Below are positions 1 to 64,000 of a DNA stretch of 64,000 nt, one piece after another. The stretch spans positions 1-64,000 of the forward strand of contig NZ_WJWY01000004.1 in the NCBI RefSeq assembly GCF_010367435.1, written 5' to 3'. The translations under genes and the position numbers were made by a program. Positions within the stretch are counted from its first letter, which is position 1. Each line of letters opens with the position of its first letter. A model generated the notes under the pieces. The model saw only the letters and a program-made list of their open reading frames with translations. It searched no databases and was not told where the DNA came from. This DNA is from Fusobacterium sp. IOR10 (lineage in GTDB: Bacteria > Fusobacteriota > Fusobacteriia > Fusobacteriales > Fusobacteriaceae).

Positions 1-76
1 CTAAAGATTTTACTGTTTCTCCTTTCAACCTTCTTTCATAAATTTCTATTTTTTGTTTATTTGTTAATTTGGACAT
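1..76 (-). CDS. Transposase orfA (IS150-type helix-turn-helix protein), N-terminal fragment
   Basis: The minus-strand frame starts with ATG at 76 after a GGAGGG Shine-Dalgarno and reads MSKLTNKQKIEIYERRLKGE before running off the window. This is the typical start of the IS3/IS150 OrfA protein, a small helix-turn-helix DNA-binding protein that is joined to the DDE integrase OrfB by a -1 frameshift to make the active transposase. Only 25 codons are visible, so whether the element is intact cannot be judged. Confidence 0.72.
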   Translation of the reverse strand, partial: MSKLTNKQKIEIYERRLKGETVKSL

Positions 77-125
77 AAGAAATGCACCCTCCATCTTATT
101 TGTCTAAGATTTTGGGTGCACTACA
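1..125 (-). mobile_element. Left end of an IS3-family (IS150 group) insertion sequence, cut by the window edge
   Basis: Reading the minus strand from position 125 gives TGTAGTGCACCC followed by an AAAATCTTAGAC block, closely resembling the known IS150 left terminal repeat, which starts TGTACTGCACCC. A second GGGTGCA copy at 84-90 makes an inverted repeat with 114-120. The transposase orfA begins inside at 76. The outer boundary is put at 125 because IS3 elements begin with TG and end with CA. The element sits 20 bp past the xpt stop codon, so it does not break xpt. The other end and the target duplication are outside the window. Confidence 0.8.
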
Positions 126-145
126 AACCCTCTTTCTCTTTTTAT

Positions 146-712
146 TTATCTTAAATGAATTTTATTATCCTCTAAACTGTCAATGATAGCTAGTGATTTT
201 AAGTGTAATCCTGACTCTCTTAAAAGCTTTCCTCCATTTTGGAATCCCTTCTCAATAACTATTCCAACTCCTACAACTTCTGCACCTGCTTCTTCAACTA
301 TTTTTTTAAGACCTATTACTGCATTTCCCATAGCTAAAAAATCATCTACTATTAAAATTTTATCACCTTTATTTATAAATTCTTTAGAAACAGTGATATT
401 ATAATCTTTATTTTTTGTAAAAGAATGAACAATAGTATTATAATTTTCAGACATTGTTGCAGGTTTATTTTTTTTAGCAAATACCATTGGAACATTAAAA
501 GCGTAAGCTGTTCCTATACCTATAGCTATTCCTGAAGCTTCAATAGTTAATACTTTGTTAACTTTCTTATCCTCAAATACATTTTTAAATTCTTTTCCTA
601 TTTCATACATCAAATTAGGATCTATTTGATGATTTAAAAAACTATCAACCTTTAATAGTTTTGAATTTTTTACACTTCCCTTTTCAATTATCATTTCTTT
701 TAACAATTTCAT
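146..712 (-). CDS. xpt: Xanthine phosphoribosyltransferase
   Basis: This enzyme makes XMP from xanthine and PRPP in purine salvage, in the cytoplasm. The 188-residue length is normal for Xpt. The PRPP-binding motif ILIVDDFLAMGNA lies at residues 119-131, with the type I phosphoribosyltransferase fold around it and the family's TIEASGIAIG segment at residues 56-65. It is the last gene of a minus-strand operon, 21 bp after pncB. No purine riboswitch precedes it, unlike many Firmicute xpt genes, because the upstream gap is too short. An IS150-type element ends 20 bp downstream. The family call is firm; xanthine specificity is by overall resemblance. Confidence 0.93.
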   Translation of the reverse strand: MKLLKEMIIEKGSVKNSKLLKVDSFLNHQIDPNLMYEIGKEFKNVFEDKKVNKVLTIEASGIAIGIGTAYAFNVPMVFAKKNKPATMSENYNTIVHSFTKNKDYNITVSKEFINKGDKILIVDDFLAMGNAVIGLKKIVEEAGAEVVGVGIVIEKGFQNGGKLLRESGLHLKSLAIIDSLEDNKIHLR

Positions 713-733
713 TATATCTCTCCTTAATTTATA

Positions 734-2245
734 TTATTCATATATTTCTGCTGTTATTTTTTCTATTAAAGAGTATTTTAATTCTCTTAGGTCTTTAGAT
801 AAGTTAACTTTGTATTTATGAGGAAATTCTAATCTTTTTCTCTCATTTGAAATTTTGTTTAACTTGTTAAAATAATATTTCTGTGATTTTAATACATCAT
901 TTAAATCGTAATATTCATCTGTAAATTGTCCATTTTTAACATATAATCTTGTTAATTTTTCATAAGTATAGTTTCCTTTATAAAGAATACTATATTTCAA
1001 TTCATTTGTCTCATCTTGAGTTCTAAACTCTTCATTTGATAATATTTTTTCTTTATCTGTATCCCCATTAACTAAAGTAATTATATCTGAATAAGCTATA
1101 CCTTTTTTATCATAAATTCTATAAACTTCTTTAAAACCTGGATTTGATATTTTTATTGTATCCTCTGATAATTTCATTACAGGTTGATTTTGTATTTCAA
1201 CTATTTTATAAACCCCACCAAAGCAAGGATTTGATTTACTTACAGCAATAGCGTCTCCTACACCAAATATATCCCCACAAGCTTGTTGTTCTTTTAAAGA
1301 TTTTATTAAATCTTCATTAAGCCCATTAGTTAAAAATATTTTAGCCTTTTTTAATCCTGCTCTATCTAATTCTGCTCTACATTTTTTAGAAAGGTAAGCT
1401 AGATCTCCAGAATCTATCCTAACTCCATAAACTCCTTGATAAGTATCATCTATTCCATTATCCTTAAAGGATTGTATAGCATTTTTTATCCCTATTTTTA
1501 AAGTATTATATGTATCTATAAGTAAGATTAAAGTATTTGCTTGTCTTTTTCTTCTATATTTTATGAACATATCAAAAGATTCTTTTTCAGCTTTTTTCCC
1601 AACTCCAAAGGTCTGTACATATGAATGTGCCATTGTTCCAACACTAGGTACCCCATATTTATATTCAGCTACTAAATTTGAATGGGATGTACATCCTCCT
1701 ATAATAGATGCTTTAGTTCCTGATACAGCACTATCAAAACCATGAGCTCTTCTGCTTCCAAAAGAAGATACTTGTAAAGGATAAGCTGCCCTTGTTACTC
1801 TAGATGCTTTTGTTGCAATGGCCATTTGCATATTCATTATATTTAACAAAGGTGTTTCTAATATTTTTGCTTGAACCAATGGAGCTTTAATACTTATAAC
1901 AGGTTCATTAGCATAGGCTATTTCCCCTTCTCTCATTGCATAGATATCCCCTGTAAATTTTAATTTAGATAAATAATCCAATAGTTTTGGTTCGTGAATT
2001 ATTTCTTTGAAATATTTTCTTTTTTCTTCTTCACTTGTTTCATTTAATATTTTAATTAAATCTATAACTTCTTTCACCCCTGAAACAACTGCAAAACCAT
2101 TATCCTCTGTTTTTCTAAAAAACATATCAAAGATTGCTTCTCTTTCTTGACTGTTTTCCATTACAAATATATCACTTTCTGTGTACTGATATCTGTCTGA
2201 GTTAATAACCCTTGCAAAATCTGTTAATAATCTATTCCCCTCCAT
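734..2245 (-). CDS. pncB: Nicotinate phosphoribosyltransferase
   Basis: This enzyme converts nicotinate and PRPP to nicotinate mononucleotide in the Preiss-Handler NAD salvage route, with ATP hydrolysis. Family signatures are FGSRRAHG at residues 162-169, the GG-C-TSHSNL segment near 183-191 and GTMAHS at 203-208, which holds the histidine phosphorylated during catalysis in this family. At 503 residues it belongs to the longer bacterial form. The ATG at 2245 follows AAGGGGTAGGA. It sits between the nitrilase-type gene and xpt, so the operon combines two PRPP-using base-salvage enzymes. Confidence 0.93.
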   Translation of the reverse strand: MEGNRLLTDFARVINSDRYQYTESDIFVMENSQEREAIFDMFFRKTEDNGFAVVSGVKEVIDLIKILNETSEEEKRKYFKEIIHEPKLLDYLSKLKFTGDIYAMREGEIAYANEPVISIKAPLVQAKILETPLLNIMNMQMAIATKASRVTRAAYPLQVSSFGSRRAHGFDSAVSGTKASIIGGCTSHSNLVAEYKYGVPSVGTMAHSYVQTFGVGKKAEKESFDMFIKYRRKRQANTLILLIDTYNTLKIGIKNAIQSFKDNGIDDTYQGVYGVRIDSGDLAYLSKKCRAELDRAGLKKAKIFLTNGLNEDLIKSLKEQQACGDIFGVGDAIAVSKSNPCFGGVYKIVEIQNQPVMKLSEDTIKISNPGFKEVYRIYDKKGIAYSDIITLVNGDTDKEKILSNEEFRTQDETNELKYSILYKGNYTYEKLTRLYVKNGQFTDEYYDLNDVLKSQKYYFNKLNKISNERKRLEFPHKYKVNLSKDLRELKYSLIEKITAEIYE

Positions 2246-2298
2246 ACTATTCCTACCCCTTATTTTTAATATTTGACTATAATTATAACATTTTATTT

Positions 2299-3117
2299 TT
2301 AAAAATCCAATATTTTATCTTTATACATATCTTTTCTAAAGTCTTTCCATATAGGATATTCTTCTCTCGTTTTCTTTACTTCATCTAAATCTATAATTTT
2401 ATAGATAACTTCTTCCTTATCCTCTGAAGCCTTTACAATAACTTCCCCAAAAGGATTTATTACCTTAGTATCCCCACATATCATATTTCCATTGGGAGTA
2501 ATTCCAACTGTATTAACCCCTACTACAAAATATAAGTTTGTAGCAGCACCTGAAATCAAACTATTGTTCCAACGGTGTTGTATCCACTTGCTCCAAACAG
2601 CACTACATATAACTAATTCTGCTCCCTTTAAAGATAAAATTCTAAATAATTCTGGAAATTCAATATCATAACAGTTTAATAGTCCTATATTTCCTATACT
2701 AGTTTTATAAACTAAAATGTCATTCCCTTGAGCAAATGTTTTCTTTTCAGATCCCCAACAATAATATTTGCTATAACTACCTACCCTCTCACCTTTATTA
2801 TCAATGAACATAATTGAATTAAAGATTTTATCAGGAATTTCTTTTTTCTTTTCTACATATCCCATAGCAATAAAAATATTATATTTCACAGCTGCTCTTT
2901 TTAATTCAGAGTATAATCTCCCATCATTATATTCTGCTAACTCATGAAAGATTTTCCTTTTATTAAAATATCCAAAATAAAAAAGTTCTGGGAATACAAC
3001 TATGTTAGCATTTTCTTCACTTGCTTTTTTTATAATATCTAAAGCTTTTTCTAAATTTTTTTCTTTATTTCCATGAAAGGATTCCACTTGTGCTAATGCT
3101 AATTTTATTTTTTTCAT
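2299..3117 (-). CDS. Carbon-nitrogen hydrolase (nitrilase superfamily amidase)
   Basis: This is a cytoplasmic amidase of the nitrilase superfamily. The Glu-Lys-Cys triad is visible: E44 in VVFPELF, K117 in SYSKYYCWG, and C149 in GLLNCYDIEFPE. The 272-residue length matches the single-domain branch. The substrate cannot be read from the sequence; the position beside pncB makes an amide of the nicotinamide/NAD pathway or a damaged metabolite (omega-amidase type) possible, but this is only context. It starts 10 bp after the dtd stop codon, so it is in the same transcript. Confidence 0.83.
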   Translation of the reverse strand: MKKIKLALAQVESFHGNKEKNLEKALDIIKKASEENANIVVFPELFYFGYFNKRKIFHELAEYNDGRLYSELKRAAVKYNIFIAMGYVEKKKEIPDKIFNSIMFIDNKGERVGSYSKYYCWGSEKKTFAQGNDILVYKTSIGNIGLLNCYDIEFPELFRILSLKGAELVICSAVWSKWIQHRWNNSLISGAATNLYFVVGVNTVGITPNGNMICGDTKVINPFGEVIVKASEDKEEVIYKIIDLDEVKKTREEYPIWKDFRKDMYKDKILDF

Positions 3118-3127
3118 AATTATTCCT

Positions 3128-3577
3128 TTATTTCACTGGAGTATCTATAACAAGTGTTACAGGTCCATCATTTATTAATGAAACTTTCATATCTGCACCA
3201 AATTCACCTGTTTCTACTTTACTAATTCCAAAAGATTTAAATTTATCTATAAACTCTTCGTATAAAGGAATTGCTATATCTGGTCTAGCTGCATTTACAA
3301 AACTAGGCCTTTTCCCCTTTAGACAATTTCCATATAATGTAAATTGAGAAACTATTAATACCTCTCCTTTTATTTCATCTAAGCCTAAATTCATTTTTCC
3401 CTCTTCATCTTCAAAAACTCTTAGCCCTTTGATTTTATTAGAAAGCCATTCAACTTCCTTTGAAGTATCATTATGAGTTACTCCTAAAAGAATTAAAAAA
3501 CCATTTTCTATTTTTCCAACTGATTTTCCTTCTATTTTAACTTCAGCTTTACTTACTCTTTGAACAACAGCCCTCAT
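3128..3577 (-). CDS. dtd: D-aminoacyl-tRNA deacylase
   Basis: This enzyme hydrolyses D-aminoacyl-tRNA (and mischarged glycyl-tRNA-Ala), an editing activity acting in trans. Both active-site motifs are present: SQFTLYGN followed by KGKRPSF (near residues 78-92) and NDGPVTLVIDT near the C-terminus. Its 149 residues are typical. The ATG at 3577 follows AAAAGGAG. It heads the operon dtd, C-N hydrolase, pncB, xpt. A TATAAT box lies on the minus strand at 3608-3613, with only a weak -35. Confidence 0.95.
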   Translation of the reverse strand: MRAVVQRVSKAEVKIEGKSVGKIENGFLILLGVTHNDTSKEVEWLSNKIKGLRVFEDEEGKMNLGLDEIKGEVLIVSQFTLYGNCLKGKRPSFVNAARPDIAIPLYEEFIDKFKSFGISKVETGEFGADMKVSLINDGPVTLVIDTPVK

Positions 3578-3623
3578 TTTAATCTCCTTTTCTTATATTT
3601 TTATTAAATTATATCATAATTAT

Positions 3624-3657
3624 AAAAAAAGAAAGTCTTTTTTTTCAGACTTTCTTT
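3624..3657 (-). terminator. Rho-independent terminator after the aminopeptidase gene
   Basis: An 11-bp inverted repeat (AAAGAAAGTCT at 3628-3638, AGACTTTCTTT at 3647-3657) is followed on the minus strand by a run of T. It lies 40 bp past the stop of the M29-type gene and just before the dtd promoter region. Confidence 0.8.
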
Positions 3658-3697
3658 CTTCATAATATTTATGAACTATCCTTCTAATTTTTAACTT

Positions 3698-4696
3698 TTA
3701 TTTTTCAACACAAAGAACTTTTCCATCTTTAACTATTACTTCATCATCAAAAGTTATTGTAGGATTATATTGAACCATATCTATATGAACTGTTGATTTT
3801 GCTGGTTGTCCATAATAGAATCCATTTCCCATAGCTATGTGACAAGTTCCATAGGCTTTCTTTTCTTCTTCAAAATCTCCATTAAATAAACAATCTCTAT
3901 TTAATCCTATTCCAATTTCTGCTATATTGTCACTATCTTTAACTTCAGCTATTTGTCTACGAATTTCCTTGCATATTTTTGCATCTCCACCCATTACTTC
4001 AACAATACGTCCACCTTCTATTTTTAATTTAACTGGAATAGTTGGACATCCATAATAACAAATTGGACCGTCTACCACAAGAATTCCATGAGTACTTCCT
4101 ATAACTGGTCCTAAAGAAACTTCCCCATCTGACCAAGCCATTGCATCTCCAGGATTTCTAGCTATACCACATTCTATAATTGGTTCCATATCGTTCATTT
4201 CCATATATAAATCAGTACCTGCAGGAGTTGTTATATGAGCTTTTTTCTTCCCTCTCCATACAGCTTGTAAAGTTTCCCCATCTTTATATACTGCTTCATA
4301 ATCTGCTAAAGCTCCACCACGTGTAAAGTTATCTATGTGACGTAAACAAATTGAACATTCTCTTAATGTTTTTTTATTTACAAGTTCTTTTAATTTATTA
4401 TTATAAATAGCTGCTCCTGAAGCTGTTGTCATTCCAATAAATATATCACAAGCTTCCATACCTAATTCCAATGTTTTAGGAAATATTGTTGCCTTATCTT
4501 TCCCTCTAATTGGCATCATTGTAATGTTGTATTCTGCTCCGTATTTTAAAGCTGCTCCTGCAAGTGCATTTGCCATTCTCATATCTGTTTCTGGATCAAT
4601 AACTATTAATACTTCTTCTCCTGGTTTTACTCCCATTAAATTCCCTAGTAAATAATCTGCTCTTTCAATACATTCAATTATTCTGTTATCTTCCAT
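3698..4696 (-). CDS. M29-type metallo-aminopeptidase (aminopeptidase T family)
   Basis: It belongs to the thermophilic metalloprotease (M29) fold, whose members remove N-terminal residues using two metal ions. Likely metal ligands are E260 in AEIGIGLN, an acidic patch at 276-278, H286 in GTCHIAMGNG, and H304 and D306 in STVHIDMV, matching the family order. At 332 residues it is shorter than classical aminopeptidase T (about 410), and resembles the smaller branch that also includes ring-cleaving dioxygenases such as NicX, so the activity is not certain. It is transcribed divergently from a LysR regulator, a common sign of control by that regulator. Confidence 0.75.
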   Translation of the reverse strand: MEDNRIIECIERADYLLGNLMGVKPGEEVLIVIDPETDMRMANALAGAALKYGAEYNITMMPIRGKDKATIFPKTLELGMEACDIFIGMTTASGAAIYNNKLKELVNKKTLRECSICLRHIDNFTRGGALADYEAVYKDGETLQAVWRGKKKAHITTPAGTDLYMEMNDMEPIIECGIARNPGDAMAWSDGEVSLGPVIGSTHGILVVDGPICYYGCPTIPVKLKIEGGRIVEVMGGDAKICKEIRRQIAEVKDSDNIAEIGIGLNRDCLFNGDFEEEKKAYGTCHIAMGNGFYYGQPAKSTVHIDMVQYNPTITFDDEVIVKDGKVLCVEK

Positions 4697-4749
4697 TTTT
4701 ACTCTCCTTTTAATTCAATTATTTATTGGTGTTCTATTTCTATAACGTA

Positions 4750-4778
4750 ATGATACTCTAAAGATAAATTTCTTTCAA
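4750..4778 (-). promoter_or_regulatory. Predicted sigma-70 promoter of the aminopeptidase gene
   Basis: On the minus strand TTGAAA (4778-4773) and TATCAT (4755-4750) are spaced by 17 bp, each one base from consensus. The start point would be near 4743, about 47 bp before the ATG. The divergent LysR gene begins 106 bp away, and an inverted repeat ACATATAA/TTATATGT lies at 4801-4823 between them, a possible regulator site. Confidence 0.6.
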
Positions 4779-4883
4779 ATGTTATACTAAAATCCGTATG
4801 ACATATAATTTTTTTTTATATGTTAATATAAATATGGTATTATGAATATATCCTAAAAATTCAATTGAAAGGTAGGTTAGACT

Positions 4884-5834
4884 ATGGTAAATGAAATGAA
4901 ATATATTTATACTATCTATAAAGAAAGAAGTTTTTCCAAAGCAGCTAAAAAATTATATATATCGCAACCAGCTTTAAGCTCCCTAGTTAAAAAAACCGAA
5001 CAAAAAATTGGAGTGCTTATATTTGATAGAAACACAATACCTTTAACAGTAACAGAGGAGGGGCTATATTATATTAAGTACGTTGAAAAAATACTGGAAA
5101 TGGAAAATGATTTAATCAGACATTTTAAAGATATTGGAGAACTAAAATCAGGGAATTTAATTATTGGTGGCTCTTCCTTTTTTTGTGCATTTACTCTTCC
5201 AAAATTAATTGAAAAATTTTCAAATAAATATCCAAATGTTCATGTGGAAACTATAGAAGGAAATATTAAAGAACTTACTTCTGGAATTGAAGATGGAACA
5301 ATTGATTTAATTATTGAAACTGCTATTTCAGAAAAAGATAAAAATTTAGATGTTTACAAATATTCCACAGAAGAAATATTATTAGGAGTACCTAGACAAT
5401 GGAAAATCAATGAGAGTTTAAAGGAATATCAACTAACTTTTGATGATATAAAAAGGAATATTCATCTTGAAAGCACTTTTCCTGAAGTATCTTTAAAACA
5501 TTTTAAAAAATTTCCATTTATTACTATGAAAAAAGGAAATGATCAATACAGTAGGGGATTGAAAATGTGTAAAAAAGAAGGATTTATTCCAAAATCAGTT
5601 TTTCAAATAGATCAAATTCTAACTGGATATCATATAGCTATTTCTAATAAAAATGTAGCTCTATTCATAAGAGATACGTTAATTAAATCTGCCTATAAAA
5701 ATAATGATTCTCTTATTTATTATAAAGTGGGTAAAGATTTAGCCAAAAGATCTATCTATATTGCTAATAAAAAACATAGATATATCTCTAAAGCTATGAA
5801 AGAATTTTTAAAAATTGCCAATATTGACATTTAA
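4884..5834 (+). CDS. LysR-family transcriptional regulator
   Basis: An N-terminal winged helix-turn-helix (about residues 1-60, including SFSKAAKKLYISQPALSSLV) is followed by a periplasmic-binding-protein-like effector domain (about 90-305). The 316-residue length is normal. It is divergent from the M29-type aminopeptidase and upstream of a dicarboxylate-type symporter, so these neighbours are the likely targets; the effector could be an amino acid or small peptide product, but nothing in the sequence identifies it. A strong terminator follows, so the symporter has its own promoter. Confidence 0.9.
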   Translation: MVNEMKYIYTIYKERSFSKAAKKLYISQPALSSLVKKTEQKIGVLIFDRNTIPLTVTEEGLYYIKYVEKILEMENDLIRHFKDIGELKSGNLIIGGSSFFCAFTLPKLIEKFSNKYPNVHVETIEGNIKELTSGIEDGTIDLIIETAISEKDKNLDVYKYSTEEILLGVPRQWKINESLKEYQLTFDDIKRNIHLESTFPEVSLKHFKKFPFITMKKGNDQYSRGLKMCKKEGFIPKSVFQIDQILTGYHIAISNKNVALFIRDTLIKSAYKNNDSLIYYKVGKDLAKRSIYIANKKHRYISKAMKEFLKIANIDI

Positions 5835-5855
5835 ATTTTTATATTGCTTACCTTT

Positions 5856-5902
5856 AAAAAAAATATAAGATATAATTAATACTTATATCTTATATTTTTT
5901 TT
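5856..5902 (+). terminator. Rho-independent terminator after the LysR gene
   Basis: A long, AT-rich inverted repeat (left arm within 5856-5874, right arm within 5883-5901, core ATATAAGATATAA/TTATATCTTATAT) ends in eight T residues. It separates the regulator from the symporter gene. Confidence 0.75.
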
Positions 5903-6008
5903 AATATAACTTTTGCCATTTCATAAATATCATAGTACCATGTTTTTATCGATGTAATCGTTGCGATTTCAAACAAAACATTTGCAAGAAATTCAGGGAG
6001 GTAAAAAA

Positions 6009-7307
6009 ATGTCACTATCAATTAACAAAAAACAAAAAATGCCGTTACACATCAAAATCTTTATAGGTTTATTTGCAGGAATTATCGTTGGATATATTCT
6101 TAATTTCATGGGCGGATTAAACAATCCAATGATAAAAGATCATATCATTCCATTTCTATCATTTCTCGGAAGTATTTTCTTAAAATCTATCAAAATGGTG
6201 ATTGTACCATTGGTGTTCTTTTCAGTAACAGATGCAGCACTTTCACTTGGAGATATTAAAAAACTTAAGAGTATTGGAATAAAAACAGTTCTATTCTTTT
6301 TAGGAGGATCTGCTTTATCTGCAACAATAGGATTAGTTGTTGCTAATATTATAAAACCTGGAAAAGGAATCCTACTAGGAAGTGTTTCTAAAGAAGTTGC
6401 TACTAAAGAACTTCCTGGAATGTATCAGACTATTTTAAATTTAATACCTAACAATCCATTTGCTTCATTAACAAATGGTGATATGATGCCAGTTATTGTA
6501 TTTTCACTTCTTCTAGGTTTCTCTATTATTTTAATGGGGGAAAAGGGAGAACCACTAGCTAAAATAATAAATAATTTATCTGAAGCTATGTTTAATATAA
6601 TCAATATGATTATAAAGATAACTCCCTATGGAGTTTTTGGATTAATGTCTGTTGCAATGGCTAAATATGGAACTGCTATCTTTGGTCCTGTTTTGAAATT
6701 TATTGTAACTGATTATATATCTGCTATAGTAATGATTACAGTAGTTTATAGTTTAATGTTGATATTTATTGCAAAGGTTAATCCTTTAAATTTTTGGAAA
6801 AAAGCTATTGAACCTTTTATAGTGGCTTTCAGTACTTGCGCCTCTTCAGCAGCTCTTCCAGTTTCAATGAAAACAGCACCTAAACTTGGAGTATCTAAAG
6901 AAATTTCCAACTTTGTTTTGCCCCTTGGAGCCACTGCTAATATGAATGGAACCTGTTATTATTTTGGAGTAATTGTTATTTTTGCAAGTCAATTATATGG
7001 TATTGATTTATCTATTCAGCAACAAATAATGTTAGTTGTACAAGCCACTTTCTTAAGTGTTGGTTGTGCTGCTACTCCTCAAATAGGATTAGTTATATCA
7101 ATTACCCTATTAACACAAATGGGATTACCTTTAGAAGCTACCGCCTTAGTTGCAGGAATATATAGAATTATAGATCAAGCTCATACTGCTACAAATTCAT
7201 CAGGTGACTTAGTAACTACAGTATGTATATCTGCTTTAGAAGGAGATTTAGATAGAGAAGTTTTCAATGATCCAGATGCAGGAAAAGAAACATTAGCTAC
7301 TGCTTAA
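6009..7307 (+). CDS. Dicarboxylate/amino acid:cation symporter (DAACS family)
   Basis: This is an inner-membrane Na+ or H+ coupled carrier of the GltP/GltT/SstT fold. The re-entrant loop motif CASSAALPVSM and the cation-site motif ANMNGT are both present, with the later D-TATNSSGD segment. Eight or so hydrophobic helices are visible. The frame is open from a TTG at 5961, but the start is placed at ATG 6009 because AGGGAGG lies at the right distance, giving 432 residues. Substrate (glutamate, aspartate, serine or a dicarboxylate) cannot be assigned. Context with a peptidase and LysR regulator points to amino-acid uptake. Confidence 0.9.
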   Translation: MSLSINKKQKMPLHIKIFIGLFAGIIVGYILNFMGGLNNPMIKDHIIPFLSFLGSIFLKSIKMVIVPLVFFSVTDAALSLGDIKKLKSIGIKTVLFFLGGSALSATIGLVVANIIKPGKGILLGSVSKEVATKELPGMYQTILNLIPNNPFASLTNGDMMPVIVFSLLLGFSIILMGEKGEPLAKIINNLSEAMFNIINMIIKITPYGVFGLMSVAMAKYGTAIFGPVLKFIVTDYISAIVMITVVYSLMLIFIAKVNPLNFWKKAIEPFIVAFSTCASSAALPVSMKTAPKLGVSKEISNFVLPLGATANMNGTCYYFGVIVIFASQLYGIDLSIQQQIMLVVQATFLSVGCAATPQIGLVISITLLTQMGLPLEATALVAGIYRIIDQAHTATNSSGDLVTTVCISALEGDLDREVFNDPDAGKETLATA

Positions 7308-7331
7308 AAATATAAAATAAATTTTATCCTT

Positions 7332-7366
7332 AAAAGAGATTATATAAAAATAATCTCTTTTTTTTT
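7332..7366 (+). terminator. Rho-independent terminator after the symporter gene
   Basis: The repeat AAAAGAGATTA (7332-7342) and TAATCTCTTTT (7351-7361) forms an 11-bp stem with an 8-base loop, followed by a T run. Confidence 0.85.
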
Positions 7367-7432
7367 ATATAAAAAAATGGTATTCTTAATAAAAGAGGTT
7401 ATTTATTATTTTTATAAATGAAAGGAGTTACT

Positions 7433-8233
7433 ATGGAATTAAATTCGAATGATAATTCAGAATTTAGAAAAAGAAAAGAACATATTTACAGACTATCCCT
7501 GTTTATTGGTGAATTACTTTTAAAAAATGGTGCAGATACAGATAATGTTGAATTTTTATGCAGAAGTCTTTGCAAATCAAAGGGTTTTAAATATATCAGT
7601 CTATTCATAACTCCAACTGTTATAATTATTGGAGATGACAGAGATGATGGAATTACTTTTATGAAAACCATTAAAGATAGAACTATCAATCTTCAAAAAT
7701 GTTCTCTTTTAAATAGTCTCACTCTGAGATTGATATCCCAAGAAAAAGTTAATATTGACAAAGCTGTTAATATATTAAAAAAAATTGAAAAAAAGGAAAC
7801 TTATTCTTTCTTTATTAAAGCTGTAGCAGCAGGATTAGGTTCCGCTACTTTTACCCTTCTTTTTAAAACAAATTACCTGGAGTTTCTTTTCACTTTTATA
7901 ATAGTAATTATCTCCCTTTATATATTTAAGAAAATAATTGAGTTTTCCATGACTTCAATGCTTGGAATAATTATTTCAACTTTCTTTATAGGTATTTCTG
8001 CTCAATTTTTAAATGTTTTAGGACTAGCTCCTAATAGTAATTTTATAATTGTTGGTGGAATTATTCCATTTTTACCAGGAATAGCTATTACAAAAAGTGT
8101 ATCTGATTTAGTATCTGGAAACTTATTATCTGGAAATGCTAGAACAACAGAAGCTTTTTTAACAGCTTTATCAATTGGAATAGGAATTGGTGGAGCTATG
8201 AAGCTTTGGATTAAATTAGGAGGTTATATCTAA
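7433..8233 (+). CDS. ThrE/YjjP-type threonine/serine exporter, larger subunit
   Basis: The N-terminal 120 residues are the soluble domain of the ThrE/YjjP (DUF1212) family, including the conserved LLKNGADTDNVE segment; four or five membrane helices follow, ending in a glycine-rich segment. ThrE exports threonine and serine, and in many bacteria it is split into this subunit and a small YjjB-like one, as here. An in-frame ATG exists at 7418, but it overlaps the AAAGGAG site that serves ATG 7433, so the shorter 266-residue form is preferred. The next gene overlaps its stop codon by one base. YjjP/YjjB of E. coli has been linked to succinate export, so the substrate is open. Confidence 0.82.
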   Translation: MELNSNDNSEFRKRKEHIYRLSLFIGELLLKNGADTDNVEFLCRSLCKSKGFKYISLFITPTVIIIGDDRDDGITFMKTIKDRTINLQKCSLLNSLTLRLISQEKVNIDKAVNILKKIEKKETYSFFIKAVAAGLGSATFTLLFKTNYLEFLFTFIIVIISLYIFKKIIEFSMTSMLGIIISTFFIGISAQFLNVLGLAPNSNFIIVGGIIPFLPGIAITKSVSDLVSGNLLSGNARTTEAFLTALSIGIGIGGAMKLWIKLGGYI

Positions 8234-8685
8234 TGGAAAATGTCTCTATCTTTCAAAATTTTATTATTTTAGGTATTACTTCCCTATGCTTTGGCGTTTT
8301 TCTTTCTATTCCAAAAGTTGATCTAATAGTTGGAGGAATTATAGGAGGTATTAGCTGGGCCTTGTATGTATTTTTAATGAGAATTAGTGGGGAAATTATT
8401 CTTCCTTACTTTATAAGTACTTTAACCATTGGTCTTTTGGGAAATATTAGTTCCAAAATAACTAAACGACCTACATTTTTATATATGCTACCAGGAATTA
8501 TTCCCTTAGTTCCAGGGTATTCTCTATATTATACAATGTTCTATATTGTTACTGAAGATTATTCTTTAGCTTTGCATAAGGGAATTGAAACTTTATTTAT
8601 TGCCTTTTCCATTTCAAGTGGCCTAATAGTTTCTGAATCATTGAAAAAAATATTAAATAATCTTTTAAAAAAATTAAAAGTATAA
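8233..8685 (+). CDS. YjjB-type small subunit of threonine/serine (or succinate) exporter
   Basis: A 150-residue protein made of about five membrane helices, with the PGIIPLVPGYSLYYTMF segment characteristic of the YjjB/DUF3815 half of ThrE. Its ATG shares one base with the stop codon of the larger subunit (TAATG), which indicates translational coupling and a two-subunit complex in the inner membrane. The next gene, a flavin dehydrogenase, starts 36 bp later and may be co-transcribed. Confidence 0.82.
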   Translation: MENVSIFQNFIILGITSLCFGVFLSIPKVDLIVGGIIGGISWALYVFLMRISGEIILPYFISTLTIGLLGNISSKITKRPTFLYMLPGIIPLVPGYSLYYTMFYIVTEDYSLALHKGIETLFIAFSISSGLIVSESLKKILNNLLKKLKV

Positions 8686-8721
8686 GGTATACTTATATTA
8701 TATATTGTTAAGGAGGAAATT

Positions 8722-9750
8722 ATGGATATTAAAGAAGTAAAAAAAAATGCCAGAGAAAAAATGAAGGGATTTTGTAATGTCTGCAATGAATGTAACGGCA
8801 TTTGGTGTGCTGGTAAGGTTCCAGGTATGGGTGGTTGTGGAACTGGAGATTCTTTCAAAAGAAATTATAACAAATTAAAAAGAATTAGACTAATTCTAAA
8901 AACTATACATTCAGCAAAAAATCCTATCTTAGAAACATCTCTTTGGGGGGAAAAGTTATCTTTTCCAGGAATTATAGCCCCTATAACAGGTGCTAGTTAT
9001 AACTTTGGAAATGCTGTAAATGAAAAAGAATATGCAAATAATGTAATTAATGGAGCTGTGGATGCTGGAACTATTGGAATGGTAGGAGACGGGGGAGACC
9101 CTACATATCTTGAACTTGGTTTAAAAGCTATAAAGAAAGCTGGGGGAAAAGGTGTTGCAATTATTAAACCTAGAGATAATGAAGAAATTATAAAAAGAAT
9201 TAAAATGGCTGAAGAAGCTGGGGCTGTTGCAGTTGGAATAGATATTGATGGAGCTGGACTTTTAACTATGGCCCTATATAATCAACCTGTTGGTCCAAAA
9301 TCCTTTAAAGATTTGAAAACTTTAGTTGATTCCACTGACCTTCCTTTTATAGTTAAAGGTATTTTAAGTGTTGAAGAGGCTAAGCTTTGTCAAAGAGCTG
9401 GAGTTGATACAATTGTTGTTTCTAATCACGGAGGAAGAGTGCTAGATGATACCCTTGCCCCTTGTGAAGTATTAAATGAAATAGTTAAAGAAGTTGGATA
9501 TAAAGTAAATATTCTTGTTGATGGTGCTGCTAGAAATGGTGGAGATATATTAAAATACCTTGCCCTTGGAGCTAAGGGAGTTTTAATTGGAAGACCTATT
9601 ATTTGGGGAGCTGTTGGTGGAGGACAAGAGGGTGTTAAAATTATCTTAGAACAGTTTAAGAATGAGCTTTATAAAAATATGATTTTAACTGGTTGTGAAG
9701 AAACTACAAATATTTCTCCTAGAATAATCCATGAATTTATACTAGACTAA
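8722..9750 (+). CDS. FMN-dependent alpha-hydroxyacid dehydrogenase with cysteine-rich N-terminus
   Basis: This TIM-barrel flavoenzyme belongs to the glycolate oxidase/lactate dehydrogenase family. Key residues keep the family spacing: K212 in VKGILS, H236 and R239 in SNHGGRVLD, plus a C-terminal phosphate-binding GRPIIWG. It would oxidise a 2-hydroxy acid to a 2-keto acid. The first 40 residues carry five cysteines (C18, C21, C24, C29, C39) in a CxxCxxCx4Cx9C pattern, absent from classical members and suggestive of a metal or Fe-S site. The 342-residue length fits this anaerobe-type subgroup. It follows the exporter pair by 36 bp and ends at a strong terminator. Substrate unknown. Confidence 0.82.
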   Translation: MDIKEVKKNAREKMKGFCNVCNECNGIWCAGKVPGMGGCGTGDSFKRNYNKLKRIRLILKTIHSAKNPILETSLWGEKLSFPGIIAPITGASYNFGNAVNEKEYANNVINGAVDAGTIGMVGDGGDPTYLELGLKAIKKAGGKGVAIIKPRDNEEIIKRIKMAEEAGAVAVGIDIDGAGLLTMALYNQPVGPKSFKDLKTLVDSTDLPFIVKGILSVEEAKLCQRAGVDTIVVSNHGGRVLDDTLAPCEVLNEIVKEVGYKVNILVDGAARNGGDILKYLALGAKGVLIGRPIIWGAVGGGQEGVKIILEQFKNELYKNMILTGCEETTNISPRIIHEFILD

Positions 9751-9753
9751 TAC

Positions 9754-9779
9754 AAAAGACAGTATTTACTGTCTTTTTT
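9754..9779 (+). terminator. Rho-independent terminator after the hydroxyacid dehydrogenase
   Basis: AAAAGACAGT (9754-9763) pairs with ACTGTCTTTT (9768-9777) and is followed by T residues. The hairpin overlaps the stop codon of the convergent DMT transporter gene (9766-9768), so it may end both transcripts. Confidence 0.85.
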
Positions 9780-10665
9780 TATTATTAAAAGCTGAAACTA
9801 GTAAAACTGCAGAGGTAATAAAAGAAATTCCTATAATATCAGTTTTAACAAACACTGTTCCTAGCCATAAAAATGCAAATAAAGAAGCAGAAACAGGCTC
9901 AATACTTGCTATCATACTAGCTTTAGAAGCTCCTATTTCCAAAACTCCTTGTAAATATAATACAAAAGCTCCTATTGTCCCTATAAGAACAATACCCATA
10001 ATTGCCAAATAAGCATTTATATTTAATATTAGATTCATAGGTTCCCTATAAATAAATTCTTTCATTATAAAACCATTAAATATCATTGCATATCCCACTA
10101 CCACCTTTGATCCATATTTTTCAGTTAAATCTCCAGGTAATATTGAGTAAAGAAAAAATCCTACAGCAGATAATAATCCATAGAACAAGGCTTTTTTAGA
10201 AAGAACTAAATTTCCTAAATCTCCTCCAGTAGCAAGCATAGTTGTCCCTACTATAACGCATAAAAGTGCTAAAGACTCATATTTTGTAGGTCTTCTTCTT
10301 TCTTTACAACATACATAAACCATAATCAATACTGGTCCTATGTATTGTAATACTGTAGCTGTGCCAGCATTGGAATGAGAAATTGCTAACAAATAAAATA
10401 ATTGAGCTGGTAAAAGTCCAAAAAAAGCAAACAAAACTAATCTAAATAAATCTCTTTTATTTTTTAAAATATTTAAACTTTTATCCCTTTCATGAAACAA
10501 ATTAAATGCTAATAAAATTGTTCCTGCTGATAGCATCCTCACTGTGGTAAGCCAATAAGCATTAATATTATAATTTTCAAATAAATACTGCCCACAAGCT
10601 CCTGAAAATCCCCAACCACATGCTCCCACTATTGTAATAATAACCCCTCTGAAATTAGTATTCAT
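9766..10665 (-). CDS. EamA/DMT-family transporter
   Basis: An inner-membrane protein with about ten hydrophobic helices in two EamA repeats of about 140 residues; the first repeat begins GACGWGFSGACGQ and the second ends SIEPVSASLFAFLWLG, both typical of the drug/metabolite transporter superfamily. The open frame extends to an upstream Met at 10692, but GGGAGG precedes the ATG at 10665, giving 299 residues. Such proteins usually export amino acids or other metabolites; substrate cannot be read. It is a single-gene unit, convergent with the hydroxyacid dehydrogenase. Confidence 0.87.
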   Translation of the reverse strand: MNTNFRGVIITIVGACGWGFSGACGQYLFENYNINAYWLTTVRMLSAGTILLAFNLFHERDKSLNILKNKRDLFRLVLFAFFGLLPAQLFYLLAISHSNAGTATVLQYIGPVLIMVYVCCKERRRPTKYESLALLCVIVGTTMLATGGDLGNLVLSKKALFYGLLSAVGFFLYSILPGDLTEKYGSKVVVGYAMIFNGFIMKEFIYREPMNLILNINAYLAIMGIVLIGTIGAFVLYLQGVLEIGASKASMIASIEPVSASLFAFLWLGTVFVKTDIIGISFITSAVLLVSAFNNKKRQ

Positions 10666-10755
10666 AATTCCTCCCAATATAATTGTAGTCACTTGAATTA
10701 TAACATTTTATATTGAATAAAACCATCTCATCATAAGTTTTTTGAAAAATAAATA

Positions 10756-10780
10756 GAACCAAGAGAAAAACTCTTGGTTC
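10756..10780 (-). terminator. Hairpin after pflA
   Basis: GAACCAAGAG (10756-10765) pairs perfectly with CTCTTGGTTC (10771-10780) around a five-base loop. On the minus strand the tail is T-rich (CTATTTATTTTT) but not a clean T run. It lies 8 bp beyond the pflA stop, so it most likely ends the pflBA transcript. Confidence 0.65.
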
Positions 10781-10787
10781 CAATATG

Positions 10788-11507
10788 TTATACTAACTGT
10801 TTAAATATTTTTTTAGCTATTAATAATCTCTCTTCTGATAAAGGTTTGGTACCTAAAAGAGGATACTCTTTTTTTAATTCCTTATATTTAAAAACTCCTA
10901 AAGTGTGATATGGTAATAATTCTATTTTTTCTATATTCTTAAATTTTTCTAAATACTTTGCTAATTTAGTTAATAGCTTTTCATCATCTGTTATTCCTGG
11001 AACAATAACATGCCTTATCCATACAGGTTTATTTATTTCTTTTAAGTAGTCTAAAAATTTTAAAGTATTATCTAATTTAACTCCTGTTAAATTTTTATAT
11101 ACTTCTTTATCTATACATTTTATATCCAAAAGAACTAAATCTGTATATTTTAAAACTTCCTTCACTTTATCATCAAATATATATCCTGAGGTATCTAAAG
11201 CTGTATTTATATTGTTTTCCTTACATATTTTAAAAAGTTCCAAAACAAAATCACTTTGTAATAAAGGTTCTCCTCCACTTACTGTAAGACCACCATTTTT
11301 TTTGAAAAAGTTTTTATATTTTAATAATTCCTCAAATATTTCCTTTGGACTGACTAATTTATTATTTCCTTTAATGTCCCAAGTATCTGGATTGTGACAA
11401 AACTTACATCTCAATGGGCATCCTTGTAAAAAAACAACATATCTTATTCCTGGTCCATCAACAGTTCCAAAACTCTCGTAAGAATGAATATTTCCTAAAA
11501 TCTCCAT
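10788..11507 (-). CDS. pflA: Pyruvate formate-lyase activating enzyme (radical SAM)
   Basis: This enzyme uses a [4Fe-4S] cluster and S-adenosylmethionine to install the glycyl radical on PflB. The radical SAM cysteines are C30, C34 and C37 in GCPLRCKFCHNPDTW, followed by the glycine-rich GGLTVSGGEPLLQ segment that binds SAM. At 239 residues it is the short form, without an added ferredoxin domain, as expected for a PflB activase. It lies 16 bp after pflB and shares its riboswitch-controlled transcript. Confidence 0.96.
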   Translation of the reverse strand: MEILGNIHSYESFGTVDGPGIRYVVFLQGCPLRCKFCHNPDTWDIKGNNKLVSPKEIFEELLKYKNFFKKNGGLTVSGGEPLLQSDFVLELFKICKENNINTALDTSGYIFDDKVKEVLKYTDLVLLDIKCIDKEVYKNLTGVKLDNTLKFLDYLKEINKPVWIRHVIVPGITDDEKLLTKLAKYLEKFKNIEKIELLPYHTLGVFKYKELKKEYPLLGTKPLSEERLLIAKKIFKQLV

Positions 11508-11523
11508 AATCTCCCACCTAGCT

Positions 11524-13758
11524 TTATATTCTACTGTTTATTGTTCTTGATAAAACATCAAGTTGTTGTTCTCTTGTTAATTTATTAAAATTAACTGCGT
11601 ATCCTGAAATTCTTATTGTTAGTTGAGGATATTTTTCTGGATGTTCCATTGCATCTTCTAATAATTCTCTATCAAATACATTTACATTTAAATGTTGACC
11701 ACCTTCTGGAGTAAAATATCCATCTAATAATCCAACTAAATTATCAATTCTTCCATCTTTTTCTTTTCCTAAAGCTCCTGGTGCAATTGCAAAGGTATAA
11801 GAAATTCCATCCTCTGAATTATGGAATGGTAATTTGGCAACTGATAGTAATGAGGCTAATGCTCCATTGGTATCTCTTCCATTCATTGGATTTGCTCCTG
11901 GTGCAAAAGGTGTTCCACCTCTTCTTCCGTCTGGAGTATTCCCTGTTTTCTTTCCATAAACAACATTTGATGTTATTGTTAACATTGATTGAGTTGGTTT
12001 TGAATTTCTATAAGTTTCATGACTTCTTAAATGATTCATAAATTTTTCCATAACCATTACTGCTAGCTTATCACTTTCATCATTATTGTTTCCATAAGGG
12101 ATATAGTCTCCTTCTCTTTCAAAGTCAACAATTAATCCTGTTTCATCTCTTATTACTTTAACTTTACAGTCTCTAATAGCAGCTAATGAGTCAGCAACAA
12201 TTGATAAACCTGCAATACCTGTTGCTTGAGTTCTTTCAATATTTAAGTCATGAAGTCCCATTGCAAAAGCTTCATAGGCATATTTATCATGCATATAGTG
12301 GATTATTTTTAAAGCATTTACATATACTCCTGATAACCATTCCATAATTCTATCGAATCTCATCATTACATCATCATAATCTAAATAATCCCCTTTAACT
12401 GCTTCAAATCTAGGAGATATTTGTTTTCCACTTTTTTCATCTCTTCCACCATTTAAAGCATAAAGTAAAGCCTTTGCTAGGTTTGCTCTTGCTCCAAAGA
12501 ATTCCATTCCTTTTCCTATTTTCATAGGAGAAACGCAACAAGCAATTCCATAATCGTCTCCAAATTCAGGTCTCATTAGATCATCATTTTCATACTGAAT
12601 AGCTGATGTTTTTATAGAAACCTCTGCACAGAATTTCTTCCAATTTTCTGGCAATTTTTCTGCCCATAGTACTGTTAAGTTTGGTTCTGGAGCTGCTCCT
12701 AAATTATATAATGTATTTAAATATCTAAATGAATTTTTTGTAACTAATGGTCTTCCATCTGAACCAATACCACCAATAGATTCTGTTACCCAAGTTGGAT
12801 CTCCTGAAAATAATTCATTATATTCTGGAGCTCTTAAAAATCTAATAATCCTTAATTTTATTATAAATTGATCTATTAATTCTTGAGCTTCTTCCTCTGT
12901 TATAACTCCATTTTTCAAATCTCTTTCAATATAGATGTCTAAAAAAGTTGATGTTCTACCAAGGGAAGTTGCTGCTCCATCTTGATCCTTTGTAACTGCT
13001 AAATATCCAAAGTATACAAACTGTACAGCTTCCTTTGCATCCTTTGCTGGTTTAGTTACATCATAACCATAAGAGTCACACATTTTAACAAAATCTTTCA
13101 TAGATTTAGTTTGATCTGAAATTTCTTCTCTTCTTCTAATAGTTTCATCATCTAATTCTGCAATTTCCAATACTTGCATTTGAGCTTTTTTATCTTCTAT
13201 TAATCTATCCATACCATAAAGAGCAACTCTTCTATAGTCTCCTATAATTCTTCCTCTTCCATAGGCATCTGGTAATCCAGTTATAATTCCCACACTTCTA
13301 CAAGCTTTCATTTCCTCAGTATAAACTGAGAAAACTCCTTCATTATGAGATTTTCTATACTTTGTAAATACTTCTTCAACAAATGGATCAATTTCATATC
13401 CATAAGCTTTTAAAGATTTTTCAACTACTCTCAAACCACCCTTTGGATAAATACCTCTTTTTAAAGGTTCATCTGTTTGCATTCCCACTATTACTTCCAT
13501 ATCTTTATCTATATATCCTGGTTTATAAGCTGTTATTGATTGAGGTATTTTTGTTTCTGCATCTAATACACCTTTTTTTCCCTCTTCTTTTAATAATTCT
13601 GTTAATTTATTCCAAACTTTTTTAGTTTTTTCTGAACTATCCTTTAAGAAAGTATCATCACCTTCATAAGGAGTATAATTACTTTGAATAAAACTTCTTA
13701 CATCTATTTCACCTTGCCAACGTGCTTTGTTAAATCCTTCCCATGCTTTGTTTGTCAT
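11524..13758 (-). CDS. pflB: Pyruvate formate-lyase (formate C-acetyltransferase)
   Basis: This glycyl-radical enzyme cleaves pyruvate with CoA to acetyl-CoA and formate, the main anaerobic pyruvate route and a source of formate for 10-formyl-tetrahydrofolate. The catalytic cysteine pair is C407-C408 in GIACCVSP, and the radical site is G719 in RISGYAVNF near the C-terminus. The 744-residue length is normal. The start ATG at 13758 follows TAAGGAGGC. The leader carries a ZTP riboswitch ending in a terminator, so expression is tied to folate status; pflA follows in the same operon. Confidence 0.97.
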
Positions 13759-13792
13759 TAAAGCCTCCTTAAATTTTATAAAATTTTATAAC

Positions 13793-13835
13793 AAAAAATC
13801 GACCGTCTAGGCTTAGATTGTGCCCAGACGGTCGA
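13793..13835 (-). terminator. Expression-platform terminator of the ZTP riboswitch
   Basis: On the minus strand TCGACCGTCT (13835-13826) pairs with AGACGGTCGA (13808-13799) over 10 bp, followed by six T residues (13798-13793). The 5' strand includes the conserved CCGUCU of the aptamer, so ligand binding and terminator formation compete. It lies 34 bp before the pflB start codon. Confidence 0.85.
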
Positions 13836-13890
13836 CTAATTTAAAACTATACTCCTTGTGGTTATTTCCACTGATCCGTCAGTTATATAG
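13821..13890 (-). promoter_or_regulatory. ZTP/ZMP riboswitch (pfl motif RNA) aptamer in the pflB leader
   Basis: The minus-strand leader shows the pfl-motif parts in order: a P1 stem CUAUA/UAUAG (13890-13886 with 13851-13847), the conserved ACUGACGG, a GUGG/CCAC hairpin, the AGGAG element, a short linker, and the hallmark CCGUCUGGGCA at 13831-13821. Known members bind ZMP/ZTP, which build up when 10-formyl-tetrahydrofolate is short, and turn expression on by preventing termination. Here this would raise formate production by PFL. The downstream terminator shares the CCGUCU strand. The class assignment is by recalled consensus, not by covariance search. Confidence 0.9.
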
Positions 13891-13927
13891 CTATTTATTT
13901 ACTTGTTTTTTCTTTCCTCTTGCATAG

Positions 13928-13956
13928 ATACTACTATAATTTTCTATTCTTGTCAA
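13928..13956 (-). promoter_or_regulatory. Predicted sigma-70 promoter of pflBA
   Basis: A perfect -35 TTGACA (13956-13951) and a -10 TAGTAT (13933-13928) are spaced by 17 bp. Transcription would start near 13921, about 30 bp before the riboswitch P1 stem, so the whole aptamer is in the leader. Confidence 0.75.
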
Positions 13957-13961
13957 TAATT

Positions 13962-14762
13962 TTATAAAAATATTTTTTTCAAATATCTAGCTTCACTATC
14001 TTCATCAGAAGTTCCTATTACTTCATTATTAGGTAAGGCTTTTTTTAATTTTTCACTGGCATTCCCCATAACCAAGCCTTTTCCAACAAGTTCTAACATT
14101 TCTTTATCATTTAGTCCGTCTCCAAAGGCTATAGTTTCTTCTAAAGATATTCCTTCCTTTTCCAATATTTCTGAAATAGATTTTCCCTTTGAAACACCTT
14201 TTTTCATAATTTCAAGACAAATATCCAAGGAAGCTGTAATATTTATTTTATTTGCAATTGTATTATCATTTTTTAATTTATTTTCCAATTCCTCTAAAAC
14301 GTTACTATCCCTACATATATAGGCGAATTTAGAAATATTATCTTTTTTTAATTCAGTTAAATTTACTATATCTGGAGTAAATCCAGATTCCTTATGATAT
14401 TCATTTACCTCTGGTACATCTATATTCACATACCATTTATCAAAGGTATATACATTTTGCATAATATTTTCTTCTAATGTTAAATTCAAAAAATACTCTG
14501 CGTAATCCTTTGGTATTGTATAATTCATAATAACTTTATTTTTATAATCGTGAACAACTGCTCCATTTGCTGATACTAAAAAAGAGTCTGCACCTAGTTG
14601 GTTTTTAAAACACATGGCATCCTTATGATGCCTTCCTGTTGCAATTATAAATTTTACACCTTTTTTTATTATCTTCCCTATTATTTCTTTACTATAATCT
14701 GAAATTTCATGATTTGAATTTAATAAAGTTCCATCCAAATCTGAAATTACTGCTTTATACAT
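13962..14762 (-). CDS. HAD-superfamily phosphatase of the Cof type
   Basis: A cytoplasmic haloacid-dehalogenase-type sugar or nucleotide phosphatase. Catalytic Asp8 and Asp10 are in SDLDGTLLNS, the threonine motif is IIATGR near residue 38, and the C-terminal AFGDGLNDKEML supplies the Mg2+-binding acids. The large type IIB cap between residues about 85 and 190 is typical of the Cof/YidA subgroup. The 266-residue length is normal. A 35-residue membrane microprotein ends 14 bp upstream and is probably co-transcribed. The substrate is not predictable. Confidence 0.88.
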   Translation of the reverse strand: MYKAVISDLDGTLLNSNHEISDYSKEIIGKIIKKGVKFIIATGRHHKDAMCFKNQLGADSFLVSANGAVVHDYKNKVIMNYTIPKDYAEYFLNLTLEENIMQNVYTFDKWYVNIDVPEVNEYHKESGFTPDIVNLTELKKDNISKFAYICRDSNVLEELENKLKNDNTIANKINITASLDICLEIMKKGVSKGKSISEILEKEGISLEETIAFGDGLNDKEMLELVGKGLVMGNASEKLKKALPNNEVIGTSDEDSEARYLKKIFL

Positions 14763-14775
14763 AGGTATCCCCTCA

Positions 14776-14883
14776 CTATTTTTTGTTTTTCTTGTTTTTT
14801 TTCATTCTTAAAATAAACCAAATTATTATTCCTATACTCACTGGTGCCATAGCTAAATTAGCTATTATTGCGTACTTCATCAT
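14776..14883 (-). CDS. Small membrane protein, 35 residues, upstream of the HAD gene
   Basis: The minus strand has ATGATG at 14883, nine bases after AAAGGGG, then an open frame of 35 codons ending in TAG at 14776-14778. The peptide has one membrane helix (about residues 5-25, including SIGIIIWFILR) and a strongly basic tail of alternating Lys and Asn. The HAD gene has its own GAGGGG site right after this stop codon, which fits a bicistronic transcript. A TTTATA-17-TATAAT promoter lies upstream. No homologue is recognised, so it is annotated on ribosome site, promoter and composition only. Confidence 0.6.
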   Translation of the reverse strand: MMKYAIIANLAMAPVSIGIIIWFILRMKKNKKNKK

Positions 14884-14929
14884 TAAAATCAACCCCTTTA
14901 TGCAAATAAAATATTTTAACTTTCTATTA

Positions 14930-14958
14930 ATTATACCATAAACTTCTGAAAATATAAA
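14930..14958 (-). promoter_or_regulatory. Predicted promoter of the microprotein-HAD operon
   Basis: TTTATA (14958-14953) and a perfect TATAAT (14935-14930) are spaced by 17 bp on the minus strand. The start near 14923 would give a leader of about 40 bases before the microprotein ATG. Confidence 0.55.
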
Positions 14959-14973
14959 ATATCAAAAATTTTG

Positions 14974-15002
14974 TTGACATTTTTTTTAAAAAGTTATAAA
15001 AT
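14974..15002 (+). promoter_or_regulatory. Sigma-70 promoter of groESL
   Basis: TTGACA (14974-14979) and TAAAAT (14997-15002) are spaced by 17 bp. The start near 15009 lies just upstream of the CIRCE operator, the usual arrangement for HrcA-controlled chaperonin operons. Confidence 0.8.
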
Positions 15003-15017
15003 TAAAATCGATGAACA

Positions 15018-15044
15018 TAAGCACTCACGTATATAGAGTGCTAA
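15018..15044 (+). promoter_or_regulatory. CIRCE operator (HrcA binding site)
   Basis: TAAGCACTC (15018-15026), nine bases, then GAGTGCTAA (15036-15044). This is the CIRCE inverted repeat TTAGCACTC-N9-GAGTGCTAA with a single mismatch. It predicts heat-shock control of groESL by the HrcA repressor, which is not in the window. Confidence 0.93.
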
Positions 15045-15066
15045 CAAAAAACAAGGAGGCTATAAA

Positions 15067-15339
15067 ATGAATATTAAACCAATCGGTGAAAGAATCTTAG
15101 TTGAAAAACTAAAAAAAGAAGAAAAAACAGTTAGTGGGATTATTTTAGCAGCTTCTTCTGCTGGAAGTAATCAAAATATTATGGAAATTGTAAGTATTGG
15201 AAATGGTGAGAAAGTATCTAATGAGTTTAAAATAGGAGATAAAATTATTTCTTCTGGATACTCTGGAACTACAATTAAACATAATAATAAAGAATATAGT
15301 ATTTTAAATTTTGATGATATTTTAGGTATTGTTGAATAA
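15067..15339 (+). CDS. groES: Co-chaperonin GroES (Hsp10)
   Basis: The 90-residue co-chaperonin forms the seven-membered lid of the GroEL chamber. It begins with the conserved MNIKPIGERILVE and ends with ILNFDDILGIVE. The mobile loop that contacts GroEL lies at about residues 20-32 (KTVSGIILAASSA). The start follows AAGGAGG. It is the first gene of the CIRCE-controlled operon, 35 bp ahead of groEL. Confidence 0.97.
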   Translation: MNIKPIGERILVEKLKKEEKTVSGIILAASSAGSNQNIMEIVSIGNGEKVSNEFKIGDKIISSGYSGTTIKHNNKEYSILNFDDILGIVE

Positions 15340-15356
15340 TTTTAATTACATAATAA

Positions 15357-16988
<1,632 letters not shown>

Positions 16989-16995
16989 TTAACTT

Positions 16996-17030
16996 AGCAA
17001 AGATACTTTTAGTATCTTTGCTTTTTTTTT
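16996..17030 (+). terminator. Rho-independent terminator of groESL
   Basis: AGCAAAGATAC (16996-17006) pairs with GTATCTTTGCT (17012-17022) around a five-base loop, followed by nine T residues. Confidence 0.92.
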
Positions 17031-17038
17031 AAAATTTA

Positions 17039-17067
17039 TTGACTTTTTTTATTTATTTTGATATAAT
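17039..17067 (+). promoter_or_regulatory. Promoter of tRNA-Gln
   Basis: TTGACT (17039-17044) and a perfect TATAAT (17062-17067) are spaced by 17 bp. The predicted start near 17074 is 14 bp before the tRNA. Confidence 0.85.
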
Positions 17068-17087
17068 TCAAAGGCAACATTACAAAT

Positions 17088-17162
17088 TGGGATGTCGCCA
17101 AGCGGTAAGGCATCGGACTTTGACTCCGTTATGCGTTGGTTCGAATCCAGCCATCCCAGCCA
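17088..17162 (+). tRNA. tRNA-Gln (anticodon UUG)
   Basis: The 75-base sequence folds as a cloverleaf: acceptor TGGGATG/CATCCCA, D arm with AAGCGGTAAGGC, anticodon loop CTTTGAC (anticodon TTG), T arm with GGTTCGAATCC, discriminator G and an encoded CCA. It matches the layout of E. coli tRNA-Gln closely. It is a single-gene unit with its own promoter and terminator. Confidence 0.97.
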
Positions 17163-17176
17163 TATATAAAATTATA

Positions 17177-17200
17177 AACCACTATATTAGTGGTTTTTTT
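17177..17200 (+). terminator. Rho-independent terminator after tRNA-Gln
   Basis: AACCACTA (17177-17184) pairs with TAGTGGTT (17188-17195), followed by T residues to 17200. Confidence 0.85.
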
Positions 17201-17207
17201 TATATAA

Positions 17208-17246
17208 ATAAAAAAACTAGTTAGCATATAAAAATACTAACTAGTT
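17208..17246 (-). terminator. Rho-independent terminator after glyS
   Basis: On the minus strand AACTAGTTAG (17246-17237) pairs with CTAACTAGTT (17224-17215), followed by a T run. It lies 11 bp past the glyS stop codon and ends the long minus-strand operon. Confidence 0.87.
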
Positions 17247-17257
17247 ATCTATAAATC

Positions 17258-19327
17258 TTAAAGTTCAATTAAATTAAGTTCAGCCATTTCTCTAAAAATA
17301 ACATCAATTTTTTTCAATTGAGACAATCTATTCATTTTTATTTCTTCATTTTTATCGTTAACCATTACATTATTAAAATATTCATTGATTATATCCTCAC
17401 TGCTTAGGACAACTTCTAAATATCCTCTATAATCTTTATCTGATAATTTTCTCTCTAAAGAAATTGTTAATCCATTTACAAAATTGTATAATTCTGTTTC
17501 AACTTTTTCTTTAAATAATTCTTCATTAACCTCTGTATCCATGTGAGATTTTGTAATATTTCCTACTCTTTTTATTATAGATATTACATTTTTAAATTTA
17601 GAATCTTTCATTTCTTCTGTTATAACTTTTATTCTTTCCTCTGTATCAACTACATTATTCCAAGATGTTTTTACAACTGCTAATACAACATCTCTTCTGT
17701 AACCTAAATCAGAAAAAACATTTATAACTCTTTGTTTTAAAAAGTCTAAAACTTCCTTTTCCAAGTCTTTTTTATCTTTCTTTAAAATTCCTGCTTCATC
17801 TAAAATTTCAATGGATATTTCCACTAAATCCTTTAAAGAAACATTTAATTTAGAATTTAGAATTATATTAACTATTGCTAAAGATGCTCTTCTTAGAGCA
17901 AATGGATCCTTTGAACCTGTTACAACAACTCCAACTCCTAAACATCCTACTAAAGTATCTAATCTATCACATATTCCTGTAACAATTCCCTCTTTAGTTG
18001 TTGGCAATTTATCCCCTTTAAATCTAGGGAAATAATGTTCTTCTATACCCTTTGCAACTGTTTCTTTTTCTCCATTTTTAAGAGCATAATCAGCTCCAAT
18101 AAATCCTTGAAGCTCTGTAAATTCTTTTTCATTTATCATATTTGAAACAAGATCTGCTTTACATAGACTTATTGTTCTTTTGATATTTTTTTTATCTTCA
18201 GCATATCCTAATTTTTCAATTAATAAATCTGCTATTTTAGAAACTCTTTCCATCTTAGAATATATAGTTCCTAAATCTTTTTGGAAAACAACTGTTTTTA
18301 ATTTTTCTATATTGTCTTCAAATGGTTTCTTTAAATCCTCTTGATAGAAAAATTTTGCATCTGCAAGTCTTGCTGATAAAACTTTTTCATTTCCTAATTT
18401 TACTTTTTCTGAATATGAAATACCATTTCTAACTACTACAAATTTAGGTAATAATTTTCCATTTTTATCTAGAATTGGGAAATATCTTTGATGAACTTCC
18501 ATTGATATTATTAAAACTTCTTGTGGAACCTCTAAGAAATCTTTATTAAATGTTCCAACTATAGGATAAGGATATTCAACTAAATTTGCAACTTCATTTA
18601 ATAAATTTTCATGAACTAAAACTTGCTCATCTTCTTTAGTACAATTTTGGTTTATCATATCTTTAATCATTTTTTTTCTTTCTTCAATATCAATAATTAC
18701 GTTGTTTTCTCTTATTTTTTTCAAATAATCGTCAACACTGGAAATTTCAAATTTTTCACCAAAAAATCTATGTCCTCTTGATTCTAAAGAACTTTTTATT
18801 CCTTCAATTTCAAATTCCACAAGTTCATTATCACAGATAGCTAAAAACCATTGAATAGGTCTTGCAAATCTAAAGTTTTTATCTCCCCATTTCATTGATT
18901 TTGGAAATTCCAATTCACATACTAATTCTTTTAGTAGATCTGGTAATATTTTTTTTGTTTCAATTCCCTTTGAAAATTTTCTTGCTGCTATATATTCACC
19001 TTTTTTTGTTTCAATTATTTCTAAATTTTTTGGATCTACACCTTGAGATTTGGCAAATCCCATTCCTGCTCTAGATATTTCCCCAGATTCATCATAGGCA
19101 ACTCTTTTAGCTGGTCCCATATTTAAGACATCTAAATCTTCTTGCTTTTCTAATAAATCTTCAACTAATACAACTAGTCTTCTAGGTGTTCCATATATTT
19201 TAACTTCTTTATATTTTATTCTTTTCTCTTTTAATTTTTTTTCTAAATTTAATTTTAAACTATTTAATGCATTTACTAGAAATCTAGCTGGATTTTCTTC
19301 CATACCTATTTCAAACAATAGTCTCAT
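17258..19327 (-). CDS. glyS: Glycyl-tRNA synthetase beta subunit
   Basis: This is the tRNA-binding subunit of the alpha2-beta2 bacterial glycyl-tRNA synthetase. It starts MRLLFEIGMEENPARF, the conserved beginning of GlyS, and keeps the HRYFP and DPFALRR segments and a C-terminal DALR-type domain. An in-frame TTG at 19345 gives six more residues, but it overlaps the TGGAGGA ribosome site, so ATG 19327 (689 residues) is preferred. glyQ ends 19 bp upstream. Last gene of the operon. Confidence 0.96.
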   Translation of the reverse strand: MRLLFEIGMEENPARFLVNALNSLKLNLEKKLKEKRIKYKEVKIYGTPRRLVVLVEDLLEKQEDLDVLNMGPAKRVAYDESGEISRAGMGFAKSQGVDPKNLEIIETKKGEYIAARKFSKGIETKKILPDLLKELVCELEFPKSMKWGDKNFRFARPIQWFLAICDNELVEFEIEGIKSSLESRGHRFFGEKFEISSVDDYLKKIRENNVIIDIEERKKMIKDMINQNCTKEDEQVLVHENLLNEVANLVEYPYPIVGTFNKDFLEVPQEVLIISMEVHQRYFPILDKNGKLLPKFVVVRNGISYSEKVKLGNEKVLSARLADAKFFYQEDLKKPFEDNIEKLKTVVFQKDLGTIYSKMERVSKIADLLIEKLGYAEDKKNIKRTISLCKADLVSNMINEKEFTELQGFIGADYALKNGEKETVAKGIEEHYFPRFKGDKLPTTKEGIVTGICDRLDTLVGCLGVGVVVTGSKDPFALRRASLAIVNIILNSKLNVSLKDLVEISIEILDEAGILKKDKKDLEKEVLDFLKQRVINVFSDLGYRRDVVLAVVKTSWNNVVDTEERIKVITEEMKDSKFKNVISIIKRVGNITKSHMDTEVNEELFKEKVETELYNFVNGLTISLERKLSDKDYRGYLEVVLSSEDIINEYFNNVMVNDKNEEIKMNRLSQLKKIDVIFREMAELNLIEL

Positions 19328-19346
19328 TTTATTCCTCCAATACAAA

Positions 19347-20222
19347 TTATTTATTTTTCTTCAACAAAGGATATCCTAATTTTTTTCTATTTTCCACATA
19401 AATTTCTGCACATTTTTTAGCTAAGTCTCTAACTCTTAAAATATATGCCATTCTTTCTGTTGTTGAAATAGCCCCTCTTGAATCTAAAACATTAAATGTG
19501 TGAGAACATTTTAAAACAAAATCATATGCAGGTAAGACTAACCCTTCATCTAAAATTCTCTTTGCCTCTAATTCATATTCATCAAACCATTTAAAGTATG
19601 AATCTAAATTAGCCAATTCAAATGAATATTTTGAATTTTCAAATTCATATTGATATCTCATATCTCCGTATTTAACATCTTCTGTCCAATCTAAATCATA
19701 AACATTTGATTTATCTTGAATATATAGTGCTATCCTTTCTAGTCCATAAGTAATTTCAACTGGAACTATTTCAAGTTCTAGTCCTCCAACTTGTTGAAAA
19801 TAAGTAAATTGAGTGATTTCCATTCCATCTAACCATACTTCCCAACCAAGTCCCCAAGCTCCTAAAGTTGGTGATTCCCAGTCATCTTCTACAAATCTTA
19901 TGTCATGTTCTTCAGGTATTATTCCTAAAAGTCTTAAACTTTCTAAATATAACTCTTGTATATCTCCTGGAGAAGGTTTCATTATAACTTGAAATTGATG
20001 ATGTTGATAAACTCTATTTGGATTTTCACCATATCTTCCATCTTTAGGTCTTCTTGATGGCTCCACATAAGCAGTTTTCCATGGTTCTGGTCCCAAAGAC
20101 ATTAAAAATGTGTTTGGATTAAATGTACCTGCTCCTGTTTCAATGTCATAAGGATTTCCCAAAACACACCCCTTAGCTCCCCAATAATCTTGAAGAGTTC
20201 TTATTATCTCTTGAAATGTCAT
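19347..20222 (-). CDS. glyQ: Glycyl-tRNA synthetase alpha subunit
   Basis: This is the catalytic class II subunit that activates glycine. It starts [19 protein letters not shown] and carries [30 protein letters not shown] and [10 protein letters not shown], all hallmark GlyQ segments. The 291-residue length is typical. It forms the synthetase with GlyS, encoded 19 bp downstream. It sits after lspA and ileS, so two tRNA synthetases share one transcript; there is no T-box leader. Confidence 0.97.
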
Positions 20223-20245
20223 TTTCTTGCCTCCATTTTATATTT

Positions 20246-20707
20246 TTATTTTTCAGATTTATGATCTTTTTTTAAAAACATATCTAAAATTATTAAAGCA
20301 ACTCCTATATTAATATAAACATCTGACATGTTAAATACAAAGCTCCAAATTCCACGAAAATCAATCATATCAACTACGTATCCTCTGAAAACCCTATCTA
20401 TCATATTCCCAATAGCACCACTAACAATTAATAAATAAGATACATTTTCAATTTTTTTATTTTCTTTAAAAGTTCTAATAAAATAAATTAAAAGTAATAT
20501 GATTGCTAAAACTGTAATTACACTGATTATATTTATCTTTCCTTGAAATACACCAAAAGCTATTCCTCTATTTTGGACATATGTTATATGGAAAAAATTT
20601 GGTATTATTTCTAATGTATCACCTAGAAACATACTATTATCAACTAAAAATTTAGTTAGTTGGTCTATTAAGACCAACATAACTATTCCAATCATATATA
20701 TATACAT
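20246..20707 (-). CDS. lspA: Lipoprotein signal peptidase (signal peptidase II)
   Basis: This inner-membrane aspartic protease removes the signal peptide from diacylglyceryl-modified prolipoproteins. Four hydrophobic helices are visible. The catalytic aspartates are D113 in RGYVVDMIDF and D129 in FNMSDVYINIG, with the conserved NRGIAFG near residue 46 and GAIGNMIDR near 98. The 153-residue length is normal. It starts 3 bp past the ileS stop, and this pairing of ileS with lspA is common in bacteria. Confidence 0.95.
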   Translation of the reverse strand: MYIYMIGIVMLVLIDQLTKFLVDNSMFLGDTLEIIPNFFHITYVQNRGIAFGVFQGKINIISVITVLAIILLLIYFIRTFKENKKIENVSYLLIVSGAIGNMIDRVFRGYVVDMIDFRGIWSFVFNMSDVYINIGVALIILDMFLKKDHKSEK

Positions 20708-20710
20708 ATT

Positions 20711-23503
20711 TTATTCTCCTAAAACTGAAGCACATCTAGGACAAAGAGTTGGATGATTAGGATTTTCTCCTATTTGTTGTGAATATTTCCAACATCTTTC
20801 ACATTTTTCCCCATCTGCATGAAGAACTTTTACAAATAATTCAATTTCATCATCTTTAACAAATGTTTCATCTGTTTCATCTGCATATTCTAATTGAGAA
20901 ACAATAAATACCATTTCTAATAATTCTTGATTTTCTTTAATGAATTTCTTTAAAGTTTCATCAGAAGTTGAAATTAATACTTTTGCATCTAAAGCGTTTC
21001 CAATTATTCTATCTTGTCCTTGTCTTGCTTTTTCAAGATATTTATTTACTGCTTTTCTTAATTTTATTACATTATCCCATTTACTTGATAACTCTTCATT
21101 TAAATATTCATCATTATTTTCAAACCATTTAGTTAAATGAACAGATTCTTGATCCTTGTCGTGTTCTGGTAATTTAGTCCAAATTTCCTCTGCTGTGAAA
21201 GAAAGAATTGGTGAAACCATTTTAACTAAACAAACTAAGATTTCATTCATTACTGTTTGAGCTGCTCTTCTGTCAACTGAATTTGAATTTTCTGTGTATA
21301 GTCTATCTTTAATTATATCTAAATAGAAAGCAGACATATCTATTCCTGCAAAATAATGAATTGCTTGGAATAAGTTATAGAATTCATATTTTTCATAATT
21401 TTCTGTAACTTGTCTTTTTAATACTTCTAATTTATGTAATGCCCATTTATCAACTTCATGTAATTTATCATAAGAAACTGCATCTACACTTGGATCAAAA
21501 TCAGAAGTGTTTCCTAAAATATATCTTGCTGTATTTCTAACTCTTCTATAAGCTTCAGCCATTTGTTTTAAAATGTTATCTGAAATTTTAATGTCGTCTC
21601 TGTAATCTACAGAAGCACACCAAAGTCTTAAAATATCTGCTCCGTAAACTTTTATTACATCCTCTGGAGACACTGTATTTCCAACTGATTTAGACATTTT
21701 TCTTCCGTCTCCATCATTAACAAATCCATGAGTTAATATCTTTTTAAAAGGAGCATCAAAAGTTGACCCTGCAGATGTTAAAAGAGATGTTTGGAACCAT
21801 CCTCTATGTTGATCTGAACCTTCTAAGTATAGGTCAGCTGGTCTACGTAACATTTTTCCTCTTGTTTCTAAAACTGATCTGTGAGAAACTCCTGAATCAA
21901 ACCAAACATCCATGATATTTGTTTCTTTTATAATTTCTTTTCCTACTAAATCATATTTAGCAAGTAATTCTTCACCTATTAATTCTTCTGCAGAATATTT
22001 AACCCAAGCTGCTGAACCTTCTTCTTTAACAATTCCAACAACTCTGGCTAATATTTCTTGATTAAATAATACTTCTTCATCAACATAGAATACTGGAATA
22101 TGAACTCCCCAAGTTCTTTGTCTTGAAATACACCAGTCAGGTCTTGACTCAAGCATTGATCCAATTCTATTTCTTCCCCAAGATGGTAAAAATTCTACTT
22201 TATCTAATAAGTCTAAAGCTCTTTGTCTTAGGTCTGAATCTCCTTCTGTTTTTACAAACCATTGAGGTGTTGCTCTAACAATTATAGGAGTTTTTGATCT
22301 CCAATCATGTGGATATGAATGGACAAATTCACTGTATGATAACATAATTCCTTTTTCTAATAAATCTTCAGAAATAACTTTATTTGCTTCACTATATAAT
22401 AATCCTGCGTAAGGTCCTGCTTCTTCAGTTAATATACCCTTATGGTTAATTGGTGAAAGAATAGGAAGTTTAAATCTAACCCCTACAACATAGTCATCTT
22501 GACCATGTCCTGGAGCTGTATGTACACATCCAGTCCCTGCATCTGCAGTTACATGTTCCCCAGTAATTATTGTACCTATTCTATCCATAAATGGATGTTC
22601 ATAAGTTAATTTTTCTAAATCTATACCTTTAAATTCTTTTATTAATTTTGAAGTTGTAATTCCTATTTCTTTTATTGCATTTTCTGCTAATTCTTTAGCA
22701 AATATGAAATCTCCCTTTTCTGTTTCATAAACTCCATAATCAAATTCTGGATTTAAACAGATTCCCACATTTGCAGGTAATGTCCAAGGAGTTGTAGTCC
22801 AAATAACTAAGAAAGTTTCCTTTGCTAGTCCTAATTTATCTAAAACATCTTGACCAGCTTTCATTTTAACATAAACTGATGGAGATTTTATATCTTTGTA
22901 TTCAATTTCAGCTTCAGCAAGGGCTGTTTCTGTAACTGGAGACCAATAAATTGGTTTAGAACCTTTGAATATATATCCATTTTTATATAATTCTCCAAAT
23001 ACTTCTAATTCCTTTGCTTCATATTCTGGAGCTAAAGTTAAATATGGATTATCCCATTCTCCTAAAATTCCAAGTCTTATAAATTGTTCTTTTTGAATAT
23101 TAACCCATTTTTTAGCATATTTTGTACATTTTTCTCTAATTTTTAAAGGAGACATTGTTTTCATTTTATCTCCAAGTTCTTCACTTACCTTTAATTCTAT
23201 TGGAAGTCCATGTGTATCCCATCCTGGAACGTATGGAGCGTTATATCCAGAAAGTCTTTTATATTTTAATATAATATCTTTTAAAACCTTATTTAAAGCA
23301 TGACCAATATGGATGTTTCCATTTGCATATGGAGGCCCATCGTGTAATATAAAGCTTGGTTTATTAAAATCTAATCCCTTCTCATATATATTTTTTTTAG
23401 ACCAATCTCTAACCATTAACGGTTCTTTATTTGGTAAATTTGCTTTCATTTGAAAGTTTGTTTTTGGTAGATTTAATGTTTTACCATAATCATTTTTTTC
23501 CAT
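20711..23503 (-). CDS. ileS: Isoleucyl-tRNA synthetase
   Basis: A class I synthetase of 930 residues. The HIGH motif is at 65-68 in [17 protein letters not shown] lies near residue 600 in [10 protein letters not shown], the editing domain (CP1) lies between, and a C-terminal zinc finger has C901, C904, C921 and C924. This is the ordinary bacterial zinc-finger form, not the mupirocin-resistant eukaryote-like form. It starts immediately after the stop of the kinase-like gene, so the two are translationally linked. No T-box is present. Confidence 0.97.
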
Positions 23504-25900
23504 TTAATTCTCCTCCTTGAGTATATTTAAAGTTATTTTAACGGTTGTTCCAATTTCTGGTTTAGAGTAAATTTTAACTACTCCCTTACAATCTTTTATT
23601 ACCCTTTTCACAAGAGAAAGTCCAAGTCCTGGAGCATCCTTCTTATGAGTAATAAATGGCTGAAAAACTAAATCTAAGTTTTCCTCTGATATTCCTATTC
23701 CATTATCCTTTATATCTATTTTAAGTTTATTTGAATGTTTATCTCTAATTACTACAATATCAATTTTTTTGATTACCTTATTATTTTGCATAACTGCATC
23801 ATAGGCATTTTTTAATAATTCCATAAATACCCTTCTAAGCCTTTTATTATTCCCTAAAATATCCCCAGTATAACTTATAAATGAAGATATTAAAACCTTA
23901 TTATTTTCAGGTAAAGATAATTTAAACTCAGAAATTACTTCAGGAATCAAATGTTCTATATTAACTTCTTCTAGTTTTTCTCTATCTAAAGGATTTGAGT
24001 ATTCTATTAAGACTTTATTAATTTGTTTCATTTGTTCCACTCTTCCTTCAAGAGTTTTAATATTTTCCGCTATGTTTTTATAGTCTCTATTTTTAGTATC
24101 TTCCAATATTTTCAACAAATTATTAAGAGCCTCTTCTCTGTTGTTTAAGAATCTCTCTGCTACTTTACTTATTGTAGTATTTCGTTCTAATTCTATTTTT
24201 TCTTCTTCTTCCACTTTACTTCTAAATTTTATGGAAATATTCATCAAAAGCAATTTTAGTAATTCCATATCTTCTTCTGATATCTTTTTTTCCTTTATAT
24301 AATAATCAAATACCATAACCCCAGTGTAATAATCTATATTGTATACTGGAAATATTAAAAAGTTATTTAATCCTAAACTATTAAATAAATCATTTCCTAA
24401 ATTATGTTTATATCCCTTACTATTATAATATTTTATTTCTCTATCCTTTAAGGCACCAGAAATTATATTATCCTCTGAGAAAGGTATTTTTATAAGTTGA
24501 ATTATTTCTTCTAATTCTTTTATCTGGAAATTAAATCCAGATTTTTTTTCTTTTAAAATATCATTATTTATATCTAGAATATGAGAATTTATTTTGGCTT
24601 TTTCCCCAATAAGAGCATCTCTTTCCCTACTGTATCTAAAAAACATTCCCCTACTGAAACCAAGCCCTAATTCTGATATAAATGCAGTCATTACTTTTTG
24701 TACAATTTTAGTTACATCTTCTTCTGTTTGAACCTCTAGTATTAACTGTTCTATAGTATTCATTTTTCTTAAATTTTCTTTTAACTTTATATTTCTTTGC
24801 TTCAATGTTCTTTGATTATCTTCTAATTTTCTAAGCATTTTTCTTATGGCCACTGCTAAAGTTTTTATTTCTCCATTGGTATTTTCTAGTTTTATTCTAG
24901 TTGAATAATTTCCATCACTGATTCTTTCTGCAGACTCTGTGATATCCTTTAATGGAAGTAATAGTTTCTTTAACATTTTTCCAAATATTGTTGTACTTAA
25001 TGTTACTAGAGTTATTACAATAATTGTTATAAATAATCCTATTATAAATTTTGTAGTGAATAATTTCTCCCTTGAAATAGCAACTCCAAAACATCCTATA
25101 TTCTCATTATTATAATCTTTCAAGGCTAAAATCCCCATATAATAAGGGATTTTCCCAATCTTCTTTTTACTATAATAATATTTATATTTGTTTTCCTTTA
25201 AAGTTTTTAAATTTTGTGGATTTATTATTTCCTTATCTAAATTTTCTTTGAAATCTCCAGTTATATATGAATCCCCAATAAAAGCAAAAATTTTATCTGA
25301 TGACCCTAGCTCAATATATTGTTTAATATATTGTAGAATGTTCAATTCAAAGGGAATAGATGCTAAAATATACTCTTTTCTTTTATTTATATTATTTTTA
25401 TAAGAATATATTATCCTAGAATAAACTTGTTTATCCTCTTTTACAATATAACTCTCTTGAGCTCTAAATCCTCCCAATCTCTTTCCAGAAACAATTATAT
25501 TTTTATCAAATATATGCTTTTTTCCAGTAAAACCTAATATTTCTCCTTTGTCATTTAGCATAGCTATTTCTATTTTATAATATTTTTGAAAATTTTCCTT
25601 TACAAGTTCATTTTTCAAAATATAAGAAAGTATTTTATAATTACTATTATTTTGTCTTAAACGAGTAAAATCATCTTCCCTAGAAATTTTGTTGATATCT
25701 TCTCTAACACTAGTTATATAATTGTTATAAGCTTTCTCAACTATATATATCTTTTCACGGGACATATCAACTAACCTTGATTCCATATCTTCATATGTTA
25801 TGAAGGTTGTTATCATGGCTACCACTAAAGATGTTATTATTATCGCTATATTATTGTAAAATACTATTTTTACAAGAAGAGAATCTCTATTTATTTTCAT
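23504..25900 (-). CDS. Membrane histidine-kinase-like protein lacking the phosphoacceptor histidine
   Basis: Order of parts in the 798 residues: membrane helix (about 10-35), extracytoplasmic Cache-like sensor (about 40-275), second helix (about 283-310), HAMP linker (about 315-365), coiled coil, GAF-like domain (about 380-560), a helical segment where HisKA should be, and a C-terminal ATPase with N-box ELLKNAYDA (about 694-702), DNGIGI (732-737) and GLGLSL (758-763). The helical segment reads ISKVAERFLNNREEALNNLL and has no histidine where kinases have the HE-x-RNP H-box. No response regulator is adjacent. It lies between tex and ileS. It may be a signalling ATPase or an accessory partner of another kinase. 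Confidence 0.78.
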   Translation of the reverse strand: MKINRDSLLVKIVFYNNIAIIITSLVVAMITTFITYEDMESRLVDMSREKIYIVEKAYNNYITSVREDINKISREDDFTRLRQNNSNYKILSYILKNELVKENFQKYYKIEIAMLNDKGEILGFTGKKHIFDKNIIVSGKRLGGFRAQESYIVKEDKQVYSRIIYSYKNNINKRKEYILASIPFELNILQYIKQYIELGSSDKIFAFIGDSYITGDFKENLDKEIINPQNLKTLKENKYKYYYSKKKIGKIPYYMGILALKDYNNENIGCFGVAISREKLFTTKFIIGLFITIIVITLVTLSTTIFGKMLKKLLLPLKDITESAERISDGNYSTRIKLENTNGEIKTLAVAIRKMLRKLEDNQRTLKQRNIKLKENLRKMNTIEQLILEVQTEEDVTKIVQKVMTAFISELGLGFSRGMFFRYSRERDALIGEKAKINSHILDINNDILKEKKSGFNFQIKELEEIIQLIKIPFSEDNIISGALKDREIKYYNSKGYKHNLGNDLFNSLGLNNFLIFPVYNIDYYTGVMVFDYYIKEKKISEEDMELLKLLLMNISIKFRSKVEEEEKIELERNTTISKVAERFLNNREEALNNLLKILEDTKNRDYKNIAENIKTLEGRVEQMKQINKVLIEYSNPLDREKLEEVNIEHLIPEVISEFKLSLPENNKVLISSFISYTGDILGNNKRLRRVFMELLKNAYDAVMQNNKVIKKIDIVVIRDKHSNKLKIDIKDNGIGISEENLDLVFQPFITHKKDAPGLGLSLVKRVIKDCKGVVKIYSKPEIGTTVKITLNILKEEN

Positions 25901-25921
25901 AATATTTCCTCTTAAATATAA

Positions 25922-28087
25922 TTATTTTGTCTTCCTTGTTAACCCAACTCTTTGTCTGTTCATATCAATGTCTTTTACTTTTACTTTTATTATTTGACCA
26001 ACTGAAAGTACTTTACTAGGATCACTTATAAATCTGTCTGAAATTTCAGAAATATGTAATAATGCATCATTTTTTAATCCTATATCAACAAAGGCTCCAA
26101 ATTTAACTACATTTCTTACTGTTCCTTCTAGTTCCATACCTGCTTTTAAATTATCTATTTTTAATATATCTGATTTTAAAAGGGGTCTAGCTAACTCATC
26201 TCTAGGATCTCTTCTATCCTTAATTAAAGCATCATAAATATCTTTTACAGTTTCATTTCCATATTCCTTTTCCTTTGCAAAATTTTCTATGTTAAATGCT
26301 TTTAATTTCTCTCTACTTTCATCTAATTTTTCTCTATATTCCTTTAAAGAAATATTATTATTTTCTAGTATTTCCTCTGCTATTTTATAAGACTCTGGAT
26401 GTATTATAGTACTATCTAAAATATTTTTACCATTTTCAATTATTAAAAATCCAGCCATTTGTTCATAGGCTTTTTTCCCAACACCTTTTACTTTTAATAA
26501 CTGTTTTCTGTTTTCAAAATTTCCAAATTCTTTTCTATGTTCCACAATATTTTTAGCTATATTCTTTTTTATCCCTGATACATGTTCTAACAATGCCCAT
26601 GAAGCTGTGTTTACATTTATTCCAACATTATTAACAACAGATTCTATTACTTCATTTAAAGATTCTGTTAATCTTTTTTGATCAACATCATGTTGATACA
26701 TTCCAACACCTATTGATTTAGGATCTATTTTAACTAATTCTCCCAAAGGATCTTGTATTCTTCTTGCTATTGAAATAGCCCCTCTTACTGTTACATCTAA
26801 ATCTGGGAACTCTTCATTTGCAAGTTTTGAAGCTGAATATACTGATGCCCCTGCTTCATTTGTAATTATATATTTTGTATCCTTTTTAGCTTCCCCTATA
26901 ACCTTTGCTACAAAACTTTCTGTTTCTCTAGAAGCTGTTCCATTTCCTATTGAAATAATATCTATATCATATTTTTCTATATACTTTAAAATCTTATTTT
27001 TTGTTATTTCTAAATTTTTAGGAGAATCCATTGCTTCCACTAAACGAAAAACATCATTGGCAACATAAAATCCATTTTTGTCAACTATAGCTACTTTGCA
27101 ACCTGTTCTATATCCAGGGTCTAGTCCTAAAATATTCTTTTCTTTTAATGGTGGTTGAAGAAGAAGATTTTTTAAATTTTCTTTAAAAATATCTATAGCT
27201 TCTATCTCACTTTTATCTGTTAAAATATTTCTTACTTCTCTTTCTATTGAAGGAAGAATCAGTCTATCTAAAGCATCTTTAACTATTGATTCTTGAATTT
27301 CTTTAAGTTCTTTATTTGAAAATCCAGCTAAAAGTATATTTTCTATTTTAGTTCTTATATTATCTTCTGTTTTTATATTAACTTTTAATATATTTTCCTT
27401 TTCCCCTCTATTAAGTGCTAACACTCTGTGAGATAATATAGTTTTTATTACTTCTGAATATTCATAATAATCTGCATAAACTTTTTTTTCATCTAATTCT
27501 TCTGCTTTTTTAGTTTTTTTAGAATATACTATCCCTTCTTTCAATAAAATATTTCTTATTCTTTCTCTATATTCAGCTTGTTCAGATATTCCTTGAGCTA
27601 TTATAAGTTTAGCACCCTCTACAGCTTCTTCAACTGTTGGAACTTCTTCATTAATATAATTTTTTGCATTATTTAAAAAATCATTTAAATCCTTTGCTAA
27701 ATACATATATTGAGATAATGGCTCTAATCCTTTTTCTATAGCTTTATCTGCCTTTGTTTTTCTTCTTTTTTTATAAGGTAAGTATAAATCTTCCACCTCT
27801 TGTAATTTTCCAGATGATATAATTTTGTTTTTTAAATCCTCTGTTAATTTTCCTTGTTCTTCTATTGAAGATAAAACTTCCTGCTTTCTTTTTTCTAAAT
27901 TTCTTAAATATGTTACTAATTTTAAAATATCCCCTATTTGATTTTCATCAAGATTTCCAGTAACTTCTTTTCTATATCTAGATATAAAGGGAACTGTTGA
28001 CCCTTCATCTAAAAGTTTAATTGTACTTTCTATTTGAGAACTTTTAATTCCTAATTCTTTACTAATAATTAAAAAAAGATTATCCAT
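25922..28087 (-). CDS. tex: Tex-family transcription accessory protein (S1 RNA-binding)
   Basis: The 721 residues show the Tex order: N-terminal helical domain with STVPFISRYRKEVTG (about 30-45), a YqgF/RNase H-like domain starting NILGLDPGYRTGCK (about 320), helix-hairpin-helix units (about 490-560), and a C-terminal S1 domain (about 645-715, GTVRNVVKFGAFVDIG). Tex binds nucleic acid and affects transcription in several bacteria; its exact role is not settled. It is in the same orientation as the kinase-like gene, 21 bp ahead of it. Confidence 0.94.
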   Translation of the reverse strand: MDNLFLIISKELGIKSSQIESTIKLLDEGSTVPFISRYRKEVTGNLDENQIGDILKLVTYLRNLEKRKQEVLSSIEEQGKLTEDLKNKIISSGKLQEVEDLYLPYKKRRKTKADKAIEKGLEPLSQYMYLAKDLNDFLNNAKNYINEEVPTVEEAVEGAKLIIAQGISEQAEYRERIRNILLKEGIVYSKKTKKAEELDEKKVYADYYEYSEVIKTILSHRVLALNRGEKENILKVNIKTEDNIRTKIENILLAGFSNKELKEIQESIVKDALDRLILPSIEREVRNILTDKSEIEAIDIFKENLKNLLLQPPLKEKNILGLDPGYRTGCKVAIVDKNGFYVANDVFRLVEAMDSPKNLEITKNKILKYIEKYDIDIISIGNGTASRETESFVAKVIGEAKKDTKYIITNEAGASVYSASKLANEEFPDLDVTVRGAISIARRIQDPLGELVKIDPKSIGVGMYQHDVDQKRLTESLNEVIESVVNNVGINVNTASWALLEHVSGIKKNIAKNIVEHRKEFGNFENRKQLLKVKGVGKKAYEQMAGFLIIENGKNILDSTIIHPESYKIAEEILENNNISLKEYREKLDESREKLKAFNIENFAKEKEYGNETVKDIYDALIKDRRDPRDELARPLLKSDILKIDNLKAGMELEGTVRNVVKFGAFVDIGLKNDALLHISEISDRFISDPSKVLSVGQIIKVKVKDIDMNRQRVGLTRKTK

Positions 28088-28178
28088 ATTTACTCCTTCA
28101 CCAAACTATAACTGATATTTAATAAAACTATATTATTATATCATATTTTGATTTCTATTTCTATTTATAACATTTATC

Positions 28179-28207
28179 AAAAAAGACAACCTATAAAGGC
28201 TGTCTTA
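28179..28207 (-). terminator. Rho-independent terminator after rpsP
   Basis: On the minus strand AAGACAGCC and GGTTGTCTT form a stem with one G-T pair around a short AT loop, followed by six T residues. It lies 24 bp past the rpsP stop codon. Confidence 0.8.
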
Positions 28208-28230
28208 TTCTTATTTATAGTATTTTGTTA

Positions 28231-28491
28231 CTATTTTTTTAATTCTTCAAATTTAGCCCAAATTCCAGCTTTAGTTAGTAAAGATTTTACTGTTCTTGTT
28301 GGTTGTGCTCCATTTTTTAAGTGTTTTAAAATTTCTTCTTCTTTTAATTCAACTCTAGAATCTTCTAAAGGAAAATAGTTTCCTAAATATGCTATTGCTT
28401 TACCGTCTCTTTTTGATAAATTTTCCATAGCAACTACTCTGTATATTGGATTTTTGTTGCTTCCTAATCTTGTTAATCTTATTTTTAACAT
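28231..28491 (-). CDS. rpsP: 30S ribosomal protein S16
   Basis: An 86-residue ribosomal protein beginning MLKIRLTRLGSNKNPIYRVV, the diagnostic S16 start, and continuing through FYLGNYFP-like and TVKSLLTKAG segments. It binds 16S rRNA early in small-subunit assembly. It follows ffh by 48 bp, so the unit is ylxM-ffh-rpsP, an order widely kept in bacteria. It ends at a terminator. Confidence 0.97.
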   Translation of the reverse strand: MLKIRLTRLGSNKNPIYRVVAMENLSKRDGKAIAYLGNYFPLEDSRVELKEEEILKHLKNGAQPTRTVKSLLTKAGIWAKFEELKK

Positions 28492-28539
28492 TTTCTCACT
28501 CCTTAGTTTTTATTTATTTTAATACTTTTTGTTAGTTAT

Positions 28540-29892
28540 TTAAAAAAATTTATTTTTGCCTCTACCTATTCCCATTGGCATTCCTCCACCTAAATTAGGC
28601 ATCTTACCTGAACTTAACATCTTCATCATATTTTTCATTTGTGAAAATTGTTTTAGTAATTTATTAATATCAGAAACATCTGTTCCACTACCCTTGGCTA
28701 TTCTAATCTTTCTACTAGCCTTTAGTATATCTGGTTTTTTTCTTTCTTGTAATGTCATAGATTGTATAATTGCTTCTGTTTTTTTCATTTCTTTTTCTGC
28801 TGGAGCTAAATCTCCTAAATCAGAATTCATTCCTGGAATCATTTTCAATATACTTCCCAAGGGTCCCATTTTTTTTATTGTTTGTAGTTGTTTTAAAAAA
28901 TCATTTAAATCAAATTGTTGAGTTTTTATCTTCTCTTCTAGAGATTTAATATCCTTTTCATCTACAACTTCTTGAGCTTTTTCAACAAGAGAAACAACGT
29001 CTCCCATACCTAAAATTCTTGAAGCTAATCTTTCAGGGTGAAATAATTCTAAATCTGCTATTTTTTCTCCAACCCCTACAAATTTTATAGGTTTTCCCAC
29101 AACTGATTTAATGGAAAGGGCAGCTCCTCCCCTTGTATCTCCATCAAATTTTGTAAGTACTATCCCATCTATACTTAATTTATCATTAAAATTTTTAGCC
29201 AAATTAACTGCGTCTTGACCTATCATAGCATCAACTACCAATAATATCTCTTGTGGTCTTACAGCTTTTTTTATGTCCCCAAGTTCATCCATTAGATGTT
29301 CATCTATATGAAGTCTTCCTGCAGTATCTATTATCATATATGAATAATTATTTGCTCTTGCTTGTCCAAATGCTTTTTTAGATATATCAATTGGATCTTT
29401 ATTTCCCTCATCTATATAAGCTGGTATATTTATTTGTTTAGCTAGCACTTCTAATTGTTTCATAGCAGCTGGTCTGTATACGTCAGCAGCTACTAAATAA
29501 GGAGTTTCTCCTTCTTTCCTAAGTCTAGCTGCAAGCTTTGCTGCAAAAGTGGTTTTACCAGCACCTTGTAATCCTGCAAGCATTATTACTGTTGGATTCT
29601 TAACTCCCTTAGTTAATCTTGAATTTGTTCCTCCAAGAAGCTCAACTAGTTCATCATTTACAATTTTTATAAATTGTTGACCTGGGTTTATCCCTTTTAA
29701 AACTTCTGTACCTATTGCCTTTTCTTGAATTTTTTTTATAAAGTCTTTAACAACTTTATAGTTTACATCTGCTTCCAGTAATGACATTTTAACTTCTTTC
29801 AAAGCTTCTTTTATATTTTCTTCACTTAATTTTCCGTGACCTCTTACTTTTTTAAAAATATCTTGAAATCTATTTCCTAAATTCTCTAACAT
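28540..29892 (-). CDS. ffh: Signal recognition particle protein Ffh (SRP54)
   Basis: This GTPase binds signal peptides of nascent membrane proteins together with 4.5S RNA and delivers ribosomes to FtsY. N domain at 1-95; G domain with GLQGAGKTT (107-115), the DTAGR loop (about 189) and TKFDGDTRGGA (about 245); C-terminal methionine-rich M domain with MKNMMKMLSSGKMP and a glycine-rich tail. The 450 residues are typical. It starts 13 bp after ylxM, the usual partner. Confidence 0.97.
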   Translation of the reverse strand: MLENLGNRFQDIFKKVRGHGKLSEENIKEALKEVKMSLLEADVNYKVVKDFIKKIQEKAIGTEVLKGINPGQQFIKIVNDELVELLGGTNSRLTKGVKNPTVIMLAGLQGAGKTTFAAKLAARLRKEGETPYLVAADVYRPAAMKQLEVLAKQINIPAYIDEGNKDPIDISKKAFGQARANNYSYMIIDTAGRLHIDEHLMDELGDIKKAVRPQEILLVVDAMIGQDAVNLAKNFNDKLSIDGIVLTKFDGDTRGGAALSIKSVVGKPIKFVGVGEKIADLELFHPERLASRILGMGDVVSLVEKAQEVVDEKDIKSLEEKIKTQQFDLNDFLKQLQTIKKMGPLGSILKMIPGMNSDLGDLAPAEKEMKKTEAIIQSMTLQERKKPDILKASRKIRIAKGSGTDVSDINKLLKQFSQMKNMMKMLSSGKMPNLGGGMPMGIGRGKNKFF

Positions 29893-29905
29893 ATTTTCTC
29901 CTAAT

Positions 29906-30217
29906 TTAATTTAATTCATCAATGATTTTTTCTAAATTGTCCTTTTCAAAATTTTCTCTTAAATTTAAAAGTTTTTTATAAATCATTCTATCCTTTTTAT
30001 AAAAACCTAGTTTTTCTTCATATGTTTTTAAAATCTTAATCCCTCTTTTTATATTATCATGGACAGCTTGTCTTGTTATCCCATTTTCTTCTGCTATTTC
30101 TGTAAAAGATAAATCTTTATCAAAATATTTAATTAGATATTCTTTTTGTTTTTCACTTAATAATGGTTTGTAATACTCTAAAAGTATTCCCATTTCAATA
30201 ACTTCATTTAATTCCAT
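29906..30217 (-). CDS. ylxM: YlxM/p13-type helix-turn-helix protein
   Basis: A 103-residue UPF0122 protein with a sigma-factor region 4-like helix-turn-helix (about 38-62, LSFTEIAEENGITRQAVHDNIKRG). YlxM proteins accompany ffh in Gram-positive bacteria and have been reported to affect SRP GTPase assembly. The start at 30217 gives the normal family length. The promoter upstream is so close that the mRNA leader would be only about 8 bases, so translation may begin almost leaderless. Confidence 0.9.
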   Translation of the reverse strand: MELNEVIEMGILLEYYKPLLSEKQKEYLIKYFDKDLSFTEIAEENGITRQAVHDNIKRGIKILKTYEEKLGFYKKDRMIYKKLLNLRENFEKDNLEKIIDELN

Positions 30218-30231
30218 ATAATCACCAAGAT

Positions 30232-30260
30232 ATTATAATAATTTTTCCATCCTTTGTCAA
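30232..30260 (-). promoter_or_regulatory. Consensus sigma-70 promoter of ylxM-ffh-rpsP
   Basis: A perfect TTGACA (30260-30255) and a perfect TATAAT (30237-30232) are spaced by exactly 17 bp on the minus strand. The start point near 30225 lies only about 8 bp before the ylxM ATG at 30217, leaving no room for an ordinary ribosome binding site. Confidence 0.85.
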
Positions 30261-30271
30261 GCATTTTATAT

Positions 30272-30937
30272 TTACAATTCAATTATTGTTTTTATATTTT
30301 TACAAATGCTATCTATAATTTCCCCTGTAATCCCCCAAATCATTTCTCCATCATAGGGATATAAAAATATTCTTCTAGCTTTCCCCCATGGTTTGCAATA
30401 CATTATTGGTAATCCTAATTCCTTTGCTGGGAAGTTTATATTCTTTCCGTCCCTATTAAAAGAAGGAACATTTTCAACCATAAGCTCTTTTATTATTGGT
30501 TTGTTCTTTAAAAAATAACTTAAAGGAACTAAAAAAACCTTTTCAACTTCATCTCTATTTATATTTAATTCATTTAAGGAAAAATCCTTTATAAATCCAA
30601 TATTAACCTGCACAATTACTCCTGTTGGAATAACTAAAGTTCCATATTTCCTTCTTTTTGTAATTCTGTGACTTTTTATTCCTATTTCTTCAAAGGTTTC
30701 CCTTAGGGCTGTTTCCATAGAAACTTTGTCTTTTTTATCTTTCACTCCCCCTGGGAAAGATATTTCTCCCCCTTGACTTATTTCCTTTGCTCTTTTTTCA
30801 AATAAAATATTTATCTCTCCATTAACTTCACAAAATAAAACTAAAACTGAGGAATTAACATTTCTTTCGCTTCCTATGATTATATTTTCAGACTCTTCAT
30901 TATTAAAAAATTTTTCAATTATAATTTTGTTTAACAT
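30272..30937 (-). CDS. NUDIX hydrolase, CoA pyrophosphatase type
   Basis: The NUDIX helix is at residues 63-87 with TALRETFEEIG, and is preceded by GGEISFPGG, which together form the NudL/PCD1 signature of enzymes that split CoA or its derivatives to phosphopantetheine and 3',5'-ADP. The usual first glutamate of the box is an aspartate (D70), as in this subfamily. The 221-residue length fits. It is a single-gene unit just upstream of the ylxM promoter and next to an acyl-CoA/ACP-handling gene, which may be chance. Confidence 0.87.
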   Translation of the reverse strand: MLNKIIIEKFFNNEESENIIIGSERNVNSSVLVLFCEVNGEINILFEKRAKEISQGGEISFPGGVKDKKDKVSMETALRETFEEIGIKSHRITKRRKYGTLVIPTGVIVQVNIGFIKDFSLNELNINRDEVEKVFLVPLSYFLKNKPIIKELMVENVPSFNRDGKNINFPAKELGLPIMYCKPWGKARRIFLYPYDGEMIWGITGEIIDSICKNIKTIIEL

Positions 30938-31013
30938 AAATTAGATCACTTCCTTGCATTATATATTATAAATATAATTTTACCATCTTAAAAGCAGAAT
31001 ATCCATATATTTT

Positions 31014-31044
31014 AAAAAAGAATCTCCATTTTTAAATGGAGATT
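31014..31044 (-). terminator. Terminator after the acyl-activating fusion gene
   Basis: AATCTCCATTT (31021-31031) pairs perfectly with AAATGGAGATT (31034-31044). The minus strand continues with CTTTTTT; the plus strand also has a T-rich tail, so the hairpin could work in both directions. Confidence 0.78.
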
Positions 31045-31049
31045 TCTTT

Positions 31050-33515
31050 TTATTTTTTTTCTAATTCATTTTGGATAATTTTTTGAATTTTATCACTAAG
31101 TTCATCATATGTAGCTTCCATTTGTGGATAGACTTTTTCTAAAAATTTAATCTTAACTTCTCCTGATTTTGGATATTTTACATTTCTAGGATATAGTTCA
31201 TAAGCTCCATCTATTACAAATGGTTGAATAGGAATATTTAACTCCATTGATAAAATTGCAAAAAACTTCTTGAATTTATTTAATTTACCATCATTTGTTC
31301 TTGTTCCCTCTGGAAATATAACAATATTCTTACCATTTTTCAATGCCTTTGCTAACATTTGCATTGATCCTATAAGATTTTTATTAATATCTACTAAAAT
31401 AACATTGGAGTTTTCCCCTATAACCTTCATATATTTTTTCTCAAAATGTTTTAATTTTGCAAAATAATAAGTTTTGTCTAGAACTTTATTTGGTAAAGCT
31501 TGATTTAAGATAAATGCATCTAAAAAACTTTGATGATTCCCTGAAAAAATAACTGATTTATCTTTTTCTAATTTATCTAAGCCTTCCTTATTTAATTTTA
31601 TATAAAATGTAAAAAAAGCTTTTAGTATATATTTAAATATTTTACCAATTTTGTTAGATTTAGGTAACTCTTCTAAGGGTAAATTATTTAATCTATCTCC
31701 CCAATTAAGTTCCACATCTAAAATTTCATTTGAATGCTTTGCCACATATTTAGATAGACCTTCCACTGTACAATGTTCTGTAAATATTTTTTCATCTATA
31801 ATTACTCCAAAGTTAGCTTCTATATAGGATACAAATTCAACTATATCAAGGGAATCCATTCCTAAATCCAATTCAAAATGTGCACAAGGGGTTACCTTCT
31901 TATTTTTTAAATTTTTTATATAATTTGAAATTTTTAAATACTCTTCAAAAGTTGGTTCCTCTAAATTAGTTATTTTTTCTTCCTTTTTGGTAATTAGATC
32001 CTTTAACATAAATCTTCTTACTTTACCTATTTTTGTTTTTGGAAATTCTTCCTTACTTATTTTAATATCTAATATTTTCCTATATTTAGGAGCTATTTTA
32101 TTATATTTTTCTATTATTCCTAGTTTAAAAGTTTCAACAATGTTTGTAACCTCATTTTCATGTAACTTATAAAAATCAGGATGTATTAATGCTGTTAACT
32201 TCCCTTCATAGTCCATTATTGCTATTTCCTTTATTAACTGGCTTTGGCTCATAATTTCTCTCTCTATTTCTATGGGGTTTATATTTTTACCATTGGAAAG
32301 AACTATCATCTCTTTTTTTCTTCCTGTTACATATAATTGTTTCCCTCTAACTTCTCCTAAATCACCTGTATGAAACCATCCTTCTTTATCTATTGCTAAA
32401 GCTGTTTCTTCAGGTTTGTTGTAGTAACCTTTCATTACGTTTCTTCCTTTAACAACAATTTCATTATCTTCTAAAATTTTAACTGTAATTCCTGACAATA
32501 TTACCCCAGCTGATCCTGGAACTATTTTCCCAGTAGGTGTGAAGCTTATCATTGGTGCTGTTTCTGTCAAACCATATCCTTCACATATATCTATTCCTAA
32601 GGTTATAAAATCTCCAGTTACCTTAGCATCTAATTTAGAACCTCCAGAAACTAAAAATCTTATATTCCCTCCTAGTTCCATATGAACTTTTTTAAATATT
32701 TTTTTTCTTATATTTTTATTTGAAATTTTTTCTGCTATTTTAAATATTCCCCTTGTTAATTTTTTAGAATTAATTTTATCCATGATTTTTTTATGTAAAA
32801 CTTCCCATAATTTTGGGACTCCAACTATCACTGTAATTTTATATTCCTTTAAAGCTTCCAACATAGCTTGGGAAGATACTTCTTTTAAAAATACTAATGT
32901 AGCTCCCTCTACCAATGGTAATATTCCAGAGCCTAATAGGGGTAATATATGGTGCATTGGAAGAAGACCTAATATTTTATCCTCTGAAATATACATTTTA
33001 TATTCCCTAAGTCCTTCTATATTAACTAATAAATTATCTAAAGTTAGCATAACTCCCTTTGGTTTTCCAGTTGTTCCTGATGTGTACAGCATAATTGCAA
33101 CCATATTAATATCATTTAGCTCAACTTTTAAATCAGTTCCACTGTAATCCATAGGTATATCTTCAACAATTAATATTTTTGTATTTTTTTTTGATAAGAA
33201 TAGGGCCTTTTCCACTTCTTTTAATTTTTTCTTTGATGTAAATATATATTTAGGACTGCAGTCTGAAATATAATATTCTAACTCTTCCCCTGTAAAACTA
33301 GAATCTATAGTTACACATGTTCCTTCTTTATCCCATATCCCAAAAAAACTATAAATTAATTCTGGTCTATTTTCCATAAAAATCATAACCTTATCTTCTT
33401 TTTTTATGTTTAACCTTTCCCCAAATGATTTTGAGTATTTTATAATTTCTTCATATGAAATTTTATATTCATTATATATAATTCCAATTTTGTTATGCTT
33501 TTTTAAAAATATCAT
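31050..33515 (-). CDS. Acyl-activating enzyme / acyl carrier / acyltransferase three-domain fusion (Aas-like)
   Basis: Three parts follow in order. (1) An AMP-forming acyl-CoA/ACP synthetase, residues about 1-510, with YTSGTTGKPKG at 144-154 and the GWFHTGDLGEV hinge region. (2) An acyl carrier domain, about 520-600, with attachment serine S555 in LGMDSLDIVEF. (3) A PlsC-type glycerophospholipid acyltransferase, about 630-821, with H661-x4-D666 (NHQSFLD) and FPEGTR at 734-739. The E. coli Aas protein has the acyltransferase first and the synthetase second and lacks a carrier domain. The design suggests that a free fatty acid is activated, loaded on the built-in carrier and passed to a lysophospholipid. 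Single gene with its own terminator. Confidence 0.87.
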   Translation of the reverse strand: MIFLKKHNKIGIIYNEYKISYEEIIKYSKSFGERLNIKKEDKVMIFMENRPELIYSFFGIWDKEGTCVTIDSSFTGEELEYYISDCSPKYIFTSKKKLKEVEKALFLSKKNTKILIVEDIPMDYSGTDLKVELNDINMVAIMLYTSGTTGKPKGVMLTLDNLLVNIEGLREYKMYISEDKILGLLPMHHILPLLGSGILPLVEGATLVFLKEVSSQAMLEALKEYKITVIVGVPKLWEVLHKKIMDKINSKKLTRGIFKIAEKISNKNIRKKIFKKVHMELGGNIRFLVSGGSKLDAKVTGDFITLGIDICEGYGLTETAPMISFTPTGKIVPGSAGVILSGITVKILEDNEIVVKGRNVMKGYYNKPEETALAIDKEGWFHTGDLGEVRGKQLYVTGRKKEMIVLSNGKNINPIEIEREIMSQSQLIKEIAIMDYEGKLTALIHPDFYKLHENEVTNIVETFKLGIIEKYNKIAPKYRKILDIKISKEEFPKTKIGKVRRFMLKDLITKKEEKITNLEEPTFEEYLKISNYIKNLKNKKVTPCAHFELDLGMDSLDIVEFVSYIEANFGVIIDEKIFTEHCTVEGLSKYVAKHSNEILDVELNWGDRLNNLPLEELPKSNKIGKIFKYILKAFFTFYIKLNKEGLDKLEKDKSVIFSGNHQSFLDAFILNQALPNKVLDKTYYFAKLKHFEKKYMKVIGENSNVILVDINKNLIGSMQMLAKALKNGKNIVIFPEGTRTNDGKLNKFKKFFAILSMELNIPIQPFVIDGAYELYPRNVKYPKSGEVKIKFLEKVYPQMEATYDELSDKIQKIIQNELEKK

Positions 33516-33678
33516 TAGGTTGTCTCCTTAAAATTTATTAATTTTATTCCATTAAAAATTATATCATATTTCCAATACTTTTAATATATTTACACTCTAA
33601 GTACCAATTCATATTTTGAACTTTGTTATATTATATCATAACACTATTATATTATAACTATATTACCTCTAATTTATA

Positions 33679-33705
33679 TTGACTTTTTTCTTTAAATAAT
33701 ATAAT
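33679..33705 (+). promoter_or_regulatory. Possible promoter of the lysO gene pair
   Basis: TTGACT (33679-33684) and TATAAT (33700-33705) lie 15 bp apart, which is shorter than the usual 17. The 224-bp gap from 33516 to 33739 is otherwise very AT-rich; no lysine riboswitch core was recognised in it. Confidence 0.45.
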
Positions 33706-33739
33706 CTATTAATTATTGTCACTTGAAGGAGGTAAACTT

Positions 33740-34048
33740 ATGAGACAAATCATTCTTTATGTACTTATCCTTATTTTAGGAGCAACTTTAGTTAGAAAAA
33801 AATTGATTCCTTCTTTTATAAAAAAAAGACTTGGAATTTTACAAACAATTTCCCTTTTTATACTTTTAGGAACAATGGGCTATAAAATAGGTATAAATGA
33901 AACTATTATTAAAAATTTTAAAAACATTGGATTTCAAGCAAGTATTTTTGCCATTTCAACATGTGTATTTAGTGTCTTAATCACATTTATATTATTTAAA
34001 ATTTCAAAAATATTTTTAAAAAAATCTAATATTGAAAAAAGGGGGTAA
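33740..34048 (+). CDS. LysO-type lysine exporter, N-terminal half as a separate protein
   Basis: This 102-residue protein has three hydrophobic helices and corresponds to the N-terminal 100 residues of the E. coli LysO (YbjE) lysine exporter. The start is ATG 33740 after AAGGAGG; the open frame from a TTG at 33716 includes that site and is rejected. The second half follows after a single base, so the two are co-translated and likely assemble in the inner membrane. Substrate lysine (or a toxic analogue) is by family only. Confidence 0.8.
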   Translation: MRQIILYVLILILGATLVRKKLIPSFIKKRLGILQTISLFILLGTMGYKIGINETIIKNFKNIGFQASIFAISTCVFSVLITFILFKISKIFLKKSNIEKRG

Positions 34049-34049
34049 A

Positions 34050-34652
34050 ATGTTAGGAATTATAATTTCAATTATTTCAGGGGGACTTTTAGGTTATTTT
34101 TTTCAAAATGACTATTTAACAAAAAATAGTGATTCTTTAGTTAGTGGTGGACTATGTCTTTTACTTCTTTTTGTTGGAATGGATATTGGAAATAATCAAT
34201 CTCTTTTTTCAAAACTTTCTAAATTCGGAAAAAAAATTTGGTTACTACCAATTGGAACTATAATAGGTTCTTTTATAGGAGGATACATAGCCTCTTATAT
34301 TACAAGTGTCCATTTAGGGGAAGGTATTGCAATTAGTATGGGACTTGGATGGTATTCTTTATCTGCTATAGAACTTTCTAAAATTAGTGCTGAACTTGGA
34401 AGTCTTGCTTTTTTAACCAATGTTATTAGAGAAGTTTTAGCTATTTTAACTATTCCCCTTGTTGCTAAATATATAGGACATTTAGAGTCTGTTTCAGTGG
34501 CTGGAGCAACATCTATGGATACTTTGCTTCCAATTATAAATAAAAGCACTTCCCCTGATATTGCTGTAATTGCTTTTTTTAGTGGAATAACTTTGTCCAC
34601 AGCTGTTCCATTTTTAGTAACTGCTGCAATCGCTTTTTTCCATTTAGCTTAA
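34050..34652 (+). CDS. LysO-type lysine exporter, C-terminal half (DUF340)
   Basis: A 200-residue DUF340 membrane protein with about six helices and the conserved segments LLLFVGMDIGNN, GLGWYSLSAIELSK, NVIREVLAIL and GATSMDTLLPII. These match the C-terminal two thirds of single-chain LysO. The ATG at 34050 follows AAGGGGG; the frame is open from a TTG at 34032, which overlaps that site. Only one base separates it from the first half, consistent with one split transporter. Confidence 0.85.
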   Translation: MLGIIISIISGGLLGYFFQNDYLTKNSDSLVSGGLCLLLLFVGMDIGNNQSLFSKLSKFGKKIWLLPIGTIIGSFIGGYIASYITSVHLGEGIAISMGLGWYSLSAIELSKISAELGSLAFLTNVIREVLAILTIPLVAKYIGHLESVSVAGATSMDTLLPIINKSTSPDIAVIAFFSGITLSTAVPFLVTAAIAFFHLA

Positions 34653-34661
34653 ATATTTTAG

Positions 34662-35924
34662 TTATTTTATTTCTCTACACTCTAAGTAATAACGTTTTTT
34701 ACTAGCTTCCCCCATGGAAAAACTTTTTCTAGGAAGAACTCCCTTTAAAATAATTGTTTTAAATAAGTCTGATTTTTTTATTGTGTCCAAAATTATTCCC
34801 ACTTTTCCATTTTTAGATAGTTCTATTGTTTCCTTTTCCCCATGAATATAATCTAAAGAACCTCCAAATTTTTCTAAATACTCATCTAAAAATATTTGTA
34901 TACTTCCCACAGTTAAATTATGAATTGGATTTTTTATCTCCATCTTTTTTTTCTTTGAATCCTTTACAACAACTATACTTTGAGAAGAAAAAGCACTGGT
35001 TTTATTTTCATTACAATATTCTTCCAATTTATTTAAAAAATGATCCTGGTCAATATTAAAAACCAATCTATGTATTGCTTGAAATTTTAAAGAATCATCA
35101 TGTAAATTATTTAATTCCACCAAGGGAAATCTTACTGAACTTTTTTTAGCTGCCTCTTCACCTAATTTCTCTTTTAATTTTTCATAACAACTTTTTGCTG
35201 CTGCTAAAGAATGGTTTCCATCTCCCGTTGCAAATAAAAATGGTGATATGTCTTTCATTTTATATTTTTCTTGAAAATACTTTTTATCAACTAATTTGGA
35301 TAATCTGTTTTCAATTAATTTAATCTCTTTTTCACCTAATAAATATCCTTCTATATGACCACCTTTTTTCATAAGATTAAAAGAATACAATTTTTTTAAT
35401 GTCTCTTTTTTATTTGAAAAATATTCTATTATTTCTTTTTTTTCATCATCTATTAAAACTAATATATGAGGTATATCTATACAAGCTCTTTCTCTAATCT
35501 TAACTCTTGGGGGCAATCTATTTACAACTGTTCCTTCTGTGGCTCTTATTAGAGAGTCTGACCCAGCATTAAAATCATATTCTTCTAAGTCCAATGCTCC
35601 AATTATTCCCTTTCTAATACTTCCATCTATTAAGGTTCTTTCCACATAAAACATAGACTCCTTATATTCATCAAAAATATTATTATCCAAATACTCTTTC
35701 ATTTTAGAATGTATTTCCCTTACTTTGTTATCAAAATCAATCTTTTCTAAATATACTTCTGGAAATATAATATTATATGCAGAATTATAATCTTTAGTTA
35801 TTTTAGACACATCATCCCAATATTTAATATTTGATGTAAATTGATCGCAGGCAAGTGTACTCCATTTTTCTAAGTTTTCTTTAGGTAATAATATATTTGT
35901 TTTATAAAAACCAACATTTTTCAT
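34662..35924 (-). CDS. DUF1015-family protein
   Basis: A 420-residue cytoplasmic protein of the DUF1015 family, recognised by the N-terminal LACDQFTSNIKYWDDV, the central NRLPPRVKIRERA and the FATGDGNHSLAAAKS segment. The GDGNHSLAAA motif looks like a nucleotide- or metal-handling site. The biochemical role is not known; members often lie near serine or phosphoglycerate metabolism genes elsewhere. Here it is a single gene convergent with lysO, without an obvious functional neighbour. Confidence 0.85.
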   Translation of the reverse strand: MKNVGFYKTNILLPKENLEKWSTLACDQFTSNIKYWDDVSKITKDYNSAYNIIFPEVYLEKIDFDNKVREIHSKMKEYLDNNIFDEYKESMFYVERTLIDGSIRKGIIGALDLEEYDFNAGSDSLIRATEGTVVNRLPPRVKIRERACIDIPHILVLIDDEKKEIIEYFSNKKETLKKLYSFNLMKKGGHIEGYLLGEKEIKLIENRLSKLVDKKYFQEKYKMKDISPFLFATGDGNHSLAAAKSCYEKLKEKLGEEAAKKSSVRFPLVELNNLHDDSLKFQAIHRLVFNIDQDHFLNKLEEYCNENKTSAFSSQSIVVVKDSKKKKMEIKNPIHNLTVGSIQIFLDEYLEKFGGSLDYIHGEKETIELSKNGKVGIILDTIKKSDLFKTIILKGVLPRKSFSMGEASKKRYYLECREIK

Positions 35925-35982
35925 AAATATGCTCCTTCTTTTAATATTTTTTAATCTAAATTATACCATAGTCTTTAAAATT

Positions 35983-36012
35983 AAAAAACCACCAACTTGC
36001 ATTGGTGGTTTT
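35983..36012 (-). terminator. Rho-independent terminator after gltS
   Basis: On the minus strand AAAACCACCAA (36012-36002) pairs with TTGGTGGTTTTTT (35995-35983). It closes the TAXI-gltS operon. Confidence 0.9.
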
Positions 36013-36040
36013 AATATATATATATAATAAATAAACGGGC

Positions 36041-37249
36041 TTATCTGTAGAAATTTAAGAACGATGTTATTATAACTGCGTTAGTTAAATTACATATTAA
36101 TCCACCTAGTAGCGGAACAATAAAGAATGCTAATTTAGAATATCCAAATTCATCACAAACTGTTTTCATTGTAGCCATTGCAACTGGTGTAGCTCCAAGT
36201 CCAAATCCATTATGTCCAACTGCCATTACAGCTGCATCATAATTTTTACCTAGGAATCTAAATGTTAATTGAGTTACAAATAAGTAAGCTAATATAACTT
36301 GACAAATTAACATAACTACCATTGGAATTGCTAATCCAGCTAATTGCCATAACTTCATTGTCATAATAGACATTGTTATAAACATTGCCAAAGATATTTC
36401 TCCAATTATATCAACAGATTGGAATACATCAGGACTTTCTCCATATATTTTTTCATAGAAATTTCTTACTAATAATCCACCAACCATACACATTACATGA
36501 ATTGGTAATTTTACACCTGGAACAGCAGCTTTAAATAAGTTAAAGAAAACTGATCCAATTCCTATAGCTAAGAACATTAAAGAAACTGCAAGCATTGATC
36601 TTTTAGGATCAACCAAAGTTTTAAGTTTGCTTTCTTTTTCCATTTCTTCAATTTCTTCAGAAGAAAACTTTCCTTTAAGGTCATATTTTTCTACTAATCT
36701 TTTACCTAATGGTCCACCTACAATACATCCTGCAACAAGTCCAAATGTTGCTGCTGCTAGAGCAACTTCCATTGCTCCTGTTGCTCCCATTGCTTCTGCA
36801 ACTGGTGCAAATGCTGCTGCATTTCCATGTCCACCTGTCATAGGTGTAGAACCTGTCATTAAAGCTATTAATGGATCAATATTAAATAATCTTCCTACTC
36901 CAATAGCTAAGAAGTTTTGTAGTATTTCCAATATAGCTACTAATATTGTAAATATTACAATTAATTTTCCACCTTTTTTAAGTAGTTTTAATCCTACTGC
37001 TGCACCTGCTGCTGCAAAGAAAATACAATAGAAAAACTTATTAATAACACCTTTATCAAATGAAAATTGAATTATTCCAGTATTATGTAGTATTAAAGCA
37101 ATTACTGCAAATAATAATCCACCTACAACTGAAGCAGGAATACAGTATTTTTTCAAAGTACCAAATCTTCCTCTTAAATAATTTCCTATCCATATTAGTA
37201 ATACTGTAAATCCAACTGTTTGAAACATGTCAACTTTAACGCTCAACAT
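36041..37249 (-). CDS. gltS: Sodium/glutamate symporter GltS
   Basis: An inner-membrane Na+-coupled L-glutamate carrier of the ESS family: 402 residues, about ten helices, two inverted halves each with a glycine-rich re-entrant loop (TGSTPMTGGHGNAAAFAP near 131-148 and GHNGFGLGATPVAMATM near 345-361). The ATG at 37249 follows AAGGAGAG. It is the second gene of an operon whose first gene is a TAXI periplasmic binding protein, unusual because GltS normally works alone. Control is predicted from a sigma-54 promoter in front of the TAXI gene. Confidence 0.94.
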   Translation of the reverse strand: MLSVKVDMFQTVGFTVLLIWIGNYLRGRFGTLKKYCIPASVVGGLLFAVIALILHNTGIIQFSFDKGVINKFFYCIFFAAAGAAVGLKLLKKGGKLIVIFTILVAILEILQNFLAIGVGRLFNIDPLIALMTGSTPMTGGHGNAAAFAPVAEAMGATGAMEVALAAATFGLVAGCIVGGPLGKRLVEKYDLKGKFSSEEIEEMEKESKLKTLVDPKRSMLAVSLMFLAIGIGSVFFNLFKAAVPGVKLPIHVMCMVGGLLVRNFYEKIYGESPDVFQSVDIIGEISLAMFITMSIMTMKLWQLAGLAIPMVVMLICQVILAYLFVTQLTFRFLGKNYDAAVMAVGHNGFGLGATPVAMATMKTVCDEFGYSKLAFFIVPLLGGLICNLTNAVIITSFLNFYR

Positions 37250-37273
37250 AAAACCACTCTCCTTATCTCTTTT

Positions 37274-38251
37274 TTATTTTAAAATCCCCTTTTCTTTATA
37301 ATACTTAATTGCCCCATTATGAAATGGAATTTTTATATTTTCTAAAGAATTCTCTAAAAAAACATTCCTTCTAATAACTTCGTGTTCATTTTTTAATTCA
37401 TCTAAATTTTCTATAATACTTTTTGTTATATCATATACTACCTTATCTGATAATCTAGCATCACAAATAACTATATCTTTAACACCAACAGTATAAACAT
37501 CTTTTTTTAAATTATAAATTTTTTTGTTTATAATCTCTTTATGAAAAAAAGCATGGCTATCCACCAATTTTTTTATTTTATCATTACTCATGGAAACAAA
37601 TCCTATATCTATTTCCTTTTGTAAATTTGTTATAACTGGATTGGGAATACCATTAGTTAAAAATATTGCATCTAAAACTCCTTTTTTTAATTGTTCTACC
37701 AATTCTCCAGGAGAGGCATATGTTACTTCAGTATCAGAATAATTCATATTATGAACTTCATATATCAGTCTGGCATTTAATTCCACACCTGAATTGTAAA
37801 CTCCTAACCCTACTTTCTTGCCCTTTAAATCCTCAAATTTTTTTATATTGGAATTTTTTCTAGTTATTATTTGTACATAATTGTAATGAAGACCCATTAT
37901 ACATCTTAAACCCTTAGCTGCTTCTCTGTTTTCATATGCTCCAGTTCCTTTATAAGCTTGAACCACTGAATCTGACATTGCTATAGCTATTTCAACTTTG
38001 TCATCTAAAATTAAATCTATATTATCACCTGATCCACCTGTTGATCTAACAGAACAATTATATCCTGCTTCTTTTATGAATCTTGAAAAACTAAGACCTA
38101 TGGGATAAAATAAACCACTTATTGGAGCGGTACCTATTGTTATAAATTTCTTTCCTTGTGTACCACCCTCCCTTGTTTCTACTCCTAAACTCGTTAAACT
38201 TAAAATCATTAATAATAATATTAATAATATATTCTTTTTTTCACATTTCAT
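37274..38251 (-). CDS. TAXI-family periplasmic solute-binding protein
   Basis: A 325-residue binding protein of the TAXI family (TRAP-associated extracytoplasmic immunogenic). A signal peptide covers about residues 1-23. Family segments are FITIGTAPISGLFYPIG (about 36-52), RSTGGSGDNIDLI (about 69-81) and DLKGKKVGLGVYNSG (about 147-161). TAXI proteins usually deliver solute to a fused TRAP DctQM permease; some bind glutamate or 2-oxoglutarate. Here no TRAP permease is near and gltS follows 24 bp later, so a role in glutamate capture for, or sensing with, GltS is inferred. The gene has a canonical sigma-54 promoter. Confidence 0.9.
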   Translation of the reverse strand: MKCEKKNILLILLLMILSLTSLGVETREGGTQGKKFITIGTAPISGLFYPIGLSFSRFIKEAGYNCSVRSTGGSGDNIDLILDDKVEIAIAMSDSVVQAYKGTGAYENREAAKGLRCIMGLHYNYVQIITRKNSNIKKFEDLKGKKVGLGVYNSGVELNARLIYEVHNMNYSDTEVTYASPGELVEQLKKGVLDAIFLTNGIPNPVITNLQKEIDIGFVSMSNDKIKKLVDSHAFFHKEIINKKIYNLKKDVYTVGVKDIVICDARLSDKVVYDITKSIIENLDELKNEHEVIRRNVFLENSLENIKIPFHNGAIKYYKEKGILK

Positions 38252-38273
38252 TCTCCCACCACCCTTTTATAAA

Positions 38274-38288
38274 GCAATTTCCGTGCCA
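38274..38288 (-). promoter_or_regulatory. Sigma-54 (-24/-12) promoter of the TAXI-gltS operon
   Basis: On the minus strand TGGCAC (38288-38283), five bases, TTGC (38277-38274), then TT. This is an exact match to the sigma-54 consensus TGGCAC-N5-TTGC. The start near 38262 gives a short leader with GGTGGGAG before the TAXI ATG at 38251. The adjacent two-component regulator is a sigma-54 activator, which makes the site convincing. Confidence 0.92.
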
Positions 38289-38322
38289 CTTAATATATTT
38301 TTTATAACTTATGCTTTTATCT

Positions 38323-38336
38323 GGAATAATTTTTCC
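38323..38336. promoter_or_regulatory. Small GGAA/TTCC dyad near the sigma-54 promoter
   Basis: GGAATAATTTTTCC is an imperfect palindrome 35 bp upstream of the -24 element. It shares the GGAA...TTCC ends with the larger dyads further upstream and may be an additional low-affinity activator site; it could also be chance in AT-rich DNA. Confidence 0.3.
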
Positions 38337-38367
38337 TGTTTTAAAACTAATTATCCTGAAATAACTT

Positions 38368-38412
38368 AATACGGCAATTTTTTCCCTTCCAACCGGAAAA
38401 AATTGCCGTATT
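38368..38412. promoter_or_regulatory. 18-bp inverted repeat, candidate enhancer (UAS) for the sigma-54 activator
   Basis: The arms at 38368-38385 and 38395-38412 are perfect reverse complements over 18 bp (outer part ACGGCAATTTTTTCC), with a 9-bp spacer. The repeat lies about 80-125 bp upstream of the -24 element, the usual place for enhancer-binding-protein sites. Neither strand has a T run after it, which argues against a simple terminator, although it also lies after the regulator gene's stop codon. Confidence 0.6.
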
Positions 38413-38419
38413 TCTGTGA

Positions 38420-38438
38420 AAGGGAAAAAAGTTCCCTT
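38420..38438 (-). terminator. Small hairpin at the end of the response-regulator gene
   Basis: AAGGGAA (38420-38426) and TTCCCTT (38432-38438) form a 7-bp stem with a five-base loop that overlaps the regulator's stop codon. No T run follows, so termination would be weak. Its GGGAA/TTCCC ends resemble the adjacent large dyad, so it may instead be part of the activator's binding region. Confidence 0.35.
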
Positions 38439-39810
38439 ATAACTCGTATTCTTTTATTTTATTACGAAGGCCCCTTTCGCTAATGCCTAGCATTTCTGCT
38501 GTATTTTTTTTATGTCCATTATTTTTATTTAGACATTTTTTTATTAAAATTCTTTCTGCATCCTTTAAAGTTAAACCAAGTAAATTATCCAACTCATTTA
38601 CATCATCAGAAGTAAATTTATTCTCATATACATTTTTTTTTATTCCTTCTAACACATTATAAGGAAGTGAATCATAGTCAATTTTATCTGTACTTGTTAA
38701 TATAACTCCTCTTTCTATTATATTAGATAACTCTCTTACATTTCCAGGATAGGTATAATCTAGTAAAAATTTCTTAGCTTGAGTTGTTAATCCTGAAATA
38801 TTTTTATCCATCTCTTTATTATATACCTTTATAAAATGTTCAAATAAAAGAGGTAGATCATCCTTTCTCTCCCTTAATGGTGGTATTTTAATTTCTAAAA
38901 TATTTAATCTAAAATACAAATCCCTTCTAAACATTCCATCTTTTACCATTTTTTTCAAATCTTTATTTGTAGCTGATATTATTCTTACATCTGTACTAAC
39001 AACTTCATTAGAGCCTAAAGGAATAAATTTTTTATCCTGAAGTACTCTTAACAATTTAGATTGTAAGGTTAAACTCATATCTCCTATCTCATCTAAAAAA
39101 ATAGTTCCTCCATCTGCATACTGGAATTTTCCAACTTTATCTGCAATGGCATTTGTAAAAGTTCCTTTTTTATGTCCGAAGAATTCCTCTTCTAAAAGTC
39201 CTTCAGGAATAGCAGCACAATTAACTTCTACAAAATTTTTATTTTTTCTCTTTCCAGAAAAATGAATAGCCCTAGCAACTAATTCTTTTCCAGTTCCACT
39301 TTCCCCTGAAATTAAAACCCCTGTATCTATATCCTTTAATCTTTCTATAAGGGAAAATATTTCTCTCATAGCTTTGCTTTTTCCTATTATTCCCTTATAT
39401 TCATATCTATTTTTTAATTCTTCACTTAAATACTCTACCTTTTCATTTAATTCTCTATAATTTAGAGCTTGTTCCACTGTTATATATAGTTCTTCTAAAT
39501 TTAATGGCTTTGTTAAATAAGTATAAGCTCCCTTTTTCATAGCATCAACTGAAGACATAATAGAACCATAGGCAGTCATTATTATTACAACTATTTTTTC
39601 ATCAATTTTCTTTATTTCATCTAATAACTTTAAACCGTCAACCTCTCCTATTTTCAAATCCAAAAGAACTAAATCTATTTTAGAATTTTTTATAATTTCT
39701 ATTCCTTCACTTGGATCCATTGTTGCTTTAATTTCATATTTATCTTCTAAAGCATAGGTTAAAGAGGAGCAAATATATTTTTCATCATCAATAATAAGTA
39801 TTTTTTTCAC
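38437..39810 (-). CDS. NtrC-type sigma-54-dependent response regulator
   Basis: Receiver domain (1-120) with phospho-site D51 in LLDLKIGEVDGL and K101; AAA+ domain with Walker A GESGTGKE (169-176), Walker B GTIFLDEIGD (235-244) and the arginine-rich RRDLYFRLN segment; C-terminal Fis-type helix-turn-helix (about 420-457). The sigma-54-contacting loop reads GTFTNA (216-221) instead of GAFTGA, with two changes. Translation starts at GTG 39810, directly after the kinase stop codon, with GAGGAGG inside the kinase gene. Its target is almost certainly the sigma-54 promoter of TAXI-gltS immediately downstream. Confidence 0.93.
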   Translation of the reverse strand: MKKILIIDDEKYICSSLTYALEDKYEIKATMDPSEGIEIIKNSKIDLVLLDLKIGEVDGLKLLDEIKKIDEKIVVIIMTAYGSIMSSVDAMKKGAYTYLTKPLNLEELYITVEQALNYRELNEKVEYLSEELKNRYEYKGIIGKSKAMREIFSLIERLKDIDTGVLISGESGTGKELVARAIHFSGKRKNKNFVEVNCAAIPEGLLEEEFFGHKKGTFTNAIADKVGKFQYADGGTIFLDEIGDMSLTLQSKLLRVLQDKKFIPLGSNEVVSTDVRIISATNKDLKKMVKDGMFRRDLYFRLNILEIKIPPLRERKDDLPLLFEHFIKVYNKEMDKNISGLTTQAKKFLLDYTYPGNVRELSNIIERGVILTSTDKIDYDSLPYNVLEGIKKNVYENKFTSDDVNELDNLLGLTLKDAERILIKKCLNKNNGHKKNTAEMLGISERGLRNKIKEYEL

Positions 39811-41793
39811 TTAAACCTCCTCAAATTTTATAATAAATTTTGTGAATTTTCCCTCTTCACTTTCAACAAATATTTCTCCATTATTTTTTTCAACTAATTG
39901 TTTAGAAACAGCTAATCCTATACCTGTCCCATTAATTTTTGTTGTATAAAAAATATGAAAAATATTTTTTAATTCCTTTTCTTTTAAACCAACACCATTA
40001 TCAAAAAAGCTTAAACAAACTTTATCTCTCTCTCTATAAGCCTTTATATTTATGTTATAAACTTCTTCAACTTCAACTTTACTTTTCTTATCATTTATAG
40101 CATCTATAGCATTTAAAAGTATATTTATTATAACTTGTTTCAATTGATTTTTGTCTCCTTTAATTATTAAATTATCTCCAATGTTAGTTTCTAATTTAAT
40201 ATTAGATTTAAAAATTGTAGGTTTAACAAGTAAAACACAAGACTCCACTAAATTAAATATATTTATTTTTTCTATATTTATAGATCTCGGTTTAGAGTAA
40301 TCAATTAAATTTTCTATTAGTTTACTTACCCTATCCACTTCCTTTGGCACTATTTCAACAAGTTCCTTCTTAAAAGTTTCATTGTCTTGCTTATAAGGAA
40401 GTATTTCAATATATGTTTTTATAGATGTTAGAGGATTTCTTATTTCATGAGCTATCCCTGCTATCATACTTGATATTGCAGCTTCTTTTTCCTTTTCAGC
40501 TGCCCTTTCTTTTAAAAGTTTTTCCTTTGTGGCATCCTCAATTGTTAGAAAAACCCCTATAACATTTTTTTTGTAATCCAATAACTGATAAATCATGTAT
40601 CTAAAATAATACTCTTCCCCATCAATAATCTTTAATAAATCATTTGTAAAATGATTTTCCACATTATTTATTATTTTATCTAATCTATCATTTGTTACCA
40701 TTTCTTTTATAATAGGTATGCTCTCTATGTTCTTTCCTATATAATCAAAGGATAGTTTAAACATTTCCAAGGTATTATTATTTAAAAAATTAACTTCCCC
40801 TTTTCTGTTTAAAATAATAATAGCTCTTGGACTATTTTCACAAATTATACTATTCAATTCTGTGGTATTTCTTATTTCTATAATTTTATCTTCTAATTTT
40901 TTATTTGACTCTAATAATTCAGAAGTTTTATCTTTAACTTTATTTTTCAATTGAAAATTCCAAAAGAAAGAAATTAAAAATATTATAATTAAAAAACATG
41001 CAAATAATGTAATTCTTGTCATCATTCTAGTTATTTTCTTTAATTTTTCTTTTTCAAAATTTTTAGTCCATTTATTATAAAGTCTTTCATATTCTCCGTT
41101 GATTTTAATACTTTTTAGTTCCTTATTTATTAGTTTAAGCATATTGTCTTCTAATAAAGAAACCCCTATATAGTAATTTATTGGGGCTGTATAACTATTT
41201 ATAAGTTCATAATTTTCTTCTTCGTTATCAGAAACTAATAAATATTCTGCAACTTCTTTCACACCTATACTAAAATCTGCTCTATTCATTTTTAATAATT
41301 GAAATAGAGACTCTTGATCTAAAGTCACATTAAAATTAATTTTCTTTAAATTTTTTAAATACTCATATTCAGATGAATCTTTTTCAACAGCAACTACAAA
41401 TGCTTCGTCTCCAAAATTATTTTTTATTCTAGTACTATTTTTTTTCAAAGTTACCATGCAAGTAGTTGATTGAAGAATATTATCTGAAAATTTCATTTTA
41501 TTTCCCAACTGCTCTTTAAATCTAATTCCTAATATTAAATCTATATTTCCCTTATCTAATTCTTTTATAGAACGTTCTTTCCCCATAGATATATATTTAA
41601 ATTTTATATTATTTCTTTCACCTATAATATTTAATAAATCTATATTAAGACCCTTATACTCACCATTTTCAATAAATTGAAAAGGAGGCATTTTAGGATC
41701 AATTGCAACCTTATACTCTTTTTTTATATTACTCCCTATTAAGCTCAAAGAATAAGTTATTAAAAAAAAGAATATTATTCCAACTTTTTTCAC
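39811..41793 (-). CDS. Sensor histidine kinase with periplasmic amino-acid-binding (SBP_bac_3) domain
   Basis: A signal-anchor (1-20), a type 3 solute-binding domain (about 27-245, with YKVAIDPKMPPFQFIENGEYKG), a membrane helix (about 260-280), coiled coil, PAS domain (about 315-425), HisKA with H449 in IAHEIRNPLTSI, and a HATPase domain ending TGIGLAVSKQLVEKNNGEI. The sensor belongs to the fold of polar amino-acid-binding proteins, and the target operon encodes GltS, so glutamate or a similar solute is the probable ligand. Starts with GTG at 41793 after GGGAGGA; the thioredoxin-reductase-like gene ends 28 bp upstream. Confidence 0.93.
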   Translation of the reverse strand: MKKVGIIFFFLITYSLSLIGSNIKKEYKVAIDPKMPPFQFIENGEYKGLNIDLLNIIGERNNIKFKYISMGKERSIKELDKGNIDLILGIRFKEQLGNKMKFSDNILQSTTCMVTLKKNSTRIKNNFGDEAFVVAVEKDSSEYEYLKNLKKINFNVTLDQESLFQLLKMNRADFSIGVKEVAEYLLVSDNEEENYELINSYTAPINYYIGVSLLEDNMLKLINKELKSIKINGEYERLYNKWTKNFEKEKLKKITRMMTRITLFACFLIIIFLISFFWNFQLKNKVKDKTSELLESNKKLEDKIIEIRNTTELNSIICENSPRAIIILNRKGEVNFLNNNTLEMFKLSFDYIGKNIESIPIIKEMVTNDRLDKIINNVENHFTNDLLKIIDGEEYYFRYMIYQLLDYKKNVIGVFLTIEDATKEKLLKERAAEKEKEAAISSMIAGIAHEIRNPLTSIKTYIEILPYKQDNETFKKELVEIVPKEVDRVSKLIENLIDYSKPRSINIEKINIFNLVESCVLLVKPTIFKSNIKLETNIGDNLIIKGDKNQLKQVIINILLNAIDAINDKKSKVEVEEVYNINIKAYRERDKVCLSFFDNGVGLKEKELKNIFHIFYTTKINGTGIGLAVSKQLVEKNNGEIFVESEEGKFTKFIIKFEEV

Positions 41794-41821
41794 AATACTG
41801 TCCTCCCTCTCATGAGTATAA

Positions 41822-42742
41822 CTATTTATTTCTAGTTAATAAATATTTTATAGCTTCCATTCCAGCAACTGTTCCATCACCAACAGCTGTTGTTACCTGT
41901 CTTGCTTTTTTACTAACAACATCCCCTGCTGCATAAATCCCTTCAACATTTGTTTTCATTGTATTATCTGTAATAATCAATCCATCCTCATCAAGTGTAG
42001 CAAATTCTCCTAAAAGTTCATTTGAATTTTTAGTTCCTAAGTAAAGAAAAGCATATTGAATTGAGTATTCTTTTTTTTCTCCATTTACATTAACCTCAGC
42101 TGTTTCTAAAACTCCATTTCCTTTTAACTGAATAACTTGAGAATTTAAAATTATTTCAACTTTTTCATTTTCATTTAAAGTTTTAAAAAGTTCTTCATTA
42201 CAGTTTAATTTTTCTCCATTTACAAATATATATATTTTCTCTGAATATTTAGTTAAGAATAAAGCTTCCTCTGCTATTTCTTCCCCTTGTCCAAATAAAG
42301 AAACTATTTTATTTCTTGTAAAGGCTCCATCACAAGTGGCACAGTAAGATACTCCTTTTCCTAAAAATTCTGATTCTCCCTTTAGTTTCTTTTCACTATT
42401 TTTACTCCACCCTGTTGCTACAACTATAGCTTTAGTTTTTATATTAATTTTATCTGTTTTAACTACCTTTGGATCATCATAAATATCTATCCCTAAGAAT
42501 GTTGCATCTAAAAATTCAGTTCCAAATCTCTTAGCTTGATCCCTCATTTGAGTCTTTAATTCTTTACCTGTTATCCCATTTGGAAAACCAGGATAATTAT
42601 CAATTTGATGAGCCATTTGAAGACTTCCTATATCTTTTTTTTCTATAACTAAAACTGATAAATTAGATCTGCTTGCATAAATTGCTGAAGTTAATCCTGC
42701 AGGTCCACCACCTATCACAACTAAATCATATTTTTTTTCCAT
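41822..42742 (-). CDS. Thioredoxin-reductase-like flavoprotein lacking NADPH motifs
   Basis: FAD-binding GGGPAGLTSA near the N-terminus, the redox disulfide CATC (C134, C137 in SYCATCDGAF) and the C-terminal AAGDV FAD motif show a low-molecular-weight thioredoxin reductase. The second nucleotide-binding site is changed: GQGEEIA (151-157) instead of GGGDSA, and IFVNGE (172-177) where NADPH enzymes have the HRR motif. This fits the ferredoxin-dependent (FFTR) or related deeply branching types, in which NADPH is not the donor. The ATG at 42742 is chosen because AGGGAGAG overlaps the upstream TTG; this gives 306 residues. It lies between a metallo-hydrolase gene and the sensor kinase gene. Confidence 0.85.
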   Translation of the reverse strand: MEKKYDLVVIGGGPAGLTSAIYASRSNLSVLVIEKKDIGSLQMAHQIDNYPGFPNGITGKELKTQMRDQAKRFGTEFLDATFLGIDIYDDPKVVKTDKINIKTKAIVVATGWSKNSEKKLKGESEFLGKGVSYCATCDGAFTRNKIVSLFGQGEEIAEEALFLTKYSEKIYIFVNGEKLNCNEELFKTLNENEKVEIILNSQVIQLKGNGVLETAEVNVNGEKKEYSIQYAFLYLGTKNSNELLGEFATLDEDGLIITDNTMKTNVEGIYAAGDVVSKKARQVTTAVGDGTVAGMEAIKYLLTRNK

Positions 42743-42762
42743 TATTCTCTCCCTGTACAAAT

Positions 42763-43392
42763 TTATTTTACTATTCCAATTGTTTTTAAATATATTTTTT
42801 CTTCACCTATAGTTGTTGGTTCAGTATGACCACTATAAACAATTGTATCCTTTGGTAGTTTGCAAAGTTTTCTTAAACTATTAAATAGCATTTCTCCACT
42901 ACTGTCTGGAAAATCATATCTTCCAAAACTTCTTCTAAACATTGTATCACCTGATATTAGTATTTTAGCTCTCTCACAGAAGAAACTTTTAGAACCTCTT
43001 GTGTGACCTGGAGTATCTATAACTTTAAATTCTCCAATTATATCATCCTCTTCAACTTCAATAAAATCTTCTTTATATTCAAAATCTATTCCAAAAATAT
43101 AATTAGAATGATTTAATGTGGCGTCTCCTAAACATTTGCTGTCCTCTTGTCCTATAAATACTTTTGCCTTTGGATAAAGTTTTTTTAATAAGTTTAACCC
43201 ACAAATATGATCTGAATGTCCATGAGTTAATACAATATATTTAATGTCTAATTCATTGGTTTTAATAAATTCTTCTAAAGCTCCTGTTCTTTCCCCTTCA
43301 CAATCAAAAATATAAGCAATTTTATTTTCATCCCAAACTAAATAAGTATTAGTTTGAAATCCTCCAGTTAAAAACGTCTTTATATTCATCAT
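42763..43392 (-). CDS. Metallo-beta-lactamase-fold hydrolase (glyoxalase II-like)
   Basis: A small cytoplasmic hydrolase of about 209 residues with the zinc motif THGHSDH (H57, H59, D61, H62), then DTPGHTRGS and SGDTMFRRSFGRYDFP, which match the GloB/YcbL subgroup. Likely acts on a thioester such as a lactoylglutathione analogue, but no glutathione route is visible. The start is placed at ATG 43392 after AGGAGG; a second ATG follows directly. It is 20 bp upstream of the flavoprotein gene in the same direction, so the two may be co-expressed. Confidence 0.85.
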   Translation of the reverse strand: MMNIKTFLTGGFQTNTYLVWDENKIAYIFDCEGERTGALEEFIKTNELDIKYIVLTHGHSDHICGLNLLKKLYPKAKVFIGQEDSKCLGDATLNHSNYIFGIDFEYKEDFIEVEEDDIIGEFKVIDTPGHTRGSKSFFCERAKILISGDTMFRRSFGRYDFPDSSGEMLFNSLRKLCKLPKDTIVYSGHTEPTTIGEEKIYLKTIGIVK

Positions 43393-43556
43393 AATCAAAT
43401 TCCTCCTAAAATATTTTTATTATTATACACCTATAACCTATCATTTTTTAAGAAAAAAATAAAGTATTATTATTAGAATTTATATAAATAATATGATAGA
43501 ATTATTATTATACTAAAATTAAAAAATAATTATTTTATATACTTTAGGAGGAAAAA

Positions 43557-44015
43557 ATGAATATAGTTTTATATGAACCAGAAATACCTTATAATACAGG
43601 TAATATTGGTCGTTCTTGTGTGCTAACAAATTCGACTTTACATCTTATCAAACCCCTTGGATTTTCTTTAGATGAAAAACAAGTAAGAAGAGCAGGACTT
43701 GACTATTGGCATTTGGTTAAAATAGTAGAATGGAATAACTGGGAAGAATTCTTAGAAGCTAATCCAGATGGAAATCTATTTTATGCAACTACTAAATCTC
43801 ACCAAAATTATTCTGATGTTAAATATAATGAAAATGATTTCATTATTTTTGGACCTGAATCTAGAGGTATACCAGAAGAAATATTAAAAAAGAATCCAGA
43901 AAGATGTATAACTATTCCTATGATTCCAATGGGACGTTCTTTAAATCTTTCAAATTCAGCAGCTATTATTTTATATGAAGCTCTAAGACAAACTAATTTT
44001 AACTTTGGAGAATAG
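43557..44015 (+). CDS. trmL: tRNA (cytidine/uridine-34-2'-O-)-methyltransferase TrmL
   Basis: A 152-residue SPOUT methyltransferase that modifies the wobble base of leucine tRNAs in E. coli. It starts MNIVLYEPEIPYNTGNIGR and carries FGPESRGIPEEIL, PMGRSLNLSNSAAIILYE, the knot that binds SAM. It follows AGGAGG closely and is 5 bp ahead of folA, on the plus strand, divergent from the metallo-hydrolase gene across a 157-bp AT-rich gap. Confidence 0.94.
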   Translation: MNIVLYEPEIPYNTGNIGRSCVLTNSTLHLIKPLGFSLDEKQVRRAGLDYWHLVKIVEWNNWEEFLEANPDGNLFYATTKSHQNYSDVKYNENDFIIFGPESRGIPEEILKKNPERCITIPMIPMGRSLNLSNSAAIILYEALRQTNFNFGE

Positions 44016-44020
44016 AACTT

Positions 44021-44485
44021 ATGGTAAATATTATTGTTGCTATGGACAACAATTTTTTAATTGGTTCAAAGGGTAAACTTCCATGGAATATTCCAGAAGA
44101 CTTAAAGTTATTTAAAAAATTAACAGAAAATAATATTGTTATAATGGGACGAAAAACCTTTGAAAGTATTGGCAAACCCCTTCCAAATAGAATTAATATT
44201 GTAATTAGTAATACATTAAAAAATCATTGTGATGTGATAATATTTAATTCCTTAGAGGCTTCAATTTCCTTTGGAAAAAAATCAAATAAAGAAATTTTTA
44301 TTATTGGTGGAGCTGAAATTTATAAGGAAACTATAACTAAAAATCTTGCTGATAAACTTTGCATTTCTCACATAAAAAAAACATATTACGGAGATACTTT
44401 TTTCCCAAATATTAATCTAGATAATTTAACAAAAATAAAAGAAATTAATTTTAATATGTTTGTATATAAAGAATACTTATTATAA
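44021..44485 (+). CDS. folA: Dihydrofolate reductase
   Basis: Reduces dihydrofolate to tetrahydrofolate with NADPH. Signatures: MVNIIVAMDNNFLIGSKGKLPWNIPEDL-type start with PW at about residues 22-23 and the acidic D/E at 27-28, IVIMGRKTFESIGKPLPNR (about 40-58), and IFIIGGAEIYKE near 92. The 154-residue length is normal. No thyA lies next to it. It starts 5 bp after trmL and so probably shares its promoter. Confidence 0.94.
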   Translation: MVNIIVAMDNNFLIGSKGKLPWNIPEDLKLFKKLTENNIVIMGRKTFESIGKPLPNRINIVISNTLKNHCDVIIFNSLEASISFGKKSNKEIFIIGGAEIYKETITKNLADKLCISHIKKTYYGDTFFPNINLDNLTKIKEINFNMFVYKEYLL

Positions 44486-44504
44486 CCTTTTGGTTAAAAA
44501 ACAC

Positions 44505-44533
44505 TTGTAATTTAAAATAACATATGATAATAT
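44505..44533 (+). promoter_or_regulatory. Predicted promoter of the FadL-porin/TetR operon
   Basis: TTGTAA (44505-44510) and TAATAT (44528-44533) are spaced by 17 bp. The -10 region runs into the dyad operator at 44532-44560, so a bound repressor would block open-complex formation. Confidence 0.6.
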
Positions 44534-44560
44534 AACATGTGTTATTATTACACGTGTTAT
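44532..44560. promoter_or_regulatory. Dyad operator, probable binding site of the adjacent TetR regulator
   Basis: The arms ATAACATGTGT (44532-44542) and ACACGTGTTAT (44550-44560) form an 11-bp inverted repeat with one mismatch and a 7-bp spacer. The site overlaps the predicted transcription start of the porin gene; the TetR gene follows that gene in the same operon, a standard autoregulated layout. Confidence 0.65.
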
Positions 44561-44583
44561 TTTAATTTTAGGAGGTTATTAAT

Positions 44584-45861
44584 TTGAATTTAAAAAAATT
44601 AGGGATTGTTTGTTCACTATTATCTACAACTATTTTGGGATCTTCAATTGATCATGTACAAAATTACACACCTGAATACAATGCAAATCCCGCTCAACAA
44701 GGAGCTATAAATAAATCAGCCACGGTCTACTTCAATCCTGCAGGTATAATGAGGCTAGGAGAAGGCACGTATTTTACTGGGGGACTCCAAATTGCATTTG
44801 GAAAAGAAACTATGAAGTATGATAAAAAAACTGGAGACAAATCTAGCAACACTTATGATGCTGATTTGCTAGCTCCCATCCCTAATTTTGCAATATATAA
44901 AATACAAGAGGATAAAGCTTATTTCTTTACTTTTGGTCCTCAAGCTGGTGGGGGAAAGTTAGAATATAAAGATGGAGTCTCTGGAGTTAAAGTTTTAGAA
45001 GATACTGGTTATAAAGGAATGTCTGTTAAAGCTGGGGTCAACTCAGCAACTGGAGAAAATGTTTACGCCCAAGCTACTTTAGGTACTGCATGGAATGTTA
45101 ATAGCAAACTATCCCTGTCCACTGCAGGTAAAGTTGTATATGGTTACAGAAAATTAAGTGCTGATTTAAAAGCAACATTAAATGATAGTATACCATTGGC
45201 TACATCTATTGATTCAGAAAGAACTGCTTGGGGAATTGGAGGACAATTTGGTCTTAACTATGCCCTTAATGAAACTTGGAATATTGGAGTAAGATATGAC
45301 ACTCCTATAAAAATGACATTTAAAACCAAAGCAACTAATAACAAAGATGTACATTTGAATCTAGGTTTTGATGCTTTTTTCCCTCAGTATGCTGATGGAG
45401 CAAGCTATAGAAGAGATTTACCAGGTATATTAGCTGTTGGTGCTTCACAAAAGATAAGTGAAAAATTCACAATTTTTTATGGTGGTAATTATTATTTTAA
45501 TGAATCTGCAAATATTGATAGAGATGTTCCAGATCATTCTTATGAATATAAAAATGGTTGGGAAATTTCTTTAGGAACTGAATACTGGATCAACGATAAA
45601 ATAGCTATTCTTTCAGGAATTAACTATGCTCAAACTGGTGCTAAGTCAGAAAGCTATTCAGATGTTGAATTTGCATTAAATTCAATATTAGTTGGAGGGG
45701 GAATAAAATATCTTCCTAGTGAAGATGTTGAAATTATCCTAGCCATTAGTCATTATTTTTACGATAGTAATTCCAATGACAAATATGGTAGTCTTGCTAA
45801 TCCTTTAGTATATGAAAAAAATATTTCCTCAATTGGGGTATCATTCTCTAAAAAATTATAA
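44584..45861 (+). CDS. OmpP1/FadL/TodX-family outer membrane protein
   Basis: A 425-residue outer-membrane beta-barrel with a signal peptide (about 1-20) and the FadL-type N-terminal plug with YFNPAGIMRL near residue 50. FadL proteins take up long-chain fatty acids or other hydrophobic molecules. Even spacing of aromatic and alternating hydrophobic strands fits a 14-strand barrel; it ends with SFSKKL. Translation starts at TTG 44584, well placed after TAGGAGG; no nearby ATG is better. A TetR gene follows 45 bp later, and a dyad operator overlaps the promoter, so it is probably induced by a hydrophobic ligand. Substrate is an inference. Confidence 0.87.
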   Translation: MNLKKLGIVCSLLSTTILGSSIDHVQNYTPEYNANPAQQGAINKSATVYFNPAGIMRLGEGTYFTGGLQIAFGKETMKYDKKTGDKSSNTYDADLLAPIPNFAIYKIQEDKAYFFTFGPQAGGGKLEYKDGVSGVKVLEDTGYKGMSVKAGVNSATGENVYAQATLGTAWNVNSKLSLSTAGKVVYGYRKLSADLKATLNDSIPLATSIDSERTAWGIGGQFGLNYALNETWNIGVRYDTPIKMTFKTKATNNKDVHLNLGFDAFFPQYADGASYRRDLPGILAVGASQKISEKFTIFYGGNYYFNESANIDRDVPDHSYEYKNGWEISLGTEYWINDKIAILSGINYAQTGAKSESYSDVEFALNSILVGGGIKYLPSEDVEIILAISHYFYDSNSNDKYGSLANPLVYEKNISSIGVSFSKKL

Positions 45862-45906
45862 TATAAATATTAAATTCAATAAACTAATAAACAAAGGAGC
45901 AATTTT

Positions 45907-46470
45907 ATGCCTAAAAAAGCAATTTTTAACAAAGAACAAATTTTTAATAAAGCATTTGAAATTTTTGAAAAGGAAGGTTTAAATGCTATAACAGCTAGAA
46001 ATTTAGGGAAAGCTTTAAAAGCATCCCCTGCACCTATTTATGCTCACTATGACTCTATAACAGATTTAAAAGTTGAGCTTATTGAACATGCTAGAAACAG
46101 ATTTTTAGAATATCTAAAGAAACCTTTTTCTCATTTAATCTTTCTTAATATTGGAATGGGAATATGTGCCTTTGCTAGAGAAAACAAATCTCTATTTTCA
46201 TCTATTTTTTTAAGGGAACAATCCTTTGATGATTTAATTAGACAGTTTAGAGATACTACAAAAAATGAAATCAATAAGGATCCTAGATTTAGCGAACTTC
46301 CTTCTGACTTTAAAGATGATTTACTTCTAGATTGTTGGACTTATGCCCATGGCCTTGCAACTTTAATTGCCACTGGATTTTTCGAACCAACAGATAAAGA
46401 AATAAAAGAAAGGCTTTTAAAAGGGGCTGCAACTATGCTTTACAAAAGATTAGATGATTTCAAAAAATAA
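45907..46470 (+). CDS. TetR/AcrR-family regulator
   Basis: The N-terminal helix-turn-helix covers residues about 10-55 (FEKEGLNAITARNLGKAL then PIYAHYDSITDL); the rest is the helical ligand-binding domain. 187 residues is normal. It is the second gene after the FadL-type porin and likely represses the shared promoter through the inverted repeat at 44532-44560. A hydrophobic effector matching the porin's cargo is plausible but not shown. A 16-bp hairpin terminator follows. Confidence 0.9.
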   Translation: MPKKAIFNKEQIFNKAFEIFEKEGLNAITARNLGKALKASPAPIYAHYDSITDLKVELIEHARNRFLEYLKKPFSHLIFLNIGMGICAFARENKSLFSSIFLREQSFDDLIRQFRDTTKNEINKDPRFSELPSDFKDDLLLDCWTYAHGLATLIATGFFEPTDKEIKERLLKGAATMLYKRLDDFKK

Positions 46471-46490
46471 ATAAGTAATCTAAAAACATT

Positions 46491-46530
46491 ATAATGCATT
46501 TAAATTGAAAAATTTAAATGCATTATTTTT
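46491..46530 (+). terminator. Rho-independent terminator after the TetR gene
   Basis: A perfect 16-bp inverted repeat (arms 46491-46506 and 46511-46526, core AATGCATTTAAATT) with a four-base loop is followed by T-rich sequence. Confidence 0.85.
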
Positions 46531-46570
46531 ATGTTTTTTTGTACTTTTTGTTTTTTTTTAAACTTATATC

Positions 46571-46599
46571 TTTAAAAAAACTCCTAACAATGATATAAT
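46571..46599 (+). promoter_or_regulatory. Predicted promoter of the nitronate monooxygenase-like gene
   Basis: TTTAAA (46571-46576) and a perfect TATAAT (46594-46599) are spaced by 17 bp, 34 bp before the TTG start codon. Confidence 0.55.
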
Positions 46600-46632
46600 A
46601 CAGGTGTAATTTTATAATATGGAGGTAATGAT

Positions 46633-47571
46633 TTGATAAATATAAATGGTTTAAAAATAAGTGTCCCTATAATTCAGGGAGGAATGGCAATTAAGTGTTC
46701 CATGGCAAAACTTGCTGCTGCTGTGGCAAATGAAGGTGGAATTGGTGTTATAGCTGGTACTGCCCTTTCAATAAAAGAATTAACTGACGAAATCAAAGAA
46801 GCAAGAAGATTAATTACAAATAAAACAGGAGCTTTAGGGGTGAACATTATGTTCGCTGCTTCAAATTTTGCAGAACTTGCACAAGCTTGTATTAAAGAAA
46901 AAATAGATGTTATAATCTGTGGAGCTGGTTTTTCAAGGGATATATTTTCAATGGTTAAAGGAAGTGAAACTAAATTATTTCCTATAGTTTCTTCTTTAAA
47001 ACTTGCTAAAATCTCTGAAAAATTAGGGGCCGATGCTATTGTTGTTGAAGGTGGTAATGCTGGTGGACATTTAGGAACTGATAAAGATTCTTGGGATATT
47101 ATGGAAGAAATAACTAAAACTGTAAAAATACCTGTATTTGGAGCTGGTGGAGTTATTACCCCTGAGGATGCTGAAAGAATGCTTGCCCTTGGAACTGTTG
47201 GAGTTCAAATGGGAAGTCGTTTTGTTGCTTCTTATGAATGTGATGTTTGTGATGATTTTAAACAAATGTATCTTAATTGTAAAGAGGGAGACGTTGTTAA
47301 AGTAATGAGTTCTGTTGGCTTCCCTGCAAATGCTATTATTAGCCCCTTTGCTAAAAAGGTTTTAAACGATACAACACCTGCCCCAACATCTTGTGACAAT
47401 TGTTTAAAACATTGTAATAGAAAATTCTGTGTTAATAATCGATTAATTGATGCTCATAAAGGAGATATGGAAAATGGATTGTTTTTCGCTGGAAGAGATG
47501 CTTGGAAAATAAATGATGTTCTTTCAGTTAAAGAAATATTTGATAAATTTAAACCTGTTTTCAATAAATAA
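46633..47571 (+). CDS. Nitronate monooxygenase/FabK-like FMN oxidoreductase
   Basis: A TIM-barrel flavoprotein of the 2-nitropropane dioxygenase/FabK superfamily: PIIQGGMAIKCS near residue 13, VEGGNAGGHLG near 138 and the phosphate-binding GVQMGSRFVAS near 196. Members include nitronate monooxygenase, enoyl-ACP reductase FabK and others. The C-terminus carries four cysteines, C254, C257, C261 and C266 (CDNCLKHCNRKFC), which look like an Fe-S or zinc site. Translation starts at TTG 46633 after GGAGG; an ATG two bases upstream in another frame stops at once. There are no fatty-acid synthesis genes adjacent, so the physiological role is open. Confidence 0.82.
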   Translation: MININGLKISVPIIQGGMAIKCSMAKLAAAVANEGGIGVIAGTALSIKELTDEIKEARRLITNKTGALGVNIMFAASNFAELAQACIKEKIDVIICGAGFSRDIFSMVKGSETKLFPIVSSLKLAKISEKLGADAIVVEGGNAGGHLGTDKDSWDIMEEITKTVKIPVFGAGGVITPEDAERMLALGTVGVQMGSRFVASYECDVCDDFKQMYLNCKEGDVVKVMSSVGFPANAIISPFAKKVLNDTTPAPTSCDNCLKHCNRKFCVNNRLIDAHKGDMENGLFFAGRDAWKINDVLSVKEIFDKFKPVFNK

Positions 47572-47576
47572 AAAAT

Positions 47577-47615
47577 AAAAATTCCTTCATTATTTTGAAG
47601 GAATTTTTGCTTTTT
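47577..47615 (+). terminator. Terminator between convergent genes
   Basis: AAAAATTCCTTC (47577-47588) pairs with GAAGGAATTTTT (47597-47608); T-rich sequence follows on the plus strand. It sits between the flavoprotein gene and the convergent lipoprotein gene and can serve both. Confidence 0.8.
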
Positions 47616-48639
47616 ATATTAACTCTTTTAAATCTCTTATAATAATTTTATTAAATTCATTTCTCAGTATTTTCATTATTTCCTTTTCTTCATTTTTATA
47701 AATTCTTTTGTTTTTATATTTCTCCATAACCACATCATAATCTTTATAAATTTCAAAATATTTTGATTTTATAAAACTTCCCCCATTATTATCAAACAAT
47801 TTATATGTTCCTTTAATTACCAACTTTTTATGCTCTGTTATTATTTCCTTATCTATTTTTTTCTCAACTGTAGTATCTTTAGAATATGTCCTACATTCTG
47901 AAAAAATCATATCCACAACATAATTATTTGTATTTATAGGGATAATACCCCTATATCCATTTAAATATACATATTTTTCTATTTCTCTGTTTTTATTTCT
48001 AGATGTAAAATCAATTAAAGATTCATTTATAATTTGATTCATATGGTTATAATGCCTAAAAGAACTGGTTAAGTAAACTTGTTTTGTAACTTGAAATTCC
48101 AGTGAAGAAATTATATTATAAACTCTATTGTTATTTATAAAACTATTTAGCCCTTTATAATAATTTATTTTTTCAATTTTTATTTTTCTAGGTAAATTTA
48201 TTAAATTTTTACTATCATTAACAACATAATCTATAAATACTTTATTTATCTTAGCTCTAGAACTTATATAATCTTTAGAATTAAATTGAATGCTCTTTAT
48301 TTTGTATTTTAGTTTAGAAGCTTCTTCATTTAATGTAATATAGGTTTTTAATCTTTCCATATCATAAACTGAATAGAACTTTTTCTTTAAAATATTATCT
48401 TTTTCTCTAGATATTTCAACTGCTTGTTTATTAAAATTTTCTATTCCAATTTGAGAATCAGGTATATATTTTAATCCACTTGCTAATTTTTCTATTCCAG
48501 AAGAAGTTACTCCATTTAAATTATATAATTTCAAAGCACTTTCTATTCTTTTTTCTCCAACATAAGTTGTAAGAGATGTACAACCACTGAAAACAGAAAA
48601 TAAAATAATTGAAATTATTAATTTTTTTATTTTTCTCAT
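47614..48639 (-). CDS. Hypothetical lipoprotein
   Basis: A 341-residue protein with a lipoprotein signal: basic start, hydrophobic stretch and the lipobox FSGC with C20 as the predicted acylated residue. The mature part is rich in Lys, Asn and Ile, with no recognised domain; it is predicted to be anchored in a membrane and to face the periplasm or cell surface. It is 24 bp downstream of the SIMPL-domain gene stump on the same strand, so they were likely once one operon. Confidence 0.7.
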   Translation of the reverse strand: MRKIKKLIISIILFSVFSGCTSLTTYVGEKRIESALKLYNLNGVTSSGIEKLASGLKYIPDSQIGIENFNKQAVEISREKDNILKKKFYSVYDMERLKTYITLNEEASKLKYKIKSIQFNSKDYISSRAKINKVFIDYVVNDSKNLINLPRKIKIEKINYYKGLNSFINNNRVYNIISSLEFQVTKQVYLTSSFRHYNHMNQIINESLIDFTSRNKNREIEKYVYLNGYRGIIPINTNNYVVDMIFSECRTYSKDTTVEKKIDKEIITEHKKLVIKGTYKLFDNNGGSFIKSKYFEIYKDYDVVMEKYKNKRIYKNEEKEIMKILRNEFNKIIIRDLKELI

Positions 48640-48663
48640 ATTTTTGTATCTCCCTTTTAAAAT

Positions 48664-48903
48664 TTAATCAACTAAATAATATTTTACTGTACTTACAACT
48701 CTAACTCTTTTTATTTGAGGATTTCCTGAATCTCTTCCATATATAGAAAATTGTCCTTGAGTTGCTGATTTTATTTTACCAACTGAACTATCAGAATCCT
48801 TTGCAAATTGTTCTGCAACTAATCTTGCATTTTTAGTAGCTTCTTCTATCATTTTAGGTTTCACTTCATTAAGACCTGTGAAAATATATTCTATTGGAGT
48901 TGT
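48664..48903 (-). pseudogene. SIMPL-domain (DUF541) protein, C-terminal remnant
   Basis: The minus-strand frame reads about 79 residues from TPIEYIFTGLNEVKPKMIEE to VVSTVKYYLVD, matching the C-terminal part of SIMPL/DUF541 periplasmic proteins, which normally have about 230 residues and a signal peptide. There is no start codon with a ribosome site: an in-frame TAA lies at 48904-48906 and the DNA beyond it is unrelated. The 5' part is therefore missing, probably displaced by the prophage that begins here. An internal ATG at 48864 would give 66 residues but has no convincing ribosome site. Confidence 0.75.
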
Positions 48904-48906
48904 TTA

Positions 48907-49403
48907 TCCGTTCATTCTAATTAAATGATTTTTATATATTTTAATATATCCATAAATCATTTAAAATCATCTAACTATAAGACATTTTGAATTATATCAT
49001 ATTTTCCTGTATTTCAACATTGTTTATTAAATCATTTTCAATGTTGGAAAAATGTTGGCATTTCCAACATTGAACCTCTACATATTAATGAAGCAACTCG
49101 CAAAAATATTTTAATATATTATACTCTTTAAAAACATTCTAATATTATTGTTGGCTGCCCAGCATCAATATATAGGTACTGCCATTTCCCCTTTGTTTGC
49201 AAACATTTGTTTTTTAATATTTAGATTATATCATATAATTTTAATTTTTTTTATTAAATTATTTTTAGCATTCTACTTCAATATTATCGCCTTATACTAT
49301 TTCCTAGATTTTTTTGATTATTCTTTATTTTGTAATTGTTTTTATTTATCAAAAGGAGTATAATTCAATTTGAGATATTTGTATTTTTGATGAGGTGATA
49401 ATT
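48907..49403. other. Non-coding stretch at the prophage edge
   Basis: About 500 bp with no supported gene. It holds a cluster of CAACATT/AATGTTG repeats (49011-49074), a GC-richer patch at 49152-49172 (GGCTGCCCAGCATC) unlike its surroundings, and otherwise very AT-rich DNA. The plus-strand frame at 49148-49363 is not accepted as a gene. The stretch may contain the attachment site. Confidence 0.5.
49037..49074. repeat. 14-bp inverted repeat with extra AATGTTGG copies
   Basis: TTCAATGTTGGAAA (49037-49050) and TTTCCAACATTGAA (49061-49074) are perfect reverse complements, separated by 10 bp that hold a third AATGTTGG. A fourth half-copy, TTTCAACATTG, lies near 49011-49021. No T run follows, so a protein-binding site is more likely than a terminator. 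Confidence 0.7.
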
Positions 49404-49610
49404 ATGAAAAAAATAAACGTAATAGAAGAAACATCTACTGGAAGAAATAAAACATTTAAAGATTTAACTACTGGAACAATTATGACAAGAGCACAATTTG
49501 TTAAGAAAATTGAACAAGAGAATTATCCAGATTATCATGTGAGATTAATTGATGGAATAAAAACACCTGTTTCTAATCCTAACGGAAATGATAAAGATAA
49601 TTTAGGGTAA
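49404..49610 (+). CDS. Small DUF3892-like protein
   Basis: A 68-residue protein with the segments EETSTGRNKTFKDL, GTIMTRAQFVKKIE and YPDYHVRLIDGIKTPVSNP, which resemble small DUF3892-type proteins common near phages and in Fusobacterium and Clostridium. The ATG at 49404 follows GAGGTGA; a GTG at 49395 is upstream in frame. It is the only plus-strand gene in the prophage part seen here and lies outside the late operon, so it may be a cargo (moron) gene. Function unknown. Confidence 0.7.
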   Translation: MKKINVIEETSTGRNKTFKDLTTGTIMTRAQFVKKIEQENYPDYHVRLIDGIKTPVSNPNGNDKDNLG

Positions 49611-49750
49611 TTTAATTTTTTTTTATACAAATATCTCACTTAAATTATCAATATCATCAATACATATTTCCTTTATATTTCACATCATTAAATGTTAATA
49701 GTTTTTATTTTCTTAAATTATATAACATAATTTATATAAAAGTCAATATT

Positions 49751-49784
49751 AAAAAGAGTTAGGAAATTAATCCTAACTCTTTTT
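49751..49784 (-). terminator. Terminator of the prophage late operon
   Basis: AAAAAGAGTTAGGA (49751-49764) and TCCTAACTCTTTTT (49771-49784) form a perfect 14-bp stem with a six-base loop, flanked by A and T runs, so it can act on both strands. It touches the stop codon of the last late gene. Confidence 0.9.
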
Positions 49785-50088
49785 AGTATTTATCATGCTT
49801 AAATATTTCTAAAATATTTTGATTTAGATCCTTCAGTTGAGATTCTATTGAATTCATTTTATTAAATAAAATATTATTATCATCTCTTCTCTGATTCTTT
49901 AAAAACTCTATTTCTTTTTCATAAAGAATTTTATCTACTTTCTTTTCTAATTCACAAGATATTTCACTTAATTCTTTTTTTGTAGCTTTCTTATTAACTT
50001 CTTGCATTATATATTTGTGATAGCCTATTAAAGAAGATAGTATACTTATAAAAATTGTAAATCCAAATTTTATATACTGTAAGTTCAT
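49783..50088 (-). CDS. Small phage membrane protein with coiled coil (lysis-associated)
   Basis: A 101-residue protein with one N-terminal membrane helix (about 7-23) and a long charged helical tail (about 30-95) with heptad-like spacing. This layout resembles XhlA/hemolysin-type or inner-membrane spanin proteins found in lysis cassettes, but no family is certain. It is the last gene of the late operon, 9 bp after the holin. Confidence 0.65.
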   Translation of the reverse strand: MNLQYIKFGFTIFISILSSLIGYHKYIMQEVNKKATKKELSEISCELEKKVDKILYEKEIEFLKNQRRDDNNILFNKMNSIESQLKDLNQNILEIFKHDKY

Positions 50089-50097
50089 AGATCCCCC

Positions 50098-50445
50098 TTA
50101 TTTTTTAGAAAATTTTGAAATTGTTTTCTTACTGAAAAGGAAAGCCACGAACCACTTGCAAAATTCAATTAAACGATCATCAATAGGTATAATTGGTGCT
50201 TCTTTTCCTAGAACACTAAAGAAAAAATCACTTAAAAAAACTAAAAAAAACATGAACAGTAAAGCTAACAAGAAACAAGGAAGTACAAATGGGATTGTCT
50301 TATTGATTTTCTCTATATAATCTCCTTTTCCTTTTAAACTTTCTATTTCTAACTTTTTCATTTCTTTTTCAAATTCTAGTTTTGCATTTTTATCAGGAAT
50401 AAATTTATTTGCCATATTTAAAATGTTATCTATTAATGGGATCAT
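50098..50445 (-). CDS. Holin-like protein
   Basis: A 115-residue protein with two or three hydrophobic segments (about 45-75 and 90-107), a charged amphipathic N-terminus and a basic C-terminal tail (SKKTISKFSKK). It resembles the three-helix holin family used by phages and gene-transfer agents. It lies between an M15 endolysin and the coiled-coil membrane protein, as expected for a lysis cassette. Holins form the hole that releases the endolysin. Confidence 0.7.
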   Translation of the reverse strand: MIPLIDNILNMANKFIPDKNAKLEFEKEMKKLEIESLKGKGDYIEKINKTIPFVLPCFLLALLFMFFLVFLSDFFFSVLGKEAPIIPIDDRLIEFCKWFVAFLFSKKTISKFSKK

Positions 50446-50456
50446 CTCTTCCTCCT

Positions 50457-50876
50457 TTAACTTCTTTTTTGAAAGTGTGGGTAATCTTTAAAGCTTTTCC
50501 AATCTCCACCCCACTCTATATTACGTTTCTTCATTAAAGCTCTGACTTGCTTATCTACTAATTCTTTGGATAAATGAATATCCCAATTTATTCTCCTATT
50601 AATTAATATTACAATATCAGCTGCATATCCATATCCATCTTTTTTTATTTGATGTTTTGACTTGAATCTGTAGCCGTCACAATTTGTAACTTTTTTCCCA
50701 GGAAGAGTTCTTCCTTTTTGATAAAGTTTATTTTGATATTTTGCTGTTCTTGTTCCACATGTGACTATAAAATCATATCTTGATATTTTTATTAATTCAT
50801 TTAAAAATAAAATCACATCTGGATGCAATCCTCTCATATTTCTCTTACTTCTTCTTGAAAATCTATAACTCATCAT
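50457..50876 (-). CDS. Phage endolysin, M15-type D-Ala-D-Ala/L-Ala-D-Glu peptidase
   Basis: A 139-residue zinc peptidase that cuts the peptide stem of peptidoglycan. The metal ligands are H75 in SKHQ, D87 in YGYAADIVI and H134 in DYPHFQ, with the catalytic region EWGGDWKSFKDYPHF near 121-135. This matches the small VanY/M15C endolysins such as T5 Lys. No signal peptide is seen, consistent with release through the holin encoded next to it. The ATG at 50876 follows AAGAGGTGG. Confidence 0.87.
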   Translation of the reverse strand: MMSYRFSRRSKRNMRGLHPDVILFLNELIKISRYDFIVTCGTRTAKYQNKLYQKGRTLPGKKVTNCDGYRFKSKHQIKKDGYGYAADIVILINRRINWDIHLSKELVDKQVRALMKKRNIEWGGDWKSFKDYPHFQKRS

Positions 50877-50962
50877 TCCACCTCTTTTTAGTTTAAAAAA
50901 TTATTTGTTATAGTCTTTAATTTAGCGCTATAAAGCTTTTAAAAGCAATGCTCTTGTATTCA

Positions 50963-51565
50963 CTAGTTAATGAAATATCTGATTTTTTCTGGAATATTTG
51001 GATATAAATTTTCTATACTAATATCTAATGTTTTATAGATTTCTGGGATATCTAACCATTTTTTTCTAAAATCATCTCTTTCTATTTTTTCTTTTTCTTT
51101 TTCAGCTACATCTCCTCTTAGTACAGATTTATCATATTTATCCATTGCATTAAATATTATTTTTCTATCATTCCTAGATTTTTCTATTTCACTTTCTATA
51201 GTTATACTTTTTTCATTTATAAAATCTTGCCTTGTTTTGTTAACTATTTTTTCATTTTCTATTTTTTGTGAATAAATATCATAAGACACTATTTTACCTT
51301 CTATTAATATTTCATTTGTAGCTAGTTCTCTATCTCCTCTTTTTAATTTTTCTTCTTCTGTTGCTTCTCTTATCATATTAGAATTCTCATCATATGTTAG
51401 AAAATTAGGAATATCTCCTTCAAAAATAATTTTTGAAGGGTTTTCTTTTTTTAATTTTTCTATAAAACTATTTCTTTCAGTTTCTTCTATATTGTAACTT
51501 GCATTTACGCAAGCATATCCTTGTTTAGCTATTTCTTTATCCAATACATGTATTTTTATTTTCAT
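50963..51565 (-). CDS. Phage tail fibre-associated protein (hypothetical)
   Basis: About 200 residues, highly charged and mostly helical in the second half, with no recognised catalytic motif. Its position directly after the tail-fibre gene suggests a fibre assembly chaperone or cap, as in many myophages. The open frame begins at 51604, but AAGGAG precedes ATG 51565, so that start is used. Confidence 0.6.
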   Translation of the reverse strand: MKIKIHVLDKEIAKQGYACVNASYNIEETERNSFIEKLKKENPSKIIFEGDIPNFLTYDENSNMIREATEEEKLKRGDRELATNEILIEGKIVSYDIYSQKIENEKIVNKTRQDFINEKSITIESEIEKSRNDRKIIFNAMDKYDKSVLRGDVAEKEKEKIERDDFRKKWLDIPEIYKTLDISIENLYPNIPEKIRYFIN

Positions 51566-51585
51566 AATGTAATCTCCTTTTAATT

Positions 51586-52530
51586 TTAACTTAATCTTCT
51601 CCATAAATGTAAAGTAATGTAACTTGGCTCTATGTTAAATGGTGTTCCACTACCTGAATAACCAATAGAAATGCTAGGTCGGGCTGAAGTAGTTACTCCA
51701 GACCAACTATTAGATGCTTTAAAATTAACAGTATATCCATAATCTGGACCTCCACCATTTCCGTTTCTATTACTTTTGCTTACACTAAATGCACCATTAC
51801 CGCTAATCCCACTTCCATTAATGGCTTCTACACCTGTCAATCGACCCTTTATATCCATAGTTCCTTTGCTATGTGTGTGAGCTGACTGACTAGCTGTATG
51901 CTTATGTTTTGGCATATTAGAAACAGATAAAGTTTTAGTATTACTTCCACCAGTTTGGCTAGATGTACTACCAGTTGCCGTTTTGATGTATTTTCCTTCT
52001 ATCTTTTTCCAAGTTGTATTAAGATATAATTGAGCTGGATTAGTAGGAACATCTAATAAAATACAACTTCCTATTGGTGGGATAGAATCCTTCCCTTATA
52101 AAGTTCCATCACTTTTAATTACTAAGTTTTTACCTATTTTAATTCCACCAATAACAGAAGTTGTTGCTTTTATTAAAGAATAAGGATTTTTTCCTTCTAA
52201 AGTTCCATCACTTTTAATTACTAAATTTTTACCTATTTTAACTCTTCCTAATGTAGTTGAATTTGCTTTCTTTACAACCTCGTCATTTACTTCTTTTAAA
52301 GCTTTTGCTGATATTGCTGTATTAGAATCATCTAAATCATTTCTATCTGTTATTTCTAGATTAAAGCCTGATTTCTTATCAATTTTAGGTTCTTTTTCAT
52401 CTATTTTATCTGATTGAGTATGTAACAAATTATCTATTGAATCAAAGTTATTGTTAATATTTTTTTCAACATCAACATATTCCTTCCATCCAGCCTTTAA
52501 AAATCCATAATATTTTGTAAGTACTCCCAT
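51586..52530 (-). pseudogene. Phage tail fibre gene broken by one in-frame stop codon
   Basis: The frame from ATG 52530 (after AAGGAGGG) would encode 314 residues but has TAA as codon 145 (52098-52096). Both sides are in the same frame: upstream ends with the repeat VIKSDGTL, downstream continues GKDSIPPIGSCILL and then His-rich MPKHKHTASQSAHTH and WSGVTTSARPSISIG, typical tail-fibre collar sequence. An earlier copy of the same repeat reads DGTLEGK, so GAA has become TAA. The N-terminal 144 residues may still be made; the C-terminal receptor-binding part (open from an internal ATG at 51915) would be lost unless the stop is read through. Confidence 0.85.
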
Positions 52531-53078
52531 TAAACACCCTCCTTTTCTTTTAATTCTTTCCATGTAAATTTATAACAATGTTCCCATGTTTTTTTTGATT
52601 CTTTCAACATTCCCCATGTTCTATAGATTATTCTAAATTTAATAGGTAAATGTGCTGGCTTAGCTTCTTCAATTGCAAATTTTAAAGTTTCAAGATTATA
52701 AGGAATCCCAACTATTGAGACAAATATAATATTTATCACTGCATCTGTAAAACATACTGTAACATTTCCATTTCTCCATGAATTAGCTATTTTTTGAAGT
52801 AAATCTAAATCACATTTACCTGCTATTTTCCATCTACCTGATATTTCTTCTCTTTTGTCTTCAATATTAATAGCTTGAGTTTTATATGCTAATTCATTTT
52901 CCATTGTAGCTATTCCAAATAATGACATTGTATCAAAATTTCTTTCTCTATCTAATTGATCCACTTTTTCATTTAAAATATCTAATTTATTTCCTGCACT
53001 TAAAAAAATTTCTTTTATATATTCATCTTTTCTAAACATTTTATGTATATTATTTTTTAAAGTATTGTAATTATTCAT
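52530..53078 (-). CDS. Phage tail protein, YmfQ/DUF2313-like
   Basis: A 182-residue baseplate-edge protein of the Mu gp48/YmfQ type, which lies between the baseplate J protein and the tail fibre. It has an ARNFDTMSLFGI-like start and a C-terminal GIPYNLETLKFAIEEAKPAHLP segment typical of the family. ATG 53078 overlaps the previous stop codon by 8 bp, and its own stop overlaps the fibre ATG by one base. A longer frame to 53111 would intrude further into the J-protein gene and is rejected. Confidence 0.82.
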   Translation of the reverse strand: MNNYNTLKNNIHKMFRKDEYIKEIFLSAGNKLDILNEKVDQLDRERNFDTMSLFGIATMENELAYKTQAINIEDKREEISGRWKIAGKCDLDLLQKIANSWRNGNVTVCFTDAVINIIFVSIVGIPYNLETLKFAIEEAKPAHLPIKFRIIYRTWGMLKESKKTWEHCYKFTWKELKEKEGV

Positions 53079-54138
53079 TAATAACCACACTTCCCAAAAC
53101 TGCAACTTCATTTTCTAGAATTGAAATATTCCCCATTTCTCCATTTATTTTAAAAACTTCCCAATCAGAAACTCCTGGAACAGATAAAATAAAACTTGAA
53201 AGTAAAGCATAAGAAACATAATCTTTTTGAAAAGCAATTGATTTTAAATAATTTTTAATAGTTTTTTCTATTTGTGGTTTAATTTGTGAAATATCAGTGT
53301 TTTCTAATATTAAACTTAAAGTTATATTAACTTCTTTAGCTATTGCATTTTCTACAGTACAATAGGCACCTATTGGAGCTTGCCCTGCCCCGGCACCCTC
53401 AATATTAGGATCTATATAATTTTGAACTTTACTTTTTAATTCTTCAGTTCCTGGAACTTTATTATCATCTATTATTAATACTTTTACAGTATTATTCCCA
53501 TTCCAAAGAGGGAAAACTCTTGCATCTCCAACCCCTTCAACTTCTCTTGCCCACTGCAAATAATGATATATATTTCCTGAAGTAGCTGGTTTCTGGACTT
53601 CAATAAGATATCTTTCCCTTAAAGAATCATCTGTTTCTTCATCATATCCATCATGAGTTTGTTTAGTATTTGTAATAGAAGTTATACCAGGTATTGAAAT
53701 AGGGATTAAAGTTATTGAATTAGCTCCTACATTTTCAATAGTTCCTGGAGTAACTGATTTTATATTTATTTCTCCAGCATTTATTATTTCCTTGTTTTCA
53801 ATACTTTCAAATCTAGCTCCATTTTCAGTTTCAAAAATATCTCCTATTTTTATAGCTGCTGTTCCTGTAATTGTTAAAGTTCCTAAAGCATTTACTGCTT
53901 TTTTTCTTTTGACTCCTCTTCTTTGAAAAGTATATTTTGATAATTCTGAACCATCCAAGTTATAAATATCTAATTTGTTATAAACTTCTTTTATTTTTTC
54001 TTGCAATTTAGCATCTTCTATTGCTTGCGATTTAGTTAAATCATAGGTAAAAGTTCCTGGTATTTTTAAATAATCACCTGATATTGTACTTAGCATTTCT
54101 TCATGGACTTCTTCAGTTGTTTGAGCTTTATATTCCAC
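53071..54138 (-). CDS. Baseplate J/gp47-family protein
   Basis: A 355-residue baseplate wedge protein. Family segments are GTITGTAAIKIG-like beta repeats near 80, DGYDEETDDSLRERYL near 160-175, and ATSGNIYHYLQWAREVEGVGDARVFPLWNG near 180-210. It starts with GTG at 54138, sharing one base with the previous stop (TAGTG). It forms the wedge that triggers sheath contraction in myophages. Orthologue of PBSX XkdT. Confidence 0.9.
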   Translation of the reverse strand: MEYKAQTTEEVHEEMLSTISGDYLKIPGTFTYDLTKSQAIEDAKLQEKIKEVYNKLDIYNLDGSELSKYTFQRRGVKRKKAVNALGTLTITGTAAIKIGDIFETENGARFESIENKEIINAGEINIKSVTPGTIENVGANSITLIPISIPGITSITNTKQTHDGYDEETDDSLRERYLIEVQKPATSGNIYHYLQWAREVEGVGDARVFPLWNGNNTVKVLIIDDNKVPGTEELKSKVQNYIDPNIEGAGAGQAPIGAYCTVENAIAKEVNITLSLILENTDISQIKPQIEKTIKNYLKSIAFQKDYVSYALLSSFILSVPGVSDWEVFKINGEMGNISILENEVAVLGSVVINE

Positions 54139-54578
54139 TAAAAGATCACCTCACTTTCTACTTCTTCATTATCTATTTTTACAGTCATATTTATTTTTAA
54201 TTCATTAAAATTATTAGTTATATCTATATTTTCTACTGATTCTATATTTTCATTAAGAGAGCATTTCTCTATTAATTCTCTTTTTAATTCAGAAATAATA
54301 AAAGGTGAAGTTATAAATTGATGCCCTATCAAATTATATAAATTTGTCATTCCAAATTCTGTTCCTTTGTAAACATTATATTTTTCTGTTTCAGTTTTAA
54401 TTAAAATAAGTAACCATTGCTTGACCTGTTGAACTTTATTAGTAATAATATTCTTTCCGTCTTTAATTACAATTTTATTTTCTTTAACATCCCAAAGGAT
54501 ATCTTTATATTTCTTGTTAATATCGATATTTTTTTCTTCTTGAATTTTTCCAACTTTTATATTCGGTAGAATACTCAT
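54138..54578 (-). CDS. DUF2634 baseplate protein (XkdS-like, gp25 type)
   Basis: A 146-residue protein at the position of PBSX XkdS, with IKTETEKYNVYKGTEFGM near 82-99, a gp25-type signature of baseplate wedge proteins. It overlaps the previous gene by 4 bp (ATGA) and the next by 1 bp, showing translational coupling within the baseplate block. Confidence 0.82.
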   Translation of the reverse strand: MSILPNIKVGKIQEEKNIDINKKYKDILWDVKENKIVIKDGKNIITNKVQQVKQWLLILIKTETEKYNVYKGTEFGMTNLYNLIGHQFITSPFIISELKRELIEKCSLNENIESVENIDITNNFNELKINMTVKIDNEEVESEVIF

Positions 54579-55003
54579 TCTTCACCTCCTAATTTCACTA
54601 TTTTATAATCAATAAAATATTTTTGACCATATGTTGGTGATAATTTTACTAAATCACCATTTTTTAGTGTATCAGTATTAATAAACGTTCCACTGGCTTC
54701 ATAAGTTCCTGAACCGCTTATCTTAGAATGCTTATGAGCATGATTAGCTGCAATTTGGTTGCTAGTAGTTGTATTTATATCAATTTTATCTAAGGATCCG
54801 CTTAATTTATAAGCTCGAGTATAATCATTCATTAATCTATAATTTATATAAAGTTGATTAGGTTCTAATGTTATTATCCCACCTGAAATAGTTATTCTTA
54901 GCCCTGGTGGTGGAGAAATTACTTTCCCAACTATTGGAAAATCTTGACTTATATTTTCTCGTTCCTTGAATATTTTTGTCATTTTTATTTGATTGTCTTT
55001 CAT
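54575..55003 (-). CDS. DUF2577 baseplate protein (XkdR-like)
   Basis: A 142-residue protein placed between the XkdQ-like and XkdS-like genes, as XkdR is in PBSX. It has a small barrel-like pattern (GKVISPPPGLRITISGGIITL) and a short His-rich piece, NHAHKHSK, similar to tip proteins that hold a metal. Its ATG overlaps the previous stop by 4 bp. Likely a spike-proximal baseplate component. Confidence 0.75.
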   Translation of the reverse strand: MKDNQIKMTKIFKERENISQDFPIVGKVISPPPGLRITISGGIITLEPNQLYINYRLMNDYTRAYKLSGSLDKIDINTTTSNQIAANHAHKHSKISGSGTYEASGTFINTDTLKNGDLVKLSPTYGQKYFIDYKIVKLGGEE

Positions 55004-55917
55004 ATTTTCTCCAATTTTAAATCTGCTATATCTTGATTTTTTAAATATTTATGAGTACATGATTTTATTAGAAATTCTTCATTATCCATTTCTATAATTC
55101 TCCCACTTCTGATTTCGTGACTTCCGAATACTGATATAGATACTTCTCCATGAATTTTATTTAATTTTTTTAAAGTATTTGATGCTATATTCCTAGCTTT
55201 TGAAACGTCAGCAGGATCTATTTGAATAATTTCTTGCAATTTACCATATTTTTTTTGTGAATTTTTATTTTCTAATTTTGCAATTGTTTCAATATTATCT
55301 TCATTATTAGATGTGACTATAACTGAATTTCTTAGTTCTACAATATTTTCTTCTTTAGAATAATTAAGAAATTCATTATATAAAGGTTTTACTTTAATTT
55401 TTTTATATTTTATTAAATTAAACTTTTGACCTTCTAATTCTAAAAAATACTTTTCAGATAATTCTTGTTCAACTTTAACTAAAATATCATTTATAATATA
55501 AGCTAAGGTTTTATCTTTATATATTTTTGTTATAGAAGTATTTAAAGCTGCCCAATCATTAGTTTCTAATCCTACTTTTTTTAGTAACTGTTTTATGCAC
55601 TCTGAAGCAGGAAAATTTTTAAACTGAATTATTATTTTGTTTTTATTTAGATAAAAATAAAAATCTAAACAACTTATCTTTATTCCATGATTTTCAGTTT
55701 CTTTTTTAACTATAATTCCAAAGAATATATTTTCAAAATTTATTAAATCCCCTGGTGTAATAGTTTCAACAATATCAAAATTTTTATCAGTTATATTTCT
55801 TGCAACATCAAATTTAAAATTAGCTCCTAAACTATCAATTGAAGTTCCTAAAGTAACATTTCCACAAAAATTAGTAATATTAATTTGTTTTTCATCTTGA
55901 ATCAAAATTATATCCAT
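55000..55917 (-). CDS. Baseplate hub protein, XkdQ/gpD-like
   Basis: A 305-residue protein resembling PBSX XkdQ and the T4 gp27/P2 gpD hub fold, which links the tail tube to the puncturing device. Features include an N-terminal beta-rich domain with TITPGDLINFENIFFG and a C-terminal FGSHEIRSGRIIEMDNEEFLIKS-like segment near 265-287. It starts at ATG 55917 after GAGGTAG. A 17-base stretch in the gene (55112-55128) recurs upstream of the head-closure gene. Confidence 0.8.
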   Translation of the reverse strand: MDIILIQDEKQINITNFCGNVTLGTSIDSLGANFKFDVARNITDKNFDIVETITPGDLINFENIFFGIIVKKETENHGIKISCLDFYFYLNKNKIIIQFKNFPASECIKQLLKKVGLETNDWAALNTSITKIYKDKTLAYIINDILVKVEQELSEKYFLELEGQKFNLIKYKKIKVKPLYNEFLNYSKEENIVELRNSVIVTSNNEDNIETIAKLENKNSQKKYGKLQEIIQIDPADVSKARNIASNTLKKLNKIHGEVSISVFGSHEIRSGRIIEMDNEEFLIKSCTHKYLKNQDIADLKLEKI

Positions 55918-55922
55918 ATCTA

Positions 55923-56333
55923 CTACCTCATTTTTTTAGGATTAAAGTATTCAGTCATTACTAATGAATATCCGACATCCTTATTTCTTTTTGAAAAAAA
56001 TTTAAAAGTATCAATTTTGCATTCCATATTAATTTGTACAACGGTTAATCCCGTTATAACTATTCTTAAAACTTTATATCTATTTCTTTTGAAAAACTCT
56101 AAACAAAGCGGAGATAAAAATACATTTCCAGGTAAAAAACTATAATATTTTGAAGGAAAAAAACTATTGATAGTAACTTTTCTTTTTGAACTATTGCCTG
56201 TAATATCTAACACTTGACCTTTTATATTCTCAAAACTTATTTTGTCTAATCCGTCTGAGATATTTATATCAGGTGGGATATAAGGGATCCGTAAAATATC
56301 CCTTGAATTATTTGTTGACAACCATATTTCCAT
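55923..56333 (-). CDS. Baseplate/tail protein at the XkdP position, without LysM
   Basis: A 136-residue protein just after the tape measure gene, where PBSX has XkdP (a tail protein with a C-terminal LysM domain). The N-terminal MEIWLSTNNSRDILRIPYIPPDI resembles the XkdP N-domain, but the LysM domain is missing. Likely a hub or tube-end component. Confidence 0.68.
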   Translation of the reverse strand: MEIWLSTNNSRDILRIPYIPPDINISDGLDKISFENIKGQVLDITGNSSKRKVTINSFFPSKYYSFLPGNVFLSPLCLEFFKRNRYKVLRIVITGLTVVQINMECKIDTFKFFSKRNKDVGYSLVMTEYFNPKKMR

Positions 56334-56336
56334 TTC

Positions 56337-58214
56337 CTATTTCACCCCCACTACGTTTGGAGCATTACTTTCAAATGCTTCCACAACTGCTTTTGATACT
56401 TTTTCCTTAAAGTCTTCCCAACCGTAAAAATCTCCATTCATATTAATAGTTATGTTAATATTTTTTGATGAATTAGAAACTTGATTTTTTGAATTAGAGA
56501 TAGAAGGAATAACTTTATCTTGCATTTTTATTTTTTTTAGCTTTGTAACTTCTTTTTCTTCAATATGTTTAGTCTTTACAATATTATTTTTATCAGAAAT
56601 TTCTTTTTGTATTTTATTGCTTTCATCTTTGGTTATAATAGATTTTTTTTCTGATACTTTTATTTCTGTATTCCCAATTCCTTTTATTTTATCTATAATT
56701 TTTCCAATTGCTTTAAATGGATTGAATAAAGCTTTCAGTATTTCACAAGTTCCTTTTACAGCCATTTTTATAATTTTCCAAATTCCATTAATTAGGTTTC
56801 TAAACCATTCAAATTTTTTATATAGAGCAATTACTAAAGGAATTGCCAAAGTAATACCTAAAACTATAAGTCCAAATGGATTTGCTTCCATAGCTAGGTT
56901 TAACATTAGCTGAGCTTCTTTTAGAGCTATTACAGTAGCCTTCCATGCTTTATATGCTTTAACAATTGTATAGATAGTTCCAACTTCTGCTAACAGAAAG
57001 GTTATTTCATCCTGATATTTGATAACCCAGTCCACAACACCTTTTATACTGCTAATCATACTATTAACTGCATTAGTAACTTGAGTCGCTATTTTGTCAA
57101 TAGTTCCATCTTCAAGCCATTTATTTAAGACTTCCACAACTTTTTTTAATTGGATTCTTAACTTATCATATAAACTTCCTTGTCTAGCTGTCCCATCTAT
57201 TTGCATTCCAATAATTTTAGCTAGTGAGAATTTAGTTACTCCCATAATAGTTGACCATAAACCTTTTACAGATGAAGCTTGTTTAGCAGCCCCACCCTCA
57301 AATTTTTCTCTTAAAAGTTTTTGTAAAACATCTTCTAATTTAGCTCTATCTAAAACTTGGCCTTTTTTATTAAAAACAATACCTTCTCCACACTCTTTAG
57401 CTGCTTTAGCCATTATCATTTCTTTTTTTATTCCAAACTGTGTTAGTCTTTCAAATTGTCCCATTGTTGCATCTACCATTGCTTCAGTTGCTTGATCTAT
57501 TGATTTATTTGTAGCCCCTGCCATATCAGCCACGTCAACAAGCCATTTAATTGAGGACATTCCCTGACTTTCCATTTTTGCTGTAGCTTCAACTACCTCT
57601 CCTGTTTCAAATGGAGTATTATTTGCAAATTTAATTGCATTAGCCATTAATTTTCCAGCTTTTTCTGTACTTTTAGTTGCTGTTTCAAGTTGTAATTTAT
57701 AGCCTTCTAAATTAAAGGCTTCTTTAAAACCTGTTACAACTCCTAATGTTCCTATAGCTGTTGCCAATGTTGCTATTGTTTTAACTGCTTTTTTTATAGT
57801 TTTAGTAATAGAATTATTTATTGTTGTTCCCATATTTTTTATTTTTTCTCTGGCTGCTTTTACAGCAAGTGAATTTTTTTTAAAAGCAAATGATAATTTA
57901 TTCAACTTTTCTTTTGAAGTTTTTAGTTTTAAATTAGTTTCTTGCGATTCCAACTTATATTTTTTTAATGCTATTCTTGCCTTTTTAACTTCAAGAGAAT
58001 TTTTTCCATAAGTTTTTTGTAATTCTCTAATTTTCATTTTTGCATTGTTTATTGTTTCTTGGTGCTTAACAGATACTATTTGAAGTTTTTCAACTGCTTT
58101 CTTAGCTAAGGTTACTTGTTCTTTAGCTTTTTTTATTTTACCAGCTGCAGCTTCCATTGGTTTGGACATTCTATCTTGTAACTTTAGTATTGTATTGATT
58201 ACTTTACTACTCAT
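56337..58214 (-). CDS. Phage tail tape measure protein
   Basis: A 625-residue protein with a long coiled-coil N-terminus (about 1-130), hydrophobic segments (about 140-165 and 430-475), and a TMP-core region (EGYKLQLETATKST through GQFERLTQFGIKKEMI near 170-270) that has the tape-measure family signature. It sets tail length. Its ATG overlaps the stop of the frameshifted tail chaperone by 4 bp (ATGA). The length predicts a fairly short tail for a myophage. Confidence 0.9.
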   Translation of the reverse strand: MSSKVINTILKLQDRMSKPMEAAAGKIKKAKEQVTLAKKAVEKLQIVSVKHQETINNAKMKIRELQKTYGKNSLEVKKARIALKKYKLESQETNLKLKTSKEKLNKLSFAFKKNSLAVKAAREKIKNMGTTINNSITKTIKKAVKTIATLATAIGTLGVVTGFKEAFNLEGYKLQLETATKSTEKAGKLMANAIKFANNTPFETGEVVEATAKMESQGMSSIKWLVDVADMAGATNKSIDQATEAMVDATMGQFERLTQFGIKKEMIMAKAAKECGEGIVFNKKGQVLDRAKLEDVLQKLLREKFEGGAAKQASSVKGLWSTIMGVTKFSLAKIIGMQIDGTARQGSLYDKLRIQLKKVVEVLNKWLEDGTIDKIATQVTNAVNSMISSIKGVVDWVIKYQDEITFLLAEVGTIYTIVKAYKAWKATVIALKEAQLMLNLAMEANPFGLIVLGITLAIPLVIALYKKFEWFRNLINGIWKIIKMAVKGTCEILKALFNPFKAIGKIIDKIKGIGNTEIKVSEKKSIITKDESNKIQKEISDKNNIVKTKHIEEKEVTKLKKIKMQDKVIPSISNSKNQVSNSSKNINITINMNGDFYGWEDFKEKVSKAVVEAFESNAPNVVGVK

Positions 58215-58905
58215 CTTTCACCTCCTAGAGCCGTTAAAAGATCATTCATTTTTTTATAGTCATAATTAACTTCTTCTTCTTTAATTACTTCTAGAGATTC
58301 TTTGAAAAATAATTTCTCTTCAAATTTAAGATTTAAAAGATATCCTAATGTAAATCCTTTTTGCAGATAATGAGCTACCCAATATAATTTACCTGGTTTT
58401 TCATCATCTCTAATTAGTTTTTTATTTCATCATCTAATATTTTTTTAGTTTTGCTTATTTCTTTACTGCCACCAAACTTTTCCATAATTTGTGAAGCTAT
58501 ATCTATAACTTGATCCCACCCAAAAATTTCAGTTGGAATATCAAAATTATGAATTCCAGGATATATGTTTCTAAGTTCTTTTGATTTTAAAAAGCTTGAA
58601 CAATTATACATAAGCTCGCTTGATGCCTTAATGACATGAGACAAATTTTTAATATCAATTTTTTGTGCTTCTTTTTCTTTATTTTTATCTTTTGGCTCTT
58701 CTGTTTTCCCATCTTTTGGTTCTTCTATATCTTTACCATCAATTATTTCATTGCTATTAGCTACTATTTCCAAATATTTAAATAAGTCTTCTGTTTTAGG
58801 TTTCATAAATTCTAGATATCCATAATTTTTAATATCAATTTGAATTAACTTTAATTTTTTTGCTTCATTTTCTTTAACTTTAACTAAAAAATCTTTCATT
58901 TCCAT
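58211..58905 (-). CDS. Tail assembly chaperone, predicted -1 frameshift product (gpGT type)
   Basis: The upstream frame (58905-58414, 163 residues) ends AAAAAC TAA within the slippery heptamer A AAA AAC. A -1 shift there enters a frame that stays open for 68 codons (LIRDDEKPGKLYWVAHYLQ...) up to TGA at 58213-58211, giving a 231-residue fusion. The -1 frame has no start codon or ribosome site of its own before the slip, and its stop overlaps the tape-measure ATG. Tail chaperone pairs made by a programmed frameshift just before the tape measure gene are conserved in tailed phages. No downstream RNA structure was demonstrated. Confidence 0.82.
58414..58905 (-). CDS. Tail assembly chaperone, unshifted product (XkdN/gpG type)
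   Basis: 163 residues, with a helical core and a charged linker (EEPKDGKTEEPKDKNKEKE, about 61-79). It resembles PBSX XkdN and acts as a chaperone for the tape measure protein during tail assembly. The ATG at 58905 follows AAAGGAG. Both this short form and a frameshifted longer form are expected, as for lambda gpG and gpGT. Confidence 0.82.
   Translation of the reverse strand: MEMKDFLVKVKENEAKKLKLIQIDIKNYGYLEFMKPKTEDLFKYLEIVANSNEIIDGKDIEEPKDGKTEEPKDKNKEKEAQKIDIKNLSHVIKASSELMYNCSSFLKSKELRNIYPGIHNFDIPTEIFGWDQVIDIASQIMEKFGGSKEISKTKKILDDEIKN
58417..58423 (-). other. Programmed -1 ribosomal frameshift slippery site (A AAA AAC)
   Basis: On the minus strand the zero-frame codons ATA AAA AAC TAA contain the canonical X XXY YYZ heptamer A AAA AAC (58423-58417) immediately before the stop codon. 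The heptamer is in the correct phase for tandem slippage, and the stop codon right after it would keep the ribosome on the site. Confidence 0.82.
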
Positions 58906-58952
58906 TTCTTTCTCCTTTTGTTAAAGGGGATACATGATCCCCTTTAAATTAA

Positions 58953-59354
58953 TTATTGTAATTCTTGAACATCTTCACATTCACCTTTTAATTCAACTTC
59001 TTGAACTTTTCTTTTTTCAAAATCAATTAAAGTTTCTTCATCAAAAGTTACTCCAATAGCTTTAAATCTTTTTTGTTTTTCTCCACTCATATTTTTATTA
59101 GCTAGAATAACATCAATATCATCACTACTAGAAAAAGCTTTAACATTTTCACTACCAATTTTCTTATAAGTTATAGCAATAGAAAATTTGTGTCCTACTT
59201 CTACTCTTGCATTTCCTCCAGTACTTAAAGGAACATCTTCATATTCTATTTGCTTACTAATAGATCCTTTAATAATTTGTCCGACTTGCTCCCCTCGAAC
59301 CCAAACATTCCCACTATTACCATTAAAAAAATCTGTTTTCTTTGTTTTTGCCAT
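58953..59354 (-). CDS. Phage tail tube protein (XkdM-like)
   Basis: A 133-residue tail tube protein with the family's beta-rich layout, including GNSGNVWVRGEQVGQIIKGS near 12-31 and LKGECEDVQ at the end. It follows the sheath gene by 18 bp, as XkdM follows XkdK in PBSX. It polymerises into the inner tube of the contractile tail. Confidence 0.87.
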   Translation of the reverse strand: MAKTKKTDFFNGNSGNVWVRGEQVGQIIKGSISKQIEYEDVPLSTGGNARVEVGHKFSIAITYKKIGSENVKAFSSSDDIDVILANKNMSGEKQKRFKAIGVTFDEETLIDFEKRKVQEVELKGECEDVQELQ

Positions 59355-59372
59355 TTTTTCACCTTCCTATTC

Positions 59373-60482
59373 CTAAACAGTAAATATTGGAAACAAAATT
59401 GATTCCATAATTCCTGGTATTTTAATTAATGTTGTTAAAAATATTTTTGTTCCTACAGTCATTTCCATAGCTTTTGTATCAGTCCACTCTTTTACAACTT
59501 CTTCTCCAAATTTAGAATAATTAGCTATTCTTTGAGCTGTAATATCAATTACAGCCCGATTATCAAATTTAGGATCCAATATCTTATCTATTGCTACAAG
59601 TTTAAAATATCCATTAACAGCCGATATAAATATCATTTGATTATCTAGATCATTAGAATATCTTCCTTTATAGTATTTATTCCAAGTACTATAAATGTCG
59701 CAAAATATTAAGTCCATTTTTTCAATAGTATTAATGAACGACATATCATTTGAAATACCTTCTCCAAGAGTTTTTAAAGAATTAACTCCTCTTGCTACCT
59801 TAACTTTCCCCTCATCGTTAAATAATATAAATTCACCATTAGAAATTGCTTCGTTTAAATCATCAATTTCAGAAACTGATGAAAATAGAGTCAAATCCTT
59901 AGCAATTGCCGACATTGTAAGAGGTAGCCCTGCAAGATATCCCATCAAGTATGAAACCGCTTCTATGCCGTTCTGTTCCCCTCTGCTATCTGAAAAAACA
60001 ACTTTTTCATTAGTTAAATTAATAATATGTTGATTGTCCGTAACTATCGCTTTATAAGAAAGTATTTTATATTTTTTGAAATTATTTTTTTCTTGAGAAG
60101 CTCCCCAAGAAACCAAATCATTTTGATGATCTTTATTTTGTGAAGCAATAGCCACCCAACAATTTCTTGGAATTCTTCCCGATACTAATTTTAATGTATC
60201 TGCTAATACTCCCTCTGTTGCCATTTTAAAAACTAGTAATTCTCTAGGTGTTCCTAAAAGAGCATCTTTTATATATCTGATGCTACTTTCTGTATAGTGA
60301 TCTTGCATTTTTGTAGTTAAATCTGCAATAGATATTATCTTATCCATTACTACACCTGCCCCATTGCTAGTATCATCAACTACTATTAATACTGCTGTTC
60401 CTCTATCACCTCTTTTTACTGCACTAGCTCCTAATGCCTTGAAGATGATTTCTAATTCAGGTAATCCATTTTGTGTTGCCAT
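59373..60482 (-). CDS. Phage tail sheath protein (XkdK-like)
   Basis: A 369-residue contractile sheath subunit. XkdK-type features: N-terminal MATQNGLPELEIIFKALG and RGDRGTAVLIV (about 22-32), IKDALLGTPRELLVFK near 70-85 and the AVIDITAQRIANYSKFGEEVV segment near 312. Its presence marks the phage as a myovirus or a phage-tail-like particle. It lies directly downstream of the tail-terminator gene. Confidence 0.92.
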   Translation of the reverse strand: MATQNGLPELEIIFKALGASAVKRGDRGTAVLIVVDDTSNGAGVVMDKIISIADLTTKMQDHYTESSIRYIKDALLGTPRELLVFKMATEGVLADTLKLVSGRIPRNCWVAIASQNKDHQNDLVSWGASQEKNNFKKYKILSYKAIVTDNQHIINLTNEKVVFSDSRGEQNGIEAVSYLMGYLAGLPLTMSAIAKDLTLFSSVSEIDDLNEAISNGEFILFNDEGKVKVARGVNSLKTLGEGISNDMSFINTIEKMDLIFCDIYSTWNKYYKGRYSNDLDNQMIFISAVNGYFKLVAIDKILDPKFDNRAVIDITAQRIANYSKFGEEVVKEWTDTKAMEMTVGTKIFLTTLIKIPGIMESILFPIFTV

Positions 60483-60485
60483 TAT

Positions 60486-60920
60486 TTACCCCCTTCTAAA
60501 CACAAGTTCTTGTGTTTTTTCTTTTTCTTCAACTGGTATTTCTTCTTCAAAATTAATATCAAAATCAAAATATAAAGTTTTATCTACTATTGAAGAATCA
60601 ATTTCTTCTATTTCTATATAAATTTTTTCTTTAATAATTAACATATTGTTATCCTGAAAAATTTCATTTAATTTTTCTAAAGTATCTAACAATTCTTCTT
60701 GATTAATTTCTTGATGTTTAGGAAAATAAACTATGTTTATAGTTGCTTCTGTTTCTCTAAATTTTTTCATTCCGTTTTTCACATTAACATCACTTGAATA
60801 AAATTTAAAACTAGGTCTTATAAATCCTTCTTTCATATCTTGAGATTGTATTTCTATTCCTGGAAAAGCAATAGTTAATTTTTCATGAATATTTTCCAGA
60901 ATGTTTTTTATAGTAATCAT
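60486..60920 (-). CDS. Phage tail terminator-like protein (DUF6838)
   Basis: A 144-residue protein at the head-tail junction, with a YFPKHQEINQEELLDTLEKLN segment typical of small tail-terminator proteins of this phage type. It follows the gp10-like gene and precedes the sheath gene. The function is inferred mostly from position. Confidence 0.7.
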   Translation of the reverse strand: MITIKNILENIHEKLTIAFPGIEIQSQDMKEGFIRPSFKFYSSDVNVKNGMKKFRETEATINIVYFPKHQEINQEELLDTLEKLNEIFQDNNMLIIKEKIYIEIEEIDSSIVDKTLYFDFDINFEEEIPVEEKEKTQELVFRRG

Positions 60921-60932
60921 TTTAGATCCTCT

Positions 60933-61337
60933 CTATTCTTCTATTAATTCATCTAAAAATTTATCTATTTCTTCGGTGAATTTCTTTTCATAATTTTTTG
61001 ATGCTTTTGAAAATACTTTATATCCATCTTTATGGTCTACTTTTTCTCCTGCTTTATTCACAATGTTATGTCCATATTCAATTAAATGGGCATGTGGAGA
61101 ATAACTATAAGTTCTAACTGCTAAATCTCCCTCTGTTGTTTCAAATACTTTACCTGCTTTAATGGATTTTATATAATTCCCTGTATATTTTTTTACCCTG
61201 GTGTTAGCCATTTTAATTGTTTCATCTTTTAATCCTTTACCAGCTTTCTTTAAAAAACTTTTAGTTTTCTTTCCACCACCAATTTCTTTAGCTATACTTA
61301 ATAATTCTTGTCTTACTTTTTCAAAATCATCAATCAT
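60933..61337 (-). CDS. HK97 gp10-family tail/neck protein (XkdI-like)
   Basis: About 134 residues, with KVKKYTGNYIKSIKAGKV-like core and SPHAHLIEYGHNIV (near 81-94), the signature of the HK97 gp10 family of tail-completion proteins. A TTG at 61349 gives four more residues but lies too close to the upstream AAAGG; ATG 61337 is preferred with some doubt. Confidence 0.83.
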   Translation of the reverse strand: MIDDFEKVRQELLSIAKEIGGGKKTKSFLKKAGKGLKDETIKMANTRVKKYTGNYIKSIKAGKVFETTEGDLAVRTYSYSPHAHLIEYGHNIVNKAGEKVDHKDGYKVFSKASKNYEKKFTEEIDKFLDELIEE

Positions 61338-61341
61338 AATA

Positions 61342-61683
61342 TCACTCAACCTTTAAACTAGCTCTTATTTCCAATCTATCTTTTAAATTAAAATTAGGAA
61401 TAATACTTTCTATTTCATATTTCTGGCTTTCTATAATAAGTAAATCTGTAGTTTGAATATCTTTTGTTTTTCTAATTATTATTTTTAACCTATTTTGAGA
61501 ATATTCTGTTTCCCCTTGTCCATTTTTTATAAGGCTTGTCAAAGGAATTATATTGGCCCATATTTTTTTATAGAATACTTCTTGATATGAAACCCCTAAG
61601 CTTGTATTTATTTTTTCTTTTCTCCGAACCTCTATTCTATTATTTAATCTGCTTGAAAGATCCTGTTCATTTCTCTTATACAT
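61342..61683 (-). CDS. Phage head closure protein (SPP1 gp16/HK97 gp9 type)
   Basis: A 113-residue protein with RLNNRIEVRRKEKINTSLG near the start and KIWANIIPLTS, matching the small beta-barrel head-closure family that seals the connector. AAGAGG precedes ATG 61683; an ATG at 61701 is rejected because it overlaps that site. Its stop overlaps the region of the next gene start. Confidence 0.8.
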   Translation of the reverse strand: MYKRNEQDLSSRLNNRIEVRRKEKINTSLGVSYQEVFYKKIWANIIPLTSLIKNGQGETEYSQNRLKIIIRKTKDIQTTDLLIIESQKYEIESIIPNFNLKDRLEIRASLKVE

Positions 61684-61734
61684 AAAATACCTCTTTTTCA
61701 TTTCGTGACTTCCGAACTCAATTATCTAAAGAAT

Positions 61735-61756
61735 AAAGCAGGTTAAACCTGCCTTA
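61735..61756 (-). terminator. Hairpin after the capsid gene (possible attenuator)
   Basis: GCAGG (61738-61742) and CCTGC (61748-61752) form a short GC stem with flanking A-T pairs, followed on the minus strand by TTTATTCTTT. It lies 7 bp past the capsid stop and could reduce transcription into the tail genes, so that capsid protein is made in excess. The T run is weak. Confidence 0.45.
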
Positions 61757-61758
61757 TT

Positions 61759-62850
61759 TTAGAATTCAAGTTTTTTAATACTTCTTGTAATGCCTTTAAC
61801 AAAACCAACTCTTTCTAGGACTCTTAATTTTATAGTATCTGTTGTAAATCCAGCTTCTCCTGACTTAGCTACTGTTATTTTAGATCTTTCAGCAACTTTA
61901 ACGGCTTCTTTAAATGATAAAGAATAGAATATCTTATTTTTACCAGATGTTGGAGCAAGTAAAGCGTCATCTACAGTTAATAATTCTTTAGAATTATAGT
62001 AGTATTTTCCATCTTTTTCTGTAACTAAATTAAGTGGTCTATCTTGTTTATCTTTTAAGTTTTTTAAATATGCATACCCTGTTAAGTTAGTTAGTGTTAC
62101 TAAAGAGTTTTTATATGCAGGTAAAGCTTTATCCATTACATTATTTAAATCTTCATATCCCGCTCCTACAACAGCCACAGCATTATTTTTTATTATTTTT
62201 AGTATCTTTTCATTGTCTAATCTAGCCGATAATTCTGAAAAATTCTTTTTACACATATTTTCTATTTGTATTTCAGCATCTTCAACTAATTCAGATGAAA
62301 GAGTTTGAATTAAACCATGTTTAGCACATTTGAAAGGTATATCTGTAGTAATTAAGCTTCCTTCTATTATGTTATCTCCTTCTGCTATTTCTTTTAGTTC
62401 ATTTTGATCTAAATCAATTACAGGCATTGTCCCCTCATCCTTTGTAACTGGGATAATGTCGCAATATCCTCTTAAAGAACCAAATCCTTTTCTTATTTCT
62501 ATTAATTCTTTGATAAATTGTTTTGGTAATACAGCAGCATTCCCATCTGTTTTCACAACTGCTCTTTCTTCTTCAGAAATTGGATATTTTTCAGGATTAT
62601 TAAGCATTAATTTTGTAATAGATCTCATTTCTGATATTTCTTTTTTACCTGTTTCTGGAGCAACCACTTTTTTATTTATTAGAAATTCCTTTTCTCTTAA
62701 TTCTTGTTCTTCCAACAAAGAAATTAAGCTTTTTACTTGTTCGATTTCAACTTTTATTCCTTTAGCACCTTCAACATCCCTTGCTTCTATTTTTTTTCTC
62801 ATTTCCTCGGTTTTTCTTGCTAATTCTGCTCTTAATTCTGCTAATCCCAT
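61759..62850 (-). CDS. Phage major capsid protein (HK97 family)
   Basis: A 363-residue HK97-fold capsid subunit. The first 65 or so residues form a charged helical delta domain (MGLAELRAELARKTEEMRKK...) that the prohead protease would remove. The shell domain includes RKGFGSLRGYCDIIPVT near 118-134, GTMPVIDLDQNE near 139, and VGFVKGITRSIKKLEF at the C-terminus. It follows the protease gene by 13 bp, the normal HK97 order. Confidence 0.92.
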   Translation of the reverse strand: MGLAELRAELARKTEEMRKKIEARDVEGAKGIKVEIEQVKSLISLLEEQELREKEFLINKKVVAPETGKKEISEMRSITKLMLNNPEKYPISEEERAVVKTDGNAAVLPKQFIKELIEIRKGFGSLRGYCDIIPVTKDEGTMPVIDLDQNELKEIAEGDNIIEGSLITTDIPFKCAKHGLIQTLSSELVEDAEIQIENMCKKNFSELSARLDNEKILKIIKNNAVAVVGAGYEDLNNVMDKALPAYKNSLVTLTNLTGYAYLKNLKDKQDRPLNLVTEKDGKYYYNSKELLTVDDALLAPTSGKNKIFYSLSFKEAVKVAERSKITVAKSGEAGFTTDTIKLRVLERVGFVKGITRSIKKLEF

Positions 62851-62863
62851 TTATATACTCCTT

Positions 62864-63451
62864 TTATATTAATTTATATAGTTCATAATCTAGTTTTAAT
62901 TCTTTTAGTTCTAACGATTTCTTTCTTTCTTCTGATATCAAACCCTTTTCCCTTGTAAAAACTTCTGTATCTTCATATGCAGGATTGCATAAAATGGATC
63001 CTTCATATAATTCTACTTTTTTAACTACTCTCGTAAAAATATCATTTTCATAGTCATAGTTTAGATCTTCTTCTAAACAACTAAATCCAAAACTGCATCC
63101 TTGTATTAGCCCGTTTCTGACAAGTTCAACAACATCTCTACCATAGCTTACATTAATATTAATTGTTGCTTTAAACCTCAATCCTATATTATCAGTGCAT
63201 AATTCTAATTGGCTTGTTTTTGTTGATGCTAATGGTTTCGCCCAATCATGGTGGTATAATAGAAAAATATTATGTCCATCTGCTAAAGTATCATCAAATG
63301 CAGCTCTATCTATTGATTCGAAATACCCTTCGAATAATTCAGTTTTAGAATTAAATTTAGCTATATATCCTTCTACTTCCACTGTATCTTTATCATCTTT
63401 TTTAACTTCTCTAATTTCATAATTGCTAACTTTTCTTTTCTCTAATGACAT
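62864..63451 (-). CDS. HK97-type prohead protease
   Basis: A 195-residue serine protease of the herpesvirus-assemblin fold (S78/U35). The catalytic His is in LYHHDWAKPLAST (near 62-74) and the Ser in GLIQGCSFGFS (near 112-122), both in the expected spacing. VEGYIAKFNSKTE near 26 is the usual N-terminal motif. It removes the capsid delta domain during maturation. The ATG at 63451 follows GGAGGTG. Confidence 0.92.
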   Translation of the reverse strand: MSLEKRKVSNYEIREVKKDDKDTVEVEGYIAKFNSKTELFEGYFESIDRAAFDDTLADGHNIFLLYHHDWAKPLASTKTSQLELCTDNIGLRFKATININVSYGRDVVELVRNGLIQGCSFGFSCLEEDLNYDYENDIFTRVVKKVELYEGSILCNPAYEDTEVFTREKGLISEERKKSLELKELKLDYELYKLI

Positions 63452-63468
63452 TTATTCACCTCCTTATT

Positions 63469-63744
63469 TTAAAAATTTGATAATTTATCAAGTATACTTG
63501 TTACAATCACATCTTTTTTTGTTCCAACCTGTATTTCTGTTCCTCTGCTTGAATATAAATCATTAATAATCTTTAACTGTAAAATACTGGCCAATTTAAT
63601 TGCTTTTTTATCTTTTTTATATTTATCTCCAACCATAGAAGTTATATAAATTTCTGATGTTTCAATAAGTGTTTCTATATAGCCATCATCATCATCATTA
63701 TCTATTCTCATATGATGCTTAACTGTATCTAAAGTTATTTCCAT
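63469..63744 (-). CDS. Head-tail connector (HK97 gp6-like)
   Basis: A 91-residue all-helical protein beginning MEITLDTVKHHMRIDNDDDDG, the gp6-type connector signature (LDEVKxHLRID...DD). It forms a ring below the portal. In most HK97-like phages this gene follows the capsid gene; here it sits between portal and protease. Its ATG directly follows the portal stop codon. Confidence 0.83.
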   Translation of the reverse strand: MEITLDTVKHHMRIDNDDDDGYIETLIETSEIYITSMVGDKYKKDKKAIKLASILQLKIINDLYSSRGTEIQVGTKKDVIVTSILDKLSNF

Positions 63745-64000
63745 TTATTTGTCTCCTTTATTTTGATAGCTTACTTTTCCTTCTAATAAATCTTTTAACA
63801 ATATTTGTCCTGAAGGTAGTGTTACAATAGGATCTCCACCAATTAACTTTAATCCTAAAATTCTTCTTGCTGTATCTAAATCATAAACTCCATTTTTAAC
63901 AAAACTGTTAATAATTTCAGCTTGAGTTTTTGCATCTGTTCTAAGCATTGTATTTATATTAAATCTTATTTTATATCCTTTTCTTCTCTCTTTTTGTGTT
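63745..64000 (-). CDS. Phage portal protein, C-terminal end (continues beyond the window)
   Basis: The minus-strand frame is open from the window edge to TAA at 63745 (TQKERRKGYKIRFNINTMLR then TDAKTQAEIINSFVKNGVYD). The pattern GYxIRFN-x-LLRxDAKxxAE...NGxxxxDxAR is the C-terminal part of HK97-family portal proteins. An internal ATG at 63948 could be taken for a start, but the reading frame clearly continues upstream. About 85 of some 400 residues are visible. The portal is the dodecameric ring for DNA entry and exit. Confidence 0.83.
   Translation of the reverse strand, partial: TQKERRKGYKIRFNINTMLRTDAKTQAEIINSFVKNGVYDLDTARRILGLKLIGGDPIVTLPSGQILLKDLLEGKVSYQNKGDK

Follow-up and report, generated by a model that had tools for sequence, protein, structure and literature searches.

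A predicted programmed -1 frameshift in the XkdN-type tail assembly chaperone gene of a Fusobacterium prophage and in its relatives

Tail module of the prophage and the two overlapping frames

The window analysed in this work is a stretch of 64,000 nucleotides from Fusobacterium sp. IOR10 (contig NZ_WJWY01000004.1, positions 1 to 64,000). Two overlapping open reading frames, designated G and T, are located between the tail tube gene and the tape measure gene of its prophage tail module. The features of the locus are listed in Table 1.

Table 1. Features of the G/T locus and of the neighbouring tail genes in the window.
Feature	Position	Strand	Evidence or remark
Tail sheath protein (contractile tail)	59373..60482	-	phrog_1480, E 2e-76; PF17482
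Tail tube protein	58953..59354	-	directly upstream of G; PF09393, E 5e-8; phrog_365, E 1e-11
Gene G, zero-frame tail assembly chaperone (XkdN type), 163 aa	58414..58905	-	open reading frame read; phrog_4976
Slippery heptamer A AAA AAC (putative)	58417..58423	-	in phase; abuts the zero-frame stop
T extension, -1 frame, 68 codons + TGA	58211..58417	-	open frame; protein-level conservation
Predicted stem-loop, 5' arm	58401..58409	-	begins 7 nt after the heptamer
Predicted stem-loop, 3' arm	58365..58373	-	own arm pairs better than 25/25 foreign arms
Tail tape measure protein, 625 aa	56337..58214	-	phrog_1272, E 3e-16; PF20155 weak

The G protein ends with ...DDEIKN and the last codons of the gene read ATA AAA AAC TAA on the minus strand. 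The heptamer AAAAAAC (58423-58417) is in the phase X XXY YYZ relative to the G frame, and the stop codon of G (TAA, 58416-58414) lies immediately 3' of it. From 58426 the -1 frame runs without interruption to a TGA at 58213-58211, which gives 71 codons from stop to stop and 68 codons from the C of the heptamer. No ATG, GTG, or TTG precedes codon 57 of these 68 in the T frame, where an ATG stands at 58249. The TGA of T and the start of the tape measure gene (ATG, 58214-58212) overlap in the sequence ATGA. The first-pass annotation had described this arrangement from the letters, namely a zero frame that ends in the heptamer in the right phase, a -1 frame of 68 codons without a start of its own, and its ATGA end over the tape measure start, and all of these are borne out. 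The uncalled gap of about 200 bp that it had noted between G and the tape measure gene measures 199 bases (58215-58413). An in-phase AAAAAAC at most 34 nt from the stop is found only in gene G among the 80 window ORFs of at least 80 aa; any X XXY YYZ heptamer at that distance is found in 20 of the 80.

The order of tube, G, T, and tape measure is kept in the relatives described below. Both in the window and in the annotated relatives, the chaperone gene has a tube gene of XkdM type on one side and the tape measure gene on the other, within an operon for a contractile tail. The nearest named relatives of the sheath protein (56%) come from Fusobacteriaceae contigs such as Cetobacterium. A window ORF near the tail-fibre region (52096-52563) contains the repeated motif IGKNLVIKSDGTL.

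The G protein matches phrog_4976 (tail assembly chaperone) with an E value of 3e-8. Window G alone falls below the threshold of PF08890, which is matched by 24/37 and 34/51 of its aligned relatives, and the profile of 37 G relatives matches the YqbN structure 3klu (E 9e-15). Judged from these sequence matches, G is probably one of the XkdN-type chaperones, which serve the assembly of contractile tails like that of PBSX. The fold search with G gave no significant match (best 3fgx, E 0.41).

T is confidently predicted to be a small helical domain, where the AlphaFold2 model has three helices and a mean pLDDT of 88.6. No significant sequence or fold match of known function was obtained for T in the Pfam, PDB, and fold searches. 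The viral fold search gave no match at E of 0.001 or below (best 0.13, an uncharacterised protein), the PDB fold search gave a single weak row (Z 2.5), and the T profile against PDB sequences gave nothing below E 0.17.

Conservation of the heptamer, the abutting stop, and the T frame

A search of phage records for close relatives by G or T sequence gave no match, at either the nucleotide or the protein level, and relatives were therefore gathered via the sheath protein and phrog_4976. Matches to phrog_4976 were identified in 26 of 96 genomes of the same order, which gave 30 loci that include the window itself (L024) and two copies in one genome (L015 and L030). A_AAA_AAC is present at the G end in 29 of these 30 loci, and the exception (L028) has a longer A run. 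Two other features were noticed in individual loci. A premature stop lies within G in two of the 29, L004 (G032) and L032 (G006), which keep the heptamer and T and are probably decaying prophages. A longer A run stands in place of A6C in L028, L099, L125, L127, and L135, where RNA polymerase slippage would be possible too. Ten phage records that were found through the sheath have A_AAA_AAC (nine records) or A_AAA_AAG (one record).

The collection made with the sheath profile consists of 160 loci, 80 from bacterial genomes and 80 from virus contigs. The chaperone profile was cut before the slip site, so that the 139 loci in which it detected a G ORF were found independently of the heptamer. An in-phase A6N near the G end and a -1 frame open from the heptamer past the G stop are both present in 139/139, and in 132 of them AAAAAAC is the heptamer closest to the stop. 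Among the 21 sheath loci without a profile-found chaperone, three have one with A6C on inspection (L133, L137, and L141) and nine have fewer than 900 bases after the sheath gene. No chaperone was found in the stretch read after the sheath in nine of the 21 (L091, L092, L126, L184, L196, L201, L212, L214, and L215). L126 carries a 342-aa ORF without a Pfam match (L126:5507-6532) after its tail tube gene, followed by a LysM gene; neither a chaperone nor a tape measure gene was recognised from the tail tube gene to the LysM gene of this locus. Across the same 160 loci, AAAAAAC near the stop is found in 134 of 141 chaperone ORFs and in 4 of 1534 other ORFs.

The 182 loci gathered were reduced to 179 with full flanks and to 134 after near-duplicate removal at 85%. 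These 134 non-redundant loci have AAAAAAC (126), AAAAAAA (4), AAAAAAG (3), or AAAAAAT (1), and their local GC ranges from 24 to 74%. For 40 of the loci the heptamer is no independent result because they were picked by A6N. Alignments A5 and A6 cover only a part of the sequences available: A5 has the window and 71 of the 99 T references listed, A6 the window and 50 of the 97 G references.

The mean column identity of the G proteins is only 22%, yet the terminal K is invariant and the N nearly so. Asn at the site is encoded by AAC in 126 of 127 cases, where 47.6 are expected from the same genes, and Lys by AAA in all 127, for which the expected number is 74.8.

In 106 of the 134 loci nothing separates the heptamer from the zero-frame stop, which lies one codon later in 24 others. 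T begins with a CTN codon in 117 loci. In 102 of these 117 it is CTA (79) or CTG (23), the two Leu codons that allow a stop right behind the heptamer, where the same genes predict 57.7. At other positions CTA is the least used of the CTN codons (167/1140). Prompt termination of the unshifted product thus looks selected, since CTA and CTG are over-used as the first T codon. The abutting stop may take part in slippage or in ratio control.

The T domains can be aligned across 39 relatives, with LI..D, YL.KG, and EK.F as the commonest residues. The T frame has a dN/dS of 0.163 over 31 independent pairs by a simple counting method, and its differences at codon positions 1, 2, and 3 number 194, 135, and 426 in these pairs. 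The codon-position pattern and a dN/dS of about 0.16 indicate that T evolves like translated sequence, and does so in the frame that a -1 slip would enter. The first-pass annotation had named conservation of this frame at the protein level among its points to check, and such conservation is present.

Structure downstream of the heptamer

In the window, the predicted stem comprises 9 bp with -12.9 kcal/mol and a z of -3.21, and 0 of 200 dinucleotide shuffles are as stable. The window hairpin is not significant by codon resampling, where 130 of 500 recodings that keep the peptide reach the same stability.

The 134 loci were folded over 60 nt starting 5 nt after the heptamer and compared with dinucleotide shuffles. 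The mean z is -2.08, with 54% of the 134 below -2, against mean values of 0.03 upstream and -0.04 further downstream. The longest helices begin most often 5-8 nt past the heptamer. When the T peptide was held fixed and synonymous codons were resampled, the mean z over the 134 loci is -1.74, and at most 5% of samples are as stable in 72 of 134 loci; the controls reach this level in 13 of 132 loci and in 8 of 134. The own 3' arm beats all 25 foreign arms in 52 of 134 loci, where 5.2 are expected and the control region gives 11 of 134. In about half of the loci, the stem-loop after the heptamer exceeds what codon choice gives. Neither this stem-loop nor the apparent selection for an abutting stop is mentioned in the first-pass annotation.

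Within the window subfamily (12 sequences), a 13-bp stem is 87% paired and three pairs are changed on both sides; the count of cells changed on both sides was reached by 12 of 500 shuffles. The compensatory changes in this subfamily are modest. Covariation is weak in a second subfamily (16 sequences, alignment A7), partly because row L112 had wrong coordinates and because the stem register varies. A search of 56000-60500 against Rfam gave no match.

A Shine-Dalgarno-like stimulator upstream was also considered. Tetramers of this type occur at -20 to -7 in 60 of 134 loci; for the three control windows upstream the counts are 34, 41, and 15 of 134. This candidate was set aside and is not claimed because purine-rich coding may account for the excess of tetramers.

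Interpretation and comparison with known systems

Taken with the gene order and the phase of the heptamer, the conserved site and the selection on the T frame support the proposal of the first-pass annotation, a programmed -1 frameshift in the tail chaperone gene. Judged from sequence, G and T very probably form one such recoded gene of a PBSX/XkdN-type prophage, with G and a G-T fusion as its products. Two tail assembly chaperones would then be made from one start site in a prophage with a contractile tail of PBSX/XkdN type. The majority of ribosomes would read G and terminate at the TAA behind the heptamer. A minority would be delayed by the stem-loop 7 nt downstream and would move on A AAA AAC one base back onto AAA AAA, then read CTA ATT and onwards. 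The slipped ribosomes would add the helical T domain of 68 residues, which gives the G-T fusion. The occurrence and efficiency of slippage and the parts played by G and GT are inferred. According to PMC5009743, the lambda G protein attaches to the tape measure protein, and T brings in the tube subunit. In analogy to this, G would coat the tape measure protein of the prophage and T would recruit the tail tube subunit, so that the ratio of G to GT would set tail assembly. Against the proposed slippage, A_AAA_AAC is much less prone to shift than A_AAA_AAG in E. coli (PMC5009743). The codon resampling of the window hairpin, the modest or weak compensatory changes, the PF08890 result for window G, and the searches with T, which gave no significant match of known function, also count against the proposal.

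That T is a separate protein, made by reinitiation or from its own start after the G stop, is very unlikely. An ATG or GTG is present near the T start in some relatives (e.g. L019, L063-L065, and L067), and depositors have annotated such T ORFs as separate hypothetical proteins, as in L063, L064, L067, and L068, where T is listed from an internal start. The late first start codon of the window T speaks against this explanation, as does T in L005, L026, and L072, which contains no ATG, GTG, or TTG at all. A separate T would also leave the near-invariant heptamer, the AAC codon, and the stem-loop unexplained.

Slippage of RNA polymerase on the A run, where edited transcripts would give the fusion, is similarly improbable. 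A run of six A is present and the loci with longer A runs named above would favour it. Six A are short for efficient polymerase slippage, however, and the sites are almost all exactly A6C regardless of genome GC. The phase and a stem-loop at ribosomal spacing fit ribosomal slippage instead. A decaying gene or a sequencing error that split one former frame is scarcely credible: T does lie in frame -1 directly after G, and G is broken in L004 and L032, but the split recurs with the in-phase A6N heptamer in all 139 profile-found chaperone ORFs and is also found in a virus contig of the same phage (L002 and L073), T is under purifying selection, and no unbroken G-T frame was found among the relative loci examined.

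The proposed ribosomal frameshift at this locus resembles the G/GT system of lambda. Xu, Hendrix and Duda reportedly described the lambda G/GT -1 frameshift in 2004, with counterparts in tailed phages. The lambda slippery site is GGGAAAG. In both systems, two overlapping ORFs are flanked by the genes for the major tail protein and the tape measure protein, T lacks its own start, and a heptamer for -1 slippage is located near the G end. Unlike lambda, the tail here is contractile, the heptamer is A_AAA_AAC with a stop directly behind, and T has no sequence match to an annotated T domain. PMC5009743 describes the G/GT frameshift upstream of the tape measure gene as conserved among tailed phages. 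The XkdN-like chaperones (PF08890 Phage_TAC_5, YqbN 3klu) are probably the family of G, as judged by profile, and have neighbours of XkdK/XkdM type, and the Pfam PF08890 and PDB 3klu entries cover G only, without T.

The same heptamer has been proposed in other settings. A possible AAAAAAC slippery site is tentatively given for the G/GT genes of the Paenibacillus larvae phage Dragolir, which shares it with the window and belongs to a different phage group (PMC6003738). For the archaeal virus HCTV-2, A_AAA_AAC is proposed in PMC5009743. Bacterial IS elements and dnaX have A_AAA_AAN heptamers with stem-loops, according to PMC4066793 and PMC5009743; the heptamer type, and often a structure 5-8 nt downstream, are shared with the window, whereas the genes differ and the dnaX site is A_AAA_AAG. 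No frameshift report for the XkdN family was found in the open-access literature, and an earlier notice elsewhere is possible.

The kind of system is thus known and ordinary (G/GT), and the addition of this work is that the XkdN chaperones share one near-invariant cassette, with a signal that is unusually uniform across the family. We consider it likely that a standard recoding cassette is common, at 24-74% GC, to XkdN-type phages and prophages with contractile tails whose hosts are Fusobacteriota and Firmicutes. The cassette would consist of A_AAA_AAC, a selected abutting stop that may act in slippage or ratio control, and a stem-loop 5-8 nt downstream. The T domains of this cassette would include phrog_10264, phrog_2722, and others, and its GT protein would be missing from annotation. 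The family is a natural recoding experiment because the heptamer is near fixed while composition, T, and stem sequence vary, and it could show how much the weak A_AAA_AAC site, the abutting stop, and the stem-loop each contribute.

Several PHROGs of unknown function match the T domains encoded in the -1 frame behind XkdN-type chaperones (alignments A1 and A5), among them phrog_10264, phrog_2722, phrog_33439, phrog_20560, phrog_10943, and phrog_5646. These families are probably the T halves of frameshift products because of these matches, which gives a probable role to protein families that are now filed as unknown. Across the whole family, the cassette would also yield a second product from a gene behind which plain gene callers leave a gap. 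None of the nine annotated phage records has a joined G-T entry, and L065, L066, L069, L071, and L072 have no T-frame entry. One record, L069 (PP511318.1, Dulem virus 31), has Microviridae in its taxonomy line, yet its sheath, tube, chaperone, and tape measure genes are those of a phage with a contractile tail, and this label is probably wrong.
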